The notes beneath the pieces are model-generated. The model saw nothing but the letters and a program-made list of their open reading frames with translations. It ran no database searches and was not told where the DNA came from. From NCBI RefSeq assembly GCF_041431415.1, contig NZ_CP107845.1:3782001-3846000 (forward strand): 64,000 nt of DNA. The letters are read 5' to 3'. The DNA is from Streptomyces sp. NBC_00513 (GTDB lineage: Bacteria > Actinomycetota > Actinomycetes > Streptomycetales > Streptomycetaceae). Position 1 is the first letter of the stretch. Each line of letters starts with the position of its first letter. Below are positions 1-64,000 of this stretch, in pieces. The position numbers were made by a program, and so were the translations under genes.

Positions 1-1
1 C

Positions 2-1312
2 CAGAAGGACGCTTTCGAGTACGGGGACCGCAGCTGGCTCGCCGCCGTGGAGTTGCTGCGAGGTGTGGCACCACTCCAGCCCAAGCGCGCTCCGGGCTAC
101 CTGGAGAACGACAGCCCGTTGGCCCTGCTGTTCAAGGGCTTCCGCCGCAACGACGCGGGCCTGCGCTGCCTCGTACCCGGCGACGGCAACAAGCCTGTCC
201 ACGCGGACACCCGAGACTGGGGCCGGAAGTTCCAAGCAGGCGTCTCCCAGTTCCAGACCGACGAACACTGGTGGCAGGCGGTCCTGCGGCACGAGGAGAT
301 CAAGAACCAGGGCAAGCAGGCGAAGACGGCGGCCAGCGTGCCGGCCCAGCCTGACGAGCAGGCCGTCCTGGGTGCCCTCGGCATGCCCGCCAACATCCCC
401 GCCTCCGGCGCGGCTCAGCCCGATACCGGGCCCAAGGTCGTCTCCGCCGCGCCCGCCCCGGCCGTGGCGATCGAGGAGAGGATGGAGACCCGTGGCGAGC
501 GCCTGGCCCGTTATGAGGACGCGGCGTTGCCGCACGCCTACCTGAGCCGATCGTTCGGGCACCCCGAGCTCGGCTACGTGAAGGTACGGACCCTGCTGCT
601 GAAGCCGGGCAAGCGGCTTCTCGACGACAACGGGCTGCATGTTCCGGTACTCCTCGATCAGCGGTCCGGCAATGAGCTCACCGCCCTCGCCGACCCTGAG
701 CACACCGCGTTCCGACGGTTCGGAGCGGACTACGCCGACCTACTACTGGTCGAACTGGCCGCCGTGCTGAAGGTACGGGCTCGCTCCGACTGGAGCCCGT
801 CCCAGCTCGTCGCCGCGATCCGCGCCGAGTCCCTGCAGGACAGCGCACTCGACGGCACCACCGTCGGCGCGGAGGCCCGCGACCTCCTCGCGGACATCCG
901 CGAGCGTGTGGCCGAGGCCCTCGATCAGAGCGGTGACTACACCACCGCCTACGGTCACCTCTCCAAGGGGGAGGAGACGGCGACCGAGGAGGCGATGATC
1001 GCCGCCGGCCGGGTTGGTCTCGTCGGCCGTGCAGGCCTGGACTCCGGGTTCATCCACCATGTTCCCGCACTGGCTCTGGTCCGGCTCGTCGAGGCGATGC
1101 CGGCTTCGTTCATGGACGGTGCTGTCTTCCGTGGCCCGTACGCCGGGGTGTCCTCGCTGTCCGGGAAGGCCCTGAGCCTGGCCCGGGTCACAGGCTGCCT
1201 CTCGGACGTCGCAACGCTCGGTACCTTCACAGGCGAGGCCACCGCACCACAGCTGCGGCGTGCCCGCCTGAGCATCGCCCTCCTGCGCGACGAACTTGCG
1301 GGGGAGGAATGA
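2..1312 (+). CDS. Unrecognised protein, 5' end outside window (partial)
   Basis: The frame is open from the first base, so the true start lies upstream; 436 residues are visible. I do not recognise the family. An aromatic, charged block near residues 60-100 (GRKFQAGVSQFQTDEHWW) is followed by an Ala/Pro-rich linker (about 115-160) and then a predicted helical C-terminal domain. There are no transmembrane segments and no obvious nucleotide-binding or nuclease motif in the visible part. Two consecutive CTA leucine codons (around 749-754) are unusual for this GC-rich background. The stop overlaps the start of the nuclease-helicase gene (ATGA), so the two are translationally coupled and probably act together. 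It could be the C-terminal part of a larger multidomain protein of a defence-type cassette; that is inference. Confidence 0.75.
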   Translation, partial: QKDAFEYGDRSWLAAVELLRGVAPLQPKRAPGYLENDSPLALLFKGFRRNDAGLRCLVPGDGNKPVHADTRDWGRKFQAGVSQFQTDEHWWQAVLRHEEIKNQGKQAKTAASVPAQPDEQAVLGALGMPANIPASGAAQPDTGPKVVSAAPAPAVAIEERMETRGERLARYEDAALPHAYLSRSFGHPELGYVKVRTLLLKPGKRLLDDNGLHVPVLLDQRSGNELTALADPEHTAFRRFGADYADLLLVELAAVLKVRARSDWSPSQLVAAIRAESLQDSALDGTTVGAEARDLLADIRERVAEALDQSGDYTTAYGHLSKGEETATEEAMIAAGRVGLVGRAGLDSGFIHHVPALALVRLVEAMPASFMDGAVFRGPYAGVSSLSGKALSLARVTGCLSDVATLGTFTGEATAPQLRRARLSIALLRDELAGEE

Positions 1313-2973
1313 GCGCCGCGTTCCTGACGGCTACCGAACTCCGCGAGGGCGGCCCGGAGGGACTGACCAAGGCGCTTGAACGGACCCTGTGGCACCTGGG
1401 ATTCCAGGATGTCCGTGTCATCGACGGAGCCCATGACCACGGCGCCGATCTGCTCGCGGTCCGCGACCGCGAGCAGTGGGTGTTCCAGAGCAAGTGGAAG
1501 GCGCACGGCACAGCCGACCATGCGGGCGTCGACGACCTTGAGCGCGCCCGCACCCACTACCGCGCCGACAAAGCCGTCCTGGTGACCAATACGAACATCG
1601 CTGCGTCGGCCGAGGCGAGGCGTCAGGCGCTGGCGGGGATTGGCGTCGACATCACCCTTTGGCACGGGGCCACTCTGGACGCCATCGGCCAGAGGATGCC
1701 CGACCGCGTGCCAGCCCCCTATGCCCTGCGGCCCTACCAGGAGCAGGCCGTGGCCGCGATCGAACGGGACCTCGACGCCGAAGGGACGGCGCTGTTGGTC
1801 CTGGCGACAGGGCTGGGTAAGACGGTCGTAGGTGGCGAGGTCATCGGCAACCTCCTCGCCTCGCGTCCAGACGCGCGTGTCCTGGTCGTCGCGCACATGC
1901 GCGACCTGGTCGGTCAGCTAGAAAAGGCGCTTTGGCGGCACATCCCGAAGAGCGTGCCCACCCGCCTCCTCACCGGCGAGAACAAGCCCCGGGCCCTCGA
2001 CGGCGTCGTCGTCGCCACTGTCGAGTCGGCGCTGTCCGCCGTACGTACGGGCTACGAGCCCGACCTCATCATGATCGACGAGACCCACCACGTGGCCGAG
2101 ACCGGCAGGTTTGCGGAACTCCTCGATCTGTGTGGGACTACGGGGCAATTCGGGGTCACCGCCACGCCCTGGCGCGGCGACAAGTTCGATATCACCGCCC
2201 GCTTCGGTCAGCCGAGCTTCAAGATGGGTATCGCCGAGGGCATGGCGGCGGGCTACCTGTCGGCTGTCGACTACAAGTTGTACGCGGACGGCGTCGACTG
2301 GGATGCCGTGCAGGACATCAGCCGACACGGTTACTCCATCAAGGACCTCAATCGGCGCCTGTTCCTTCCCCAGCGGGACGAGGAGATCGTCGAGCACCTG
2401 CGGGCGGCCTGGCGCGAGACGGCCGAGCCCCGCGCCATCGTGTTCTGCCAGACAATCGAGCACGCCGAGCACATGGCAGGAGTCCTTGCTGTCTCGGACC
2501 CGGCGTGGGTTAGGGCCTCCCACCTGCATAGCGGCCTGCCGAAGCGTCACCGCGACGTCTTGCTAAACGAGTTCCGCCTCGGCCGTGTCCCAGTGATCAC
2601 CTGCGTTGACGTGTTCAACGAGGGCGTAGACGTTCCGGACGTGAACCTGATCGCCTTCCTGCGCGTCACCCACAGCCGCAGGATCTTTGTGCAGCAGCTC
2701 GGCCGCGGCCTACGGCTGAGCCCCGGCAAAAGGGCCCTGAAGGTCCTCGACTTCGTGACCGACATCCGCCGCGCCGCAGCGGTGCTGAACCTGCGGCGGA
2801 CGCTGGAGGCCGAGGAGTCCGAGCACCTGGAATTGCCCCACGTCTCTCGGATCGAATTCCAGGACGAGACGGTCGGCTCCCTGATGGACATGTGGATCCA
2901 GGACGCCGCAGACCTTGAGACCGCGGCGGACGAGGTCCGCCTCCAATTCCCCCTACCGAAAGGAATCCTGTGA
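1309..2973 (+). CDS. Mrr-type endonuclease fused to SF2 (ResIII/DEAD-like) helicase
   Basis: This 554-aa protein joins a restriction-endonuclease-like domain to a superfamily 2 helicase. Residues about 15-125 carry the Mrr-type active-site pattern: Asp47 in HDHGADLLA followed by Gln60-Ser-Lys62. The helicase follows: Q-like motif RPYQEQA (141-147), Walker A ATGLGKT (166-172), Walker B DETH (257-260), motif III TATPWR (284-289), and motif VI QQLGRGLR near residue 465. Such fusions are known as stand-alone or operon-borne DNA-targeting proteins of restriction and anti-phage systems. The start overlaps the previous stop and the stop overlaps the next start, so it is the middle of an operon. It contains rare CTA codons. 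The motifs are clear; the biological target is unknown. Confidence 0.88.
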   Translation: MSAAFLTATELREGGPEGLTKALERTLWHLGFQDVRVIDGAHDHGADLLAVRDREQWVFQSKWKAHGTADHAGVDDLERARTHYRADKAVLVTNTNIAASAEARRQALAGIGVDITLWHGATLDAIGQRMPDRVPAPYALRPYQEQAVAAIERDLDAEGTALLVLATGLGKTVVGGEVIGNLLASRPDARVLVVAHMRDLVGQLEKALWRHIPKSVPTRLLTGENKPRALDGVVVATVESALSAVRTGYEPDLIMIDETHHVAETGRFAELLDLCGTTGQFGVTATPWRGDKFDITARFGQPSFKMGIAEGMAAGYLSAVDYKLYADGVDWDAVQDISRHGYSIKDLNRRLFLPQRDEEIVEHLRAAWRETAEPRAIVFCQTIEHAEHMAGVLAVSDPAWVRASHLHSGLPKRHRDVLLNEFRLGRVPVITCVDVFNEGVDVPDVNLIAFLRVTHSRRIFVQQLGRGLRLSPGKRALKVLDFVTDIRRAAAVLNLRRTLEAEESEHLELPHVSRIEFQDETVGSLMDMWIQDAADLETAADEVRLQFPLPKGIL

Positions 2974-3569
2974 CCGACTATAAGATCCCGGCTGCCGTCG
3001 AGAGGGCCGTGTGCACTCGGATCTACTCCCAGGCCGACGAAGCCCATTGGCCGCACCTCCAGGACGCGGACCGCACCCGCTTGTACCGCGAGTGGACGGA
3101 GGACCCGGAGATCGGCGGCCGCCTTCTTGACTTCGTGGGGCAGCGGGCCAACATCCGGCCGTGGCTGAAGGACTGCCCCATGAAGGAGTACGAGCGGGCG
3201 CGGCGCGGAGAAGGAAAGTACGCCAAGTACGTGACGCGGCCGGCCGCGACGCTCGAACAGATGGTAGCGGCGACGTTCGGCCCCGACTGGGAGGTCATTC
3301 CGGAGACCACTCAGCAGAAGCCGATGCGCGTGAGGATCCGTGAGATCGGTACCGAGGACGAGGAGCAGCACTTCGTGGCCGGCACGGAGGCGAACCTCAA
3401 GCACCTCGTGTGGCCCGCCATCCTCGACCGGTCCACTGGTGGGGCCTGGCCGTGGACGGTCTGCATCGTCGACCCGTTCCGGGCTCCGGTATCGCCCGAG
3501 AAGAAGGAGGGGCATCAGCGCATGGCGGAGTTCCTCGGGGTGCGGTTCGTCTATTTCAACGAGATGTAG
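2970..3569 (+). CDS. Unknown 199-aa protein of the nuclease-helicase cassette
   Basis: The GTG start overlaps the TGA of the nuclease-helicase gene, giving a 4-base coupling. I do not recognise the family. The N-terminal third is rich in Trp, Arg and Asp (HWPHLQDADRTRLYREW); the C-terminal third has LVWPAILDRSTGG and a hydrophobic strand WTVCIVDP. There is no signal peptide or membrane segment, so it is probably cytoplasmic. Position and coupling suggest a small subunit or regulator acting with the nuclease-helicase; nothing in the sequence proves that. Confidence 0.72.
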   Translation: MTDYKIPAAVERAVCTRIYSQADEAHWPHLQDADRTRLYREWTEDPEIGGRLLDFVGQRANIRPWLKDCPMKEYERARRGEGKYAKYVTRPAATLEQMVAATFGPDWEVIPETTQQKPMRVRIREIGTEDEEQHFVAGTEANLKHLVWPAILDRSTGGAWPWTVCIVDPFRAPVSPEKKEGHQRMAEFLGVRFVYFNEM

Positions 3570-3578
3570 GGGGAGCCG

Positions 3579-4919
3579 ATGGGGGACGAGTGGTCCATGG
3601 CCAGGCATCTGCGCAGGGTGTGGGAGGAGGTTTTCGACGAGCGGGAGAGGGTCGTCGTCGCGGGTCGGTCTGAGGGGCGGACTCTGGACGAGGTTGGAGC
3701 GGCGCTCGGGCTGAGCCGCGAACGCGCGCGCCAGATCCAGAATGGGGCGCGGAGGCGGATCGCGGAGGTGCCAGACTTCTTCCAGGACGGTTGGCGGGAT
3801 GTGGCTCGGGCTACGGGCGCAGGCCCGGCCACCCCGCGAGGGGCCTTCGCCGCCGCGCTTGAGCTCGTCGACCACGTGTTGCTGGACGAGCTGCTGACAG
3901 CAGCTGGGCTGGACGTGCCGAGGACGTGGGCAGGGCCCCTGCGTGGCTGGTGGACCACGGATCCCGGCGCCTTGAGGGTCGCCCTACGCCGCCTTGTCGA
4001 AGCCGCGCCCTTCCGCGGCGACGACGTCGCCCTGGAGGCCTTCGCCGCAGGACTACCAGCAGGCCTCCCTCTGGCGCGACTCCTGAGCCACTCCGAGTCC
4101 CGGCTCGTCTTGAGTCCCGACGGGCACTGGGTTCGCCGTAAGGCGCGGGGGCGAGACGCGGCGTACCTGTCGTTGCTGGAGAACGGGCGTCCGTGCCGGG
4201 CCGACGACCTGCTCGCCCCGATGGCCGCGACGACCGTCGCGGCCGTGCGGGAGGCGCTGCGTCGTGACGACCGGTTCCGGCAGATCCGGCCCGAAGGCAC
4301 CTGGGCCCTGACTGAGTGGACGCACCTGCGCGCCTCTACGTACTCCACCGCTGTGGAGGCGATGGTCGCGGTGGTAACCGAGTCGGGCCCCCTATCCGTG
4401 ACACGGCTCTTCGCCACGGTCGCGGAGCTGTACCCCGTCACGCAGTGGCGCCTGAAGCAGTGCTTGCTGAGTGACCAGCTTGGTGAGACCCCTGACGGCC
4501 TCGTCGACCTAGTCTCCCGTGGTGCCCGCCCCTTTGAGGAGGAGGAACCGGCCCGACCAGAGACGATGGCCATCGAAGGAGAGGTCCTCGGCGTACGGAT
4601 CCTCGTGAACCGGGACATCCTGCGCGGAAGTGGTGTCAATGTGCACACCTGGCTGACCTGGCGGCTCGGGCTGCGCCGGGCACCGATGAGCCGCACGTTC
4701 ACGATGCCCGGGAACCACTCACCTCTCGTCGTTCGCCGCGGCACCAGTGGCGCCCAACTCTCCAGCCTGCGGCGCCACGCGCTCGAACTCGGGGTCGCCG
4801 ATGGTTGCGTGCTCGCGGTCCTCCTACGCCTCGACGGCGGCACCGCGCGCGTCGGCCACGGCTGCGCACCGGAAACCTGTCCGGCGCGGGCCGCCACGCC
4901 GCATGCGGTGAACCTCTGA
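3579..4919 (+). CDS. Sigma-region-4-like HTH protein with probable winged-helix segments
   Basis: A 446-aa protein starting 9 bases after the previous stop, with a purine-rich GGGGGA ribosome site. Residues about 18-62 look like sigma-70 region 4: a helix with DERERVVVAGRSEGRT, then DEVGAALGLSRERARQIQ, the pattern that contacts the -35 element in sigma factors. There is no region 2, so it is not a full sigma factor. Two later blocks (about 190-240 and 244-315) read like winged helices; the first ends with the strand EGTWALTEW, reminiscent of HARE-HTH domains found with restriction systems. The C-terminal 110 residues are unrecognised. It is the last gene of the cassette and could be a DNA sensor or its transcription regulator. 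Confidence 0.8.
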   Translation: MGDEWSMARHLRRVWEEVFDERERVVVAGRSEGRTLDEVGAALGLSRERARQIQNGARRRIAEVPDFFQDGWRDVARATGAGPATPRGAFAAALELVDHVLLDELLTAAGLDVPRTWAGPLRGWWTTDPGALRVALRRLVEAAPFRGDDVALEAFAAGLPAGLPLARLLSHSESRLVLSPDGHWVRRKARGRDAAYLSLLENGRPCRADDLLAPMAATTVAAVREALRRDDRFRQIRPEGTWALTEWTHLRASTYSTAVEAMVAVVTESGPLSVTRLFATVAELYPVTQWRLKQCLLSDQLGETPDGLVDLVSRGARPFEEEEPARPETMAIEGEVLGVRILVNRDILRGSGVNVHTWLTWRLGLRRAPMSRTFTMPGNHSPLVVRRGTSGAQLSSLRRHALELGVADGCVLAVLLRLDGGTARVGHGCAPETCPARAATPHAVNL

Positions 4920-5128
4920 CGTGGTGTCGGCACCAGCGCTCTCGGCCCACCCTGGGCCCGCTTACCCATGGCCACCTCGCTCCGCAACGTCAAGGGAGGG
5001 CTGTCTGGGTGGGAGCCAGCGGGGAGCCGATCTACTCCCCGAAGCCCGTTGAGACTCCCCTAGACCGTTCGAGGCCAAGGCGTTGACCAGGGGAAACGTC
5101 GTTCGCGCAGGTGGGGATCTTGGGTGGA

Positions 5129-5174
5129 CCTCGTTCGGGACGAAGAGGTCGTGGGTTCAAATCCCGCCACCCCA
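5129..5174 (+). other. 3' half of a tRNA-Pro(CGG) gene: probable attachment-site remnant
   Basis: The sequence from the anticodon loop (TTCGGGA, anticodon CGG) through the variable region, a paired T arm (GTGGG/CCCGC around TTCAAAT) and the 3' acceptor strand CACCCC matches the 3' half of tRNA-Pro. The D arm and 5' acceptor strand are absent, and the 5' side of the anticodon stem carries a mismatch. A 3'-half tRNA next to a foreign-looking operon is what site-specific integration into a tRNA gene leaves at one end. The intact tRNA would then lie at the other end of the element, left of this window. Confidence 0.72.
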
Positions 5175-5192
5175 ACTTCGTAAGACCAGTTC

Positions 5193-5225
5193 AAGGGCTT
5201 GATCCGCATCGCGGGTCAGGCCCTT
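5193..5225 (+). terminator. Hairpin terminator behind the tRNA remnant
   Basis: The arms AAGGGCTTGATCC (5193-5205) and GGGTCAGGCCCTT (5213-5225) pair along their whole length with two G-U pairs, and T-rich sequence follows. Its place 19 bases after the tRNA 3' end fits the original tRNA terminator kept on the chromosomal side of the junction. Confidence 0.7.
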
Positions 5226-5306
5226 TCTGCGTCTCGGGGCCCCTGTGGTGGGGCCGTGCCGGTCGGTCGGCGGGCCCGTCGGGTGGATTCGGGGGAGCAT
5301 GGAGGG

Positions 5307-6416
5307 ATGGAGACGGCATCCCCGGGGGGTGTCGGTGGGCCGGGTCGGGTGGCCGCGGTCGGGGAGGGGATCGGGGCGGACGAGCTGGCGCTGGCCGCCC
5401 GCAACCACGGTCTGCCCTTGGAGGCGCTGCGCTACGAGGTGACGCCGGCCGGGTTGCACTACGTACTGGTGCACTACGACATCCCCGCGGCCGACGTGGA
5501 CAGGTGGCGGTTGCGGGTCGGTGGGCGGGTGCGGAACGCGGTGGAGTGGGGGCTGGACGAGCTGCGGGCCCGGCCGGCGGTCACGCGGCGGGTGACGATG
5601 GAGTGTGCCGGGAACGGGCGGGCGCGGTTGTCGCCGAGGCCGGTGAGTCAGCCCTGGCTGGTGGAGGCGGTGGGGACGGCCGACTGGACGGGGGTGGCGC
5701 TGGGCGGGCTGCTCGCCGAGGCGGGCGTGGAGCCGGACGCGGTGGAGGCGGTGTTCACGGGCGCCGACCACGGGTTCGAGCGCGGGGTGGAGCAGGACTA
5801 CCGGCGGAGTCTGCCGCTGCCGATCGACGCGGACGTGTTGGTCGCGTACGAGATGAACGGGCGGCCGCTGCCGCCGCAGCACGGGTGTCCGCTGCGACTG
5901 GTGGTGCCCGGCTGGTACGGGATGGCCCATGTGAAGTGGCTGACGGAGATCACGCTGGTCGACGTGCCGTTCACCGGGTTTCAGCAGTCCGTGGCCTACC
6001 GGTTGCGGCAGTCGCCCGAGGAGCCCGGGGAGCCCGTGACCCTGATCGAGCCGCGTGCCCTGATGGCGCCGCCGGGCTTCCCCGACTTCATGTCCCGTAC
6101 CCGTGTCGTGCGGCCCGGGCCGGTGTCGTTGGCGGGCCGGGCCTGGTCGGGGTACGGGCCGGTGGTACGGGTGGAGTTCAGTGCCGACGCGGGCCTGACC
6201 TGGGTCGACGTGGAGGTGGCGGCGCCGGCCGGCGGGCGCTGCGCCTGGCAGGCCTGGCACGGGGCGTGGGAGGCGAGGCCGGGCGAACACACCCTGGTCG
6301 TACGGGCCACTGACGCGAAGGGGCGGCGGCAGCCGCTCGAACAGGCCTGGAACCGGGGCGGCTTCGGCAACAACGCGGTCCAACGGGTGGCGGTGGTGTG
6401 TGCCCCCAAGGGGTGA
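5307..6416 (+). CDS. Molybdopterin-dependent sulfite oxidase family protein
   Basis: 369 aa. The motif TMECAGNGRA holds Cys100, the residue that ligates molybdenum in sulfite oxidases. It lies in a domain with further family blocks (HGCPLRLVVPGWYGMAHVKWL, about 195-215), followed by a C-terminal Mo-co dimerisation-type domain (about 265-365). Known members oxidise sulfite or act as related oxidoreductases using the molybdenum cofactor. No heme domain, twin-arginine signal or membrane segment is visible, so it is probably a soluble cytoplasmic type. ATG 5307 is chosen because conserved sequence begins soon after; a purine-rich GGAGGG abuts it, so a slightly later start is possible. It is the first intact chromosomal gene right of the tRNA remnant. 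Confidence 0.85.
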   Translation: METASPGGVGGPGRVAAVGEGIGADELALAARNHGLPLEALRYEVTPAGLHYVLVHYDIPAADVDRWRLRVGGRVRNAVEWGLDELRARPAVTRRVTMECAGNGRARLSPRPVSQPWLVEAVGTADWTGVALGGLLAEAGVEPDAVEAVFTGADHGFERGVEQDYRRSLPLPIDADVLVAYEMNGRPLPPQHGCPLRLVVPGWYGMAHVKWLTEITLVDVPFTGFQQSVAYRLRQSPEEPGEPVTLIEPRALMAPPGFPDFMSRTRVVRPGPVSLAGRAWSGYGPVVRVEFSADAGLTWVDVEVAAPAGGRCAWQAWHGAWEARPGEHTLVVRATDAKGRRQPLEQAWNRGGFGNNAVQRVAVVCAPKG

Positions 6417-6447
6417 CCCGTTCGACCGCCGGTGGTGGTGAGGGGAT

Positions 6448-6969
6448 TCAGCGCTCCCGGTCCGGGTGGACGTCCGGGTAGGCGTCGAGTTCCGTGCGGA
6501 CCAGGGCGACGAACTCCCGGGTGCGGGTGTCGACCGAGCGGTCCTCGGCCAGCCGGTGGAGGTGGTCGAGGACGGCGTCGACCGTGTCGAAGGGGCCGAC
6601 GGGGCGCAGCAGCCACAGGCGGCCCCGGGGGCGGGGCGGCAGGCCGAGGTCGGCGAGGCCGGCCACTGATTCGGCGTCGAGGAGGTCCAGGTCCTCGGCC
6701 GGGAGCGGGGCGCATTCCACGCGCGTGATGTGTCCGTGGCCGTCCAGTTCGCTCTCGACGGCCCAGTGGGTGCCTCGGTCCGGGATCCAGGTGCGGGCCC
6801 GCGGGGGCCAGACGTAGGGGAGGAAGAGCCACGTCGCGGTCTCGGGTGCGGGCTCCCAGCCGAGCGTCTCCAGTTCCCGGATCTCGGGCAGTCGGTCCGG
6901 TTCCTGTTCGCTGCGTCCGGTGCGGCGCAGTGCGAGGGGGTGGGGTGATCCGGTCTCGTCCCAGGACAT
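6448..6969 (-). CDS. Conserved hypothetical protein, 173 aa
   Basis: A soluble 173-aa acidic protein, convergent with the sulfite oxidase gene. It is rich in Trp, Pro and Leu, with a central block around residues 45-75 (WLFLPYVWPPRARTW, then ESELDGHGHITRVECAPL) and no membrane segment or catalytic motif that I recognise. Codon use is like its neighbours, supporting a real gene. I cannot propose a function. Confidence 0.65.
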   Translation of the reverse strand: MSWDETGSPHPLALRRTGRSEQEPDRLPEIRELETLGWEPAPETATWLFLPYVWPPRARTWIPDRGTHWAVESELDGHGHITRVECAPLPAEDLDLLDAESVAGLADLGLPPRPRGRLWLLRPVGPFDTVDAVLDHLHRLAEDRSVDTRTREFVALVRTELDAYPDVHPDRER

Positions 6970-7085
6970 GCGGGCACGCTATCGGACGGGGTGGCGGATG
7001 TGCGTGACCCTGTGGGGTGCCGGCGGCTCCGGGCGTAGGGTGGGCCGTAAGTAGACGCTGTCCACATCTTGGAATCGACGATCCC

Positions 7086-7733
7086 ATGACCCAACCGGCC
7101 ACCGAACCGCCGCGCAAGCGCACCACCTACCGCCACGGCAACCTCCGCGGCGCCCTGCTCGACGCGGCTCTGGAACTGGCCCGCGAGGGCGGGCCCGACG
7201 CGGTCTCGCTGCGCGAGGTCACCCGGCGGGCCGGGGTCTCGCCCAACGCCGCGTACCGGCACTTCGCCGACCGGGGGGCGCTGGTGCACGCGGTCTCGCA
7301 GGCCGCGATGGCGCACGTCGCGCGGGCGATGGAGGCCGAGATCGACGCCCTCCCGACGGCCGGCGATCCCGCGGCGGGGGCACGGGCGCGCTTCCGGGCG
7401 GTGGGGACGGGGTACATCCGCTTCGCCGTCACCGAGCCGGGCTGGTTCCGGACGGCGTTCCACGTCCCGGCCGACATGGTCCACGCCGTCGACACGACGG
7501 CCGCCGGCGAGGGCGGGCTCACTCCCTTCGAGCTGCTCGGCACCGCCCTGGACGGGCTCGTGCACTGCGGGGTGCTGGCCGCCGAACGTCGCCCGGGCGC
7601 GGAGTTCCTCGCCTGGTCGGCGGTGCACGGCCTGGCCGCGCTGGTGGTCGACGGCCCGCTGCGCGGGGTCGCCCCGGAGCGGGTCCACGACGCGGGCCAG
7701 GACGTGATCACGATGGTGGAGCGGGGGCTCTGA
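7086..7733 (+). CDS. TetR/AcrR family transcriptional regulator
   Basis: 215 aa. The N-terminal TetR DNA-binding domain is clear: TYRHGNLRGALLDAALELAR, then SLREVTRRAGVSPNAAYRHF as the helix-turn-helix (about residues 41-60). The C-terminal ligand domain is of the type with a WHG-like motif (EFLAWSAVHGLAALVVDG near 178-195). ATG 7086 is chosen because it begins the usual short basic N-terminus. It is convergent with codA, so its target is more likely itself or a distant gene. Confidence 0.85.
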   Translation: MTQPATEPPRKRTTYRHGNLRGALLDAALELAREGGPDAVSLREVTRRAGVSPNAAYRHFADRGALVHAVSQAAMAHVARAMEAEIDALPTAGDPAAGARARFRAVGTGYIRFAVTEPGWFRTAFHVPADMVHAVDTTAAGEGGLTPFELLGTALDGLVHCGVLAAERRPGAEFLAWSAVHGLAALVVDGPLRGVAPERVHDAGQDVITMVERGL

Positions 7734-7748
7734 GACGGCTCGGACCAG

Positions 7749-7798
7749 GGGCGCGGCGGCTCGGCGGCCGTGCTCGGGCCGTGCACGTCGCCGCGCCC
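7749..7798. terminator. Bidirectional hairpin between convergent TetR and codA genes
   Basis: GGGCGCGGCG (7749-7758) and CGCCGCGCCC (7789-7798) are perfect 10-bp arms with a 30-base GC-rich loop. The position between two gene ends supports a terminator role; there is no clear T tract. Confidence 0.45.
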
Positions 7799-7808
7799 GA
7801 GCGGCGAC

Positions 7809-9128
7809 TCACCGGCGTCTGAAGTCCACCTCCGACGGGCCCGGTTCGCCGGGCCAGGACAGCAGGCGGGTCGGGGCGGGCGGGTTCTCGGCGAGGACGG
7901 TGCCGCGCGAGACGACGTACCGGGGTCGGACCTGGCGGCGGATCGCCTCGGTGGGCGACTCGGCGGGCAGCAGGACGAAGGAGGCCGGGGCGCCCGGGGT
8001 GATGCCGTACTCGGTCGTGGACAGGCCGAGCACCCGCGCGGCGCGTTCCGTCACCATCTCGAAGGCGCGGGGGATCTCGTCGGCCCCGGTGAGTTGGGCG
8101 GCGTACGCGCCGACGAGCGCGGTCTGGAGCGGGTTGCCGGTGCCCAGCGCGTTCCAGGGGTCCATCACGTCGTCGTGGCCGAAGGCCACGTTCACCCCGG
8201 CCGCCAGCATCTCCTTGACCTGGGTGAGGCCGCGCCGCTTGGGATAGGCGTCGAAGCGGCCCTGGAGGTTGAGGTTCGCGAACGGGTTGGAGACGAGGTT
8301 GATCCCGGCGCGGGACAGCAGCCGTTGGAGTTTGAAGCTGTACGCGCCGCCGTAGGAACCCATGGCGGTCGTGTGGGAGGCCGTCGCGCGTTCGCGCAGC
8401 CCCGTGCGCAGCGCGAGGGTGGCCAGGACCTCCACGAACCGGGACTGTTCGTCGTCGATCTCGTCGCAGTGCGCGTCGACGCGCAGGCCCTGTTCCTCGG
8501 CGAGCGCGAAGGCGATGCCGAGGGAGGCCACCCCGTCCTCACGGGTGTCCTCGAAGTGCGGGATCGCGCCGACCACGTCCGCGCCGCGCCGTACCGCCTC
8601 GCGCAGCAGCGCCTCGCCGTCGGGGAAGGAGACGATGCCCTCCTGCGGGAAGGCGACGATCTGCAGGGTCATGACGTCCCGTACCCGGTCCCGGACCTCC
8701 AGCAGCGCGTCGAGTGCGGTGAGCCCGGGGTCGGTGGTGTCGCAGTGGGTGCGTACGTGCAGCACGCCCTGGGCCGCCTGCCAGCGCAGCACCTCGGTGG
8801 CGCGGGCGATGACGTCCTCGCGGGTCAGGGTCCGTTTGCGTTCGCTCCAGCAGGCGATGCCCTCCCAGAGGGTGCCGGAGGCGTTCGGGCGCGGCTCGCC
8901 GGCGGTCAGGGCGGTGTCGAGGTGGATGTGCGGCTCGACGAAGGGGGCGGCGAGCAGGTCGCCGTGCGCCTGGATCAGGACGCCGGTGGCGGGTGGCTCC
9001 TTCTGGTCGTCGTGCGGGACGACGCGGGCGATCCGGCCGTCCTCCGCGACTTCCACGTCGCTGAGTCCGTCGCCGCCGGCGGTGTGGTGGTCGGTCAACA
9101 GCCGGGCGCCCCGGACGATCATCCGCAT
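7809..9128 (-). CDS. codA: Cytosine deaminase (amidohydrolase family)
   Basis: 439 aa, the usual length for bacterial cytosine deaminase, which converts cytosine to uracil in pyrimidine salvage. Metal and catalytic motifs stand in the expected order: EPHIHLD (about 66-72), HCDEIDDEQSRFVE (about 221-234), ASHTTAMGSYGGAY (about 254-267) and GHDDVMDPW (about 318-326). The blocks NPFANLNLQGRFDAYPKRRG and the C-terminal GAPASFVLLPAESP match what I know of E. coli CodA closely. It is a cytoplasmic metal-dependent hydrolase. No cytosine permease gene (codB) is adjacent, so it appears to be a single-gene unit. Confidence 0.93.
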   Translation of the reverse strand: MRMIVRGARLLTDHHTAGGDGLSDVEVAEDGRIARVVPHDDQKEPPATGVLIQAHGDLLAAPFVEPHIHLDTALTAGEPRPNASGTLWEGIACWSERKRTLTREDVIARATEVLRWQAAQGVLHVRTHCDTTDPGLTALDALLEVRDRVRDVMTLQIVAFPQEGIVSFPDGEALLREAVRRGADVVGAIPHFEDTREDGVASLGIAFALAEEQGLRVDAHCDEIDDEQSRFVEVLATLALRTGLRERATASHTTAMGSYGGAYSFKLQRLLSRAGINLVSNPFANLNLQGRFDAYPKRRGLTQVKEMLAAGVNVAFGHDDVMDPWNALGTGNPLQTALVGAYAAQLTGADEIPRAFEMVTERAARVLGLSTTEYGITPGAPASFVLLPAESPTEAIRRQVRPRYVVSRGTVLAENPPAPTRLLSWPGEPGPSEVDFRRR

Positions 9129-9238
9129 GGCGTCAGCGTACGACCGGGGGCGGTCGGACGGACCTCAGGCGGGCCGGGGCGGCGGGACCGGGGCGAGGCG
9201 CCGCTCCACCGCCGCTCCACCGCCGCCCGAACGCCGAC

Positions 9239-9270
9239 GGCCCGCGGTTTCCGGTGGGAAACCGCGGGCC
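9239..9270 (-). terminator. Perfect hairpin downstream of the 55-aa gene
   Basis: GGCCCGCGGTTTCC and GGAAACCGCGGGCC are perfect 14-bp arms with a GGTG loop. It lies between the end of the small gene and the start of codA on the same strand, so it probably separates the two transcripts. Confidence 0.65.
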
Positions 9271-9323
9271 GGTGACGGGGTGACGGCGGCGGAGCGGCGC
9301 CGTGAACGACGCCGAGTGGCCGC

Positions 9324-9491
9324 TCAGCCGCGCTTGGCCTGGGCTTTCTGCTGCATGCCCCGGGTCTTCGCGGAGATCGACTGCACATCCCTGACCGCGG
9401 CCTTGGCGCGGGCCTCGGCCGCCGTGTTCTTCGCCATCGCGCGCTCGGAATCCTGGTGGCCGTGATGTCCGCCGCGAGCCTTCTTGGCCAT
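9324..9491 (-). CDS. Small basic protein, 55 aa
   Basis: The ATG at 9491 has a strong GAGGAGG ribosome site a few bases upstream. The peptide is Lys/Ala/Gln-rich (MAKKARGGHHGHQ at the N-terminus, AKTRGMQQKAQAKRG at the C-terminus), with no hydrophobic segment. It resembles the short charged, probably disordered proteins common in Streptomyces. A His/Gly-rich stretch (GGHHGHQ) near the N-terminus could bind metal, but that is speculation. The next small gene upstream has a similar layout. Confidence 0.65.
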   Translation of the reverse strand: MAKKARGGHHGHQDSERAMAKNTAAEARAKAAVRDVQSISAKTRGMQQKAQAKRG

Positions 9492-9588
9492 GACACTCCT
9501 CCTCGGAGCACGGAAAGACGTACGTACTCCACTGTCCCTCCGCTGTGCCGGGGAGGCATCCGCAGGGCCCGTCACCCGTTCGGTGGGC

Positions 9589-9789
9589 TCAGCCGCCGCG
9601 CTGCGATCCGAACGACGGGGGCTTCATTCCCCGCGAACGGCGCGCGTCCTCGTCCATCGCCCGGGCCTGGGCCTCGGCGATGTCCTCGATCCTGCCCTTG
9701 CTCTGCTGGTCCGAGCTCTTCGACATCCGCGAACGCGAGGAGCCGCTGTCGCCCGACATGTCGGACTGCTCCTTGGGCTGCTTCGCCAT
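9589..9789 (-). CDS. Small polar protein, 66 aa
   Basis: The ATG at 9789 is preceded by AAGGAGGAACG, a near-ideal ribosome site. The product is Ser/Asp/Arg/Gln-rich (MAKQPKEQSDMSGDSGSS near the start; GRIEDIAEAQARAMDEDARRSRG in the middle), with no membrane segment. The central part may form one amphipathic helix. It begins MAK like the 55-aa gene downstream, and the two may be expressed together. The function is unknown. Confidence 0.62.
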   Translation of the reverse strand: MAKQPKEQSDMSGDSGSSRSRMSKSSDQQSKGRIEDIAEAQARAMDEDARRSRGMKPPSFGSQRGG

Positions 9790-9890
9790 GATCGTTCCTC
9801 CTTGAGGACGGCGGGTGGGATCCCCGCCCACGCTGCCGCCTTCCGGCCGCCGGGACCATCCGACAGCGCCGATCGGGTTACATGGGGGGC

Positions 9891-11702
9891 ATGACTGACG
9901 CAGACGCCTTCGCAGACACGCCCGCCATGCCCGACTGGGAGAAGCGCTTCCGGGCCCCGCGCGTCGGGCTGCCCGAGTGGGCCGAGGACGCCCCGGACCG
10001 TTCCCTGTTCGTCTCCAACGCGACCGGGACCTACGAGCTGTACGCCTGGGACCGCGCCACCGACACCCGGCGTCAGGCCACGGACCGTCCGAACGGCACC
10101 ACCGACGGCACCCTCTCCCCCGACGGCGAGTGGATCTGGTGGTTCTCCGACACCGACGGTGACGAGTTCGGCACCTGGGTCCGCCAGCCGTTCGCGGGCG
10201 GCCCCGACACGCCGGCCACGCCCGGTCTGGAGCCCTCGTACCCCGCCGGACTCGCCATCGGGCGGGACGGGACCGCGGTCGTCGGCCGGTCCACCGACGA
10301 GGAGGGCACCACCGTCCACGTCGTCCGGCCGGGCGGCGGCGCGCCGGCCGTGATCTACCGGCACCACGAGTCCGCCGGCGTGGGCGACCTGTCCCGCGAC
10401 GGGACCCTGCTGGTCATCGAGCACACCGAGCACGGCGACGCGATGCACTCGGCGCTGCGCGTCGTCACCCTCGACGGCGCCGCGGTCGCGGAGCTCGACG
10501 ACTCCAAGGGCGGCACGGTGGAGCTGGGGCTGGGCGTGCTCGGCTTCGCCCCGGTCGCCGGCGACACCCGGCTGCTCGTCGCCCACCAGCGGCGCGGCCG
10601 CTGGGAGCCGATGATCTGGGACGTGGCCACGGGTACCGAGACCGAGCTGGGGATCGAGCTGCCGGGCGACGTGGCCGCCGAGTGGTACCCGGACGGTTCG
10701 GCCCTGCTGGTGTCGCACGACTTCGAGGCGCGCGGCGAGCTGTGGCGCTACGACCTGGCCTCGCGGTCCCTCGCCGCGGTGGAGACTCCCCCCGGCTCGG
10801 TGTCCGGTGCGACGGCCCGCCCGGACGGGTCGGTGGAGTACCAGTGGTCCTCGGCGGCCGAACCGGCGACCGTGCGGTCCACCGCGGGGGGCGTCGTACT
10901 GGACCCGCCCGGTTTCCGGCCGCCGGGCTCGGTGCCGGTGGAGGACGTGTGGGTGGAGGGTCCGGGTGGCCGGATCCACGCGCTCGCGCAGCGGCCGACG
11001 GGCCGCGGGGACGGCCCCTTCCCGACGATCTTCGAGATCCACGGCGGCCCCACCCACCACGACAGCGACTCCTTCCTGGCGACCCCGGCGGCCTGGCTCG
11101 ACCACGGCTTCGCGGTGGTCCGGGTCAACTACCGCGGTTCGACGGGCTACGGGCGCGAGTGGACCGACGCCCTCAAGCACCGGGTCGGTCTGATCGAGCT
11201 GGAGGACATCGCGGCCGTCCGGGAGTGGGCCGTGGAGTCCGGTCTCGCGGATCCGGCGCGGCTGGTGCTGTCCGGCGGCTCGTGGGGCGGGTACCTGACG
11301 CTGCTGGGCCTGGGGACCCAGCCGGACGCCTGGGCCGTGGGGCTGGCGGCGGTGCCGGTCGCGGACTACGTGACGGCGTACCACGACGAGATGGAGGCGC
11401 TGAAGTCCCTGGACCGCACCCTCTTCGGCGGCACGCCGGAGGAGGTCCCGGACCGTTTCGAGGCGTCCTCCCCGCTGACGTACGTGGACTCGGTGAAGGC
11501 GCCCGTGCACATCGCGGCGGGTCTCAACGACCCGCGCTGCCCGATCCGGCAGATCGAGAACTACGTGGACCGCCTCGCGGCGCGCGGGGCGGTGCACGAG
11601 GTGTACCGGTACGACGCCGGGCACGGTTCGCTGGTCGTGGAGGAGCGGATCAAGCAGGTGCGGATGGATCTGGAGTTCGCGCTGAAGCACCTTCCGGCCT
11701 GA
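9891..11702 (+). CDS. S9 (prolyl oligopeptidase-type) serine peptidase
   Basis: 603 aa, typical for the S9 family. An N-terminal beta-propeller-like region (about 30-340) is followed by an alpha/beta-hydrolase domain. The nucleophile is Ser464 in GGSWGGYLT; the Asp is probably in GLNDPRCPIRQIENY and the His in YDAGHGSLV. NYRGSTGYGREWTDALKHR and EIHGGPTHH are blocks shared by acylaminoacyl-peptidase-like members. There is no signal peptide, so it probably degrades oligopeptides in the cytoplasm. Two ATGs are possible; 9891 is preferred because the GGGGGG just before it gives sensible spacing, whereas 9882 has no ribosome site. Confidence 0.88.
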   Translation: MTDADAFADTPAMPDWEKRFRAPRVGLPEWAEDAPDRSLFVSNATGTYELYAWDRATDTRRQATDRPNGTTDGTLSPDGEWIWWFSDTDGDEFGTWVRQPFAGGPDTPATPGLEPSYPAGLAIGRDGTAVVGRSTDEEGTTVHVVRPGGGAPAVIYRHHESAGVGDLSRDGTLLVIEHTEHGDAMHSALRVVTLDGAAVAELDDSKGGTVELGLGVLGFAPVAGDTRLLVAHQRRGRWEPMIWDVATGTETELGIELPGDVAAEWYPDGSALLVSHDFEARGELWRYDLASRSLAAVETPPGSVSGATARPDGSVEYQWSSAAEPATVRSTAGGVVLDPPGFRPPGSVPVEDVWVEGPGGRIHALAQRPTGRGDGPFPTIFEIHGGPTHHDSDSFLATPAAWLDHGFAVVRVNYRGSTGYGREWTDALKHRVGLIELEDIAAVREWAVESGLADPARLVLSGGSWGGYLTLLGLGTQPDAWAVGLAAVPVADYVTAYHDEMEALKSLDRTLFGGTPEEVPDRFEASSPLTYVDSVKAPVHIAAGLNDPRCPIRQIENYVDRLAARGAVHEVYRYDAGHGSLVVEERIKQVRMDLEFALKHLPA

Positions 11703-11744
11703 CCCGGCAGCCGATGACCGGTGCACCCCCCGTACCGTGGTGGG

Positions 11745-12557
11745 GTGCACCGGTTTCTCCTGACCCCGCGCTGGTGGGGGATCAACGTCTTCGTCGCGCT
11801 CGGCGTCCCCTTCTGCCTGTTCATGGGGACCTGGCAGCTCGGCCGGTTCGAGGACCGCGTCGACACCCATCGGGAGGCGTCCTCCGCACGGCCCGCCGAG
11901 CGGGCGGCCGCGCCGCTGGACTCGCTGCTGCCGGTGGACACCGGGACCTCCGGCCGGCCGGCCTCGGTGTCGGGTGTGTACGGGCGGCAGTTGCTCGTCC
12001 CGGAACGGCAGCTCGACGGGAAGTCCGGCTTCTACGTCCTGACCCTGCTGAAGACCGACTCCGGCAAGGCCGTCCCCGTGGTCCGGGGCTGGCTCCCGGG
12101 CACCGCGGACCCGGCGAAGGCGCCGGCCGCGCCGGGCGGGCGGGTCGAGGTGACCGGGGCGCTCCAGGCGTCGGAGAACTCCGGGACCAAGGGCGTGTAC
12201 TCCCAGGGCGGTCTGCCGGCCGGTCAGCTCGGGGTGATCGGTGCGGCGACGCTCGTCAACATGGTGCAGGAGCCGCTGTACGACGCCTGGCTGACGGTGC
12301 AGACCCCGTCGGACGGGATGGTCGCGGTGCCCGCGAAGGCGCCGACCAACACCGGGCTGGACCTCAAGGCCTTCCAGAACCTCGGTTACACCGGCGAGTG
12401 GTTCGTCTTCGCCGCGTTCGTGCTCTTCATGTGGTTCCGGCTCTACCGGCGCGAGGTGGAGACCCTGCGGGACACGGAGGCGGGCCTGCTGCCGGCGGAG
12501 CCGGTCGCCGCGGATCCGGCCCCCGCCGCTACCGCGTCGACGCCCCCAGCGCGATAG
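11745..12557 (+). CDS. SURF1 family cytochrome oxidase biogenesis protein
   Basis: 270 aa from a GTG start. Two membrane helices flank an extracytoplasmic domain: WGINVFVALGVPFCLFMGTWQL near residues 10-30 and WFVFAAFVLFMWF near 221-233. Internal blocks match SURF1 proteins: GTWQLGRFEDR, SGVYGRQLLVPERQLDGKSGFYVLTLL and VPVVRGWLPG. SURF1 proteins help heme insertion into cytochrome c oxidase. Its 3' end overlaps the convergent anti-sigma-like gene by 29 bases. An ATG at 11721 is in frame but has no ribosome site. Confidence 0.85.
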   Translation: MHRFLLTPRWWGINVFVALGVPFCLFMGTWQLGRFEDRVDTHREASSARPAERAAAPLDSLLPVDTGTSGRPASVSGVYGRQLLVPERQLDGKSGFYVLTLLKTDSGKAVPVVRGWLPGTADPAKAPAAPGGRVEVTGALQASENSGTKGVYSQGGLPAGQLGVIGAATLVNMVQEPLYDAWLTVQTPSDGMVAVPAKAPTNTGLDLKAFQNLGYTGEWFVFAAFVLFMWFRLYRREVETLRDTEAGLLPAEPVAADPAPAATASTPPAR

Positions 12558-13626
12558 CGCCCGTCCGGTAGACCGTCCCGCCGCAGGCGTCGGGGATCGT
12601 CGTCTGCGTGGTCGGAGCCCCCGCCTCGGGGGTGTGGGACACGGCCACGCCCGCCGGGTCCGCGCCGGCGCCGCCGTTCACCGGGTCCGAGGCCGCCGCC
12701 CCGTCGGCGCCGGCGCCCTGGGTGCCGGCCGGCGGCTCGCCCGTACCGCCCGCCGGGGGCCTGCCCGTGGGTCCGGCGGATGCCGCCGGACAGGACTGGG
12801 CCGAGGGCACCCAGGCGAACCGCACCTCGTACGCGGCGTTCGGTTCGAGGACCACCGAGGCGGACTCGACGGCCGGATCGGGCAGCAGTTCGCTCGCCGG
12901 GTCCCCGGCGGTGTGGCTGAGCACGGTGACCCCGGAGCCCTGCGCGGGCGGGGCCGACCTCGCCACGGAGGCGGCGGTGACGGTGTCCGGGCCGGTGACC
13001 GTGCAGTCCCGGCCGGAGACGTTGGTGACCTTGAAACTGCCGTACACCTTGCCGTCGGCCCGGGGGGCGCGGGCGCTGCCCAGCACCCCCAGCTGGTCGG
13101 CGGAGCAGCCGGGCACCGCGCCGGCCGCGCCCACCGGGGGCCGCGGGGTGATGTCCGAACCGCTCGCGGCGCCGGCGGAGGCCGTGCCGGACGGGCCTGC
13201 CACGACGCTGTCCGAGGGGGAGCCGCTCGGCCTCGGGGACGGTGTGCCGCCGGCGGTCTGGCCGGCCCCCGGATGGAAGGTGGGCTGGGCGGCGGACTTG
13301 CCCGAGCCGTTCTGGTGCGGGTCGGAGGTGCCCCCGTTGGCGCCGTCCTGCTGTTGCCCGTGTCCGGCCATGGTGGAGTGGTCCGTGGCGGAGCCCTGGG
13401 CTCCGGTCAGGTGCAGGGCGGTCGGGACGGCCGCCCCGGCGAGTACGGCCGCGGCGGCGGCGCAGACGAGGACCTGCCGTTTGCGGGCCCGGCGCGCGGG
13501 GACGGCGTACCGCAGTCGCTCCAGCGCTCCCTCGGACGGCTCCAGGCTTTGGACGGCTCCGCTCAGCAGGCTTCGCAGCGCCTGTTCGTCGGCGCCTTCG
13601 GCGTCGTTCTTCCGGTCGTCCATCAT
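12529..13626 (-). CDS. Membrane-anchored partner (probable anti-sigma) of the ECF sigma factor
   Basis: 365 aa. A cytoplasmic N-terminus of about 48 residues (LRSLLSGAVQSLEPSEGALERLRYAVPARR) precedes one membrane helix (about 50-70). Then comes a long Gly/Ser/Pro-rich extracellular linker and a domain resembling DUF4232 (CSADQLGVLGSARA, then FKVTNVSGRDCTVTGPD, about 193-245). It lacks an obvious zinc-type HxxxCxxC anti-sigma motif. The start overlaps the sigma stop (TCATGATG), so the two are coupled, as is usual for sigma/anti-sigma pairs. The external domain might sense a cell-wall or secreted signal; that is inference. Confidence 0.72.
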   Translation of the reverse strand: MMDDRKNDAEGADEQALRSLLSGAVQSLEPSEGALERLRYAVPARRARKRQVLVCAAAAAVLAGAAVPTALHLTGAQGSATDHSTMAGHGQQQDGANGGTSDPHQNGSGKSAAQPTFHPGAGQTAGGTPSPRPSGSPSDSVVAGPSGTASAGAASGSDITPRPPVGAAGAVPGCSADQLGVLGSARAPRADGKVYGSFKVTNVSGRDCTVTGPDTVTAASVARSAPPAQGSGVTVLSHTAGDPASELLPDPAVESASVVLEPNAAYEVRFAWVPSAQSCPAASAGPTGRPPAGGTGEPPAGTQGAGADGAAASDPVNGGAGADPAGVAVSHTPEAGAPTTQTTIPDACGGTVYRTGAIALGASTR

Positions 13627-14441
13627 GACTGCGCAGCCTCCATCGCCACCCGCAGCGCGGCAATGCCCCGCGATCCGTACGCCTTCACCGAGCCGAGCGA
13701 TATGCCGAGCGTCTCGGCGACCTGAACCTCCGTCATGTCCGCGAAGTAGCGCAGCACGAGCACCTCGCGCTGGCGTCGTTGGAGTCCCCGCATGGACTTG
13801 ATCAGGTCGTCCCGTTCCAGTTGGTCGTAGGCGCCCTCTTCCGCGCTGGCCATGTCCGGCATCGGCTTGGACAGCAGCTTCAGGCCGAGGATGCGGCGGC
13901 GCAGCGCGGAACGGGAGAGGTTGACGACGGTCTGGCGCAGGTAGGCCAGGGTCTTGTCGCGGTCCCGGACCCGGTTGCGGGCCGAGTGGACGCGGATGAA
14001 GGCCTCTTGGACCACGTCCTCGCAGGAGGCGGTGTCGTCGAGGAGCAGTGCGGCCAGGCCCAGGAGGGAGCGGTAGTGGGCCTGGTACGTCTCGGTGAGG
14101 TGGTCCACCGTGGTGCCGGCCACGACCACCTTCTCGGTGTCCGTGCCCGCGGCGTCCGGGTCCGCCGGGCCGATCCGCGCGGTGTCCGGCTCGACCGCGT
14201 TCGGGGCGCCCTTGTTCGCGGTGTCGTCGGCGGTGTCGCTCCCGGGGGCGCCTGCGCTATCCCGGGGTGAGGGCACGCGGCCGCCCCGGGTCGGTACGAC
14301 GGACGGCGTGGGCGTCGCCGCGCCCACCGGCGGAACGGGCACGATCACAGGAAGGCCGCCGGGCACGTCCGATCGCCGGCGCGGGGGAATGATCCCGGTA
14401 CGCACCGGTATGACGGTGAAGTCGAGCAATGCCTCTGCCAC
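13623..14441 (-). CDS. ECF RNA polymerase sigma factor, SigE-like
   Basis: 272 aa. Sigma region 2 spans about residues 115-180 (YRSLLGLAALLLDDTASCEDVVQEAFIRVH) and region 4 about 205-265 (QRRQREVLVLRYFADMTEVQVAETLGISLGSVKAYGSRGI). This is the SigE-type subgroup often seen in Streptomyces. A Pro/Thr/Asp-rich extension of roughly 110 residues precedes region 2; ordinary ECF factors lack it, so the true start may be an internal GTG and part of this extension may be untranslated. It is translationally coupled to the membrane partner gene. Confidence 0.85.
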   Translation of the reverse strand: MAEALLDFTVIPVRTGIIPPRRRSDVPGGLPVIVPVPPVGAATPTPSVVPTRGGRVPSPRDSAGAPGSDTADDTANKGAPNAVEPDTARIGPADPDAAGTDTEKVVVAGTTVDHLTETYQAHYRSLLGLAALLLDDTASCEDVVQEAFIRVHSARNRVRDRDKTLAYLRQTVVNLSRSALRRRILGLKLLSKPMPDMASAEEGAYDQLERDDLIKSMRGLQRRQREVLVLRYFADMTEVQVAETLGISLGSVKAYGSRGIAALRVAMEAAQS

Positions 14442-14572
14442 GCCAGTTGGACACGCGTCCCCCCGTCAGGGTTGTACGCGCGAGCCAGAGTTTCCGGCAA
14501 TATCCCCATTGCGCTCATGCGTACCCGCTCTTCCCGGTTGCCCCATTTATCCAGGCGGCAGTCGGGCCATCA

Positions 14573-14584
14573 CCTTGATCAAGG
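14573..14584. promoter_or_regulatory. 12-bp perfect palindrome upstream of the sigma gene
   Basis: CCTTGATCAAGG is fully self-complementary and lies in an AT-richer stretch (14500-14640) between the asd end and the sigma gene start, where the sigma promoter must be. It may be an operator; nothing ties it to a specific regulator. Confidence 0.3.
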
Positions 14585-14610
14585 GATCGACACCGATCCT
14601 ACAAAGCGAA

Positions 14611-15687
14611 TTACGCAAATTCACCCGCAATCAGTTCCGAGATCTGCGTCGCATTCAGGGCCGCACCTTTGCGGAGATTGTCCGCACAAACGAAGAACTC
14701 CAGGGCCCGCGGGTCGTCGAGCGAGGCCCGCACCCGTCCCACCCAGGCCGGATCCGTGCCGGCCGCGTCCACGGGAGTGGGGAACTCCCCTGCGGCGGGC
14801 TCGTCCACCAGGACCACCCCGGGCGCCGCCTCCAGGATCTCCCGCGCGTGCGCGGCGTCCACCTCGCGCTCGAACCGGGCCCGCACCGACAGGGAGTGCC
14901 CGGTCACCACCGGGACCTGTACGCAGGTCACCGCGATCGGCAGGTCGGCGAGGTCGAGGATCCGCCGGGTCTCCGCCCGTACGGCCAGCTCGTGCGAGGA
15001 CCAACCGTCCTCGCGCAGCTCACCGGACCAGGGCACCACGTTCAGGGCGAGCGGGGCCGCGAAGGGGCCGGTGTCCTCGCCCACGGCACGGCGCACGTCC
15101 CCGGGCTGTTCCCCCAGGGAGGTCCCCGCCACCAGCGACACCTGGCGGCGCAACGCCTCGGATCCGCCCCGGCCCGCGGCGCTCGCGGCCTGGTACGAGG
15201 AGACGACCAGGTCGGCCAGCCCGTACTCGGCGTGCAGCGCGCCCAGCGCGGCGATCATCGAGGCGGTCACGCAGTCCGGGCCCGCCACGATGCCGCGCGG
15301 CCGCATCCGTACGGCGTGGCCGTTCACCTCGGGCACCACCAGCGGCACCTCGGGGTCGTCCCGGAAGGCGGGCGACTGGTCCACGGCCACCGCGCCGCGC
15401 GTGGTGACGACGGGCGCCCAGCGCGCCGACACGTGGGCCGGGGTCAGGAAGATCACGACGTCGCCCGGGCCGAGGCCGTCGAAGGCGTCCTCGGTGAGGG
15501 CGAGCACCTCGATCTCCTCCCCGCGCACGGCCAGCACACGGCCGGCCGAGCGGTGGGAGGCGATCAGGCGGATGTCGCCCCAGACGTCGGCCCGCTGGGA
15601 CAGGATCCCGAGCAGGACCGAACCGACCGCTCCGGTCGCCCCGACCACGGCGAGTGCCGGTGCCGGGGTCGACCGGATCGGCGTCAT
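14611..15687 (-). CDS. asd: Aspartate-semialdehyde dehydrogenase
   Basis: 358 aa. It reduces aspartyl phosphate to aspartate semialdehyde, the branch point to lysine/DAP, threonine and methionine. The NADP-binding glycine motif [12 protein letters not shown] is at residues 15-26, and Cys139 in GPDCVTA is the expected thioacyl-forming catalytic Cys. The block [13 protein letters not shown] is also family-like. The start overlaps the aspartokinase stop (ATGA), forming the classic ask-asd operon. It is cytoplasmic and acts as a dimer or tetramer in known members. Confidence 0.95.
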
Positions 15688-16958
15688 CGTCCGGTGCCCC
15701 CGTAGATGACGGCCTCGTCGCTGTCGGAGTCGAGACCGAAGGCCGTGTGCACGGCGCGGACGGCCTCGTTGACGTCGTCCTGGCGGGTGACGACCGAGAT
15801 GCGGATCTCCGAGGTGGAGATCAGCTCGATGTTCACGCCCGCGTCGGACAGGGCCTGGAAGAACGAGGCGGTGACGCCCGGGTTGGTCTTCATGCCCGCG
15901 CCGACCAGGGAGATCTTGCCGATCTGGTCGTCGTAGCGCAGGGACTCGAAGCCGATCGCGCCCTTCGCCTTCTCCAGGGCGTCGATGGCCTTGTGGCCCT
16001 CGGTCTTGGGGAGGGTGAAGGAGATGTCCGTCAGGCCCGTGGAGGCGGCGGACACGTTCTGCACGATCATGTCGATGTTGATCTCGGCGTCCGCGATGGC
16101 GCGGAAGATCGCCGCGGCCTCGCCCGGCTTGTCCGGAACGCCTACGACCGTGATCTTGGCTTCGGAGACGTCATGAGCGACTCCGGAGATGATGGCGTGC
16201 TCCACCGGCTCGTCCCCTTGCGGATTCTCGTTGCTGACCCAGGTGCCCGGCAGTCCGGAGAAGGACGACCGGACGTGGATCGGGATGTCGTAGCGGCGTG
16301 CGTACTCGACGCAGCGGTGCAGCAGCACCTTGGAACCGGAGGCCGCCAGCTCCAGCATGTCCTCGGAGGAGATCCAGTCGATCTTCCTGGCCTTCTTCAC
16401 GACGCGGGGGTCCGCGGTGAAGACGCCGTCGACATCGGTGTAGATCTCGCAGACCTCGGCGTCGAGCGCCGCGGCGAGCGCCACGGCGGTCGTGTCCGAG
16501 CCGCCCCGTCCGAGGGTGGTGATGTCCTTGCTGTCCGCCGACACGCCCTGGAAACCGGCGACGATGGCGATGTTGCCCTCGTCCAGCGCGGTGCGGATAC
16601 GACCCGGCGTGACATCGATGATGCGTGCTTTGTTGTGCACCGAGTCGGTGATGACACCTGCCTGGCTGCCCGTGAACGACTGGGCCTCGTGGCCCAGGTT
16701 TTTGATCGCCATGGCCAGTAGGGCCATGGAGATCCGCTCTCCGGCGGTCAGCAGCATGTCGAATTCGCGGCCGGCAGGCATCGGGGACACCTGCTCGGCG
16801 AGATCGATCAGCTCGTCCGTCGTGTCGCCCATCGCGGAAACCACGACGACCACCTGGTGGCCGTTCTTCTTGGCATCCACGATTCGCTTGGCGACACGCT
16901 TGATGCCTTCGGCATCCGCTACGGAGGAACCTCCGTACTTCTGCACGACAAGGCCCAC
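15684..16958 (-). CDS. lysC: Aspartokinase
   Basis: 424 aa. It phosphorylates aspartate as the first step to lysine, DAP, threonine and methionine. The N-terminal [19 protein letters not shown] carries the KYGGSSV substrate/ATP motif; [16 protein letters not shown] and [14 protein letters not shown] are kinase-domain blocks. The last 150 residues hold two ACT domains (around 270-345 and 350-415) for feedback by amino acids. GTG 16958 is chosen because KYGGSS is normally a few residues from the start and a GAGGAG site precedes it. In related actinobacteria a regulatory beta subunit is made from an internal start of this gene; that could apply here but is not visible. Confidence 0.95.
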
Positions 16959-17050
16959 GTGCGCTCCTCGCTCAGTCCGTCTCATTGCTGGTGCAGTCTA
17001 ACGAGCGGCCGCGATCCGACCGCTTCGTACCACATCATGAGACTAAACGA

Positions 17051-17737
17051 TCAAAGAATGGGTTCGCTCGCGCCGCGGGCCCGCTTGCCGCCCAGACCCA
17101 GCGGACCTGCGATTTCCTCGACCATCACCCGCCCCGCCTGCTCCGCGAGATCCTCCTCGGTCAGGTCCTCGTCGGTGTCCAGACCGTCGAGCTCCTCCAG
17201 CGGCTGGTCCAGCCGTACGTGGGCCACGAGCGACTGGAGCGCGCGCAGGGTCGCCGAGGCCGTCGAGCCCCAGTTGGAGAAGTACGAGAACTGCCACCAC
17301 CACAGCGCCTCGGTCGTCCGGCCCGCCCGGTAGTGCGCCAACCCGTGCCGCAGGTCGGCGACCACGTCCGCCAGGTCGTCGGAGATCCGGTGCGCGACCG
17401 GGGCCTTGCGCGGCTCGTACGGGTCGAAGACCTCGGAGTACACGTCGACCGGGTCCAGCATGTACGCGAACCGCTCGCGCAGCTCGTCCACGTCCGGCTC
17501 CGGCCCGAGGTCCGGCTCGTAACGCTCGTCGGGCAGGACGTCCTGGTACGCGCCCAGCCTGCCGCCCGCCAGCAGCAGCTGCGAAACCTCCAGGAGGAGG
17601 AAGGGCACGGCGCTGTCCGGGTCCTCGCCCTTGGCCACCTCGGTGACCGCGACGATGAAGGACTCGATCTGGTCCGCGATCTGGACCGCGAAGTCGTCCG
17701 GATCCTGACCCAGGGCGTGCAGCGTTGCGTCAGACAT
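17051..17737 (-). CDS. DUF5063 family protein
   Basis: 228 aa, acidic and soluble. It has mostly helical blocks such as [20 protein letters not shown] (N-terminal) and [20 protein letters not shown] (centre), and aromatic [12 protein letters not shown] near 150-161. I recall this family as sitting directly downstream of recR in Streptomyces. Its start overlaps the recR end by 8 bases with a GAAGGAAGG site inside recR, so the two are co-translated. The function is unknown; the conserved partnership suggests a link to RecR or to YbaB. Confidence 0.75.
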
Positions 17738-18329
17738 CGAGAAGTCGCCTTCCTTCAAAGGCCCGCCCCAGCGTGACCTCGTCCGCGTACTCCAGATCTC
17801 CCCCGACGGGGAGCCCGCTGGCCAGGCGGGTGACCTTCAGGCCCATGGGCTTGATCATGCGGGCGAGGTAGGTGGCGGTCGCCTCGCCCTCCAGGTTCGG
17901 GTCCGTGGCCAGGATCAGCTCGGTCACCGTGCCGTCCGCCAGGCGCGTCAGCAGCTCACGGATCCGCAGGTCGTCCGGACCGACGCCCTCGATCGGGCTG
18001 ATCGCCCCGCCGAGTACGTGGTACTTGCCCCGGAACTCGCGGGTCCGCTCGACCGCGACGACGTCCTTGGGCTCCTCCACGACACAGATGACCGTCGTGT
18101 CGCGGCGGGGGTCACGGCAGATCCCGCACCGCTCCTCCTGCGCCACGTTCCCGCACACCGCACAGAAGCGGACCTTGTCCTTCACTTCGAGCAGCGCGTG
18201 CGCGAGGCGACGGACGTCGGTGGGTTCCGCCTGCAGGATGTGGAAGGCGATCCGCTGCGCGCTCTTGGGCCCGACGCCGGGCAGCCTGCCCAGTTCGTCG
18301 ATCAGGTCCTGGACCACGCCTTCGTACAA
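17730..18329 (-). CDS. recR: Recombination mediator RecR
   Basis: 199 aa, the standard length. It begins with an N-terminal helix-hairpin-helix ([31 protein letters not shown]), then a four-cysteine zinc finger ([16 protein letters not shown], about 57-72), then a Toprim domain ([17 protein letters not shown], through [14 protein letters not shown]). RecR works with RecF/RecO to load RecA at gaps. It lies downstream of ybaB, the usual bacterial partnership, but dnaX, often the third member, is not here. Confidence 0.96.
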
Positions 18330-18387
18330 CGGACTGCCTTCTTTCGCTGTGGGGTTTCACGGTCCGGCCGCGAGGGCCGGAAAGGGT

Positions 18388-18729
18388 CTAGAACGGCAGG
18401 CCCGGAATGCCGCCGCCGCCCAGACCCGCGGTCAGGGGGCCCAGTTTCTCCTGCTGGAGCGCCTGGGCGTTCTCGTTGGCCGCCTGGACCGCCGCGACCA
18501 CCAGGTCGGCGAGGGTCTCGGTGTCCGAGGGGTCCACGGCCTTCGGGTCGATCACGAGCGCGCGCAGCTCACCGGAACCGTTGACGGTGGCCTTCACCAG
18601 GCCACCGCCCGCCTGTCCCTCGACCTCTGCCTCGGCCAGCGCCTCCTGGGCCGCGGCGAGGTCCTGCTGCATCTTCTGGGCCTGCTGGAGCAGCTGCTGC
18701 ATGTCGGGCTGGCCACCACCGGAAATCAC
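18388..18729 (-). CDS. YbaB/EbfC family nucleoid-associated protein
   Basis: 113 aa. The core [19 protein letters not shown] and [31 protein letters not shown] is the YbaB signature: a long first helix and then a beta sheet; the protein dimerises and binds DNA. The GTG start at 18729 is chosen because the preceding GGAGTGAG gives a ribosome site and homologues begin a few residues before the QQAQKMQ helix. The C-terminus is Gly-rich ([12 protein letters not shown]). It is first in the operon with recR. Confidence 0.9.
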
Positions 18730-18984
18730 AGGGCACTCACTCCACACCTTGGGAACGCTTGGTCAATCCGAGCCTACGTGCTCCCCGCGCGGCGCGCCCT
18801 ACGCCGTGAGGACCAACTCTTTCGAGTGAGAGACGGGGGGCGCGCGTACCTGATGGAGACCTCCTTGCGAGCGGAAAACCCGGGATTCGTCGTCCATCGC
18901 GTGTCATTCGAAGGTAGGAAGAGCATGCGCACCATTGCGCACACGCGCACCACGACACGTCAGCGCAGGCAGAGGGAGTGCCCG

Positions 18985-19710
18985 GTGAGTCAGCCGGAGA
19001 TGCAGCCCGAGGGGCCACCCCGGGATCCCGCAGAGGACGGCGACCTGACCGGGCGACCGTTCCCTCTCGGGGACTGGGGCGAGCCCGCCGAGCGGCTCGA
19101 CGAGCTCTACCGACGGGTCGAGGCGGATGCGCTGCGCACCGCCGAGTGGTATCTGGCCGACCGGGCGTGGAAGCGGCGGGGTGCCCGTGCCCTGCGGGCC
19201 GGCGCCGCGGCGGGAGCCGTGACGGGTGCCGCCATGCCACTGCTGGAGCTGACGGGCTCGGCGCCGGGCGCGTCCTCGTACGGGTACCTGTGCCTGCTGC
19301 TGGCCGCCGCCTGCCTGGCCTGCGACCGGTTCTTCGGTCTGACCTCGGGGTGGATGCGGGACGTCGCCACGGCCCAGGCCGTGCAGCGGCGACTCCAGGC
19401 GCTGCAGTTCGACTGGGCCTCGGAGAACGTGCGGGAGGTGCTGGGCCCCACGGAGGGCACGGCGAGCGAGGCGGCGGAGCGGTGCCTGACGGTGCTGCGG
19501 CGCTTCTCGGAGGACGTCACGGATCTGGTCCGCTCGGAGACGGCGGACTGGATGGTGGAGTTCCGGGCCGGACCGGCGCCGCTGGTGATGCAGTCCCTGA
19601 CCACGTCCCCGGCCCGTACCGACCCGGGCGTCCCGGCCGCTCGGTTCCCGCTCCCGCCGGGCACCCGCCCGAACATGCCCCGCCAGCGGCCGCCGGAGCA
19701 GCCCCGCTGA
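18985..19710 (+). CDS. SLATT-type two-helix membrane protein
   Basis: 241 aa from GTG 18985, preceded by AGAGGGAG. After a polar N-terminus, the block LDELYRRVEADALRTAEWYLADRAWKR (about 33-60) leads into two hydrophobic segments (about 66-80 and 92-115). A cytoplasmic helical region follows (VQRRLQALQFDWASENVREVLGP) and then a Pro-rich tail. This layout fits the SLATT family, two-TM domains first noted as candidate effectors next to nucleotide-signal enzymes in bacterial conflict systems. Here it stands alone beside ybaB-recR, so its role is unclear. A longer form starting at ATG 18925 is possible. Confidence 0.72.
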   Translation: MSQPEMQPEGPPRDPAEDGDLTGRPFPLGDWGEPAERLDELYRRVEADALRTAEWYLADRAWKRRGARALRAGAAAGAVTGAAMPLLELTGSAPGASSYGYLCLLLAAACLACDRFFGLTSGWMRDVATAQAVQRRLQALQFDWASENVREVLGPTEGTASEAAERCLTVLRRFSEDVTDLVRSETADWMVEFRAGPAPLVMQSLTTSPARTDPGVPAARFPLPPGTRPNMPRQRPPEQPR

Positions 19711-19734
19711 GAACGGGGGCCCGCCCCGGCGGAC

Positions 19735-19787
19735 GGGTCGAGTCGGGTCGGGTCGGGTCGGGTCGGGTCGGGTCGGGTCGGGTCGGG
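19735..19787. repeat. (GGGTC)n microsatellite with G-quadruplex potential
   Basis: Eight perfect tandem GGGTC units occupy 19745-19784, preceded by one altered unit (GAGTC) and one further perfect unit, and followed by GGG. On the plus strand this gives many GGG runs two bases apart, a canonical G-quadruplex pattern. It lies between the converging ends of the SLATT-type gene and the next minus-strand gene. Confidence 0.9.
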
Positions 19788-19844
19788 ACAACCACAGGTC
19801 ACTGGCCGCCCGGTCGCGCCGGTCGCCGGTCACGGGTCACTGAC

Positions 19845-19872
19845 CGCCGGTCGCCGGTCGCCGGTCGCCGGT
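19845..19872. repeat. Four tandem CGCCGGT units
   Basis: Four perfect 7-bp copies of CGCCGGT lie immediately beside the stop of the minus-strand gene, with related GGTCGC and GGTCAC fragments in the 40 bases before. Together with the nearby GGGTC tract, the intergenic space is almost all short repeats. Confidence 0.85.
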
Positions 19873-20576
19873 CAGCTGAAGATGATCATCGAGCCCTGGC
19901 CCAGGCTGCGCGTCGCCGCCGCGTGCAACCCCAGCCACACGTGTCGCTCCCGCGCGAACGGACTGTCGTCGTACGGGATCGGCCCGGCGGGCTCCTCCAG
20001 GGACGTCGGCCGCCCCGGCGGAGCGGGCGCCGCCGGCGGGTTCCCCGGGTCTATCCCGATCGCGGGAGCGACCAGGGCCAGCTCCCGCAGCAGCCCCTGG
20101 GCGGATCCCAGCGGGCCGCCCCCGGCCAGCAGCTCCTCGTTGGCCAGCGGAGCCGCGAAGTCCACCGGCACGTACGCACCCGCGTGGTCGTAGTGCCACA
20201 CCAGGTGCGACTGCTGCGCCGTCGACTCGAACATCTCCAGGAGTTGCTCGTAGTCCCCGCCCAGCTCGTCCACCGGGGTCACCGGCAGTCCGCAGATCTG
20301 GAGCAGGTACGCCCTCCGCAGGAAGTGCAGGGCGTCGTAGTCGAAACCGGCCACCGGCGCGACGTCGCCGGAGAGCCCCGGCATGTACGCGAACACGGGC
20401 ACGGACGGAAGTCCCGCCGCGCCCAACGCCTTGTCGTACGAGGCGATCTCTTCCGCGAAGGGGTTGTCGGGGCTGTGGCACAGCACGTCGACAAGGGGAA
20501 CCAGCCACAGGTCACAGGCCACTCGGGCTCCGATCAGTCGTTGCCGCCGATTCCGCCAGCGTAGTGCGCCGGACAC
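19872..20576 (-). CDS. Conserved hypothetical protein, 234 aa
   Basis: Soluble and acidic. Recognisable blocks are LIGARVACDLWLVPLVDVLCHSPDNPFAEEI near the N-terminus and HFLRRAYLLQICGLPVTPVDELGGDYEQLLEMFE in the centre; I do not know the family name. GTG 20576 (VSGALRWRNRRQ) is chosen because the compact conserved sequence starts there; upstream residues are low-complexity Pro/Arg/Gly. The ribosome site is weak. No catalytic motif is seen. Confidence 0.68.
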   Translation of the reverse strand: MSGALRWRNRRQRLIGARVACDLWLVPLVDVLCHSPDNPFAEEIASYDKALGAAGLPSVPVFAYMPGLSGDVAPVAGFDYDALHFLRRAYLLQICGLPVTPVDELGGDYEQLLEMFESTAQQSHLVWHYDHAGAYVPVDFAAPLANEELLAGGGPLGSAQGLLRELALVAPAIGIDPGNPPAAPAPPGRPTSLEEPAGPIPYDDSPFARERHVWLGLHAAATRSLGQGSMIIFS

Positions 20577-20680
20577 GCTCAGCGAAGGGGTCCGCAGAAC
20601 CTGCGGCCTCCGCCGACCCTCGACCGGGCCCGGGCGCCGGGCCCGGCGCGCCCGGCGCGGCCACGGTCCGGCGGGGGCGG

Positions 20681-21346
20681 CTACAGTCCGGCCGCCCAGT
20701 CCAGGCCGTGTTGGTTGTACGCGTGCACGAGTCGGCGCACCTCCGTCGCGTCCGCCCGCGTGACCGCCTCCACCAGTTCGCGGTGGCCGTCCCACAGGGC
20801 GCTGCGCATGTCCGGCGCGCCTTGGAGGTGGGGGACGGAGAAGACCCAGCACTGCACGCGTATCCGGTGCAGGAACTCGGATATGTAGGTGTTGCCGACC
20901 AGCCCGCTCAACTCCCGCCAGAAGCGCAGGTCGTAGCCGATCAGCACTTCGAGCGAACCGCTCTGCGCGGCCCGTCGCGCCTCTTCGCCCCGGCGTCGCA
21001 CGGAGACGAGCATCTCGCCCGCCCCGGGTCCGGTGCCGCGTTCGACGAGCCGGCGGAATATCCCGTCCACGATCAGCATCCGGGCCTCGATCATGCCCCG
21101 GAAGTCGTCGACGGAGTAGGTCCGGACCCGGAACCCCCGGTGTTGCACGGACTCCAACAGCCCCTGCGCCGAGAGGTCGACGAGCGCCTCGCGCACCGGG
21201 GTCGCGGAGACCTCGTACTGCTCGGCGATCTGCTTGACCGTGAACTCGGTCCCCGGGGGCAGGCGGCCCGCCAGCACCTCGTCACGCAGCGCGTCCGCGA
21301 TCTGCCGGCGAAGTGTGTTGCGGGTGACAGCTCCGCTGCCTGGCAT
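20681..21346 (-). CDS. GntR family regulator, FadR/FCD subfamily
   Basis: 221 aa. The N-terminal winged helix is clear (TLRRQIADALRDEVLAGRLPPGTEFTVKQIAEQYEVSATPVREALVDLSAQGLL, residues 9-62). The C-terminal all-helical FCD domain has the metal/ligand-type residues Glu/Asp/His (IEARMLIVDG and WDGHRELVEAV). ATG 21346 has GGAGGAG at good spacing. It lies downstream of the class III aminotransferase on the same strand and probably controls it or itself; the gap between them holds two dyads. Confidence 0.9.
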   Translation of the reverse strand: MPGSGAVTRNTLRRQIADALRDEVLAGRLPPGTEFTVKQIAEQYEVSATPVREALVDLSAQGLLESVQHRGFRVRTYSVDDFRGMIEARMLIVDGIFRRLVERGTGPGAGEMLVSVRRRGEEARRAAQSGSLEVLIGYDLRFWRELSGLVGNTYISEFLHRIRVQCWVFSVPHLQGAPDMRSALWDGHRELVEAVTRADATEVRRLVHAYNQHGLDWAAGL

Positions 21347-21401
21347 AGGGGTCCGTCTCCTCCGTAGAACTTCGGACACCTTAGGCCAGGCAGCGCGGCC
21401 G

Positions 21402-21448
21402 AAACCGAACGGTTTGTGGCCGGTATACGGATATGACGCCCGATATCC
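21402..21448. promoter_or_regulatory. Two dyads in the GntR promoter region
   Basis: AAACCG-AA-CGGTTT lies at 21402-21415, and GGATAT-N8-ATATCC at 21429-21448, with a GTATAC core at 21423-21428 between them. Both lie about 60-100 bases upstream of the GntR start. GTATAC-centred sites are common for FCD-type GntR proteins, so autoregulation is plausible. Confidence 0.45.
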
Positions 21449-21469
21449 GGACGACCTCCGTCCGCATCC

Positions 21470-22822
21470 CTACGCGTCGACCGTGTGCCGGTCGGCCACC
21501 TCCAGCGCCGCGTCCAGCAGGGCCAGACCCTCCTTGGCCTCGGTTTCCGTGATCGTGCACGGAGGCACGACATGTGTCCGGTTCATGTTGACAAAAGGCC
21601 ACAGACCGGACGCCTTGCAGGCGGCCGCGAACTCGGCCATCGGCGCGTTGTCCGCACCGGCCGCGTTGTACGGAACCAGCGGCTCCCGCGTCGACTTGTC
21701 CCGTACGAGCTCCAGCGCCCAGAACGCGCCCAGCCCCCGGACCTCCCCGACCGAGGGGTGCCGCTCGGCCATCTCGGCGAGCGCCGGTCCGATCACCCGC
21801 TCCCCGATCCGGGCGGCGTTCCCGACGACGTCCTCCTCCTCCATCGCGTTGATCGTCGCGACGGCGGCGGCGCAGGCCAGGGGGTGGCCGGAGTACGTCA
21901 GGCCGCCCGGGTAGGGGCGCGTGGCGAAAGTCTCGGCGATGGCGGCCGAGATGGCCACGCCACCGAGCGGCACGTAGCCGCTGTTCACGCCCTTGGCGAA
22001 GGTGATCAGGTCGGGGGTGACGTCCCAGTGGTCGGCGGCGAACCACTTGCCGGTCCTGCCGAAGCCCGACATGACCTCGTCGAGGATGAAGACGATGCCG
22101 TTGCGGTCGCAGAGCTCGCGGACGCCGGCCAGGTACCCCGGCGGCGGGGTCATGATCCCGGCGGTGCCGGGGACGCTCTCCAGGATGATCGCGGCGATGG
22201 TCGCCGGGCCCTCGAAGGCGATGGTGTCGGCGAGGTGGGTCAGGGCGCGGGCGCACTCCTCGGCCTCGGTGGTGGCGTGGAAGGGCGAGCGGTAGAGGAA
22301 CGGACCCCAGAAGTGCACGACGCCGGCCGCGGCGGTGTCCGAGGGCCAGCGGCGCGGGTCGCCGGTGAGGTTGATCGCGGCGGCCGTGGCCCCGTGGTAG
22401 GAGCGGTAGGTGGACAGCACCTTCTGACGGCCGGTGTGCAGCCGGGCCATGCGTACGGCGTTCTCCACGGCCTCGGCGCCGCCGTTGGTGAAGAAGATCT
22501 TGTCGAGGTCGCCGGGGGTCCGCTCGGCGATGAGGCGTGCGGCCTCGGAGCGGACGTCGACGGCGAAGCCGGGCGCGAGGGTGCAGAGCCGGGCGGCCTG
22601 CTCCTGGATCGCGGCGACGACCTTGGGGTGCTGGTGGCCGATGTTGGTGTTCACCAGTTGGGAGGAGAAGTCGAGGAAGCGGTTGCCGTCGTAGTCCCAG
22701 AAGTACGACCCCTCGGCCCCGGCAATGGCGAGCGGGTCGATCAGGGCCTGGGCGGACCAGGAGTGGAAGACGTGGGCGCGGTCGGCGGCCTTGACGGAGG
22801 CGCCGGTGACATGAGGGGTCAT
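21470..22822 (-). CDS. Class III PLP aminotransferase
   Basis: 450 aa. Features of the fold-type I class III family: TNGGAEAVENAVRMAR (112-127) for cofactor phosphate, ILDEVMSGFGRTGKWF with Asp248, and Lys277 in ITFAKGVNSGYVPLG forming the Schiff base. Members transfer the omega-amino group of beta-alanine, taurine, GABA or similar compounds to pyruvate or 2-oxoglutarate. The start sequence (AADRAHVFHSWSAQ) resembles the taurine/beta-alanine group more than ornithine aminotransferases, but the substrate cannot be fixed. The neighbouring GntR gene suggests catabolic regulation. Confidence 0.88.
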   Translation of the reverse strand: MTPHVTGASVKAADRAHVFHSWSAQALIDPLAIAGAEGSYFWDYDGNRFLDFSSQLVNTNIGHQHPKVVAAIQEQAARLCTLAPGFAVDVRSEAARLIAERTPGDLDKIFFTNGGAEAVENAVRMARLHTGRQKVLSTYRSYHGATAAAINLTGDPRRWPSDTAAAGVVHFWGPFLYRSPFHATTEAEECARALTHLADTIAFEGPATIAAIILESVPGTAGIMTPPPGYLAGVRELCDRNGIVFILDEVMSGFGRTGKWFAADHWDVTPDLITFAKGVNSGYVPLGGVAISAAIAETFATRPYPGGLTYSGHPLACAAAVATINAMEEEDVVGNAARIGERVIGPALAEMAERHPSVGEVRGLGAFWALELVRDKSTREPLVPYNAAGADNAPMAEFAAACKASGLWPFVNMNRTHVVPPCTITETEAKEGLALLDAALEVADRHTVDA

Positions 22823-22922
22823 GCGTTCACGCTAGAAGTGCGCAGGTGGGGAGGGATATCGGCGGACTGTATGGGGGTGGGGGTCGCCCCTCGGCAGTCT
22901 GTCTGCACCGGACCGGGACCCA

Positions 22923-22951
22923 TTGACAGCATGCTGTCGTCATGACAGGAT
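22923..22951 (+). promoter_or_regulatory. Promoter TTGACA-17-CAGGAT for the DJ-1/PfpI operon
   Basis: TTGACA at 22923-22928 and CAGGAT at 22946-22951 are spaced 17 bases apart, a good vegetative (HrdB-type) promoter pointing to the DJ-1/PfpI gene, with a leader of roughly 165 bases. Both elements are inside the two dyads, so a repressor bound there would block RNA polymerase. Confidence 0.55.
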
Positions 22952-22957
22952 TCTGTC
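22925..22957. promoter_or_regulatory. Twin operator GACAG-N4-CTGTC
   Basis: GACAGCATGCTGTC (22925-22938, a perfect 14-bp palindrome) and GACAGGATTCTGTC (22944-22957, perfect 5-bp arms) are spaced 19 bases centre to centre, nearly two helical turns. They overlap the -35 and -10 elements. The likely ligand is the MarR protein encoded second in the operon. Confidence 0.62.
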
Positions 22958-22984
22958 GTGGCGAGGGGGTGACGGTCGAAGAGC

Positions 22985-23066
22985 GACCACCCGCCCTCGG
23001 GTGACGGACCGCCCGCCCTCGGGTAACGGACCATCCGCCCTCGGGTGACGGACCACCCGCCCTCGC
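22985..23066. repeat. Four 22-bp direct repeats in the leader
   Basis: About four tandem copies of CGGACCACCCGCCCTCGGGT plus two bases differ at one to three positions. Each has ACCCG-CCCT-CGGGT-like arms and could form a small hairpin in RNA. They lie in the transcribed leader between promoter and DJ-1/PfpI start. Confidence 0.8.
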
Positions 23067-23125
23067 ACCGCAGGACATCGAGCACCTCGTACAGGCACGC
23101 ACACCCACACACGGAGGCGAGCACC

Positions 23126-23755
23126 ATGAGCGAGACCCCGCGCAAGCCCGTCCACCTCGCGGTCTACGACACGTACGCGGACTGGGAGACCGGCCACACC
23201 ACCGCGCACCTCACCCAGCGCGGCCACGAGGTCCGCACGGTCGGCGCCACAGCCGACACTCCGGTCACCACCATGGGCGGCCTCCGCGTCCTGCCCGATC
23301 AGGCCCTCGCCGACCTGCGCCCCGAGGACTCCTCCCTGCTCATCCTCACGGGGGCGGCGCTCTGGGACACCGGGGACGAGCTGGCGCCGTTCGCGGCGAA
23401 GGCCCGCGAGTTCCTGGCGGCCGGGGTCCCGGTCGCGGCGATCTGCGGAGCCACTGCGGGCCTCGCCCGGGTCGGCCTGCTGGACGGCCGCCCGCACACC
23501 AGCGGAGCCGCCGAGTACCTGGGGGCGCAGCCCGGGTACGGGGGCGGCGCGAACTACGTCGAGGCCGACGCGGTCACGGACGGCGACCTGATCACGGCGG
23601 GCCCGACCGAGCCGGTGGCATTCGCCCGCGAGGTGTTCGCCCGGCTGGACGTGTACAAGCCCGATGTACTGGACGCCTGGTACCGGCTCTTCCACGACTC
23701 GGACGCGAGCGCGTTCCCGGTTCTGATGGCGGCGGCGGAAGCCGGCGATGCCTGA
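23126..23755 (+). CDS. DJ-1/PfpI family protein
   Basis: 209 aa. The family nucleophile is Cys107 in AAICGATAG, on the nucleophile elbow of a class I glutamine-amidotransferase-like fold; an acidic partner probably lies in VYDTYADWE (13-21). Members act as proteases, chaperones, glyoxalases or deglycases in stress response. ATG 23126 has GGAGGCGAG upstream. The end overlaps the MarR gene by 8 bases, so the two form an operon behind a promoter with twin dyads, which suggests induction by an electrophile or other small ligand. Confidence 0.88.
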   Translation: MSETPRKPVHLAVYDTYADWETGHTTAHLTQRGHEVRTVGATADTPVTTMGGLRVLPDQALADLRPEDSSLLILTGAALWDTGDELAPFAAKAREFLAAGVPVAAICGATAGLARVGLLDGRPHTSGAAEYLGAQPGYGGGANYVEADAVTDGDLITAGPTEPVAFAREVFARLDVYKPDVLDAWYRLFHDSDASAFPVLMAAAEAGDA

Positions 23756-24476
23756 GTCGGCGCGCGGGCGGGAGTCGGTGCCCGGGCAGGAGTCGGTGCC
23801 CGGGCAGGAGGAGGCGGCAGTGGACGGGGCCGGGGCGGCGGCCGAGGGGCTTTCCGGGCGCGCCCGGCAGGACCTGCTGAGCCGTACGGCGCTCGGGGTG
23901 TTCCGGCTGAACGGCCAGTTCCTCGCCGTCTCGGAGGAACTGGCCCGCCCGGCCGGCTTGACCGCGGCCCGCTGGCAGGTCCTGGGCGCGGTGCTCCGGG
24001 AGCCACTGCCCGTCGCGGGCATCGCCCGGACCATGGGCATCACCCGCCAGAGCGTCCAGCGCGTCGCGGACCTGTTGGCGGCGGGCGGCCTCGCGGAATA
24101 CGTCCCCAACCCGGCCCACCGGCGGGCGAAGTTGCTGCGTCCGACGGAGGCCGGTCGGGCCGCCATCGCGCGCATCGCCCCGGGCCACGCCACCCTGGCC
24201 GCCCGACTCGCCGCCGAACTGGGCGAGTCCGCCTTCGCGGAGACGGCCCGCGTCCTCGAACGCCTGGCGGCGGCCCTGGACACCCTCGGCGATCCCGCGG
24301 ACGGGGAGGCCGGGTTCGAGGAATCCGGGACCGGGGACGCCGGGATCGGGGAATCCGAGGACGGGGATGTCTCGGTCCGGGATGTCTCTGTTGGGGATGT
24401 CACGCCGGGGGGCGCCGCGCCGGGGGATGCCGCGCCGAGAGGTGCCGCGCCGGGGGGCGCCGCCGGCCCGTCCTGA
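23748..24476 (+). CDS. MarR family transcriptional regulator
   Basis: 242 aa, longer than typical MarR (about 150). The core winged helix spans about residues 45-150 (LTAARWQVLGAVLREPLPVAGIARTMGITRQSVQRVADLLAAGGLAEYVPNPAHRRAKLLRPTEAG). The N-terminus has an 18-bp DNA duplication giving SVPGQESVPGQE. The C-terminal 50 residues are low-complexity (GDVSVRDVSVGDV, then GGAAPGDAAPRGAAPGG) and unlikely to be folded. It is coupled to the DJ-1/PfpI gene and is the best candidate to bind the two GACAG-N4-CTGTC dyads. Confidence 0.85.
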   Translation: MPESARGRESVPGQESVPGQEEAAVDGAGAAAEGLSGRARQDLLSRTALGVFRLNGQFLAVSEELARPAGLTAARWQVLGAVLREPLPVAGIARTMGITRQSVQRVADLLAAGGLAEYVPNPAHRRAKLLRPTEAGRAAIARIAPGHATLAARLAAELGESAFAETARVLERLAAALDTLGDPADGEAGFEESGTGDAGIGESEDGDVSVRDVSVGDVTPGGAAPGDAAPRGAAPGGAAGPS

Positions 24477-24488
24477 CCGTGCCCGGCG

Positions 24489-24513
24489 GTGGGGCCGCGC
24501 CCCGCGGCCCCAC
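24489..24513 (+). terminator. Perfect hairpin behind the MarR gene
   Basis: GTGGGGCCGCG and CGCGGCCCCAC are perfect 11-bp arms with a CCC loop, 12 bases after the MarR stop. Weak A/C-rich sequence follows, so this is a T-less terminator of the type common in high-GC genomes. Confidence 0.65.
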
Positions 24514-24646
24514 AAACGGAATCCCGGGACCGGGAACCGCGGAACGCCGCAACCACGGCCCGCCCGGACACCGTCCCTCCCCACGCGGAGCACACCGCGC
24601 CACGCTCGGCCCGTCCGGCCACCCCCCGTGGGAGGGACCACCCGGC

Positions 24647-26512
24647 ATGGAACCACTCGACCCCGCCGACCCCCACCGCATCGGCCCCTACCGTCTGCTC
24701 TCCCGGCTCGGCGCCGGCGGCACGGGTCAGGTCTACCTCGCCCGTTCCGACCGCGGTCGCACCGTCGCGGTCAAGCTCGTCCATCCCGACCTCGCCCTCC
24801 GCGAGGAGTTCCGCGTCAGGTTCCGGCAGGAGGTCGCCGCCGCCCGCCGTGTCGGCGGCGACTGGACCGCTCCCGTCCTCGACGCCGACACGGAGGCCCG
24901 GGTGCCCTGGTTCGCCACCGGCCACGTCGCCGGCCCCAGCCTGCGCCGGGCCGTGGCCCGGGACTTCGGGCCGCTGCCGGCTCGTACCGTACGGATCCTC
25001 GCGACCGGCCTCGCGTACGCCCTCCGGGACATCCACCGCGCCGGGCTGATCCACCGCGACCTGAACCCCTCCAACGTGCTGCTCACGCTCGACGGCCCCC
25101 GCGTCATCGGCATCGGCATCGCCCGGGCGCCGCACGATCCGGATGCCCCGGACGGCCCGGACGCCTCCGATCAAGGTCTCACCCGGCCGGGGGTCCTCGT
25201 CGGCTCCCCCGGCTTCATGGCTCCCGAACAGGTGCGCGGCGAGCCGGTCACGCCGGCCTGTGACGTGTTCCGCCTGGGCGCGGTCCTGGCGTACGCGGCC
25301 ACCGGCCGACTGCCCTTCGGGGACACGCAACAGCCCGGCGGCGCGGCCGGGTTACTCCTGCGCGTCGCCGAAGCGGAAGCCGACCTGGCCGGCGTGACCG
25401 CCGATCTGCTCGACCTCGTACGGGCCTGCCTGCTCAAGGATCCGGCCGCGCGGCCGACGTCCGCGGAAGTGTCGGCCCGGGTCGGCGCCGGGGACACCGT
25501 GGCCGACGGGCGGGCCCTGGAGCCGTGGCTGCCGACGCCCTTGGTGGCGTTGCTCGGCCGGCACGCGGTGGCGCTCCTCGACCGCGAGGACGCCGGCCCG
25601 GACCGACCGCCACCCCCGAGGCCCGCACACCCGCCGGCGTACGGGGCGGGCGAGGGGGCGGTCCATGCGGCCGGTGAGGGGGCGCGCGACGGGGCAGGCG
25701 AGCGGGCGCACGATGGGGCGGCGGACTTCGGGGCGTCGGGGTTCGGGGCGGCGGGGTTCGGGGCGGCGCCCGGGCCGGTGCTCCCGCCGACGCTGGGGGC
25801 GGTGTACGGAGCGGCGTACGGGCCCGTACCCGGGCAGTCCCCGGCGCCGCCGCCCAGGCCGCACCGCGCGCCCGGGGCCCGACCGCGCCGCGCCTCGACG
25901 GCCTTCCTGGCGGCGGTGGCGGCGGTCGTCGCCGTCGCGTCGGGGGCCACGGTTCACACGGTGATGAGCGCGGATCCCGGGGCTGTTTCGCCCGTCGCCC
26001 GACCGGTGGCGAGCGGTGCCGGCGCCGCGCCGTCCGCGGCCGCCGCCCCGAGGACCGGCACCGCGGATACCGGCACCGCGGATACCGGCGCCGGCGCGGA
26101 CACCGACACTGCGGGCACCGACACTGCGGGCACCGACACTGCGGGCACCGAGACTGCGGGCACCGGCAGTGCCGCGGCCGGACCCGCGACGGCGGCGCTG
26201 CCCGATTCCTACGCCGGCGCCTGGCGGGCGACGTCCGGGACCGCAACCTGGCACCTCACCCTGACCCCCGGCGCGGTCGGCGACCCCGTCATGAACCTCC
26301 GGGTCGAGGACCCGGGCTACTCCTGCACTTGGCGGGCCACCCTCCTCGGCGGTGGCGACGCGGTGGAACTGGCCGCCTCGACCGTCACCTCCGGAGCCCC
26401 TGCGACCTGCGCCCCCGGCGGGGTCAGTCGGCTCCGGTTGCTGCCCGACGGAAGCCTTCGGCGTGAGTTGACGGGGTCCGCGATCCCCCCTCTCAGGTAT
26501 GAGAGGGGGTAG
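24647..26512 (+). CDS. Membrane Ser/Thr kinase-like protein lacking the DFG Asp; TTA codon
   Basis: 621 aa. The kinase domain spans about 13-270: glycine loop LGAGGTGQVYLA (21-32), Lys43 in VAVKLV, HRDLNPSN (136-143), APEQV and DVFRLGAVLAYAATGRLPF. The metal-binding DFG is replaced by G155-I-G in RVIGIGIAR, and the usual HRDLK lysine is Asn140. Loss of the DFG Asp points to a pseudokinase or to strongly altered catalysis. A Pro/Gly-rich linker, one membrane helix (about 420-442), a 15-bp tandem-repeat linker (AGTDT units) and an outer beta-rich domain follow. Codon 236 (25352-25354) is TTA, so translation should need the bldA tRNA. ATG 24647 has GGAGGG upstream. Confidence 0.88.
   Translation: MEPLDPADPHRIGPYRLLSRLGAGGTGQVYLARSDRGRTVAVKLVHPDLALREEFRVRFRQEVAAARRVGGDWTAPVLDADTEARVPWFATGHVAGPSLRRAVARDFGPLPARTVRILATGLAYALRDIHRAGLIHRDLNPSNVLLTLDGPRVIGIGIARAPHDPDAPDGPDASDQGLTRPGVLVGSPGFMAPEQVRGEPVTPACDVFRLGAVLAYAATGRLPFGDTQQPGGAAGLLLRVAEAEADLAGVTADLLDLVRACLLKDPAARPTSAEVSARVGAGDTVADGRALEPWLPTPLVALLGRHAVALLDREDAGPDRPPPPRPAHPPAYGAGEGAVHAAGEGARDGAGERAHDGAADFGASGFGAAGFGAAPGPVLPPTLGAVYGAAYGPVPGQSPAPPPRPHRAPGARPRRASTAFLAAVAAVVAVASGATVHTVMSADPGAVSPVARPVASGAGAAPSAAAAPRTGTADTGTADTGAGADTDTAGTDTAGTDTAGTETAGTGSAAAGPATAALPDSYAGAWRATSGTATWHLTLTPGAVGDPVMNLRVEDPGYSCTWRATLLGGGDAVELAASTVTSGAPATCAPGGVSRLRLLPDGSLRRELTGSAIPPLRYERG
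26101..26160 (+). repeat. Four 15-bp in-frame repeats in the kinase-like gene
   Basis: Four copies of CACCGACACTGCGGG (the last with one change) encode TDTAG/TETAG units in the extracytoplasmic linker just after the membrane helix. The repeat length is a multiple of three, so copy-number change would lengthen or shorten the linker without a frameshift. Confidence 0.9.
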
Positions 26513-26592
26513 GCGCGGGCGTTTGTGTCGAAGTCAATAACCTTGCAGGCAGTGCTTGTTACGCGCGTCAACGTCATCGCAAACTGCCGCAC

Positions 26593-26982
26593 ATGGAGCC
26601 GTTGAGCGTGGTGGCACGACTGTGGGAGCGGATCGAGGCACGCGACTGGGACGGCGTCGCCGAGTTGATCGCCGAGGACGCGGTCATCGAGTGGCCGGTC
26701 AGCGGCGAGCGCATCGTGGGTCGGGCCAACTTCATCGCCGTCCTGAGCGACGACGCCGACACCGACGAGGCCTCCGTGGAGGTCCTGCGCATCCTCGCCG
26801 ACGGGGACCTCGTCGTCAGCGAGGTGGAGATACCCCAGGACCATGTCGTCTACCGGGCCGTGTCCCTGTGGACCGTCCGGGACGGTGAGGTCGTGGGCGC
26901 CAGGGAGTACTGGACCAGCCCCGGACAGGATCCCGCACCACGTTGGCGGGCGGGCTACGTGGAACCCCTGGTGGCGGACTGA
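26593..26982 (+). CDS. SnoaL-like / NTF2-fold protein
   Basis: 129 aa. The first helix VVARLWERIEARDWDGVAELIAEDAVIEWP, then GRANFIAVLSD and a C-terminal strand set (VSLWTVRDGEVVGAREYWTSP) form the cone-shaped NTF2 fold. Members are small-molecule isomerases, hydrolases or binding proteins; the ligand here cannot be read from sequence. The 80-base AT-richer gap before it probably holds its own promoter. Confidence 0.8.
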   Translation: MEPLSVVARLWERIEARDWDGVAELIAEDAVIEWPVSGERIVGRANFIAVLSDDADTDEASVEVLRILADGDLVVSEVEIPQDHVVYRAVSLWTVRDGEVVGAREYWTSPGQDPAPRWRAGYVEPLVAD

Positions 26983-27165
26983 ACCGCGGGATCGTGACCG
27001 CCCCGCGTCCCCGGCCGGCTCCCCCGACCGTGTCCGCCCTGCGCCCCCCGACCGTGTCCGTCCTGCGCCCCCGACCGGCTCCCCCGACCGCGCCGCCCGC
27101 CTCGCTGCTGTCCCCTCGCCCGTCTCGCCGCCCGCCTCGCCGCCCGTCTCCTCCCGGCTTACCGG

Positions 27166-27681
27166 TCAGGCCTGTTCGGACGCCCCGGGCTGCTGCCCGG
27201 TCCGACCGAGCAGGCCGTCCAACTCCTCGCCGATCGCGGCCCGCAGCGCGTCGTGGCGGGGTGCCAGGGCGTGGCGGTCGCCGCGCCAGAACTCCTCGTC
27301 CTCGTAGAGCCAGACGGGCAGTCGGACGATGTCTGCGGCTTCCCAGTCGTAGCGGGGCCAGATGTGGGCGTGGAGGTACGGGTCGGTGTTGCCCAGGATC
27401 TCGATGTTGACGCGGCGGAAGGCCGGATCGAGGCGCGCGCAGGCGCGTTCGACGGCCTCGGCGAGCCGCTCCAGGTCGGTGAGGTAGGCGATCCGGCGTG
27501 CCGGGGGCAGGTCCGAGAGCCGGGTCACGGCCGGGTCGTCGGTCAGCAGAACCGCGTATCCGGGCAGGAACTGCCGGTCCCCGACGACCGCGAAGCCGGA
27601 GTCGAGGCGGCGGAGCACGGTGGGGTTCTCGCCCCGGTGCGCGCTGCCGATGCGGTCCTTGCGCCAGTCGTCATTGATCAT
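27166..27681 (-). CDS. HIT-like protein with incomplete histidine triad
   Basis: 171 aa. The block YLHAHIWPRYDW (103-114) matches the active-site strand of HIT-superfamily nucleotide hydrolases/transferases, with His104 and His106 present. The third triad His (expected at 108) is Trp. The N-terminal FAVVGDRQFLPGYAVLLTD resembles the nucleotide-binding strands. Diadenosine-polyphosphate hydrolysis is the usual activity of related proteins; the altered triad makes that uncertain. It is a single-gene unit, convergent with the SnoaL-like gene. Confidence 0.75.
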   Translation of the reverse strand: MINDDWRKDRIGSAHRGENPTVLRRLDSGFAVVGDRQFLPGYAVLLTDDPAVTRLSDLPPARRIAYLTDLERLAEAVERACARLDPAFRRVNIEILGNTDPYLHAHIWPRYDWEAADIVRLPVWLYEDEEFWRGDRHALAPRHDALRAAIGEELDGLLGRTGQQPGASEQA

Positions 27682-27750
27682 CCCCGGACCCTAACGAACG
27701 TGCCCGGTGGGCGGTTTGTCGGGAGTATGTGTCATCGGATCGGCGGGCGG

Positions 27751-27774
27751 GGTCTGATCCGTGGTCTGATCCGT
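27751..27774. repeat. Tandem 12-bp duplication GGTCTGATCCGT
   Basis: Two perfect adjacent copies lie in the 238-base gap between the HIT-like gene and the hydrolase operon, about 150 bases upstream of the operon start. It may be a control element of that promoter region. Confidence 0.6.
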
Positions 27775-27919
27775 GGCTCGGAGGTAGCCCCCGTCATACC
27801 TGAGAGCCACTCACCAAAGGGGCTCCGCAGCGTGACGCCGACCACGGGGCCCGATTCCTAACTTCGGAACCAGAAGAACGCACCCCTCTCTGGACCTCCG
27901 GACCGAAGGAACCCACGCC

Positions 27920-28921
27920 ATGAGCATCGGCAGCCGTACGAGCCGCACCCTGCTGGCCGGCCTGATCGTCGCGGCCGTGGTGTTCCCGCTGTCGGCGGCC
28001 GCCACGCCCGCCGTGCCCGCCCCGAATCCGGTGGCCTTCTCCGACGGCACCGCGGCCGGGATCCGCTACACCGCCAACCAGGGCAATCTCGCGGAGGCGG
28101 CCCGGATGGCACAGGACGCGGGCCGCGGCGGCCGGGCGGCGAAGCTCCGGGCCATGGCGGCGCCTTCGGGCGGGGCCCGGTTCCTGAGCTTCGACGGGCG
28201 GGGGAAGGGGCGCGTCGTCGAGGTGTTCGGCGATGTGGAGACCGCGGACCGGGTGGCCGTGCTGGTACCCGGTTCCGACACCACCCTGGACACCTATCAG
28301 AGGTTCCGTGCCGGGGCCGTCGCCCTTCAGCAGCGCCTCCTGGCCGAGCATCCTCGCTCCGCCGTGGTCGCCTGGCTCGGGTACGAGACCCCCGGCACGG
28401 TCAGCACCACGGTCCTGACCACCGGTCGCGCCGACGAGGGCGCCAGCGAACTGGGCCGCTTTCTGAATGAGTTGCGGGGCTTCACCCGGCCCGCCGCCCG
28501 GATATCGCTCCTGTGCCACTCCTACGGCTCCGTGGTCTGCGCCCGCACCACGACCGGCCCCGAGGTCACCGACACCGTTCTGTACGGCAGCCCGGGGACG
28601 GGGGTGGGGTCGGTCTCCGAGCTGCCGACCACCGCGCGCGTCTGGGTCGGGCGCGGCAGCGACGACTGGGTGGCCCATGTGCCCCATGTGCGGCTCGGCT
28701 CCATGGGATTCGGCACCGACCCGGTGGATCCCGCCTTCGGCGCCCTGGCCTTCGAGGCGGGTGACGCCGGGCACAGCGACTACCTGCGGCCCGGTACCGA
28801 GTCCCTCGACGGCCTGGCCCGCATCGTCGTGGGCTCCGCGGACACCACCCCTGTCGTCACCGCTGCCGCCGCTTCCGATGTCCTCGTGCGGCCGAACTCC
28901 TCGGAGGTCTCCCATGCGTAA
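27920..28921 (+). CDS. Exported alpha/beta hydrolase (DUF1023-like)
   Basis: 333 aa with a signal peptide (basic start, hydrophobic LLAGLIVAAVVFPLSAAATPA). The hydrolase core has VAVLVPGSDTTLDTYQRF (about 114-131), the nucleophile elbow LLCHSYGSVVCA (Ser about 202) and a probable His in GDAGHSDYL. This pattern is that of DUF1023 proteins of actinobacteria, predicted lipases/esterases. It is the first gene of an operon with an acyltransferase and a two-component system: its end overlaps the acyltransferase start by 8 bases. Confidence 0.82.
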   Translation: MSIGSRTSRTLLAGLIVAAVVFPLSAAATPAVPAPNPVAFSDGTAAGIRYTANQGNLAEAARMAQDAGRGGRAAKLRAMAAPSGGARFLSFDGRGKGRVVEVFGDVETADRVAVLVPGSDTTLDTYQRFRAGAVALQQRLLAEHPRSAVVAWLGYETPGTVSTTVLTTGRADEGASELGRFLNELRGFTRPAARISLLCHSYGSVVCARTTTGPEVTDTVLYGSPGTGVGSVSELPTTARVWVGRGSDDWVAHVPHVRLGSMGFGTDPVDPAFGALAFEAGDAGHSDYLRPGTESLDGLARIVVGSADTTPVVTAAAASDVLVRPNSSEVSHA

Positions 28922-30116
28922 GCGTCCCGACCGCTGGTCCGATCTCGCGGACCGCCTCCACGCCGCCACCCCGGCCTCCCGGGATCGCTCCATTGACGCC
29001 CTGCGCGCCCTCGCCATCCTCGGTGTGGTGCTGGGCCACTGGCTGGTCACCGCTATGACCACGGCCAACGGCGGTCTGAGCACGACAAGCCCGCTGGCCC
29101 ACATGAGCGTGCTGGCTCCGGTTTCCTGGGTGTTCCAGACCCTGGCCGTCTTCTTCCTGGTCGGCGGTCATGTCGCGGCCCAGGGGTACGCGTCGGCGCG
29201 GTCGCGCGGAGTCTCGTACGGGGCGTGGATCGGTCAGCGGCTGCGCCGGTTGTTCCGGCCGGTGGCGGCGGTCGTCACCCTGTGGGCGATCACGGCGGGT
29301 GGGATGCTGCTCGGTGGAGTGGACTTCGACACCGTCAGGTCGCTGGTGAAGCTGGTCCTGTCGCCGCTCTGGTTCCTGCTGGTGTTCGCCGCGCTCACCG
29401 CCGCGACCCCGCTCGTGGCCCGACTGGGCCCGTTGTGGCCGGCGGCGGTGGTGGCGGGTGTGGATGTCTGGCGGTTCGGCTTCGCGGGTCCCGAGTGGAT
29501 CGGCTGGGTCAATGTCGCCGCCGGCTGGCTCGTCCCGTACACGCTGGGGGCCGCCTGGTCCCGGGGGGCCTTCGCCCGCCGGACCCCGGCCCTCCTCCTG
29601 CTGGTGGGCGGCGCGCTCGCCACCACCGCACTGATCCTCTGGGGCGGGTACCCGGCGTCCATGGTGGGCGTCCCCGGCGCCGAGATCTCGAACCTCAACC
29701 CTCCGACCATCGCGGCCGTCGCCTTCGGTGTGGCCCAGTGCGGGTTGGCCCTCCTGGTCCGCGACCGGCTCGCCCGAGCCATGCGGCGGCCCCGGGCCTG
29801 GGCGAAGGTGGCGCTGGTGAACCTGTCCGCGATGACCGTCTTCCTCTGGCACCAGACCGCGATGATGGCCGTCACCGCTCTCGGCCTCCTGGTCGCCGTC
29901 GATGTGCCGGGTCTGCACACCGTTCCCGACTCCCCCGTCTGGATAGCGGCTCGTCTGCTGTGGCTGCCGGTGTTCGCGGCCGCCCTGATGGTGTGCTGGG
30001 CCGCGTTCCGGACGTACGAACAGGGAAAGCCCGCTCGTGGTGGTCGCGTCGTCCGCGTCGGCTCCGACTCCCGGGATCCGCAGCCGGCATCCGAGAGGGA
30101 GACCGCCCATGCCTAG
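28914..30116 (+). CDS. Membrane acyltransferase (acyltransferase 3 / OafA-like)
   Basis: 400 aa with about ten membrane helices. The N-terminal DRSIDALRALAILGVVLGHW is the hallmark Arg/His motif of this family; FLVGGHVAAQGYASAR follows, and later LSAMTVFLWHQTAMM. Members transfer acetyl or other acyl groups to cell-surface sugars, lipids or antibiotics at the membrane. ATG 28914 with GGAGGTCTCCC upstream overlaps the hydrolase stop, and its stop overlaps the histidine kinase start. The pairing of a secreted hydrolase with an acyltransferase suggests addition and removal of the same acyl group, but this is inference. Confidence 0.85.
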   Translation: MRKRPDRWSDLADRLHAATPASRDRSIDALRALAILGVVLGHWLVTAMTTANGGLSTTSPLAHMSVLAPVSWVFQTLAVFFLVGGHVAAQGYASARSRGVSYGAWIGQRLRRLFRPVAAVVTLWAITAGGMLLGGVDFDTVRSLVKLVLSPLWFLLVFAALTAATPLVARLGPLWPAAVVAGVDVWRFGFAGPEWIGWVNVAAGWLVPYTLGAAWSRGAFARRTPALLLLVGGALATTALILWGGYPASMVGVPGAEISNLNPPTIAAVAFGVAQCGLALLVRDRLARAMRRPRAWAKVALVNLSAMTVFLWHQTAMMAVTALGLLVAVDVPGLHTVPDSPVWIAARLLWLPVFAAALMVCWAAFRTYEQGKPARGGRVVRVGSDSRDPQPASERETAHA

Positions 30117-31449
30117 GGTGGACGACGTGGAAGAGCAGAGAGAACACCCGGACCCGCCCTCGGTGCGAACCCGCGCTTTCTTGAGGGGACTTGCGCGGGA
30201 CCTCCTGACTCTGCGGCGGGACCCGCTGCCCCGGATGTCACGCCCCCGTTGGCTGGCCCGGCTGCCGCACGTGGTGTTGGTCTACGCCGCGGTGTTCTTC
30301 AGCTTCCTCCACGGCAGTCAGCTCTTCAACCACTACGGCCTGGCGGGCAGTACCCCGGTGGCGCTGTCGGTCATGAGCGGCGCGGCCATCGCCATCGCAA
30401 TGTCCCGGCCCATCGCCGCCTGGTGGCTCGGCCTGATCGCCGCGGGCATGTCCGCCTGGGAGATCCACGATCACGTGGGGCAGGGCCAGATGTGGCCCTG
30501 GATGCCCGGTGGCCTCTTCACCTTCGCCCCGGTGATCCTCCTGGTCGCCTTGCGCGTACCGGCCCGTGTGACCATCGCGGCCATCGCGGTCCCGATCGTC
30601 TGCACCGGACTGGCCGAGGCCCTCTGCCGGCCGGACGGCAGCCAGACCAGCACCCTCGCGGCCCTGGTCGTCTTCGCTTTCACCGGTCTCCTCGGGTACG
30701 CGCTGCGCGCCTCGCGGCTGGCCCGCGGCAAGCTCGTGGAGCAGGAGACCCTGACCGAGGCGGAGCGGGCGCAGCGGACGCTGCTGGAGGAGCGCAGCCG
30801 CATCGCCCGGGAACTGCACGACGTCGTCGCCCACCACATGTCGGTGATCTCCATCCAGGCTCAGGTGGCCCCGCACCTCGTCGAGAACCCGTCCGAGGAG
30901 CTCAAGGAGAACCTCGCCGGTATCCGGGAGAACGCCCTGGAGGCCCTGACGGAGCTGCGCCGGGTGTTGGGCGTGCTGCGTTCGGAGAGTCCCGACGATT
31001 CGGCGGACTCCCATCACCCTCAACCGACGTTGGCCGAGTTGGGCAGCCTCGTGGACAACGTCCGGGGGGCCGGTCTGGAGGTCACGACCGCGGTCGCGGG
31101 CATCCGTCGGGCGCTGACCCCGGGAGTCGAGCTGACCGCGTACCGGATCGTGCAGGAGGCGTTGAGCAACTGCCTTCGCCACGCGCCGGGTTCACGGGTC
31201 GAGGTCGGCATAGCGTACGGGCCACGCGAACTTCACCTGTGTGTCGCCAACAGCGCGCCGACCAGGCCCGTCCCGCCGTCCCCGGGGGCCGGGCACGGGC
31301 TGCTCGGCATGCGGGAGCGGGCGGGCATGCTGGGCGGGGAACTGGCCGCCGGGCCGAGTCCCGACGGCGGGTACGAGGTGAGCGCCGTCCTCCCCATGGA
31401 TCCGCCCGGAAGCCTCGCTGCCGGGTCGCACGAGACGAAGAAGGCCTGA
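30109..31449 (+). CDS. Sensor histidine kinase, NarL-type (HisKA_3)
   Basis: 446 aa. An N-terminal membrane region has about five helices (55-200). The dimerisation/phosphoacceptor helix holds His237 in RIARELHDVVAHHMSVI, and the ATPase domain is at the C-terminus (YRIVQEALSNCLRHAPGS; GHGLLGMRERAGMLGG). ATG 30109 overlaps the acyltransferase end by 8 bases; its TGA overlaps the regulator ATG by one base. It probably senses an envelope signal related to the hydrolase/acyltransferase pair. Confidence 0.9.
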   Translation: MPRVDDVEEQREHPDPPSVRTRAFLRGLARDLLTLRRDPLPRMSRPRWLARLPHVVLVYAAVFFSFLHGSQLFNHYGLAGSTPVALSVMSGAAIAIAMSRPIAAWWLGLIAAGMSAWEIHDHVGQGQMWPWMPGGLFTFAPVILLVALRVPARVTIAAIAVPIVCTGLAEALCRPDGSQTSTLAALVVFAFTGLLGYALRASRLARGKLVEQETLTEAERAQRTLLEERSRIARELHDVVAHHMSVISIQAQVAPHLVENPSEELKENLAGIRENALEALTELRRVLGVLRSESPDDSADSHHPQPTLAELGSLVDNVRGAGLEVTTAVAGIRRALTPGVELTAYRIVQEALSNCLRHAPGSRVEVGIAYGPRELHLCVANSAPTRPVPPSPGAGHGLLGMRERAGMLGGELAAGPSPDGGYEVSAVLPMDPPGSLAAGSHETKKA

Positions 31450-32138
31450 TGACCGTCCTGAACAACCCGATCGGACCGATCAAGGTGATGATCGCCGACG
31501 ACCAGATGATGGTCCGCCAAGGCTTCACGGTGCTCCTCAACGCCCAGCCCGACATAGAGGTCGTGGGGCAGGCGGTGGACGGGGCGGAGGCGGTGGCGAA
31601 GGTCTCCGAGCTGGGCCCGGACGTGCTGCTGATGGACATCCGGATGCCCGGCATGGGTGGCATCGAGGCCACCTCGATCATCACCGGTGATCCGGCCGCC
31701 ACGGTGAAGGTGCTGGTGCTGACCACCTTCGACCTCGACGAGTACGTGTACGAGGCGCTGCGCGCCGGGGCCTCCGGATTCCTCCTCAAGGACGCGTCCG
31801 CCGATCAGCTCGCGGAGGCCGTACGGGTCGTGGCGGCAGGCGAGGCCCTGCTGTCGCCGAACATCACGAAGCGGCTGATCACGGAGTTCTCGCGGATGGG
31901 CGCACCGCGGGGCCCCTCGCGGGCGCGGATCGACGAGCTGACGGAGCGGGAGACGGAGGTGCTGTCGTTGATCGCGCAGGGCCTGTCCAACGCGGAGATC
32001 GCGGGGCACCTGGTGCTGGCCGAGCAGACGGTGAAGACGCACGTGAGCCGGATCCTGGTGAAGCTGGGCCTGCGGGACCGGACCCAGGCGGCGGTGTTCG
32101 CGTACGAGACGGGCCTGATCCGCCCGACGGGCTACTGA
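31449..32138 (+). CDS. NarL/FixJ response regulator
   Basis: 229 aa. The receiver domain has acidic residues in IADDQMMVR and the phosphoacceptor Asp63 in LLMDIRMPG; TTFDLDEYVYEALRAGASGFLLKD completes it. The C-terminal LuxR-type HTH is LTERETEVLSLIAQGLSNAEIAGHLVLAEQTVKTHVSRILVKLGLRDR. It pairs with the kinase it overlaps. It is very close in sequence to the regulator about 2 kb downstream, particularly in the DNA-recognition helix (VKTHVSRILVKLGLRDRTQAAVFAYET), so both may bind similar sites. Confidence 0.92.
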   Translation: MTVLNNPIGPIKVMIADDQMMVRQGFTVLLNAQPDIEVVGQAVDGAEAVAKVSELGPDVLLMDIRMPGMGGIEATSIITGDPAATVKVLVLTTFDLDEYVYEALRAGASGFLLKDASADQLAEAVRVVAAGEALLSPNITKRLITEFSRMGAPRGPSRARIDELTERETEVLSLIAQGLSNAEIAGHLVLAEQTVKTHVSRILVKLGLRDRTQAAVFAYETGLIRPTGY

Positions 32139-32226
32139 CATGTCGGCGTAGTACTTGAGGGGGACCTTGGGATATCCCCTTCAGCGGCGACGCGGGCGGG
32201 GGGTGCACGGACCTACGGTTCTGTAT

Positions 32227-33555
32227 GTGACCGAGACGACCACCCGGGGAACAACCCGGACACCGGAATTCAGGATGGTTTCGGGTCTGCTCCAGACCCT
32301 GCGCCATGACCTCATCACCGATGCCTTCGCGTTCCGGCCGTTGCCGGCGAAGACGACCGAGGGGTGGTTCGTCCGCCGGCTTCCGGCGTCGATACGCCAG
32401 TACAACGGGTGGATCCGCCACGTACAGGTGGGTGCGCTGGCCCTCTTCATCGTGTTCTTCACGTCCGTGACCCAGCACACCTATCTCGGTTCGGCGGGCC
32501 GGCTGACCAGTGGTGTCCTTGCGGCGGTGCCGGTGCTGATGACGCTGGTCCGCCCGATTGCGGCGTGGTGGGCGGCGGTAGCGATGACCCTGGTGCTCGC
32601 CGTGGTGGGCGGGTCCTCGATGACGTGGCCCTGGACCCCGGGCAGTTTCCTGGCGTACATCGCGGTCATGGTCCTGGTGACCTTCCGGCGGGGGCCGCGG
32701 GTTGCGGCCTGGATGTGGGCGCTCACGGTGGCCCTCAGCATGGCGGTCGAGGTGCTGTTCGCGGGCCGGTACGGCATGAACTCGATGAACATGATCGTCG
32801 CCTCGGCTTTCGCCCTGCTCGTCGCGAGCAGCATCCAGATACGCCGGCACGCCAAGGCGGAGGTCTCGGCGCAGCAGGAGGTCACGGCGGTGGAGCGGGA
32901 CCGGCGGACGCTGCTGGAGGAGCGGACGACGATCGCGCGGGAGCTTCATGACGTGGTCGCGCACCACATGTCGGTAGTGGCGATCCAGGCGGAGGCGGCC
33001 CCGTACCGGGTGAAGAATCCGCCGCCGGAGCTGGAGGCGGCCTTCGTCACCATCCGGGAGAACGCCGTGGCGGCGCTGACGGAGCTGCGCCGGGTGCTGG
33101 GGGTGGTGCGGTCCGCGGACTACGAGGCACCCGATGCCCCGCAGCCGACACTGGCCATGCTCGACGGGCTCCTGGCCAATGTGCGGGACGCGGGGCTCAC
33201 CGTGGAGAAGACGGTCACCGGTGCGGTGCGGGAGCTGCCACAGGGTGTGGAGTTGTCGGCGTACCGGATCATCCAGGAGGCCCTGAGCAACACCCTGCGG
33301 CACGCTCCGGGGGCGGTGGCCGGGGTCGAGGTGTCGTATGTGTTGGGCGGGCTGGGGATACGGGTCGTCAATGGCCCGGGGACCACGGATGTGCCCCCGT
33401 CGCCGGGGGCCGGGCACGGCATCACCGGTATGCGGGAGCGGGTGGCGATGTTGGAGGGGGAGATGACGGCACAGGAGACGACGGCGGGTGGGTTCGAGGT
33501 GGCGGTGTTCATACCGGTGCGCAGCCGTCCCGAGTCGGAAGCGGCGTCGGCATGA
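32227..33555 (+). CDS. Second sensor histidine kinase, paralogous
   Basis: 442 aa. Five or so membrane helices (66-205), His241 in TIARELHDVVAHHMSVVAIQ, and the ATPase domain ending GHGITGMRERVAMLEG. Similarity to the upstream kinase extends from the membrane region (RPIAAWW motif in both) to the end, marking a duplication. GTG 32227 lacks a clear ribosome site; an ATG at 32275 is an alternative. The stop overlaps the regulator start (ATGA). Confidence 0.88.
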   Translation: MTETTTRGTTRTPEFRMVSGLLQTLRHDLITDAFAFRPLPAKTTEGWFVRRLPASIRQYNGWIRHVQVGALALFIVFFTSVTQHTYLGSAGRLTSGVLAAVPVLMTLVRPIAAWWAAVAMTLVLAVVGGSSMTWPWTPGSFLAYIAVMVLVTFRRGPRVAAWMWALTVALSMAVEVLFAGRYGMNSMNMIVASAFALLVASSIQIRRHAKAEVSAQQEVTAVERDRRTLLEERTTIARELHDVVAHHMSVVAIQAEAAPYRVKNPPPELEAAFVTIRENAVAALTELRRVLGVVRSADYEAPDAPQPTLAMLDGLLANVRDAGLTVEKTVTGAVRELPQGVELSAYRIIQEALSNTLRHAPGAVAGVEVSYVLGGLGIRVVNGPGTTDVPPSPGAGHGITGMRERVAMLEGEMTAQETTAGGFEVAVFIPVRSRPESEAASA

Positions 33556-34211
33556 CGATCAGGGTCTTGATCGTCGACGACCAGATGATGGTCAGGGAGG
33601 GTTTCTCCGTCCTGCTGAACGCGATGGAGGGCATCGAGGTGGTCGGGGAGGCCGTGGACGGCCGCCAGGCCATCGCCCAGGTGGCGGCTCTGCGGCCGGA
33701 CGTGGTGCTGATGGACATCCGGATGCCGGAGATGAACGGGTTGGAGGCGACCCGGCGGATCGTGGCCGCCGACACGGACGCGAAGGTGCTGGTCCTGACG
33801 ACCTTCGACCTCGACGAGTACGTGTACCAGGCCCTGCGGGCTGGGGCGTCCGGATTCCTGCTGAAGGACGCCTCGGCTCGTCAACTGGCCGAGGGAGTAA
33901 GGGTGGTGGCGGCCGGCGAGGCGTTGCTGGCACCTTCGGTGACCAAGCGGCTGATCGTGGAGTTCTCGAAACTCGCGGAGTCACCCCGCCTCTCGGATCC
34001 GGCGGGGGTCGCGCAGCTGACGGAGCGGGAGACGGAGGTCCTGATACTGATCGCGCAGGGACTGACGAATGCCGAGATCGCGGACCGGCTGGTCGTCGCG
34101 GAGTCCACGATCAAGACCCATGTGAGCCGGATCCTGGTGAAGTTGGGCCTGCGGGACCGGACGCAGGCGGCGGTGTTCGCGTACGAGACACGACTGGTCA
34201 CGCCGGCGTAA
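33552..34211 (+). CDS. Second NarL/FixJ response regulator, paralogous
   Basis: 219 aa. Receiver Asp55 in VLMDIRMPEMNG; HTH LTERETEVLILIAQGLTNAEIADRLVVAESTIKTHVSRILVKLGLRDR. It shares most residues with the upstream regulator, including the output-helix segment THVSRILVKLGLRDRTQA. It starts inside the kinase stop (ATGA) and so is coupled. Closely similar paired systems side by side may cross-talk or compete for promoters. Confidence 0.92.
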   Translation: MTIRVLIVDDQMMVREGFSVLLNAMEGIEVVGEAVDGRQAIAQVAALRPDVVLMDIRMPEMNGLEATRRIVAADTDAKVLVLTTFDLDEYVYQALRAGASGFLLKDASARQLAEGVRVVAAGEALLAPSVTKRLIVEFSKLAESPRLSDPAGVAQLTERETEVLILIAQGLTNAEIADRLVVAESTIKTHVSRILVKLGLRDRTQAAVFAYETRLVTPA

Positions 34212-34550
34212 GCCCGCTCGTCGGCCGTCGGGGGTGTCGCGGCCGGTCGCAGGTAGCGGGGCCTCTTCGGGGAGCGGCCCCGGGGTCCCGGGAGGCGATC
34301 TCGGGGGGCGATCTCGGGGGGCGATCTCGGGGGGGGCCGTTTCGGGGGCCCAGGGGCCGGTCTCGGGGCGCCGTCTCGGTGGCCGCTTCGGGCGCCGTCT
34401 CGGGGGCAGCTTCGGGCGCCGTCTCGGTGGCCGTCTCGGTGGTCGGTCGGGCGCCGTTTCGGAGGGCGCTTCGGGGACCGTTTCGGGGGATTTCCCGGAA
34501 GTGATCCAAAACTCCCGTCGGGAGGGTCGGCCCGCCCCTAGGGTGCGGGA
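34212..34550. other. Gene-free repeat region before the P450
   Basis: These 339 bases contain the 12-bp minisatellite and, at the right end, CGGGAGGG about 40 bases before the P450 start. Reading frames stay open across the repeats on several frames only because the unit length is a multiple of three; I see no real gene. Confidence 0.6.
34290..34492. repeat. Degenerate 12-bp minisatellite, about 15 units
   Basis: The consensus is close to GCCGTCTCGGGG, beginning with three near-identical GGCGATCTCGGGG copies and decaying to GCCGCTTCGGGC, GCCGTTTCGGAG and similar. Every unit keeps a TCGG core. It is wholly intergenic. Confidence 0.85.
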
Positions 34551-35753
34551 ATGGGCTTTGATCCGTGGGATGCCGCCTTCGTCGCCGATCCGTACCCCGC
34601 CTACCGGGAGCTGCGGGAGCAGGGGCGCGCGGTGTGGTCGGAGGCGACCGGACAGTGGCTGGTGTCGCATTACGCCGATGTGAGCGCGCTACTGCGGGAC
34701 AGGCGGTTGGGACGGACGTATCTGCACCGTTTCTCGCACGAGGAGTTCGGGCGGCAGGCGCCGCCGCCGGAGCACGAGCCGTTCCACGTCCTGAACGGCA
34801 ACGGGCTGTTGGACCTGGAGGATCCCGCGCACGCGCGGGTGCGCCGACTGGTGGCGAAGGCGTTCACCCCACGCACCGTGGAGCGGCTCGCGCCGGCGGT
34901 GGAACGACTGGCCGGCGAGTTGGCGGGCGGCCTGCTGGCCGACGGGGGCGGGGACTTGCTGACGTCGGTCGCCGAGCCGCTGCCGGTCGCGGTGATCGCG
35001 GAGCTGTTGGGGATCCCGGAAGCGGACAGGAAGCTGCTGCGGCCCTGGTCGTCGGACATCTGCGGAATGTTCGAGTTGCGGCCTGACGAGGCGACGGCCC
35101 GACGGGCCGTCACGGCGAGTATGGAGTTCGGGGATTACCTGCGGGCGCTGATCGGTGAGCGGCGCAAGCGGCCCGGTCAGGATTTGATCTCCGGGCTGAT
35201 CGCCGCTCACGATGAGGGCGGCCGACTCAGCGAGCAGGAGATGGTCTCCACCTGCGTACTTCTGCTGAACGCGGGACACGAGGCGACCGTCAACACGACC
35301 GTCAACGGGTGGTGGGCGCTGTTCCGTCATCCCGACCGGCTCACGGACCTTCGGGCGCATCCCGAAAAGTTGTCCACAGCTGTGGATGAACTCATGCGAT
35401 TCGATACACCCCTACAAATGTTCGAACGCTGGGTGCTCGACGAGATCCGGGTCGGGGACACCGTCATCCCGCGCGGAGCCGAGGTGGCGCTGCTCTTCGG
35501 GTCGGCGAATCGGGACCCCGCGCGCTTCGAGGACCCCGACACCCTGGACCTCGCACGGACCGACAATCCCCACCTGACCTTCGGGGCGGGGATCCACTAC
35601 TGCCTGGGGGCGCCGCTGGCCCGGCTGGAGCTGTCGGCCTCGTTCGGAGCGCTGTTGGCGGAGACGATGCCGCCACTGCGGCTCGTCCGCGAGCCGCAGT
35701 GGCGGGAGGGGTATGTCATCAGGGGGCTAAGGGAGTTGGTTGTGGAGTTCTGA
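34551..35753 (+). CDS. Cytochrome P450
   Basis: 400 aa, typical for soluble bacterial P450s. The I helix has LLLNAGHEATVN with the acid-alcohol-like pair; the K helix has ELMR; the heme loop FGAGIHYCLGAPLARLE places the Cys ligand near residue 351. The upstream GNGLLDLEDPAHARVRRLVAKAFTPR is the C-helix region that contacts heme propionate. No ferredoxin gene is adjacent. The substrate is unknown. It is convergent with the ABC exporter genes. Confidence 0.93.
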   Translation: MGFDPWDAAFVADPYPAYRELREQGRAVWSEATGQWLVSHYADVSALLRDRRLGRTYLHRFSHEEFGRQAPPPEHEPFHVLNGNGLLDLEDPAHARVRRLVAKAFTPRTVERLAPAVERLAGELAGGLLADGGGDLLTSVAEPLPVAVIAELLGIPEADRKLLRPWSSDICGMFELRPDEATARRAVTASMEFGDYLRALIGERRKRPGQDLISGLIAAHDEGGRLSEQEMVSTCVLLLNAGHEATVNTTVNGWWALFRHPDRLTDLRAHPEKLSTAVDELMRFDTPLQMFERWVLDEIRVGDTVIPRGAEVALLFGSANRDPARFEDPDTLDLARTDNPHLTFGAGIHYCLGAPLARLELSASFGALLAETMPPLRLVREPQWREGYVIRGLRELVVEF

Positions 35754-35798
35754 CCCGATCTCCCCGTGCCGCGTCGTTCCTCCACGTCCGTGGGGCCC

Positions 35799-37544
35799 TC
35801 ACGTCGTCATGTCCCGGCGGCGCAGTGCGGTCAGGCCGGCGGCCGTCAGGGCCGCCGCCAGAGCGGCGAGGGTGAGGAGCGGCGCCCAGGCGATCGGCTC
35901 CGGGCCGGGGAGTTTCGGCAGGTGGGCGAAGGGCGAGAGGTTCATGACGGCCTGCGGGAGGTTCAGCGCCGGCCCGACCCAGCCCAGCGCCAGCGCCGTT
36001 CCGGCCACCGCCCAGGCGGCGACCGCGTACCGGGGGACGGCGCCGTGCAGCAGGACGGCGAGCGAGCCGATCACCCAGACGGCCGGCAACTGTGCCACGC
36101 AAGCGCCCACCGCCCCGACGATGTCCGAGCCGTGCCCGATGCCCAGACCCAGCCCGCCGAGCAGCAGGATCAGGGTCGAGCCGCCGAAGGCGACGGCGAG
36201 GTGGCCGGCGGCCCAGCGCAGCCTGCCGACGGCGTTCGCCAGCAGCGGTTCGGCCCGTTGCCCCGACTCCTCACCGGTCAGCCGCAGCACCGCCGAGACG
36301 ATGTGGAGGGCGGCGACCATGCCGAGCATCCCGGCCATCGTCGCGAGGAACGCGTCGGTGAGGGCGCCCGTACCGCCCATCCGCTCGATGATCTCGCGGG
36401 TCTTGGCGTTGTCCCCGACGAGTTCGGCCGCACCGTCCGCCATCCCCCCGAAGACCACGCCCACCACCAGGAACCCGAGGCTCCATCCGGCCAGGGCGCC
36501 GCGTTGGAGCCGCCAGGCCAGCGCCCCGGCGCTGCCGATCCCGCCTTCCGCCGGACCCGGCCGGGCCGGCAGGAAGCTCATGCCGAGGTCCCGGCGGTCG
36601 GCGAGCGCGTACGCCACCGCGATCTGCGCGCCCGTGGCAGCGACGAACAGGGCGAGCACCCACCAGCGTTCGACGGCGAAGGCCCGTACCAGTTCCAGCC
36701 AGCCCAGCGGTGATGCCCAGGTCAGGGCCGACGAGCCGTCGGCGGTTCCCGCGTCGCCGGCCGCGCGCAGCACGAAGGCGGCGCCGATCAGGGCGCCCGT
36801 GAGTCCCTTCGCGAGCCGCGCGCTCTCGGTGAGTTGGGCGGCGACGGCAGCCGACGCCGCGAAGAGCATCCCCGTCGCGCCGAGTGCGAGTCCGAGGGCG
36901 AGCGCACCGCCCGTCCCGCGCCCGGCGAGGCCGACGGTGACGAGCAGGACGACGAGTCCGTTGGCCACGAGGGCGGCGAGCAGGGCCGCCGTGAGCGGGG
37001 CCCGGCGCCCGACCATGGCGGCGGACAGAAGTTCCTGACGCCCCGTCTCCTCCTCCTCACGGGTGTGGCGCACCACGACGACCAGGCTCATGACCCCGGC
37101 GAGCAGTCCGGCGAAGACCCCGCCCTTCCAGGCGGTCAGGGCGCCGACCGAGTCGCCGAAGACGGGCCCGTACAGGGCGCGGAGCGAGGCGTTGCCGTTC
37201 ATGGTGACGAGCAGGTCGGCCCGTTCGGCGGCCGTCGCGTACACCGAGTCGAGCGAGGCGGGCATGCTCAGCACCATCAGCGCGACGACCGTGATCCAGA
37301 CGGGCATCAGCACCCGGTCGCGGCGCAGGGCGAGGCGCAGGAGGCCGCCCGTCCCGGTGAATCGGCCCTTCGGCACGACACGCCCGCCCCTCACGCGTCC
37401 GCCCCTCACGCGACCACCCGTCATGCGACCGCCCCTCACACGCCCGCCCGTCGCGCGGCCACCGGTCACCCGGCCATCCGCCCCACGGCCCGTCGCCCGA
37501 TCCGCCCCTCGGCCCGTCGCCTGTCCCGTCGTCTGGTTCGTCAT
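35799..37544 (-). CDS. ABC exporter permease with Arg/Gly-repeat N-terminus
   Basis: 581 aa with about twelve membrane helices in two homologous halves, like the ABC-2 type exporters annotated as polyketide antibiotic exporters. The first 60 residues are unusual: repeats of [15 protein letters not shown] in a Thr/Gly/Arg-rich leader, encoded by 15-bp tandem repeats at about 37376-37500. The conserved family sequence begins near [18 protein letters not shown]. The ATG at 37544 overlaps the ATPase stop (ATGA), but the true start could be an internal codon after the repeats. It forms an operon with the ATPase. Confidence 0.85.
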
Positions 37545-38467
37545 GACCGTGCGCCTGCCTTGACGTCGTCGCCGTAGCGCTTGACGTCGTCGCTGTAGTG
37601 GCGGAGGAACAGTTCTTCGAGCGTCGGGGGTGTCGCGGTCAGCGACCTCACCCCGGACGCGGTGAGGGAGCGCAGTACGGCGTCCAAGGTGTCCGTGTCC
37701 GCCTGCAATCGGATGGCGAGGCCCCGGACCTCCACGTCGTGCACGCCCGGCAGGTCCGCGATGCCGTTCGGCGGTGCGGCCAGTTCGGCGCTGATGGACG
37801 TACGCGTGAGGTGCCGGAGTTCGGCCAGGGTGCCGGTCTCGACCGTCCGACCTTTGCGGATGATGCTGACCCGGTCACAGAGGGCCTCGACCTCGCTGAG
37901 GAGGTGTGAGCTCAGCAGGATGGTGCGCCCGGCGGCGCGGGCCTCGGTGACACAGCTCTGGAAGACCTCCTCCATGACGGGGTCGAGGCCGGATGTGGGC
38001 TCGTCGAGGATGAACAGTTCGGCGTCGGACGCGAAGGCGGCGACGAGGGCGACCTTCTGCCGGTTGCCCTTGGAGTACGTACGACCCTTCTTGGTCGGGT
38101 CGAGTTCGAAGCGGTCGATCAGTTCGGCGCGGCGGGCGTGGTCGAGGCCGCCCCGGAGCCGGCCGTGGAGGTCGATGACCTCGCCGCCGGAGAGGTTGCG
38201 CCACAGGGTGACGTCGCCGGGGACGTAGGCGACGCGGCGGTGGAGCGCGACGGCGTCGGCCCACGGGTCGCCGCCGAGCAGCGTCGCGGTGCCGGAGTCG
38301 GCCCGCAGCATGCCCAGCAGGACCCGGATGGTGGTGGACTTGCCGGCGCCGTTGGGGCCGAGGAAGCCGTGTACCTCGCCGGCGGTGACGTCGAGGTCGA
38401 GTCCGTCCAGTGCGTGGGTGCGGCCGAACGCCTTGTGGAGTCCGGCGACGCTGATTGCCTTCGTCAT
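37541..38467 (-). CDS. ABC exporter ATP-binding protein
   Basis: 308 aa. Walker [10 protein letters not shown] (about 37-45), signature-like [11 protein letters not shown], Walker [14 protein letters not shown], and a C-terminal extension typical of drug-exporter ATPases. It powers the downstream permease. It is divergent from the MarR/GbsR-type gene, with a palindromic operator between them, so its expression is probably repressed by that regulator until a drug or metabolite appears. Confidence 0.93.
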
Positions 38468-38482
38468 GCTTCCGAACGTACG

Positions 38483-38508
38483 CTACTTTCACAAAATTGT
38501 GAAGATAG
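38483..38508. promoter_or_regulatory. Operator TTCACAA-AA-TTGTGAA between divergent genes
   Basis: Perfect 7-bp arms TTCACAA (38488-38494) and TTGTGAA (38497-38503) around AA, with CTA/TAG matching again outside at 38483-38485 and 38506-38508. It is AT-rich in a GC-rich genome and lies centrally in the 72-base gap, so one bound dimer could control both the exporter and the regulator promoters. Confidence 0.7.
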
Positions 38509-38539
38509 CGAATCGCGTAAAGTCGGAAGGGTGGCGGAC

Positions 38540-39022
38540 ATGAGCGTGCAACGGGACGAGGAAGCGGTATCCCGCTTCGTGGAGCGGTTCGCCGCGCAAC
38601 TGACCGAGGCGGGTATGCAGCGCATGGCGTCCCGCGTCTTCGCGCAGTTGCTGGCGAGCGACGGCGGGGCGATGACCTCGGCGGAACTCGGAGAGGCCCT
38701 CCAGATCAGCCCGGCGGCGGTATCCGGCGCGGTCTCGTACCTGACCCAGGTCAACATGGTCAGCCGGGAGCGCGAACCGGGCTCCCGGCGCGACCGGTAC
38801 GTCCTGCACAACGAGCTCTGGTACGAGACCTTCACCCGTCGGGACCAGGCGTTGACCCTGTTCGAGAAGACCCTCCGGGAGGGCGCGGCGGGCCTGGGCG
38901 CGGGCTCTCCGGCGGGGGCTCGGGTCGCCGAGACGGCGGCGTTCTTCGAGTTCCTCCAGCACGAAATGCACGGACTGATGGACCGCTGGCGCGACCACCG
39001 GGCGACGCTCGACCTGCCGTAG
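38540..39022 (+). CDS. MarR/GbsR-type transcriptional regulator
   Basis: 160 aa. The winged helix is at about 35-95 (LLASDGGAMTSAELGEALQISPAAVSGAVSYLTQVNMVSREREPGSRRDRYVL); a C-terminal helix pair probably mediates dimerisation. ATG 38540 is chosen because GGAAGG lies nine bases upstream; a GTG at 38531 is in frame. It is divergent from the ABC exporter and probably represses it through the shared palindrome. Confidence 0.85.
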   Translation: MSVQRDEEAVSRFVERFAAQLTEAGMQRMASRVFAQLLASDGGAMTSAELGEALQISPAAVSGAVSYLTQVNMVSREREPGSRRDRYVLHNELWYETFTRRDQALTLFEKTLREGAAGLGAGSPAGARVAETAAFFEFLQHEMHGLMDRWRDHRATLDLP

Positions 39023-39214
39023 CGCCCCGAGGTCGCCGTTCGCGCGGGCGCCCGCAGTGACACGGTGTGATCGATGGCGGACGCTGCGGTGGCGGGGCGC
39101 CCTGGGGCTGCCTAGCGTGGGCGCCACCCGCACCCGCCGGCGCCTCGTGGGTCGGCAGCGGATCCCGGGGATTCACAGCGAGCCCCGGGGGTCGCCGAGA
39201 ACCGAGAGGAACCC

Positions 39215-39907
39215 ATGGCTGACAAGCCCGCCATCGTCCTGGTCCACGGCTTCTGGGGCGGCGCCGCCCACTGGGCCAAGGTCATCACCGAACTCGACCG
39301 CCGCGGCTTCGACTCCGTGTACGCCGTGGAGAATCCCCTGACCGCGCTCGCCGACGACGCGGAGCGCACCCGCAGGATGATCCGGCAGATCTCCGGGCCG
39401 GTGGTGCTGGTGGGCCACTCGTACGGAGGCGCGGTGATCACCGAGGCCGGCGACCTGCCGAACGTGGCCGGCCTGGTCTACGTCGCCGCGTTCGCCCCGG
39501 ACTCCGGGGAGAGCCCCGGATCGCTCAGCCAGGAGAACCCGCCCGAGGCGTTCGCGAACATCGCCCCGGACTCGGACGGCTACCTGTGGATCAAGCGGGA
39601 CAAGTTCCGCGAGAGCTTCGCGCAGGACCTGTCGCCGGAGGAGGCCCTGGTCATGGCGGTCACCCAGAAGGCACCGATCGCGTCGACCTTCGGGGACGTC
39701 GTCTCGTCGCCCGCCTGGCGGGTGAAGCCGTCCTGGTACCAGGTGTCCACGGCCGACCGCATGATCCACCCGGACAACGAGCGCCGGATGGCCGCCCGCC
39801 TGAACGCCCGCAAGACCATCGAGCTGGACGCGAGCCACGCCTCGTTGGCCTCGCAGCCGGGCCCCGTGTCGGACCTGATCGAAACGGCGGCCCAGGAGGT
39901 CGGCTGA
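39215..39907 (+). CDS. Alpha/beta hydrolase
   Basis: 230 aa, cytoplasmic. HGFWGGAAHW near the N-terminus forms the oxyanion strand; the nucleophile elbow is VLVGHSYGGAVI (Ser about 69); the His is probably in LDASHASLASQP near the C-terminus. ISGPVVLVGHSYGG and VYVAAFAPDSGES are blocks shared with esterase/haloperoxidase-like proteins. ATG 39215 follows GAGAGGAACCC. The substrate is unknown. Confidence 0.85.
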   Translation: MADKPAIVLVHGFWGGAAHWAKVITELDRRGFDSVYAVENPLTALADDAERTRRMIRQISGPVVLVGHSYGGAVITEAGDLPNVAGLVYVAAFAPDSGESPGSLSQENPPEAFANIAPDSDGYLWIKRDKFRESFAQDLSPEEALVMAVTQKAPIASTFGDVVSSPAWRVKPSWYQVSTADRMIHPDNERRMAARLNARKTIELDASHASLASQPGPVSDLIETAAQEVG

Positions 39908-40013
39908 CCCGCCCCCTCCGCGAGGGCGCCCCTCCGCGGAGGAGGCCCCGGGTGCCCGCGCCCCTCCCCGCACCCGGGCAGGAACAGCGCACCCGGGAAG
40001 GAGCAGCCCGCCC

Positions 40014-40089
40014 GGGGCGAAGCGCCCCGCCCGGAGCGAAGCGGCTCACCCGGGGCGAAGCGGCTCACCCGGAGCGAAGCGGCTCACCT
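40014..40089. repeat. Three to four 19-bp repeats over the end of the kinase-like gene
   Basis: Copies of GGAGCGAAGCGGCTCACCC lie at 40033-40051, 40052-40070 and 40071-40089, with a degenerate copy at 40014-40032. The stop codon of the minus-strand gene is in the last full copy, and each full copy repeats that codon. Confidence 0.85.
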
Positions 40090-40905
40090 GGGGACGGTCA
40101 GCGCCCACGCTCCCGGACGGAGCGTCCACGTCCGTCGGCGTACGGGGCCGGTGACGCCCGCGTGGTCGGCCCGGTAGCGGAAGTCCGCGCCGGAGACCGT
40201 GACCGCCGTGGCCCGTTGTGTCCGCGTCGGGCTGCCGGTCAGCCGCACCACGACCTCCGCGGGTCCGCCCGGCTCCCGCGTGATCACCGAGACCTCCTCC
40301 ACGGGGTGGTCCACGTCGGCCAGGACCACGCCGTCCACCTCCACGCGCAGCCGGTGCACCTGCCCGGGCGGGGTCTGCGAGGGCGGCAGCAGGAGGCGCA
40401 GCAGTGACCGGTACTTCCGTACGGCAGGCGCCGAGGCGCGCGGCGGCGTGATCCGCAGGCCTCCGAGCACCACCCCGTCGCTGTCGTCCACGAGCAGGTC
40501 CCGCGTGCGCACGATGCCGTCGAGGGCCGCGCGCGCGGCCATCACCGCCGACAGCGGGACGCCCAGGGAGCGGGCGAGTCCGAGGGAGCCGACCGGTCCG
40601 ACCGGAATCAGTGACAGGGGCTCGCCGCCGAGGTCACGCGAACGGTGCAGCAGGGTCACCGCGCGTACCAGTGCCCGGTCGTCGCCGACGATCACGGGGC
40701 GTCGATGACCCCGGCGGGCCAGCGCCCGCGCGAACTCCTCCGGAGAGTCGGGGAGAGAAACTTTCGCGTGCGCCGCGGCACACAACACATCTTTCGCGAT
40801 CCGCACAGACTCGCCGTCGAGACGGCGGGCGACCGGGTCGACGAGCACCAGCAGGCCGCCTACCGGCGCGCCCGCATGGCTCATGGTGGGCTCTGGAGCC
40901 GACAC
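40084..40905 (-). CDS. Diacylglycerol-kinase-like protein, degenerate motif
   Basis: 273 aa from GTG 40905, which has AGGAAGGA upstream. I place it in the lipid-kinase family from its layout: an N-terminal strand LLVLVDPVARRLDG, then RPVIVGDDRALVRAVTLLHR, then PLSLIPVGPVGSLGLARSLGVP, and a beta-rich C-terminal half. The family motif GGDGT is replaced by GDDRA (74-78), so ATP-dependent kinase activity is doubtful. It is divergent from purA, a position I recall as conserved in Streptomyces. It may be a regulatory or inactive homologue. Confidence 0.7.
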   Translation of the reverse strand: MSAPEPTMSHAGAPVGGLLVLVDPVARRLDGESVRIAKDVLCAAAHAKVSLPDSPEEFARALARRGHRRPVIVGDDRALVRAVTLLHRSRDLGGEPLSLIPVGPVGSLGLARSLGVPLSAVMAARAALDGIVRTRDLLVDDSDGVVLGGLRITPPRASAPAVRKYRSLLRLLLPPSQTPPGQVHRLRVEVDGVVLADVDHPVEEVSVITREPGGPAEVVVRLTGSPTRTQRATAVTVSGADFRYRADHAGVTGPVRRRTWTLRPGAWALTVPR

Positions 40906-40928
40906 CTCGGTCCTTCCTCGGGTAGCAT
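40899..40928 (+). promoter_or_regulatory. Possible purA promoter
   Basis: A -10 TAGCAT (40923-40928) is preceded 18 bases upstream by CCGACA (40899-40904) as a weak -35. It points towards purA, giving a leader of about 135 bases. Confidence 0.4.
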
Positions 40929-40939
40929 CTTTGTGCAAG

Positions 40940-40967
40940 AGGCCCTTGCGCTATTGCGCCAGGGCCT
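40940..40967 (+). promoter_or_regulatory. Leader hairpin upstream of purA
   Basis: AGGCCCTTGCGC and GCGCCAGGGCCT pair over 12 positions with one mismatch around the loop TATT, starting within a few bases of the predicted transcript start. It could stabilise the leader or act as an attenuator; the T tract after it is weak. Confidence 0.5.
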
Positions 40968-41068
40968 TCGTCTATTCCGGGGTACCGGTCCGACGGCTCA
41001 GCCTGCGGTGTACATCGTCGTACGCCCCCTGACCTTGGACATGCCCCATCCGGAAGAGGTGTACGCCT

Positions 41069-42352
41069 GTGCCCGCTCTTGTGCTGCTCGGAGCTCAGTG
41101 GGGTGACGAGGGCAAGGGAAAGGCCACCGACCTGCTCGGTGGATCCGTTGACTATGTAGTGCGCTATCAGGGTGGCAACAACGCCGGCCACACGGTCGTC
41201 GTCGGCGACCAGAAGTATGCACTGCACCTTCTCCCTTCCGGAATCCTCTCCCCCGGATGCACCCCGGTCATCGGCAACGGTGTCGTGGTCGACCCCGCCG
41301 TACTCCTCTCCGAGCTGCGTGGGCTCAACGAGCGCGGCATCGACACCTCCAAGCTGCTCCTGAGCGGCAACGCCCACCTGATCACGCCGTACAACGTGAC
41401 CCTCGACAAGGTCGGCGAGCGTTTCCTGGGCAAGCGGAAGATCGGTACGACCGGCCGCGGCATCGGACCGACCTACGCGGACAAGATCAACCGCATCGGC
41501 ATCCGGGTCCAGGACCTGTACGACGAGTCCATCCTGACGCAGAAGGTCGAAGCGGCGCTGGAGGGCAAGAACCAGCTCCTCGCGAAGCTGTACAACCGCC
41601 GCGCGATCGACCCGGCGCAGATCGTCGAGGAGATGCTCCAGTACGCGGAGCAGATCAAGCCGTACGTCGCCGACACCACGCTCATCATCAACAAGGCGCT
41701 CGACGAGGAGAAGGTCGTCCTCTTCGAGGGCGGCCAGGGCACGCTCCTCGACGTCGACCACGGCACGTATCCCTTCGTCACCTCCTCGAACCCGACGGCC
41801 GGTGGCGCCTGCACCGGTGCGGGTGTCGGCCCGACGAAGATCAGCCGTGTGATCGGCATCCTCAAGGCGTACACGACGCGTGTCGGCGCCGGCCCGTTCC
41901 CGACGGAGCTGTTCGACGAGGACGGCGAGGCCCTGCGTCGCATCGGTGGCGAGCGCGGTGTGACCACCGGCCGTGACCGCCGCTGTGGTTGGTTCGACGC
42001 CCCGATCGCCCGCTACGCGACCCGCGTGAACGGCCTGACGGACTTCTTCCTCACCAAGCTGGACGTGCTCACCGGCTGGGAGCAGATCCCGGTCTGCGTC
42101 GCGTACGAGATCGACGGCAAGCGCGTCGAGGAGCTGCCTTACTCGCAGACGGACTTCCACCACGCGAAGCCGATCTACGAGAACCTCCCCGGCTGGTCCG
42201 AGGACATCACCAAGGCCCAGACGTTCTCCGACCTTCCGAAGAACGCCCAGGCGTACGTGAAGGCCCTGGAGGAGATGTCGGGCGCCCCGATCTCGGCGAT
42301 CGGCGTCGGCCCCGGCCGCACCGAGACGATCCAGATCAACTCGTTCCTGTAG
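41069..42352 (+). CDS. purA: Adenylosuccinate synthetase
   Basis: 427 aa, the normal length. It joins IMP and aspartate with GTP to make adenylosuccinate, the first step to AMP. The P-loop GDEGKGK is at 12-18, the catalytic His is in NNAGHTVV, and the blocks [35 protein letters not shown] and [11 protein letters not shown] are diagnostic. GTG 41069 has GGAAGAGG upstream. It is monocistronic, with a strong terminator downstream. Confidence 0.98.
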
Positions 42353-42376
42353 GAACACGCGCGTCGGCAGGTCCGA

Positions 42377-42413
42377 CCGGAGGGCGGGACGCGTGACGCG
42401 TCCCGCCCTCCGG
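42377..42413. terminator. 17-bp perfect terminator hairpin after purA
   Basis: CCGGAGGGCGGGACGCG and CGCGTCCCGCCCTCCGG are perfect arms around TGA. It lies between the convergent ends of purA and the 147-aa gene and should stop both transcripts. Confidence 0.8.
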
Positions 42414-42447
42414 CGTACCGGCGGTCGCGGGCGTACGTACGGAGTCC

Positions 42448-42891
42448 TCACGGCAGGTCGTCGCGGCCCGACCGGGACGGGGCCGGCGGCACGTCGGCGT
42501 CCCGTGCCACCGGCGGCCCGGAGGGCTTCGGAGGCGGCGCGGGACGTGGCGTGGCGGTCCACGGGCCCCGCTCCGGAGCGGGTTCGACGGCCGGCGGAAG
42601 AGGCGGGGGCGGGGGTGCGCTGTCGAAGACCTGTTCCGCGACCGTGAAACGGCAGTGGAAGTTCTCCCAGGAACCGTCCAGCATCATCAGGTAGCCGTCC
42701 GGTTCCCGGTAGATCACCTTCCGCCGCACCATGCGCGGATGCGTGGGCTCGAAGGCCTCCACCTTCTTGCGCAGTTCCTCCAGCGCCTCTTCCCGCGTCC
42801 CCTCGACGTGCCCCAACACGCCCATGGACCACACCCGGGTCTCCCTGCCGAAGCCGCGGTTCTGCTCGACCAACAGTCCCCACCTGGCCAT
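42448..42891 (-). CDS. Conserved hypothetical protein next to purA, 147 aa
   Basis: The first 90 residues look folded (MARWGLLVEQNRGFGRETRVWSM, EGTREEALEELRKKVEAF, KVIYREPDGYLMMLDGSWENFHCRFTVAEQVFDS); the last 50 are Pro-rich and probably disordered. ATG 42891 is chosen for its GGAAGG site; in-frame starts up to 42987 exist. The family is unknown. The gene has ordinary codon use and is convergent with purA. Confidence 0.7.
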   Translation of the reverse strand: MARWGLLVEQNRGFGRETRVWSMGVLGHVEGTREEALEELRKKVEAFEPTHPRMVRRKVIYREPDGYLMMLDGSWENFHCRFTVAEQVFDSAPPPPPLPPAVEPAPERGPWTATPRPAPPPKPSGPPVARDADVPPAPSRSGRDDLP

Positions 42892-43120
42892 CCGTTCCGC
42901 CTTCCGTCCGGCCCCCGTGTCATCGGAGCCGGCAGCCATCAACCCGGGCCCCCCTGACATCACGTCGCTCGCGCGCGATTCGTTCAAGACCGGGCGGAGC
43001 CGTGCGGTGCCGGGTGGGTCGCGGCGGGCATCCGGTGGCGGGTCATCGGCGGCACGACCAGTGCCGCCGCACGGTGGGCGACGCCGTCGGCCGTCTCGAT
43101 CGTCGTGACCCCACCCTCCC

Positions 43121-44236
43121 TCAACCGGTCGTCCGCACGGGCGATGGTGACGCGGGCCGGTCGGCCAGGGCGTCCCACAGCCGCGGCTCCTCGAAGCCGA
43201 GCGCCCACAGGCCGACGCCCCGCACCCCGTGGCGGGCCAGGACGGCCAGGTGGCGGGCCGCGCCCTTCGCGTCCTGGTACCAGACCTGGTGCTCCTCGCC
43301 CTCGTCGTCCGTGTACGTGAAGTGCGGGGTGCCGGAGACCGGGTCGAGCGCGTAGTCGGCGCCGACGTCGCGCCGCAGGGCCTCGGCCTCCAGGGACGTG
43401 ACGTGGCGGGCGCGGGCCGTGGAGCCCACCGTCCAGTTCCATCCGTAGGCGGGCAGCGCCACTTCCAACTTGTCGCGGGGCACCTGCGCCGTGGCGTGGG
43501 TCAGGAACTCCTCGTACCAGGCAGTCGAGGACAGCGGGCCCGGCGCCTCCAGGGCGTTGTGGAGGTTGTAGCCCATGATGCGCAGCCGGTCGGCGACGGC
43601 GCCGAGGTGTGCGTAGTCGAAGGCCAGGCCGGTGTCCCGGGTGCGGGGCATGACGGTGACCACGCAGCTCTTGGCCAGGGCGTGCAGGCGGGCGCAGAGT
43701 TCGGTGGTCAGCGCGTTGTAGCCGGTGCGGACCCGTTCGCGCAGGGCGGGGTCGGTCGTCTCGGTCATCACCTCGTAGTCCAGGTCGAGGCCGTCGTACG
43801 AGCGGCCGGTGGCGACGGCCACGAGGTCGTCCACGTGCGCGGTCCGGCGGGCGGGGTCGTTCATCAGGTCCGCCATGGCGGGGGCGCGCAGGCTCTCGGT
43901 GACCGTCGGGACCACCTTGAGTCCCTTGGCGTGCAGGCCGTCGATGACGCGGCGGTCGCCGGCTCCGGTCTCGCCCTTGACCACGGCCCCGGACGTGGTG
44001 GAGGTGGTGGCGGACGTCGCGTACCAGAACGGGCTGACCGTGTGGAGTTGGTCGGCGTGGGCCAGGGCGTCCCGGTAGCCGACCTCGATGTTCCACCAGG
44101 GCAGCCAGGCGGAGACGGTGCGTTCGGATTCGAGGTGGGGCAGCGGCGCGGGGGCAGCGGCCGTCAGGGTGAGGGTGACGGCCGCGAGGGCGGCGGTCAG
44201 CGCGGCGGGGAGCGCGCCGGGGAGGGCGATCTTCAT
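43121..44236 (-). CDS. Secreted glycoside hydrolase family 18 protein
   Basis: 371 aa with a signal peptide (hydrophobic LPGALPAALTAALAAVTLTLTAAAPA is the long core). The GH18 catalytic pattern DxxDxDxE is complete at 148-155 (DGLDLDYE), with Glu155 as acid/base; MGYNLHN and LPAYGWNWTVG are later barrel strands. It is closer to YaaH-type cortex or peptidoglycan hydrolases than to large chitinases, and has no carbohydrate-binding module. It probably acts on cell-wall or chitin-like glycans outside the cell. Confidence 0.85.
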   Translation of the reverse strand: MKIALPGALPAALTAALAAVTLTLTAAAPAPLPHLESERTVSAWLPWWNIEVGYRDALAHADQLHTVSPFWYATSATTSTTSGAVVKGETGAGDRRVIDGLHAKGLKVVPTVTESLRAPAMADLMNDPARRTAHVDDLVAVATGRSYDGLDLDYEVMTETTDPALRERVRTGYNALTTELCARLHALAKSCVVTVMPRTRDTGLAFDYAHLGAVADRLRIMGYNLHNALEAPGPLSSTAWYEEFLTHATAQVPRDKLEVALPAYGWNWTVGSTARARHVTSLEAEALRRDVGADYALDPVSGTPHFTYTDDEGEEHQVWYQDAKGAARHLAVLARHGVRGVGLWALGFEEPRLWDALADRPASPSPVRTTG

Positions 44237-44330
44237 GCCCCGACCCTGGCGCGCGGCGGGCCCGGACCGGGCGACGGCACGTCGGGCAGAGGAGTGGTGG
44301 CGGCCGACTGCTGCGGGCGGTCGGCCCGCG

Positions 44331-44888
44331 TCACTGGCCCACGCGTCCGTCGACGCACTCGCGCAGCAGGTCGGCGTGCCCGCAGTGCCGGGCGTACTCC
44401 TCGATCCGGTGCACCATCAACTCCCGCACCACGATCCGCTCCCTGCCCACACGTGCGCCCAGGTCCGGATGCGCGGCCAGAGCGGCGTCGGTCGCGGCCT
44501 GCTCCCGCTCCAGGTCGGCGAACGCCGCGTCGACCACGGCCCGGTCCGCGACGGCTCCCTCGAAGTCCGCGTCCTTACGGCCGTAGAGCTTCGGCACCGG
44601 GTCGCCGTCGGTGATCCAGCCGCGCCAGTCCCGTTCCACTTCCACGAGGTGGCGGACCAGACCGAGCAGCGACATCGTCGACGGCGGGACCGAGCGCCGG
44701 GCCAGCTGCTCCGGGTCCAGGCCCTCGCACTTCATCCGCAGGGTGGTGCGGTAGTTGGTCAGGAAGTCCAGCAGTGTCGCGAGTTCGCCGTCCGGGCTGT
44801 CCTCGTTGTCGCGCGGGTCGTCGTCCGGATCGGCCCACATGTCGGGGTGCACGGTCGCCTGGGTCCATCGTTCGGGCTGATCGCTCAT
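44331..44888 (-). CDS. DinB-like / DUF664 protein
   Basis: 185 aa. The four-helix bundle has LLDFLTNYRTTLRMKCEGLDPEQLARRSVPPSTMSLLGLVRHLVEVERDWRGW (38-90) with His79, and RIVVRELMVHRIEEYARHCGHADLLRE near the C-terminus with further His residues. These positions match the metal ligands of the DinB/YfiT fold, which in actinobacteria includes mycothiol-dependent enzymes. The precise reaction is unknown. An ATG nine bases upstream is also possible. Confidence 0.82.
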   Translation of the reverse strand: MSDQPERWTQATVHPDMWADPDDDPRDNEDSPDGELATLLDFLTNYRTTLRMKCEGLDPEQLARRSVPPSTMSLLGLVRHLVEVERDWRGWITDGDPVPKLYGRKDADFEGAVADRAVVDAAFADLEREQAATDAALAAHPDLGARVGRERIVVRELMVHRIEEYARHCGHADLLRECVDGRVGQ

Positions 44889-44992
44889 GCCTCGCATGGT
44901 GGTCCGTGGCGGTCCGGGTCCGCCACCGGGTTCTCGTGCCGAGGTGAACGGAGAGGCGGCGCCCCCGCCGTGGCTCGCCGTGTGCCGCGCCG

Positions 44993-45874
44993 CTACCAGG
45001 CCAGTTGCGCGATCTCCTCGGAGACGACCGCGCAGGCGTCGGCCGCCGGGTCGATGAGGGGGAAGTGGCCGACGCCGTCGAGCAGGGTCAGGCCGACGAG
45101 TTCCCCCGCCTGGGCGGCGGCGGCCACGTAGGCCTCGGCGACGGCCTCCGGCACCACGATGTCGTCGCGGCCCTGGACCAGTGCGGTGGCGATCCCGGTC
45201 GGGAGCAGGGCGGCCGGGTCGGCGTGCGGGCGTCGCGCGTCCCAGAACTCGCTCGTGCCACCCAATAGTTGGGCGGACGCTCCGCCGCAGACGCCGAGTT
45301 CCTCCGCGACCGTGAAGTCCGCGATGGGGGCCAGTGCCACCACGCCGCGCAGGTGCGGGGCGGACGGCAGCCTCCACGGGCTCCCGGCCGGCAGGACGTG
45401 GCGGGCGGCGGCCCACAGGGCGAGGTGGCCGCCGGCGGAGTGCCCGGTCACGACGACCCTGCGGACGTCCGCCTGCGGGAGCGCCGTGCCCGCCAGCCCG
45501 GGCAGTGCGTCCATGGCCGCCGCGACGTCGTCGAAGGTATCGGGCCACCGCCCGGCGACTGGTCCTTCGGAGCCCTGGTGTGGCAGTGAACTCCCGCGCC
45601 GGTACTCGACGTTGGCGACGGCGAAGCCCTGGCGGGCGAGGAAGTCGGCGAGGGGGGTGATGTGTTGGCGGTCGTACGGGGCGCGCCAGGCACCGCCGTG
45701 CAGCAGGACGACGAGGGGGGCCGAGCCGGCCGCCGTGTCCGCGCGGGGGGCGTAGAAGTCGACGACCTGGTCGGGGTGTTCTCCGTAGGCGGCGGTGGCG
45801 TCGGGTGCGACCGGGGGGTGGGAGAAGGCCGAGTCGGCCTCGGCGGCGTCCCGTTCGACTGCGGGGTCCGTCAT
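44993..45874 (-). CDS. Alpha/beta hydrolase, probable kynurenine formamidase
   Basis: 293 aa. The HGGAW oxyanion motif is at 59-63 and the nucleophile elbow VTGHSAGGHLALW contains Ser146; Asp/His partners are probably in QGRDDIVVP and DGVGHFPLID. This is the HSL/arylformamidase-like branch. It lies downstream of tryptophan dioxygenase and kynureninase on the same strand, exactly where N-formylkynurenine hydrolysis is needed, so kynurenine formamidase is the natural call. A generic esterase cannot be excluded. Confidence 0.75.
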   Translation of the reverse strand: MTDPAVERDAAEADSAFSHPPVAPDATAAYGEHPDQVVDFYAPRADTAAGSAPLVVLLHGGAWRAPYDRQHITPLADFLARQGFAVANVEYRRGSSLPHQGSEGPVAGRWPDTFDDVAAAMDALPGLAGTALPQADVRRVVVTGHSAGGHLALWAAARHVLPAGSPWRLPSAPHLRGVVALAPIADFTVAEELGVCGGASAQLLGGTSEFWDARRPHADPAALLPTGIATALVQGRDDIVVPEAVAEAYVAAAAQAGELVGLTLLDGVGHFPLIDPAADACAVVSEEIAQLAW

Positions 45875-45990
45875 CGGCTCAACCTCTCGGTAACGCGTGT
45901 GACAGCGGGGACAGATGTTCCGGTGTTACGGCAGAGCGGGACCGTATCAGGCTGGAACGCGCCGTTCCGTGGCGGGGCGAGAACAGAAGG

Positions 45991-46020
45991 GCGCGGGCGG
46001 AGCCTCGGCTCCGCCCGCGC
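45991..46020 (-). terminator. Strong hairpin between kynU and the formamidase gene
   Basis: GCGCGGGCGGAGC and GCTCCGCCCGCGC are perfect 13-bp arms around CTCG. On the minus strand it is followed by CCTTCTGTTCTC, so it should terminate the kynA-kynU transcript. The formamidase gene then probably has its own promoter in the remaining 115 bases. Confidence 0.7.
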
Positions 46021-46070
46021 CTGTGACGCCCCCTGAGAGGTGACGTTTCGCCGCCACCTCCCCCGACGCG

Positions 46071-47315
46071 TCACCCGAAAATGTGACCCAGTGTCCGGGC
46101 CGCGCGCTCGGCGTCGGCGAAACCGACATAGAGCGGGGTGAAGCCGAAGCGCAGGACGTCGGGGGCCCGGAAGTCCCCGACCACACCGCGGGCGATCAGT
46201 TCGGTCATGACCTCGCGGGCGTTCCCGGTGCGCAGGGAGACCTGGCTGCCGCGCCGGGCGTACTCGGTCGGGGTGACGGATTCGACCTTGCCCTCGGGGA
46301 CGTACGCGGCGACGCATTCGAGGAAGAAGTCCGTCAGGGCGAGGGACTTGGCGCGGACGGCTTCGACCGGCACCCCGTCCCAGGCGTCGAGGGCCGCTTC
46401 CAGCGCCAGCATGGACAGGATGTCCGGGGTCCCGACCCGGGCGCGGGACGCGCCGGGCGCCGGGGTGTAGTGCGGGGTCATCGCGAAGGGGTCCGCGTGC
46501 CCGTTCCAGCCGGGCAGCGGGGAGTCGAAGGACTCCTGGTGACGCTCGGCGATGTACAGGTAGGCCGGGGCGCCGGGCCCGCCGTTGAGGTACTTGTACG
46601 TACAGCCGACGGCGAGGTCGACGGCGTGCGCGTCGAGGTCCACCGGCAGCGCGCCGGCGGAGTGGCACAGGTCCCAGACGGTGATCGCCCCGGCGGCGTG
46701 GGCCGCCGCGGTGAGGGCGGGCAGGTCATGGAGCCGGCCGGTGCGGTAGTCGACGTGGTTGAGCAGGACGACGGCGGTGGCCGGGCCCATCGCGGCGGCG
46801 GCCTCCCCCGGCTCGACCGGGACGACCGTGAGGCCCGTCATCCGGGCGGCCGAGGCGGCGATGTAGCCGTCGGTGGGGAAGGTCGCGGCGTCGACGAGCA
46901 GCTCGGTGCGGCCGGGCGCCGCCAGGCGGGCGGCTCCGACCAGGGCCTTGAAGAGGTTCACGCTGGTGGAGTCGCCGACGGTGACCTGGCCGGGGGCCGC
47001 GCCGACGAGCGGGGCGATCTTGTCGCCGATCCGCTCGGGGGCGGTCCACCAGCCGGACTCGTCCCAGGACCGGATGAGCAGCTCGCCCCACTGGCGGCGG
47101 ACCACGTCCGCGGTGGTGTCCGCCACGGTGGCCGGGAGGGCGCCGAGGCTGTTCCCGTCGAGGTAGACGACCCCGTCGGGGAGCGTGAAGCGCTCGCGGA
47201 GCTTGGCGAGCTCGTCGGCGGCGTCGAGCGCGGCGGCCCGTTCCCGCAGGTCGACGGGCAGGTCGGCAGGCAGGTCGGCGGGCGACTCGGCGGTCGCGGG
47301 CATCGACTCAGACAT
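46071..47315 (-). CDS. kynU: Kynureninase
   Basis: 414 aa. It cleaves kynurenine to anthranilate and alanine. It is PLP-dependent: Lys241 in VGCTYKYLNGGPGAPAYLY, Asp215 in VWDLCHSAGALPVD, and STSVNLFKAL for the phosphate. YLDGNSLGALP and the later PGWNGHADPFAM are diagnostic of kynureninases. Its start overlaps the dioxygenase end by 8 bases, forming kynA-kynU. Confidence 0.95.
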   Translation of the reverse strand: MSESMPATAESPADLPADLPVDLRERAAALDAADELAKLRERFTLPDGVVYLDGNSLGALPATVADTTADVVRRQWGELLIRSWDESGWWTAPERIGDKIAPLVGAAPGQVTVGDSTSVNLFKALVGAARLAAPGRTELLVDAATFPTDGYIAASAARMTGLTVVPVEPGEAAAAMGPATAVVLLNHVDYRTGRLHDLPALTAAAHAAGAITVWDLCHSAGALPVDLDAHAVDLAVGCTYKYLNGGPGAPAYLYIAERHQESFDSPLPGWNGHADPFAMTPHYTPAPGASRARVGTPDILSMLALEAALDAWDGVPVEAVRAKSLALTDFFLECVAAYVPEGKVESVTPTEYARRGSQVSLRTGNAREVMTELIARGVVGDFRAPDVLRFGFTPLYVGFADAERAARTLGHIFG

Positions 47316-48153
47316 GGCTGCGCGCCGTCCACAGCTCGGGGAACACGTTCTTCTGGGCGCGCTTCTCCAGCCAGGTCACACCGGCGGAGCCGCCCGTGCC
47401 GGTCTTCGCGCCCATCGCGCGGCGGGTCGCCACCAGGTGGTCGTTGCGCCACCGCCAGACGAGTTCCGCGACGTCGGTCAGGACCTCGCCGAGCCGGTGC
47501 AGGTCGTGGTGGGCGTCCGGGTCGGCGTACAGGGCCGTCCAGACGGCCTCGACCTCGGGGGACGGCTCGTAGCGCTTCGACAGGTCGCGGGTGAGGACCG
47601 AGTCGGGGATGGCGAAACCGCGGCGGGCGAGGAGGCGCAGCACCTCGTCGTACAGGCCGGGCTCGTGGAGGGCCTTCTCCAGTTCGCCGTGGACGCGCGG
47701 CGCGCCCCGGTGCGGGACCAGCATCGACGCGGCCTTGTCGCCGAGCAGGAACTCCATGCGGCGGTACATCGCGGACTGGAAACCGGAGCCCTCGCCGAGG
47801 GCCGCGCGGTAGGCGTTGAACTGTCCGGGGGTGAGCTGCGCCAGCGGGCGCCAGGAGGAGTTCAGGGCCTCCAGCTCGCGGAGGGATCGTTTCAGCGCGT
47901 CCATCGCGACGGGGATCCGGTCCTCGCGGAGCGCCTTCGCGGCCGTCTCCCACTCGTGGACGATGACCGTGAACCACAGCTCCATGACCTGGGTCGTCAC
48001 CAGGAAGACCATCTCGCCGGGGTCGTCCGAGCGGAGGTGCTGGAGGTGGGTGAGGACGTCCGCCTGGACGTAGTCCTCGTAGGGGGTGGTGCCGGCGAAG
48101 TCGAGGTTCGGGGTGTCCGAACCGGCTCCGGAGGCATCAAGGGCTTGCGACAT
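47308..48153 (-). CDS. kynA: Tryptophan 2,3-dioxygenase
   Basis: 281 aa. It opens the indole ring of tryptophan to N-formylkynurenine using heme. LNFAGTTPYEDYVQADVLTHLQHLRS-like sequence near the N-terminus, DEMVFLVTTQVMELWF-like sequence (with HEWETAAKAL) and GSAGVTWLEKR near the C-terminus are family blocks. It starts the catabolic route that the two following genes complete to anthranilate. The 128-base gap before it carries its promoter. Confidence 0.94.
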   Translation of the reverse strand: MSQALDASGAGSDTPNLDFAGTTPYEDYVQADVLTHLQHLRSDDPGEMVFLVTTQVMELWFTVIVHEWETAAKALREDRIPVAMDALKRSLRELEALNSSWRPLAQLTPGQFNAYRAALGEGSGFQSAMYRRMEFLLGDKAASMLVPHRGAPRVHGELEKALHEPGLYDEVLRLLARRGFAIPDSVLTRDLSKRYEPSPEVEAVWTALYADPDAHHDLHRLGEVLTDVAELVWRWRNDHLVATRRAMGAKTGTGGSAGVTWLEKRAQKNVFPELWTARSHV

Positions 48154-48281
48154 TTCTGTCTCCTCGACACGTGCTTCCGGGTAGCGGTCCGCTCCTTCCG
48201 TTTGGGTGAGTGGAGCCCCGGTCCCCTGCTCGCATCATAAGCAGGAGATCCGGAACCCCTCTAGGGCAGTCCGCCCGGCTG

Positions 48282-48695
48282 TTACGCGAGCGTGTCCGCC
48301 GCCGTCGGCGAGGAGTCGCGCAGGAAGGTCGAGCAGCGCTCCCACTCGGCCTTCTCGTCGATCGCGCCGGCCGCGCGGGCCAGGGCGTTCAGGGCGCGCA
48401 GGAAGCCCCGGTTCGGCTCGTGCTCCCACGGCACCGGGCCGTGGCCCTTCCAGCCGGCGCGGCGCAGCGCGTCGAGGCCGCGGTGGTAGCCCGTCCGGGC
48501 GTACGCGTACGACTCGATGGTGTTGCCGGCGGCGAAGGCGTCGTCGGCCAGGGTCGCCCAGGCCAGCGAGGACGTCGGGTGGGCGGCGGCCACCTCGGCG
48601 GCGGGCGTGCCGGCGGCGAGGGCCTCGCGGGGCGCGGGCTCGTCGGGCAGGTGGGTGGGGGCGGGGCCCCCGAGCAGGTTCTGGTGAATCGACAT
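48282..48695 (-). CDS. DUF3151 family protein
   Basis: 137 aa. MSIHQNLLGGPAPTHLPDEPAPREALAAG at the N-terminus and WATLADDAFAAGNTIESYAYARTGYHRGLDALRRAGWKGHGPVPWEHEPNRGFLRALNALARAA in the core are features I associate with DUF3151, an actinobacterial family commonly near fba. The helical repeat-like core suggests a protein-binding scaffold. The function is unknown. Confidence 0.85.
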   Translation of the reverse strand: MSIHQNLLGGPAPTHLPDEPAPREALAAGTPAAEVAAAHPTSSLAWATLADDAFAAGNTIESYAYARTGYHRGLDALRRAGWKGHGPVPWEHEPNRGFLRALNALARAAGAIDEKAEWERCSTFLRDSSPTAADTLA

Positions 48696-48765
48696 GCGCC
48701 CAGTCTGGGGCATCGGCCCCGGCAGCGGGGGTGGTGGTGGGATGCCCACCATGCCGGGGCGAAGG

Positions 48766-48782
48766 GGTGTGCCCGGCACACC
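48766..48782. promoter_or_regulatory. Dyad GGTGTGCC-C-GGCACACC
   Basis: Perfect 8-bp arms around one base lie in the gap between the divergent DUF3151 and transposase-like genes. It could be an operator or a small hairpin. Confidence 0.4.
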
Positions 48783-48840
48783 TCCCCGCGAAGGGGGTCC
48801 CGGGCGGACGGTAGGGGGGCATCGACGAAGGGGGAGTGTC

Positions 48841-50013
48841 GTGGACATCGGCACCGGCGCGGGCTCCGGCGGCGCTCGGCGCGGTCGGCTGGACGAGGCC
48901 GTCGAGGAGCTGTGCGGCGCGGTGTTCCCGTCGCTGCGGCGGCGGGACCAGCGGGAGCGGGGGCGTCAGTACGTACGGGGACTGATCACGGTCGAGGGCC
49001 GCAAGTCGATCCGCAACATGGCGCACCAGACCGGGGGCGGCGGGCCCGCCGAGGAACAGGCCCTGCACCACTTCATCGCCGGCTCCACCTGGGAGTGGCA
49101 GCCGATCCGCGCCGCGCTGACGCGGTACCTGACCCGGGCCGCACCGCTGAACGCGTGGGTGGTGCAGCCGATGGCGATCCCGCGGGGCGGGGAGCACTCG
49201 GTGGGCGTGGGCAACCGTTTCGACCCGTACCAGGGCCAGATGTTCCAGGGGCAGCAGGCCTTCGGGACCTGGTTCACCTCGGGGGGCGTGGCCACGCCGG
49301 TGGGATGGCGGATGCACCGGGAGGGCGACCCCGACGAGTCGTACGAGAGCTGCGCGCTCGCGGGGGTGGCGGAGATCGCGCGGAGTGCGGACGGGGGCGT
49401 ACGGCCGGTGGTGCTCGACGTGCCCGACATCGCGACCCGCGCCACGGTGAGCCGGTTCGCGCAGGCCCGGGTGCCGCTGGTGGCACGGGTCGGCGCGGGG
49501 GCACGGATGGTCCCGGTGGACGCACGGCGGTCGGGCTCCGGGGCGGTGCCGATGACCGCGCGGGACGTCCTGCAGAGCGTGCGGGGGCTGCGCGCGCCGC
49601 TGGAGTGGGTGGACCCGGACCGGCCGGGGGCGCGACGGAGTTCCCTGGTCGCGGGGGTACGGGTGCTGTTCGCCGGGCGGGAGATGCTGCTGTTCGGGGA
49701 GTGGACGGACGCACGGCGGCAGCCGGTGCAGGCGTGGGTGACGGACCTGACGCGGGCCGCGCCGGCGGCGCTGTTGCGGATGACGAAGGAGACGGGGCGG
49801 GTCTCCCGGGCCGCCGGTACCTCCCTGGGGCGGGTGGGGTTGCGGGACTTCACCGGGCGCTCCCCGGCGGGCTGGCACCGGCACGTGACCCTGGCCTCGG
49901 TCGCCCACGCGGCCCTGTGGCAGTCGGGCGCCCTGACCCCACCCCCCACGACACCGCCGGCCACCCCCACCACCAGACCCACCCCCCGCCCCCGCTGCCC
50001 ATCCCCCTGCTGA
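48841..50013 (+). CDS. IS701-like transposase homologue, first catalytic Asp missing
   Basis: 390 aa from GTG 48841 (GGGGGAG upstream). The N-terminal RRDQRERGRQYVRGLITVEGRKSIRNMA and HFIAGSTWEWQPIRAAL match the start of IS701-family DDE transposases. In those, AWVIDDTGFPKKGKHSVGV carries the first catalytic Asp pair; here it reads AWVVQPMAIPRGGEHSVGV, so both Asp are lost. A later Asp (VVLDVPD) remains. No terminal inverted repeats flank it, and codon use is native. I infer a domesticated, non-transposing protein, possibly DNA-binding. The C-terminus is Pro/Thr-rich. Confidence 0.78.
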   Translation: MDIGTGAGSGGARRGRLDEAVEELCGAVFPSLRRRDQRERGRQYVRGLITVEGRKSIRNMAHQTGGGGPAEEQALHHFIAGSTWEWQPIRAALTRYLTRAAPLNAWVVQPMAIPRGGEHSVGVGNRFDPYQGQMFQGQQAFGTWFTSGGVATPVGWRMHREGDPDESYESCALAGVAEIARSADGGVRPVVLDVPDIATRATVSRFAQARVPLVARVGAGARMVPVDARRSGSGAVPMTARDVLQSVRGLRAPLEWVDPDRPGARRSSLVAGVRVLFAGREMLLFGEWTDARRQPVQAWVTDLTRAAPAALLRMTKETGRVSRAAGTSLGRVGLRDFTGRSPAGWHRHVTLASVAHAALWQSGALTPPPTTPPATPTTRPTPRPRCPSPC

Positions 50014-50032
50014 CCCGCCGGGTCCGGCAGAT

Positions 50033-50078
50033 CCAGCCCCGCCGGCGTTTGAGGCGCGGGGTCCGGGGCGGAGCCCCG
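50033..50078. repeat. Streptomyces-type intergenic repeat element
   Basis: The core GCCGGCGTTTGAGGCGCGGG followed by GTCCGGGGCGGAGCCCCG is a sequence I recall occurring many times between genes in Streptomyces genomes. It lies between convergent genes and contains GGGGC/GCCCC arms, so it may serve as a terminator. Confidence 0.55.
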
Positions 50079-50103
50079 AAAGCTCGGAGCAACCGGCGGA
50101 GCC

Positions 50104-52026
50104 CTACGCTTCCGCCCGGCCACTCGACCGCCGGGCGTCAAGCACCGCCCGCGCCTTGCGCAGCCGCAGCGCCATCTGGATCTCCAGGGCCTGCGCGGGC
50201 TTCTGCCATCCCTCGCCGAGGAGTTCCGCGATGCGCTCCAGCCGGCGCGACACCGTGTTCGGGTGCACGTGGAGTTCCTCCGCCGCGTGTGTCGGGCTGC
50301 CGCCCGAGGCGAAGTACGCGTCCAGCGTGCGGGTCAGGTCGGTGAGGCGGTCGGTGTCGTATTCCAGGACCGGCCCGATGGTCGAGGCGATGAACGCCTC
50401 CACGTCGTGGTCGGCGGACAACAGCAGTCCGAGGAAGCCCAGTTCACGCAGCGAGGCCGTACCCCCGGCCCCGTCCAGCGCGGTCAGCGCGTCCAGGCAG
50501 CGCACCGCCTCCGCGTACACCCGGGCCACTTCCCCCGGCCCGGCCGCCGGTCCGGCGGCGCCGGTGGACACGGCGTGGCCGAGCAGTGGGGACAGTTCGC
50601 CGGAGGCCCGGTGCGCGGCGGCCGAGGCGTCCGTGCCCGGGAGGACCAGCACGATGCAGCCCCGGCGGACCCCTTTGAGCCCGCCCATCCGGTACGCGTA
50701 CGAGGACGCCCAGGCGACGGCCTTGCCCAGTTCCCCGCCTTCCGGTCGGGCCACCACGACCACGTGCGGCCGGTCCAGGTCGAGGCCGAGGCGGCGGGTG
50801 CGGTCCGGCAGGTGCAGGCCGACGGAGTGGGGCCGTTCCAGCAGGTCGGCGAGGAGTTCCTCGTGCACGGGCCCCTCGGCGGCGGCCGTGCCGCGCTGGA
50901 TGAGCATCAGGGAGGCCACCGACTGGGCGGCGAGCTGCAACAGCCGTACGTCCTCCTCCACCAGCGGCGCGGACGCGCTGAGCAGCAGCACTCCGAGGTC
51001 CTCGGCGCCCGCCAGCACGGGCGCCAACCACACGTCGCCGGGCAGGCCCACGGGGCGCCGGTCGGTCAGCGCCTGGAGCGCGGCCTTGGTCACCGCCGCC
51101 TCGTCCAGGTCGGGGAGTTCGCCGGTGACGGTCAACGGCCGTCCGCCCGGGTCACGTACCTGGAGCACTCCGTCCAGGGCGTCGGCGGTGGCCCGCGCCA
51201 GGGTGGGCAGTCCGGCGCCGTCCAGGACCAGTCCGGCCAGCCGGGCGTGGCACTCCCAGAGGTAACGGACGCGGGTGAGCGCGGTGTTGGTGCGGGAGCC
51301 GAAGACCTCCAGTTCGTGCACCTCGTCCCGGGTCTGCTCCAGCAGCCGGGCCTTCTCGATGGCGACGGCCGCCAGGTCGGCGAGGGAGAGCAGCATGCCG
51401 ATCTCGTCGGGCCCGAACCGCCGTACGGCGCGGTCGGCTCCGTAGAGCGCGCCGAGGGTGGAGTCCCCGCGCCGGAGCGGGACCGCGATGATCGCGTGCA
51501 GGCCCTCGGCGCGGACCACGGCATCGATGCCGGGGGCGTGCGCGATGGCGTCGTCGTTCAGGTAGTCGGCGCTCCAGACCGGGGAGCGGCGGTCCTGGGC
51601 GATGCTGCCCAGGCCGCGGCCGGTGCCGAGTTCGAGGCCGACGTTCAGGGCGGTGGTCTCGCCCTCGGAGGTCCGTACGTAGGCAGAGCCGTCGGGGCGG
51701 CTCAGCGACAGCCAGGCCATGTCGAAGCCGAGGAGCCGGCGGGCCCGGCGGGTGATCAGCCGCAGCAGGCCGTCGATGTCGTAGGGCGAGGTCAGGTCGT
51801 GCGCGGTGTCGACCAGGGCGGTGAGCGCGGCCTCCCGCTGCTCGCGGCGCCTCGCGTTCCTGCGCACCGAGCGGGACAGGTCCACCGCGCGGGTGAGCCG
51901 GGCGAGTTCCTCGCCGTCGGCGCCGGCTTCGCGCGCTTCGAGCAGCAGGGCGTCGTAGGCGCTCTGCGGGGCCTCCGCGACGAGCAGTTCCAGTACGGCC
52001 AGCGAGCCGCCCCCGTCTCCAGGCAT
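50104..52026 (-). CDS. GAF-domain PucR/CdaR-type regulator
   Basis: 640 aa. A GAF domain at about 85-230 (LLRLITRRARRLLGFDMAWLSL, then AIIAVPLRRGDSTLGALYGADR), a coiled linker, a second sensory region, and a C-terminal PucR-type HTH (LTRTLDAYFASGGSPTHAAEELHVHPNTVSRRLERIAELLG, about 575-615). Members regulate catabolic genes in response to a metabolite bound by GAF. The target is not evident; the neighbours are a SARP-like and a ScbR-like gene. Confidence 0.88.
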   Translation of the reverse strand: MPGDGGGSLAVLELLVAEAPQSAYDALLLEAREAGADGEELARLTRAVDLSRSVRRNARRREQREAALTALVDTAHDLTSPYDIDGLLRLITRRARRLLGFDMAWLSLSRPDGSAYVRTSEGETTALNVGLELGTGRGLGSIAQDRRSPVWSADYLNDDAIAHAPGIDAVVRAEGLHAIIAVPLRRGDSTLGALYGADRAVRRFGPDEIGMLLSLADLAAVAIEKARLLEQTRDEVHELEVFGSRTNTALTRVRYLWECHARLAGLVLDGAGLPTLARATADALDGVLQVRDPGGRPLTVTGELPDLDEAAVTKAALQALTDRRPVGLPGDVWLAPVLAGAEDLGVLLLSASAPLVEEDVRLLQLAAQSVASLMLIQRGTAAAEGPVHEELLADLLERPHSVGLHLPDRTRRLGLDLDRPHVVVVARPEGGELGKAVAWASSYAYRMGGLKGVRRGCIVLVLPGTDASAAAHRASGELSPLLGHAVSTGAAGPAAGPGEVARVYAEAVRCLDALTALDGAGGTASLRELGFLGLLLSADHDVEAFIASTIGPVLEYDTDRLTDLTRTLDAYFASGGSPTHAAEELHVHPNTVSRRLERIAELLGEGWQKPAQALEIQMALRLRKARAVLDARRSSGRAEA

Positions 52027-52112
52027 CCTGCTCCTCCCCCGCCCGACCAGCGCTTCTCTGTCCGGAACTCGAACCTAGGTTCCGGGTGACGGGGGGTCAA
52101 GCGGCGGCCGGG

Positions 52113-52802
52113 TCAGGCGAGGCTGAACCGCGGGGTCGGGCGGGGCGCGCGCAGTGCCTCGACGCGTCGCTCGGCGCGAAGCAGGTCGGCCAGGTAGGCG
52201 CCGCCGGACCGTTCGTGTCCGCCGCGCAGTCCGGCGAGTTCCAGGCGCAGTTCCCGGTCCCGTCCGAGGAACAGTTCGGCCTCGACCCACTGTCCGAGCA
52301 CGGCGCGCCGGTCGGCGTCCAGGACGGCGACGCGGCCGGCCAGCCAGGGGCCCGCGTCGATGCCGGCGAGGGCGGGGCCGGTCCAGAGGTCGAGGGCGCG
52401 GCGCAGCCTGCGGGCCGCCTGTTCGAAGTCGCCCCGGCTCATGGCGCGATAGCCGGCGCCCGCCTCCCGTTCGAACTCCTGGGCGTCCGATCGACCGCCG
52501 CCGGTGTCGAGAACATACCCGCCGGACCGCGCGGAGAGCACCGTCCGGGCATCGCGTACCGATCCGATCGCCTGGGCCTGCGTGAACCGTTCGCGCAGCA
52601 GACGCACGGCGGTGAGCAGGACGGACCGGGCGTTCGCGGTCGGGGTGCGGTGGGCCAACTCGTCGGCGAGCACACGGATCGGCACGACCCGGTCGGGGCA
52701 GGCGGCGAGGGCGGCCAACAGGTGACGGGACTCCGGTGTGGGCGCCGTGACGGGCACGCCGTTCTCGCTGACGCGCAGCTTTCCGAGCAGCTCGATGTCC
52801 AC
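52113..52802 (-). CDS. SARP-like (AfsR/BTAD) regulator, short form
   Basis: 229 aa from GTG 52802. An OmpR-like winged helix at the N-terminus (VDIELLGKLRVSENGVPVTAP, RHLLAALAACPDRVVPIRVLADELA, VLLTAVRLLRERF, GGYVLD; about 1-95) is followed by part of a BTAD helical domain (ending LLRAERRVEAL). SARP proteins normally need about 250-280 residues, so the BTAD part is shortened. SARPs activate antibiotic clusters. No biosynthetic genes are adjacent. An AT-rich promoter candidate lies just upstream. Confidence 0.78.
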   Translation of the reverse strand: MDIELLGKLRVSENGVPVTAPTPESRHLLAALAACPDRVVPIRVLADELAHRTPTANARSVLLTAVRLLRERFTQAQAIGSVRDARTVLSARSGGYVLDTGGGRSDAQEFEREAGAGYRAMSRGDFEQAARRLRRALDLWTGPALAGIDAGPWLAGRVAVLDADRRAVLGQWVEAELFLGRDRELRLELAGLRGGHERSGGAYLADLLRAERRVEALRAPRPTPRFSLA

Positions 52803-52819
52803 GTATCCCCCCCGGGTCC

Positions 52820-52855
52820 GATGAAAAATAATACCCGGAAGGATTTTTTTGGGAA
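52820..52855 (-). promoter_or_regulatory. AT-rich promoter region of the SARP-like gene
   Basis: A TATTAT hexamer on the minus strand (52828-52833), 25 bases before GTG 52802, sits in an exceptional AT-rich patch containing AAAAATAATA and a T7 run. The patch also has an A5T/AT5 inverted repeat, so a control role is likely. Confidence 0.45.
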
Positions 52856-52888
52856 GAGGTCGGTTGGGGAGAGCGTGTGAAGGGGGTG

Positions 52889-53623
52889 TCAGGCCGTCAC
52901 CGGCTCCCCCCGCTCCTCGCTCTCGACCGCTGCGGGCGGGACGCCCGTGGGGCAGTCGGCCAGACACTCGTGTCGGCCGTGCGGACCGTACAGCGCGCGG
53001 GCGCCCCGCCCCGGGGCGGTGTCCAGCCGGATCGCCAGGGCCGGGACGACCATGCTCGGGAGAATGTGGCTGTACATCTCGGAGGCCTGGGGGTCCAGGT
53101 CGATACCGAGCGTCCAGGCCATCCTGTTCAGTCCGGCGAACGAGCCCACGGCCAGCCGCGAGGGAACCACCGGGTCCACGTCCGGCAGGAGTTCGCCCCG
53201 CCGTTTCGCCTCCGTCAGCACCTCCGTGTGCAGCTCGATCCAGGCCGTGTACGGCGCCGCCTGGTCGAGTTCGCGACCGGCCCAGTCCAGGGTGAGCCGT
53301 GCGCTGGCCCGCATCAGCACGTCGTGCCGGAGCTGGTGGGCGAAGATCATCCCCATGTCGATGAACTCCTGCACCTTGTGACTCTGGGGGAGGGCCTGCG
53401 GCTGACCCTGGTTCTGCGCGTCCACGACGGCCTGCGCCAGGTCGTCCTTCGAGTCGAAGTGGAAGTAGAGGGCGCCCTTGGTGACCTTGGCGATGTTGAC
53501 GATGTCGGAGAGCTTCGCCGCCTCGTAGCCGTGCTCCTCGAACACCACCGCCGCCGCCTGCAGGATGGCCTGGCGGGTACGGACCGCCCGTTCCTGCTTG
53601 ACCTGGGGTCGTTCCGTCCTCAT
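52889..53623 (-). CDS. Gamma-butyrolactone-receptor-like TetR regulator
   Basis: 244 aa. The TetR HTH (LQAAAVVFEEHGYEAAKLSDIVNIAKVTKGALYFHFDSKDDLA, about 21-63) is nearly the ScbR/ArpA-type sequence, and LRHDVLMRASARLTLDW in the ligand domain is also typical. Such proteins bind gamma-butyrolactones and repress secondary-metabolism regulators. ATG 53623 follows GGAGAGGCGGC. No afsA-type synthase gene is nearby. An imperfect ARE-like palindrome lies in its promoter. Confidence 0.83.
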   Translation of the reverse strand: MRTERPQVKQERAVRTRQAILQAAAVVFEEHGYEAAKLSDIVNIAKVTKGALYFHFDSKDDLAQAVVDAQNQGQPQALPQSHKVQEFIDMGMIFAHQLRHDVLMRASARLTLDWAGRELDQAAPYTAWIELHTEVLTEAKRRGELLPDVDPVVPSRLAVGSFAGLNRMAWTLGIDLDPQASEMYSHILPSMVVPALAIRLDTAPGRGARALYGPHGRHECLADCPTGVPPAAVESEERGEPVTA

Positions 53624-53653
53624 GGCTGCCGCCTCTCCTGCCCCACCGCCATT

Positions 53654-53671
53654 ACATAACCGCGGGTACGT
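53654..53671. promoter_or_regulatory. ARE-like palindrome upstream of the receptor-like gene
   Basis: ACATAACC-GC-GGGTACGT has arms matching at six of eight positions, centred about 40 bases upstream of the ATG. Its shape resembles the autoregulatory elements bound by ScbR-type repressors, which suggests autorepression. Confidence 0.45.
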
Positions 53672-53763
53672 TCCTGTGGGTAGATTCCACACCATGGCCG
53701 GGCGGCAGTCCACCGGCGTATGTCACCTCCGCCGGGTCCCGGCGCGACGGGCACACGCGAAAG

Positions 53764-53779
53764 GGGCCCGCCGGCCCCC
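53764..53779 (-). terminator. Terminator hairpin after fbaA
   Basis: GGGGCC and GGCCCC arms around CGCC, followed on the minus strand by TTTCG, 39 bases beyond the fbaA stop. Confidence 0.55.
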
Positions 53780-53817
53780 ATGGGACCGACGAACCCCTCT
53801 ACCGGGTACGGGCCGGA

Positions 53818-54840
53818 CTACTTCAGCCGGGTACCGGTGGAACGCAGGTTGGTGCACGCCTCCGCGACGCGCGCGGCCATGCCCGCCTCGGCGGCCTTGC
53901 CCCAGGTGCGGGGGTCGTACTTGGACTTCGTGCCGACCTCGCCGTCGACCTTCAGCACCGCGTCGTAGTTGCGGAACATGTGGTCCACGACGGGGCGGGT
54001 GAAGGCGTACTGGGTGTCGGTGTCGAGGTTCATCTTCACGACGCCGTTCTCCAGCGCGGTGGCGATCTCCTCGGCGGTGGAGCCCGAACCACCGTGGAAG
54101 ACGAAGTCGAACGGCGAGGGCTTGCCGTACTTCTCGCCGACGCCGGCCTGGAGGTCCTTGAGGAGCTCGGGGCGCAGGACCACGTTGCCCGGCTTGTACA
54201 CGCCGTGCACGTTGCCGAAGCTGGCGGCCAGCAGGTAGCGGCCCTTCTCGCCCAGGCCCAGGGCCTCGGCGGTACGGATCGCGTCGTCGACGGTGGTGTA
54301 CAGCTCGTCGTTGATCTCGTGGCTGACGCCGTCCTCCTCGCCGCCGGTCGGGGTGATCTCGACCTCAAGGATGATCTTCGCGGCGACGGCCTTGGCGAGC
54401 AGCTCCTGGCCGATGGCCAGGTTGTCGGCCAGGGTCTCGGCGGAGCCGTCCCACATGTGCGACTGGAAGAGCGGGTTCAGGCCGCGGGCCACGCGCTCGG
54501 CGGAGATGTCGAGCAGCGGGCGGACATAGCCGTCCAGCTTGTCCTTGGGGCAGTGGTCGGTGTGCAGCGCGACGGTGATGTCGTACTTGGCGGCGACGAT
54601 GTGCGCGAACTCGGCCAGGGCGACCGCGCCGGTGACCATGTCCTTGTTGTGCTGGCCACCCAGGAACTCCGCACCACCGGTGGAGATCTGGATGATGCCG
54701 TCGCTCTCGGCCTCCGCGAAGCCGCGCAGGGCAGCGTGCAGGGTCTGGGACGAGGTCACGTTGATGGCCGGGTAGGCGAATTTTCCTGCCTTCGCCCGGT
54801 CGAGCATCTCGTTGTAGACCTCGGGGGTTGCGATGGGCAT
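53818..54840 (-). CDS. fbaA: Class II fructose-bisphosphate aldolase
   Basis: 340 aa. It interconverts fructose 1,6-bisphosphate with two triose phosphates using Zn. Zn-site histidines lie in VALHTDHCPKD (about 95-105) and later in GNVHGVYKPGN and FVFHGGSGSTAEEI; ILEVEITPTGGEEDG carries catalytic acids. ATG 54840 (MPIATPEVYNEML) is chosen as the family start, with AAGGAGCGG upstream. Downstream of pyrE on the same strand, but separated by the parS hairpin. Confidence 0.97.
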   Translation of the reverse strand: MPIATPEVYNEMLDRAKAGKFAYPAINVTSSQTLHAALRGFAEAESDGIIQISTGGAEFLGGQHNKDMVTGAVALAEFAHIVAAKYDITVALHTDHCPKDKLDGYVRPLLDISAERVARGLNPLFQSHMWDGSAETLADNLAIGQELLAKAVAAKIILEVEITPTGGEEDGVSHEINDELYTTVDDAIRTAEALGLGEKGRYLLAASFGNVHGVYKPGNVVLRPELLKDLQAGVGEKYGKPSPFDFVFHGGSGSTAEEIATALENGVVKMNLDTDTQYAFTRPVVDHMFRNYDAVLKVDGEVGTKSKYDPRTWGKAAEAGMAARVAEACTNLRSTGTRLK

Positions 54841-54970
54841 CTGTCCGCTCCTTGGATGTGCGGGGAGTGTGCTTATTGCGGGCCCTGACCTGGGGGCGAC
54901 GTCATCGTCGACCCCATCCTTCCAGACTCCGCGCGACACTCCACCCCACCGTCCACGCCACATGCGAAAA

Positions 54971-55006
54971 CCGGGCGGGACGTTTCACGTGAAACATTCC
55001 GCCCGG
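54971..55006. terminator. Hairpin enclosing parS
   Basis: CCGGGCGG (54971-54978) and CCGCCCGG (54999-55006) are perfect arms that enclose the parS palindrome, so the RNA can fold into a long two-part stem. It lies 160-190 bases behind the pyrE stop and ahead of fbaA on the minus strand. Confidence 0.6.
54982..54995. other. parS: parS site (ParB-binding)
   Basis: GTTTCACGTGAAAC is the exact 14-bp ParB-binding palindrome known from Streptomyces, where copies cluster around oriC. It is the only exact copy I see in the window. Its presence places this region within the origin-proximal part of the chromosome. Confidence 0.88.
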
Positions 55007-55164
55007 CCACGAAAGAGCAGGTCAGAGCGCGATAAGAAGCCTTCGGGGGCCACCGCCCCCATGTGGTCGGGCCGGCCGGAAGCCGGTCGCACCCGACCCT
55101 GGGGGGCCGCCTGGTGAGACGGCGACGACCGACCCGGGTCCCGGCAGGGTCCGAAGGAGACGGC

Positions 55165-55704
55165 CTAGGAGAGGCCGAGGTCCTCAAGGCGGTATCCGGT
55201 GAGGTAGGGCAGGCCCGCCTCGGCGATGGCGTCGGCCGCGCCCCGGTCCACGATGGTGGCGACGGCGACGACCTCGCCGCCGGCCTCGCGGACCGCCTCC
55301 ACGGCGGTCAGCGGGGAACCGCCGGTGGTCGAGGTGTCCTCGACGACCAGGCAGCGCTTGCCCTTGACGTCGGTGCCCTCGATACGGCGCTGCATGCCGT
55401 GCGCCTTCTGCGCCTTGCGCACGACGAAGGCGTCCAGGCACCCGCCGCGCGCGGCGGAGGCGTGCAGCATCGAGGTCGCCACCGGGTCGGCGCCCAGCGT
55501 GAGGCCGCCGACGCAGTCGAAGGCGAGGTCGGCGGTCAGGTCGAGCATGACCTGACCGACCAGCGGGGCGGCCTCGCCGTCGAGGGTGATCCGGCGGAGG
55601 TCGATGTAGTAGTCGGCTTCCCGCCCGGAGGAGAGGGTCACCTTGCCGTGCACGACGGCCTTGTCCTTGATCTGCTGCAGAAGCGCATCCCGTACGTCAC
55701 TCAT
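55165..55704 (-). CDS. pyrE: Orotate phosphoribosyltransferase
   Basis: 179 aa, the short actinobacterial form. It converts orotate and PRPP to OMP in UMP synthesis. The PRPP-binding motif is CLVVEDTSTTGGSPLTAVEAVREAG (about 115-140); SSGREADYYIDLRRITLDG near the N-terminus is the usual orotate-loop region. ATG 55704 is the family start. Confidence 0.95.
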   Translation of the reverse strand: MSDVRDALLQQIKDKAVVHGKVTLSSGREADYYIDLRRITLDGEAAPLVGQVMLDLTADLAFDCVGGLTLGADPVATSMLHASAARGGCLDAFVVRKAQKAHGMQRRIEGTDVKGKRCLVVEDTSTTGGSPLTAVEAVREAGGEVVAVATIVDRGAADAIAEAGLPYLTGYRLEDLGLS

Positions 55705-55725
55705 GGCGTCGAGCTTAATTGCGCG

Positions 55726-56514
55726 CTACCCGAGCCGCCGCCACGTCCACGTCGTGGAGATCTCCAGCGGGTCCACGGGCGTGACCAGCCGGGGGAGCGT
55801 GTTCAGCCCGTTCGGGGGGCCGGACTGCGGCTCGACGCAGACGGCCTCGGCCTGCTCGTCGTAGACGACCACCCACTCGTCCCGGCTGGTGATCCGCAGC
55901 TCCAGCGCGTCGGGCCAGGTGAGGGTGACGTCCACGCCGTCCGGCATCCCGAAGCAGTCGTCCCAGGGGCCGGGCTTCGGGTCGACGCGCCGCCCGGTGG
56001 GGAGGTGGTCGGCGCCGCGCTCCTCCTGCCAGGCCGCCTCGAAGCCGATCCGGACCTCCGGGCCGTCGGCGGCCAGGGTGCGGTTGAACCACGGGTGCCA
56101 GCCGGCCTGGGCCGGGAAGGAGTCCTCGTACGTCTCCACGCCCAGGGTGAGCGTCAACGCGTCCTCGCCCAGTTCGAAGATCTGGGTGACCTTGCCGCTG
56201 TGCGGCCACGGGTCGCGGAGGTCGTACGTGAAGGCGGCGCGGGTGGCGTCGGCGCCTCCCGGCCGCCACGCCGCGTCCCGGCCGAAGCCGTGGATGGCGT
56301 GCGGCGGTTGGTTCTGCGGCATCTGGTGGACGGCGCCGCCGTCACGGAACCGCCCGTCCCCGATGCGCCCGCACCACGGAACCATCGGGAAGGACCCGTA
56401 CCGGGGGCCCTGTCGCAGGAGTTCGGTCCCGTCGACGCGCAGACTGCTGATCCGGCAGCCGTTCTCCTGGTCGATCGTCAGCTCGGCGCCGCCGGCGCTC
56501 AGTCGCGTACTCAT
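55726..56514 (-). CDS. Aldose 1-epimerase family protein
   Basis: 262 aa. It has the galactose-mutarotase-like beta-sandwich: WCGRIGDGRF near the N-terminus, HAIHGFGRDAAW (catalytic His about 81), HPWFNRTL (second His), and a C-terminal PQSGPPNGLN. Members interconvert sugar anomers or hexose-6-phosphates; the substrate is not decided by sequence. It lies 21 bases upstream of pyrE on the same strand, so the two may be co-transcribed. Confidence 0.88.
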   Translation of the reverse strand: MSTRLSAGGAELTIDQENGCRISSLRVDGTELLRQGPRYGSFPMVPWCGRIGDGRFRDGGAVHQMPQNQPPHAIHGFGRDAAWRPGGADATRAAFTYDLRDPWPHSGKVTQIFELGEDALTLTLGVETYEDSFPAQAGWHPWFNRTLAADGPEVRIGFEAAWQEERGADHLPTGRRVDPKPGPWDDCFGMPDGVDVTLTWPDALELRITSRDEWVVVYDEQAEAVCVEPQSGPPNGLNTLPRLVTPVDPLEISTTWTWRRLG

Positions 56515-56591
56515 ACGGCCGACCCTACGGGTGCCGGAGGTCCCACGTGCCCCGGGGCATACCTCACGTCACACCGCGCCCCGGACGGAAG

Positions 56592-57497
56592 TCAGCGACG
56601 GCGACGCAGCACCCGGCCGACCACCACTGCGGAGGCCACGGCAAGGGCGGCGGCGGGGGCCAACCAGCGCAGGTTGACTCCGGCCGCGCCGGCGGCGGGA
56701 GCCGGGACGGGGGCGTAGCGGCCCCGCGGCGGCGCGTGGTCCACCTCCTCGGCGCTCCGGCCGATCATCGTGCGGCGGGCGTGGGCCGCCTCGGCCGGGG
56801 GCCGTGCGGGACCACCGACCCCGCCGAACTCGCCTTCCAAGAAGGGATCGAGGGACGGGGGCGGCACGTCGGTGTCGAAGACGGACGCGGTGACCCCGTC
56901 GTCCTCGGTCCCTTCGGCGTCCTCGGCATCCTCGGTGTCCTCGGTGTCCGCCTCGAATCCGGCGTCCTCGGCGTCGCCCTCGCGATCCGCTTCCTCCGCG
57001 TCGGCCATGCGATCCGAGGCCGCCGCATCGGCGCCGGGAACGGCGTCGGCCACCGGCTCCACGGCGGCGCCGGCCGTGGCGGCGAGCTGCGCGGCGGTGC
57101 GGTCCAACAGCCGCTGCACGGCGATGGCGGTGGCCTCGGGGGCGAACCCGGCGGCCCGGCCGTCGACGGTCGCCCCGCCGGTGAACTCCAGTCGGGTCCC
57201 GTCCCCCTGGGGGGTGAGTCGCAGCAGGAGGGAGAGCTTGACGGTGCCGCTGCCCCGGGCCTCGGTGCCCTCGCCCTCGACGGCGAACCGGTCGGGGTCC
57301 CGTTCGGTGACGGCCAGGGAGCCCCGGTAGGTCACGGTGTGTCCGCCGATCCGCGCCTTCAGCCGGCCCGACAGCGGCCCGGTGTCGGTGTCGGCGTCCT
57401 GTTGGAACCCGGGTACGCAACGGGCCGTACGGACGGGATCACGCAGCACGGCCCGGAGGTCGTCTGCGGGTACCGGAACGAACACCTGATGCTCCAT
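56592..57497 (-). CDS. SRPBCC (CoxG-like) protein with C-terminal membrane anchor
   Basis: 301 aa. The START/Bet v1-like fold covers residues 1-150 (MEHQVFVPVPADDLRAVLRDPVRTARCVPGFQ, GTRLEFTGGATVDGRAAGF, VQRLLDRTAAQLA), as in CO-dehydrogenase subunit G-like proteins. A strongly acidic linker (DTEDTEDAEDAEGTED, about 185-205) and a Pro-rich part lead to one membrane helix near 277-297 and a basic RRRR end. No CO-dehydrogenase genes are adjacent, so the ligand is unknown. An open frame continues far upstream but has no coding character. Confidence 0.8.
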   Translation of the reverse strand: MEHQVFVPVPADDLRAVLRDPVRTARCVPGFQQDADTDTGPLSGRLKARIGGHTVTYRGSLAVTERDPDRFAVEGEGTEARGSGTVKLSLLLRLTPQGDGTRLEFTGGATVDGRAAGFAPEATAIAVQRLLDRTAAQLAATAGAAVEPVADAVPGADAAASDRMADAEEADREGDAEDAGFEADTEDTEDAEDAEGTEDDGVTASVFDTDVPPPSLDPFLEGEFGGVGGPARPPAEAAHARRTMIGRSAEEVDHAPPRGRYAPVPAPAAGAAGVNLRWLAPAAALAVASAVVVGRVLRRRR

Positions 57498-57706
57498 GCG
57501 GTCGAGCCTACCGACGAGACCCGCCCGCGCGCCCGATCCGGCACCAGGTGCCCGCGCCGGTGGCCCGTTCCCGATCTTGCCGGCGGCCCCCGCGTCCCAC
57601 GGCCGTGTGCCCGGGGCCGGGCGCGACCGTGCGGGGCCGGCGCGGGCCCGCGCCACGGTGACGGCAGGCCCAAGGGGCTGTCCCGCGATCCCTGGCGGGA
57701 CAGCCC

Positions 57707-59347
57707 TCAGGAATACCTCGGGTGCGGGAGGGTGGAGGGCGGCAGCCCGTCCAGGCGGGTGCGCTCGGCGTCCCGGGTCGCGTCCTGGAGGGCGCGGGTG
57801 GACAGCGAGCGCAGCCCCGGCGTGTCGCGGTCGACCCGCAGCTCGGGAACGACGGCGCGGGCGGCGAGGACGAAACCCCAGTCCTGCGGTGGGCCGACGC
57901 CGCCGCCGGGGGTGCGGTCGGGTCCGGCGGCGAAGCCGGTGAGGCGGCCGCCCGCGCTGTAGGGGGTGGTCCGCAGGCCGGCGGCGCGCAGGGTGCTCTC
58001 GACGGTCCAGTAGGTGCGTGGCCGGCCGGCCAGCGGCCCCGCGTGCACGGCGATCCGGCCGCCGGGGCGCAGGGCCCGCGCCGCCAGCCCGTAGAACTCC
58101 TGCGAGTACAGCTTCGTGCTGGGGGTGATGCCGGGGTCGGGGAGGTCGGAGACGATCACGTCGAAGCGGTCCCGGCCGCCCCGACCGCGCAGCCAGCGGA
58201 ACGCGTCCTGGGTGACGACTCCGAGCCGGGGGTCCGCGTACGCCCGCGCGTTGAGCCGCGAGAGCATCGGGTCGGTGCGGGCGAGCCGGACCACTCCCGG
58301 GTCGAGTTCGACGACGGTGACGGAGGCGACGTCCGGGTAGCGCAGGACTTCGCGGGCGGCGAGCCCGTCGCCGCCGCCGAGGACGAGGACCCTGGTGTGC
58401 GGGCCGGTCATCGCGGGGTGGACGAGTGCCTCGTGGTAGCGGTACTCGTCGTAGCCGCTGACCCGCAGCCGGCCGTCGAGGTACAGGTCGAGGGAGCGCG
58501 GGGAGCCGGTGCCCGGCCCGGTGAGCACGAGTTCCTGGACGCCGGTCTGGACGGCGACCCGCACCTCCCCGCCGTAGACGGCACGCCGGGCGACCCGCTC
58601 GAAGTCGTCGGCGAGGACGGTCGCGGAGGCGAGGACGGCCACGACGGTCACGTTCGCGCAGATCAGCAGCCAGCGGGAGCGCCGGCTGAGGTCGTGGCGG
58701 AACAGCCACAGCACGAGTCCGCCGCCGGCGAGGGTGTTGACGGTGCCGGTGAGCAGGGCGCCGGTGAGTTGGCCGAGCAGCGGCAGCAGCAGGAACGGGA
58801 AGGCGAGCCCACCGACCAGGGCGCCCACGTAGTCGGCGGCGAACAGGTCGGCGACGGCGCCGCCCGCGTCCTGTCTGCGGATGCGCTGGATCAGGACCAT
58901 GAGCAGCGGGATCTCCGCCCCGATGAGCACCCCGATGGCGAAGGAGAACGCGACGAGCGCGGGTCTGGACTCCCCCAGCCAGGCGAAGCTCGCGTACAGG
59001 GCCATCGCGGAGAGCCCGCCGATCAGCGCGAGCGCGGCTTCGATGGCGCCGAAGCCGAAGGCGGGCCGACGCCTGAGCCGTTTGGCGAGGAGCGAGCCGA
59101 CGCCCATGGCGAAGACCATGACGGACAGCACGATCGACGCCTGGGTGACGGAGTCGCCGATCAGGTAGGAGCCGAGGGCGAGCAGCTCCAGTTCGTAGAC
59201 GAGCCCGCAGGCGGCGCATACGAACACGGTGGCCAGGACGAGGAGCCGGCCGGTCCGGGGCCGTACGGGCAGGGCGGCCGGACGGGTCGCCACGCCCCGT
59301 GACTCCGGAGCCGGCAATACCCGGCGCGGGACGGAACGGTCGATCAT
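57707..59347 (-). CDS. Membrane-bound spermidine-synthase-like protein
   Basis: 546 aa. About seven membrane helices in the first 235 residues are followed by a spermidine synthase-like methyltransferase-fold domain (about 270-490): [33 protein letters not shown] for decarboxylated-SAM binding, and [24 protein letters not shown] as the substrate site. Soluble SpeE proteins make spermidine; the membrane-fused type is common in Streptomyces, and its product is not established. The DUF2617 gene upstream on the same strand is a usual partner. Confidence 0.87.
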
Positions 59348-59542
59348 GAAGCGAACCGTACGTCACCGCCCACTCGCACCCTGTCACCCACATGGGTGCA
59401 AGTGGCGTACTGATCCGCCCAGTTGGCGTAACCCGGGCGCAACCACCGGCGCCACGAGGGCCGGTGGGTCGCGGGCCGCGAACGCCCTCGACCGACAGGA
59501 CCCGCCGAGCCCCGACCGGCCCCGCCCCTCGACGGGAACGGC

Positions 59543-60094
59543 CTACAGCAGCGCGGCCGTCGCCTCTGGGGTGGTCGCGGTCGGCGACCCGGTCCGCATG
59601 CCCACCCGGGTACGCGTGGCCACCAACTGCCCTTCCTGCGGGTACGCGTGCCAGGTCCGCCAGCGGACCTGGCCCTCGTACCGCTGCGCGAGTAGGGCGG
59701 TGAACGCGTGCGGGCTTCCCGGGAAGGTCCCGGCGAGCCCGTTCGGGTGATCCGCGACCAGCGCGAGCAGTTCCTGCGCCCTCCCGGCGAACGAGCCGCG
59801 CGACAGGGTCTCCACGCGGGCGGCGAACTCGTACTCCCAGTCGCCGACCCGCTTGGCCACGCCGAGCGGCAACGGTGTGCTGCTGCCGGGCATGCAGGCG
59901 ACGGTCTCCGAACAGAGCACCTCGCCCTCCTCCAGAAGGACCTGGTGGGAGGCCCCGAGCAGGCGCAACTCCACGTTCGCCCCGTCGAGCCGGAGGTTCA
60001 GTACGGCCAAGGCGGGCAGCCGCTCCCGACCCAGGGCCCAGGCGAGATCGGCGGCACGCGTGTCGGTATAGGTGGTCTGGAGGGTCGTGAGCAT
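59543..60094 (-). CDS. DUF2617 family protein
   Basis: 183 aa. MLTTLQTTYTDTRAADLAWALGRERLPALAVLNLRL at the start and AVLNLRLDGANVELRLLGASHQVLLEEGEVLCSETVAC in the middle are DUF2617 features as I know them, a family found next to the membrane spermidine-synthase gene. ATG 60094 begins the conserved sequence. The function is unknown; the partnership suggests a role with that enzyme. Confidence 0.82.
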   Translation of the reverse strand: MLTTLQTTYTDTRAADLAWALGRERLPALAVLNLRLDGANVELRLLGASHQVLLEEGEVLCSETVACMPGSSTPLPLGVAKRVGDWEYEFAARVETLSRGSFAGRAQELLALVADHPNGLAGTFPGSPHAFTALLAQRYEGQVRWRTWHAYPQEGQLVATRTRVGMRTGSPTATTPEATAALL

Positions 60095-60421
60095 GAGTCG
60101 GCTCCGCAAACGCGCGAGGGAGAGGTGGCCGGGGCCCGCCAGCGGTGGTCAACGGGTGGGGGGACACCGGCACGGGTCCACAGGAAGTCCAGGGAGGTCC
60201 GAGGACTGGTCTACTCAACCGAGGGAATCATGAAAGGCACGGCACTCACAGCGTTTTTACCCAACTTGACGGGGTTTACATCCCCCCGGGGGCTACACAG
60301 TTCACGTGTTCAACAACGTGCCCCCCGTACGCCGTAACAAGCAGCCGAACAAGGAGACGCCCGAGGGAAGTTGTCCCCGCTGGGCGTCTCTTTTACTCGG
60401 GTCCGGCTCCGACCGTGTTCG
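60095..60421. other. Gene-free gap with the DUF2617 promoter side and a terminator
   Basis: 327 bases with no gene I would support. It contains AT-richer sequence at 60250-60310 (GTTTTTACCC, TTGACGGGG) that could hold promoters, and the strong terminator at 60354-60394. Confidence 0.5.
60354..60394. terminator. Terminator hairpin with T tract
   Basis: GAGACGCCC (60354-60362) and GGGCGTCTC (60382-60390) are perfect 9-bp arms followed by TTTT. It lies downstream of the small Cys-rich protein gene (minus strand), where CTTGTTC follows on that strand; the plus-strand T tract would also end a short plus-strand RNA. Confidence 0.75.
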
Positions 60422-60664
60422 TCAACTGGACCCGCAGCCCCCGCCCCCGCAGGACGAACCGCAGGAAGAGGACGACGAGCCGCAGGAGGACGACGAACCA
60501 CAGGAGGATCCGGTCGAACACCCACCTGAAGATCCTCCCCCGGCCCAGTGGCTTCCGCCACTTCGGCGGCGGGCCGCGCCGCCCGCCTTGACGGCCGCCC
60601 TGACGATCCCCACGACCACGAGCGTGAACACGCCCACTCCGACGAGCACTGCGATCAGCACCAT
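60422..60664 (-). CDS. Small membrane protein with Cys/Ser/Gly-rich tail, 80 aa
   Basis: ATG 60664 follows GAGAGGGG. One hydrophobic segment (MVLIAVLVGVGVFTLVVVGIV, residues 1-21) is followed by a basic stretch and a tail of repeated CGSSSS units ending GGGGCGSS, with six or more cysteines. The tail looks like a metal-binding or disulphide-rich low-complexity segment outside or inside the membrane. I do not recognise the family. Confidence 0.65.
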   Translation of the reverse strand: MVLIAVLVGVGVFTLVVVGIVRAAVKAGGAARRRSGGSHWAGGGSSGGCSTGSSCGSSSSCGSSSSSCGSSCGGGGCGSS

Positions 60665-60799
60665 CTTCGGCCCCTCTCTGACACCCCGGTCCCCCGGGGT
60701 CCGGGATCCCCGCGTCCCGTGTGCCGGGGAGATTCCCTCAGGCCATCGGCGTCAAAGCACACTTGAGCAACTCCAGAGGTTGCCCGCAGGATGGCCGTC

Positions 60800-61975
60800 A
60801 TGAGCGCACCCGCGGCCGGCAGCCGCCCCTTCCTCAACCGCAGCCTGGCGGTCTTCGGCACCACGATCTTCGCGGAGATGTCGGCGCTGGCCGCCCGCAC
60901 CGGATCGATCAACCTCGGTCAGGGCTTTCCCGACACCGACGGTCCCGCCGAGATCGCCGAGGCGGCCGTGCGCGCGATCCGGGACGGCAAGGGCAACCAG
61001 TACCCGCCCGGCCCCGGCGTCCCCGAGCTGCGCACCGCCATCGCCCACCACCAGGAGCGCTTCCACGGACTCGCGTTCGACCCCGACACGGAGGTCCTCG
61101 TCACGGCGGGCGCGACGGAGGCCATCGCGGCCTCCCTGCTGGCCCTGCTGGAGCCGGGCGACGAGGTCATCGCCCTGGAGCCGTACTACGACTCCTACGC
61201 CGCCTGCATCGCCATGGCGGGGGCCGTCCGCGTACCGCTGACCCTGCGCGCGCCGGACTTCCGTCTCGACGTCGACGCCCTGCGCGCCGCCGTGACCCCG
61301 CGCACCCGGTTGCTGCTGCTGAACACCCCGCACAACCCGACCGGCACGGTGCTGACCCCGGCGGAACTGGCGGCCGTCGCGGAACTCGCGATCGAGCGGG
61401 ACCTGCTCGTCGTCACCGACGAGGTCTACGAGCACCTGGTGTTCGAGGGCACCCACGTACCGCTGGCCTCGCTGCCCGGCATGCGCGAGCGCACGGTGAC
61501 GATCTCGTCGGCCGGCAAGACGTTCTCGTTCACCGGCTGGAAGGTCGGCTGGGTCACCGCCCCGCCCGCCCTGACGGCGGCGGTCCGCTCCGCGAAGCAG
61601 TTCCTGACGTACGTCGCCTCGGGCCCGTTCCAGTACGCCATCGCGGAGGCCCTGGCGCTTCCGGACTCCTACTACGACACGTTCCGCGCGGACCTCGCCG
61701 CCAAGCGCGACATCCTCGCGGACGGCCTGACGGCGGCCGGCTTCGAGGTCTACCGGCCCCAGGGCACCTACTTCATCACCACCGACATCACCCCCCTCGG
61801 GGAGAAGGACGGGCTCGCCTTCTGCCGCGCCCTGCCCGAACGCTGCGGTGTGGTCGCCATCCCCAACCAGGTCTTCTACGACGACCGGTCCGCCGGCGCC
61901 ACCCAGGTCCGCTGGGCGTTCTGCAAGCGGGAGGACGTCCTGCGCGACGCCGTCGACCGCCTCGGGCGGCTGTAG
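60800..61975 (+). CDS. Class I/II PLP aminotransferase
   Basis: 391 aa. Cofactor Lys240 in SSAGKTFSFTGWKVGW, NTPHNPTGTV (176-185), VVTDEVYEHL with the PLP-contacting Asp/Tyr, and FLNRSLAVFGTTIFAEMSALA at the start. This resembles the kynurenine/methionine aminotransferase and DapC-like branch (YbdL type), so amino donors could be methionine, kynurenine or succinyl-DAP; context does not decide. ATG 60800 is preferred since AGGATGG gives spacing; ATG 60791 is alternative. Confidence 0.88.
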   Translation: MSAPAAGSRPFLNRSLAVFGTTIFAEMSALAARTGSINLGQGFPDTDGPAEIAEAAVRAIRDGKGNQYPPGPGVPELRTAIAHHQERFHGLAFDPDTEVLVTAGATEAIAASLLALLEPGDEVIALEPYYDSYAACIAMAGAVRVPLTLRAPDFRLDVDALRAAVTPRTRLLLLNTPHNPTGTVLTPAELAAVAELAIERDLLVVTDEVYEHLVFEGTHVPLASLPGMRERTVTISSAGKTFSFTGWKVGWVTAPPALTAAVRSAKQFLTYVASGPFQYAIAEALALPDSYYDTFRADLAAKRDILADGLTAAGFEVYRPQGTYFITTDITPLGEKDGLAFCRALPERCGVVAIPNQVFYDDRSAGATQVRWAFCKREDVLRDAVDRLGRL

Positions 61976-62008
61976 GACCCCCGTCGCGGTCCCCCGGTCG
62001 CGGGAACG

Positions 62009-62065
62009 CGAGAGCCCGGGCGCGCATCGGGGGTCGTGGTGACCCCCATGTCGTCCGGGCTCTCG
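62009..62065. terminator. Long bidirectional terminator stem
   Basis: CGAGAGCCCGG (62009-62019) and CCGGGCTCTCG (62055-62065) are perfect outer arms, with GGGGGTC/GACCCCC pairing inside. It lies between the convergent aminotransferase and YbjN genes. Confidence 0.75.
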
Positions 62066-62119
62066 TGCGGCCGCGGGGCGTACCTGCTCCTCGTGGCGCG
62101 CGTACCGCTGTGGGGGCGA

Positions 62120-62662
62120 CTAGTTGTTGTCGTCGCCCTTGTCTTCTTCGCCCTCGGCGGAGTCGACGTCCTTCTCGAGGCCGAGCTGCTCGACGAGCCA
62201 CTTGTCGAACTCGATCGAGGCACGGACCCAGCTGACCGTGGAGGACACGAAGTGCTCCAGGCTGACGCCGGTGCCGATCAGCATCTGCGCCTCACCGATC
62301 AGGCGGACCGAGCCGTCGTCGTGCGTGTGGCTGTAGACCTTCGGCCACAGGGTGCGACGGTTCCAGTCGTCGATCGTCTCCAGGAGCTGCGGCTTGTCCT
62401 CGATCTCGTGCGGGCGGTCGTAGAAGGTCCGCACCGAGAAGACCTGCTGCTCGTCCTCGCCGCGGAACATGAAGTACGTGCGGAACTCCTCCCACGGCGC
62501 CGCGAGGTCACCCTCGTCGTCGACGACGTACTTGAGCTCCATCTGTTCCAGCAGCTGCTTGACCAGATCCTGGTCGGGGACGACGGGGCCCGCCGGTCCT
62601 GTGGCCTGCGGATCGGGCTGCTGCCCTCCGAAGTTCGGAATCGAGGCCGGGTCGATGCTCAC
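62120..62662 (-). CDS. YbjN domain protein
   Basis: 180 aa from GTG 62662 with GAAGGGAAG six bases before. The core (EFRTYFMFRGEDEQQVFSVRTFYDRPHEI, LLETIDDWNRRTLWPKVYSH, IGTGVSLEHFVSSTVSWVRASIEFDKWLVEQLG) is the YbjN domain, a type III secretion chaperone-like fold that in actinobacteria stands beside clpB. The C-terminus is acidic. It may be a chaperone or adaptor. Confidence 0.83.
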   Translation of the reverse strand: MSIDPASIPNFGGQQPDPQATGPAGPVVPDQDLVKQLLEQMELKYVVDDEGDLAAPWEEFRTYFMFRGEDEQQVFSVRTFYDRPHEIEDKPQLLETIDDWNRRTLWPKVYSHTHDDGSVRLIGEAQMLIGTGVSLEHFVSSTVSWVRASIEFDKWLVEQLGLEKDVDSAEGEEDKGDDNN

Positions 62663-62819
62663 CGTGTACTTCCCTTCGTGCGGATGAACCACATCCTCCA
62701 CCATCGGTCCCACCCCGTGTCCAGCCCCGCACGCACGATCCGCTCCGGGCGGACACGAGTAGGACTCAGGTAAGGAGGACGGGGCCCCACACGACCCGGC
62801 GCGTGGCCGCTCGTCGCGG

Positions 62820-62857
62820 GGGCGGCGGGGGCCCGGATCCTTCGGCCCCCACCGCCC
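62820..62857 (-). terminator. clpB terminator
   Basis: GGGCGGCGGGGGCC and GGCCCCCACCGCCC pair with one mismatch around a 10-base loop, starting 20 bases beyond the clpB stop on the minus strand. Confidence 0.65.
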
Positions 62858-62876
62858 AGGGTACGACCGACAGGGC

Positions 62877-64000
62877 CTAGAGGACCTTGCCGACCAGCAG
62901 GTCTTCCCCGGCCACGGCCACCCGTACGGTGTCGCCGTCCCTGACCTCGCCGGACAGGATCTCCTTCGCGAGGCGGTCCCCGATGGCCGTCTGGATCAGC
63001 CGGCGCAGGGGTCGGGCGCCGTACGCCGGGTCGTTGCCCTTGTCCGCCAGCCAGGCCAGCGCCTCGGGGGTGATGTCCAGGGTGAGGCGGCGGGCGGCGA
63101 GCCGCTTGGCGAGGCGGTCGATCTGGAGCCGCGCGATGTGGGCGAGCTCGTCCCTGCTCAGGGCGGAGAAGACCACCAGGTCGTCGAGGCGGTTGAGGAA
63201 CTCCGGCTTGAAGGAGGCCCGGACCACGTCCAGGACCCGTGCCTTCTTGTCCTCCTCGGAGGTCGCCGGGTCGACCAGGAACTGGCTGCCCAGGTTCGAG
63301 GTCAGGATCAGGATCGCGTTCCGGAAGTCGACGGTGCGGCCCTGGCCGTCGGTGAGGCGGCCGTCGTCGAGCACCTGGAGCAGGACGTCGAAGACCTCGG
63401 GGTGCGCCTTCTCCACCTCGTCGAGCAGGACGACGCTGTACGGGCGGCGCCGGACGGCCTCGGTGAGCTGGCCGCCCTCCTCGTACCCGACGTAGCCGGG
63501 AGGGGCGCCGACCAGGCGGGCCACGCTGTGCTTCTCGCCGTACTCCGACATGTCGATGCGGACCATGGCCCGCTCGTCGTCGAAGAGGAAGTCCGCGAGG
63601 GCCTTGGCCAGCTCCGTCTTGCCGACGCCCGTGGGGCCCAGGAAGAGGAACGAGCCGGTCGGGCGGTCCGGGTCGGCGATGCCGGCGCGGGTGCGGCGCA
63701 CCGCGTCGGAGACGGCCCGCACGGCCTCGGACTGGCCGATCAGGCGGCGGCCCAGCTCCTCCTCCATGCGCAGGAGCTTCTGGGTCTCGCCCTCCAGGAG
63801 CCGGCCGGCGGGGATGCCGGTCCAGGCGCCCACCACGTCCGCGATGTCGTCGGGGCCGACCTCGTCCTTGACCATGCTGTCCTTGGAGGTCCCGGCCTTG
63901 GTGGCCTCTTCCTCCTCCTCGGTGGCCTCCGCCAGCTCGCGCTCCAGCGTCGGGATCTCCCCGTAGAGCAGCTGGGAGGCGGTGTCGAAGTCGCCGTCGC
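62877..64000 (-). CDS. clpB: ClpB disaggregase, C-terminal part (5' end outside window)
   Basis: 373 residues are visible, ending in the normal C-terminus; the gene continues past the right edge. The visible part covers the end of the middle domain (acidic [20 protein letters not shown]) and the whole second ATPase domain: [15 protein letters not shown], Walker [57 protein letters not shown] with Walker B, and the Arg-finger-type NRLDDLVVF. ClpB works with DnaK to dissolve aggregates and is heat-inducible in Streptomyces. Confidence 0.95.

What the first reader, a model, noticed from the sequence alone, without database searches (positions are those of the whole stretch)
2..4919. Unnamed four-gene nuclease-helicase cassette at an island edge
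Mrr-nuclease-helicase fusion, a 199-aa unknown, an unrecognised large protein and a sigma-r4/winged-helix protein are coupled by 4-base overlaps or a 9-base gap. The combination does not match any defence system I can name. A coupled operon with a DNA-targeting enzyme beside an attachment-site remnant is the profile of an anti-phage system.
Basis: partly seen in the sequence, partly recalled or inferred. Interest (0 to 1): 0.78.

Follow-up and report, generated by a model that had tools for sequence, protein, structure and literature searches.

The report
MORC-type restriction operon in Streptomyces island
The four genes look like the DNA-attacking half of a DNA-marking-and-cutting defence system built around a bacterial relative of the MORC proteins of animals and plants, with two parts that had no known family, so it could show what bacterial MORC proteins do.

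Summary
In detail: genes A (partial), B (Mrr nuclease + SF2 helicase), C (199 aa) and D (sigma-70 region 4) overlap by 4 bases or lie 9 bases apart. The genome completes A: 781 aa, a GHKL ATPase whose only PDB matches at E<=0.01 are MORC3 and MORC4. Upstream in the same 12.96-kb tRNA-Pro island lie an Eco29kI-like REase, a cytosine methyltransferase (Dcm) and Vsr. In loci fetched through A, B is present in 45 of 45, Dcm in 44 of 44, Vsr in 38 of 44, C in 38 of 45, D in 33 of 45. So this is most likely the restriction arm of a MORC-type restriction-modification system, a class predicted in 2008 (PMC2292703), not an unrelated four-gene system. New here: C, with a degenerate nuclease-like fold (moderate evidence), and D, sigma region 4 + winged helices + B3-like barrel, perhaps the target-recognition subunit. 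In two distant loci a MzaA-like sigma factor follows B. PADLOC and NCBIfam have no fitting model. The paper searches found no experiment on a bacterial MORC. Function is inferred, not tested.

The parts
1..1312 (+). Gene A, C-terminal 436 aa of a 781-aa MORC-like GHKL ATPase with zinc ribbon; starts at C1:3780967, 1,034 bases left of the window
   Evidence: HATPase_c_3 E 1.9e-7; GHKL motifs and two CxxC pairs invariant in 19 sequences; only MORC3/MORC4 in PDB at E<=0.01
1309..2973 (+). Gene B, 554 aa, N-terminal Mrr nuclease fused to SF2 (ResIII/RadD-like) helicase; nuclease and helicase motifs intact
   Evidence: (D43, G45, D47, Q60, K62, GLGKT, DE.HH, TATP, QQ.GRGLR at >=97% in 47 full-length B)
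2970..3569 (+). Gene C, 199 aa: helical N-terminal domain with R-x-W-x-K-D motif, C-terminal restriction-endonuclease-like fold (moderate evidence) without conserved catalytic residues
   Evidence: (pLDDT 92.2)
3579..4919 (+). Gene D, 446 aa: sigma-70 region 4 (7-68), winged helices, B3-like DNA-binding barrel (333-432)
   Evidence: (pLDDT 92.7)
5131..5173 (+). attachment-site copy: exact 43-base repeat of tRNA-Pro(CGG) 3' end; imperfect repeat continues to 5232

Best explanation
A-B-C-D is the restriction arm of an ATP-dependent, MORC-type restriction-modification system carried on a tRNA-Pro island. Shown by sequence: a Dcm-family cytosine methyltransferase and a Vsr mismatch endonuclease lie upstream, and A, B, C, D form one tight operon. 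Predicted from relatives: Dcm marks CCGCGG (its target domain resembles M.Eco29kI) and Vsr repairs the T:G mismatches that 5-methylcytosine produces. Inferred: D, through its B3-like barrel and HTH domains, binds the unmethylated target; C, a pseudo-nuclease, bridges D or DNA to the motor; the MORC ATPase A closes as a dimeric clamp on the DNA and holds or loops it; B translocates and cuts with its Mrr domain. Host DNA is spared because Dcm has methylated its sites. In this island an Eco29kI-like REase probably gives a second, ATP-independent cut at the same site.
Confidence: 0.65

Rival explanations
1. D is a transcriptional regulator of the operon (a controller protein made of sigma region 4, winged helices and a B3-like barrel); target recognition lies in C, A or B.
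For: D is the least constant of the four (33 of 45), has a sigma region 4, which binds -35 elements in sigma factors (function from general knowledge), and sits last in the operon; controller proteins are usual in restriction systems (general knowledge).
Against: D stays next to C (C-D distance at most 60 bases in 33 of 33); the B3 domain of the CglI/NgoAVII R-proteins belongs to the subunit that binds the recognition site (PMC4267653 passages).
Confidence: 0.3
2. The set is a DNA-repair system for 5-methylcytosine deamination: a MutL-like ATPase, helicase and nuclease working with Vsr or a HhH-GPD glycosylase.
For: A is a GHKL ATPase of the MutL superfamily; Vsr is present in 38 of 44 loci and HhH-GPD proteins occur in two of the six loci without a Vsr match, L045 and L048.
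Against: Patchy (A in 20 of 392 genomes), island-borne, with an Mrr nuclease and sometimes an extra REase; Vsr alone would explain the repair need of any Dcm.
Confidence: 0.1
3. A-B-C-D is a modification-dependent (Type IV) restriction system that attacks DNA carrying foreign modifications and only travels with Dcm.
For: Mrr is a Type IV nuclease domain (general knowledge); PADLOC's best hit for B is a Type IV REase model, E 9.4e-35, through the helicase part.
Against: Dcm is present in 44 of 44 loci; a 5mC-directed nuclease beside a resident 5mC methyltransferase would attack the host.
Confidence: 0.12
4. Unrelated genes gathered in an island.
For: The island also holds a broken PDC-S11-like gene and an unknown 556-aa gene.
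Against: Conserved order and spacing across genera and, for Dcm-A-B, phyla.
Confidence: 0.02

Closest known systems
MORC/paraMORC restriction-modification operons predicted by Iyer, Abhiman and Aravind 2008 (PMC2292703)
   Same: MORC-like GHKL ATPase, SFII helicase fused to a restriction-endonuclease fold, Dcm and Vsr neighbours; Streptomyces avermitilis is in their figure 1 legend
   Different: The text has 0 occurrences of sigma and of Mrr, and the three parts of four that I read name no C-like protein; figures are not held. The B3 (VP1/RAV) domain there goes with the SWI2/SNF2 type, here with a ResIII-type helicase.
MZA anti-phage system (mzaABCDE)
   Same: GHKL ATPase (MzaB) and sigma-70-family protein (MzaA); the sigma proteins after B in L045 and L046 match MzaA better than any other NCBIfam model, E 3.5e-67 and 1.7e-59
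CglI / NgoAVII ATP-dependent restriction systems
   Same: 5mC methyltransferase, SF2 ATPase, nuclease and B3-like recognition domain acting together (PMC4267653 passages, PMC5737866 abstract)
Eco29kI GIY-YIG restriction system (pECO29)
   Same: REase and Dcm of the same families upstream in this island; six active-site residues kept
   Different: The pECO29 record lists only these two genes
VcSduA, a GHKL-ATPase Shedu defence protein (PMC12137116)
   Same: a GHKL ATPase in an experimentally tested phage-defence protein (passages)
   Different: GHKL fused to a DUF4263 nuclease in one protein; no helicase, Dcm, C or D named in the passages seen

Membership tests
MORC ATPase family | four GHKL nucleotide-binding motifs | tested here: met
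   E26..D29 N30, D67.G69.G71, G95..G98.G100 and G154-T155 invariant in 19 sequences
MORC ATPase family | closer to MORC than to other GHKL families | tested here: met
   profile of A finds only MORC3 (two sequences) and MORC4 among 177,635 PDB sequences at E<=0.01; other GHKL families were not compared by tree
MORC ATPase family | S5 motif GhXhhpXXRhl | tested here: inconclusive
   G286-I-D-F-L-R-N-G-R-K-I296 fits 10 of 11 positions; K295 is not hydrophobic (motif from PMC2292703, residues)
MORC-type restriction-modification operon | SFII helicase fused to restriction-endonuclease fold next to the ATPase | tested here: met
   Mrr_cat + ResIII + Helicase_C in B, adjacent in 45 of 45 loci
MORC-type restriction-modification operon | DNA methyltransferase and Vsr in the neighbourhood | tested here: met
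   Dcm E 1.1e-46, Vsr E 4.6e-17 in the island; 44 of 44 and 38 of 44 loci
MORC-type restriction-modification operon | restriction of unmethylated DNA | not testable with these tools
   needs an experiment
MZA | MzaA and MzaB models at curated cut-off | tested here: not met
   12.6 of 800 bits (D) and 16.3 of 850 bits (A)
CglI/NgoAVII | B3-like recognition domain | tested here: inconclusive
Eco29kI-type REase (neighbour gene) | Pfam RE_Eco29kI and active-site residues Y49, Y76, R104, H108, E142, N154 | tested here: met
   150.7 bits against cut-off 30.8; all six aligned
Sigma factor | regions 2 and 4 | tested here: not met
   D has region 4 only; the L045 and L046 proteins have regions 2 and 4 above cut-off, region 3 below

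The most novel reading that the evidence does not exclude
A restriction machine steered by a sigma factor: D descends from, or replaces, a MzaA-like sigma factor and recognises promoter-type elements or RNA polymerase on incoming DNA, so that the MORC clamp and Mrr-helicase are loaded where transcription starts on unmethylated foreign DNA. The same sigma + GHKL + helicase + nuclease + 5mC plan would underlie both this system and MZA.
Probability: 0.15. Interest if true: 0.85.

Novelty: new variant of a known kind. Interest (0 to 1): 0.6.

Why it matters
Eukaryotic MORC proteins were proposed in 2008 to come from bacterial restriction systems (PMC2292703), but the text searches made here found no experiment on a bacterial MORC. 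This is a compact operon with intact reading frames and its own methyltransferase and repair enzyme, in a culturable genus, so the question can be tested. It also brings two families without Pfam, NCBIfam or PADLOC description as wholes (C and D), links MZA to MORC restriction systems through a shared sigma-like subunit, and predicts a target site.

Tried and rejected
Unnamed four-gene defence system: rejected once the genome showed Dcm, Vsr and an REase upstream and once Dcm was present in 44 of 44 loci. Membership of MZA and of CglI/NgoAVII: rejected at model cut-offs or by missing domains. C as an active nuclease: the fold core is there but no acidic/lysine triad is conserved (invariant R63, K67; nearly invariant W65, D68, K72, K117, P118). 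C by Pfam: only weak scattered hits among 48 members; by sequence in PDB: nothing better than E 0.69. D-Dcm co-evolution as proof that D reads the Dcm site: D's B3 part and the Dcm target domain correlate at 0.54, against 0.38 and 0.60 for the other two D parts and 0.51 for A, so it says nothing. The five weaker class-scan matches to D (G055, G151, G307 and two in G078) had no A, B or C in their short loci; ORFs of four of these loci were listed and not followed further. Empty-site proof: one relative (G405) has tRNA-Pro, but the window's right flank matches there over only 56 bases, so no clean empty site was shown. No integrase was found among the ten island ORFs scanned. Rows dropped: L054 and L055 (A matches of 60 and 39 residues) before all counts; five further loci with under 4.2 kb right of A for the B, C, D counts, and one more under 14 kb for Dcm, Vsr, Eco29kI. 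Loci were fetched through A, so A is present by construction; many are close relatives, so counts are not independent. The genus scans used different cut-offs (A 1e-40, D 1e-10, C 1e-5).

Papers: PMC2292703 read as parts 1-3 of 4 plus a term search of the whole; PMC8011034, PMC9523054, PMC12137116, PMC4267653, PMC1952068 and PMC10924106 passages only; PMC5737866 abstract and outline; other papers only as search listings. The Gao 2020 MZA paper was not held; the make-up of MZA beyond the NCBIfam names and the passage in PMC9523054 is recalled, as are the B3 class of ARF1, VRN1 and LlaJI.R1 and the fold of XisH.

Full report
The four genes are present as described. One search lists ORFs 2-1312 (open at the left end), 1309-2973, 2970-3569 and 3579-4919 on the + strand, with 4-base overlaps and a 9-base gap. 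One search gives Mrr_cat, ResIII and Helicase_C in B and Sigma70_r4 in D, and nothing in C or in the partial A.

The window lies at C1:3782001-3846000 of an 8.62-Mb genome. The genus is Streptomyces by inference: contigs of its genus-mates G595 and G571 have the same lengths as named Streptomyces contigs. DNA to the left completes A: 781 aa from C1:3780967. A tRNA-Pro(CGG) gene at C1:3774147-3774221 and an exact 43-base copy of its 3' end at window 5131-5173, the copies 12,955 bases apart, mark the two ends of an island; the repeat continues to window 5232 with 97 of 102 positions equal. Inside, from left to right, lie a 556-aa unknown, a broken PDC-S11-like gene, an Eco29kI-like GIY-YIG REase on the minus strand (E 4.3e-44), Dcm (E 1.1e-46), Vsr (E 4.6e-17, with a start codon that overlaps the end of Dcm by 4 bases), a 606-base gap, then A-B-C-D. 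No integrase was seen among the ten ORFs scanned. Elsewhere, 12 of 47 named loci hold a tRNA gene, two of them (L021, L031) tRNA-Pro(CGG).

A is a MORC-like GHKL ATPase. Pfam HATPase_c_3 scores E 1.9e-7. In 19 sequences (the other 18 are 54-90% identical to the window's) the four nucleotide motifs and two CxxC pairs are invariant. A profile of these against all PDB sequences finds three at E<=0.01: MORC3, MORC3 and MORC4. The motif that defines MORC in PMC2292703, GhXhhpXXRhl, is met at 10 of 11 positions. The match to NCBIfam MzaB is weak, 16.3 bits against a cut-off of 850.

B is an intact nuclease-helicase. In 47 full-length sequences the Mrr residues D43, G45, D47, Q60, K62 and the Walker A, DExH, TATP and QxxGRGLR motifs are conserved at 97% or more; the Acidobacteriota copy L049 has lost the Mrr motif.

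Co-occurrence. A scan of 84,980 species genomes with A returned 52 loci; two with tiny matches were dropped. Of 45 loci with at least 4.2 kb to the right of A, B is in 45, C in 38, D in 33; of 44 loci of at least 14 kb, Dcm is in 44, Vsr in 38, the Eco29kI-like REase in 13. Dcm and Vsr lie left or right and on either strand. One locus (L037) has D without a C match; six (L010, L028, L036, L038, L040, L041) have C without a D match. Spacings are tight: A-B within 5 bases in 46 of 46, B-C within 68 in 38 of 38, C-D within 60 in 33 of 33. In 392 genomes of the genus, A occurs in 20, C in 17, D in 7; all 7 D genomes hold A and C at the same place, and 16 of 17 C genomes hold A, the exception being G594. 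As a rough guide, chance overlap would have probabilities of 2.9e-10 and 7.5e-24, ignoring kinship. Of the 21 A loci of that scan, B is beside A in 17; four distant paralogues (in G450, G590, G606 and G759) show none. In a class-wide draw of 394 genomes D matched in 8; the four strong ones have B and C beside D, the other four genomes only weak matches without A, B or C nearby. The A-B-C unit also occurs in the genus without a D match (L108-L114), in all seven with Dcm and Vsr, in several orders.

Beyond Actinobacteria the core is Dcm-A-B. Two Clostridia loci read Dcm-A-B-(C)-Vsr with a 191- or 204-aa gene in C's place that keeps the C motif at 12-14% identity. In a Caldilineaceae and a gammaproteobacterial MAG locus B is followed after 27 and 2 bases by a protein with sigma-70 regions 2 and 4 above Pfam cut-off and region 3 below it, whose best NCBIfam model is MzaA (E 3.5e-67 and 1.7e-59, below its cut-off). 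Their A proteins are 55% and their sigma proteins 31% identical. In a third locus (Chloroflexi MAG, L048) a divergently placed 530-aa protein aligns with D over 364 columns (hhalign E 1.3e-4, probability 53%). Of the six loci without a Vsr match, L045 and L048 hold a HhH-GPD glycosylase. A sigma-like protein is thus a recurring but not constant partner, and a likely T:G repair enzyme usually accompanies the methyltransferase.

Target. The Dcm target domain shares the stretch around GHT, P.KT.KAG.HGVPGGE with M.Eco29kI of pECO29 (34% over the domain) and with a Paraburkholderia Vsr-Dcm-Eco29kI cluster (42%). R.Eco29kI binds CCGCGG and its active site comprises Y49, Y76, R104, H108, E142 and N154 (PMC1952068 passages); all six align in the island's REase. 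CCGCGG is therefore the predicted site here, and possibly in other actinobacterial loci, whose target domains are at least 48% alike in the pairs listed; L045 and L050 differ.

Reading. The parts say: Dcm marks, Vsr mends deamination, A-B-C(-D) attacks what is unmarked. In 31 of 44 loci no Eco29kI-like REase was found, so there A-B-C(-D) is the obvious restriction arm, although other REase families were not scanned for throughout and L041 also holds a GmrSD-type protein. CglI shows that a 5mC methyltransferase, an SF2 ATPase and a B3-bearing subunit can work as an ATP-dependent restriction enzyme (PMC4267653 passages). I infer that D reads the site, that A acts as an ATP-gated DNA clamp or looping engine as proposed for MORC restriction systems in PMC2292703, and that B moves and cuts. 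The weak points are D's absence from 12 of 45 loci, the modest fold evidence for C, the loose coupling of Dcm to A-B-C-D sequence, and the lack of any functional data.

Known or new. The operon class was predicted in 2008 (PMC2292703); its text has no sigma and no Mrr, and its figures were not held. Searches of the paper library for MORC with restriction, anti-phage or bacterial terms, for MzaA/MzaB (33), for Streptomyces antiphage and GHKL terms (37, 38), for language-model surveys (39) and for the gene set (98) found no description of this set and no experiment on a bacterial MORC; subscription journals and preprints are mostly not held. The nearest tested relative in those results is VcSduA, a GHKL-Shedu defence protein (PMC12137116 passages). 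I therefore rate it a new variant of a known kind.

Noticed in passing
L002:12035-12613 and 12613-13167 (C1:3776035-3777167): A PDC-S11-like candidate defence gene (PADLOC E 1.6e-31 and 4.8e-12 for its two parts) is split between two frames; in L009 the two matched parts lie in one frame (positions 1-300 and 310-852).
   Followed up: partly
L002:10380-12050; L008:15961-16170; L040:17132-18559; L052:18678-19109; L109:3554-4906; L103:478-1416: An unknown 556-aa family without a convincing Pfam, NCBIfam or PADLOC match recurs beside related systems, also next to the orphan C gene of G594.
   Followed up: no
L002:14301-16360 against L004-L006, L008, L009, L030: Dcm and Vsr seem to have been exchanged apart from A-B-C-D: A is 85-88% but Dcm about 60% identical to L004-L006, L008 and L009, while L030 has the closest Dcm and Vsr (71% and 77%) with A at 56%.
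   Followed up: partly
L045:9265-9990; L048:14953-15615: HhH-GPD glycosylases lie in MORC loci that lack a Vsr match, a likely substitute for repair of deaminated 5-methylcytosine.
   Followed up: partly
L045:14009-15544; L046:13992-15479: MzaA-like sigma-70 proteins with an N-terminal part of about 260 aa that contains several cysteines (L045) follow B directly.
   Followed up: partly
L116-L118: Distant A paralogues in ORFs of 646-779 aa stand without a B, C or Dcm match nearby.
   Followed up: no
L041:8205-9944: A GmrSD N-terminal-domain protein lies between Dcm and Vsr in the Pseudarthrobacter locus that lacks a D match.
   Followed up: no
L103 / L115 (G594:C162): A C homologue without A or B nearby.
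   Followed up: no
L002:16361-16966: 606-base gap between Vsr and A without a convincing gene (ORFs of 62-217 aa overlap it); the A-B-C-D promoter may lie here.
   Followed up: no
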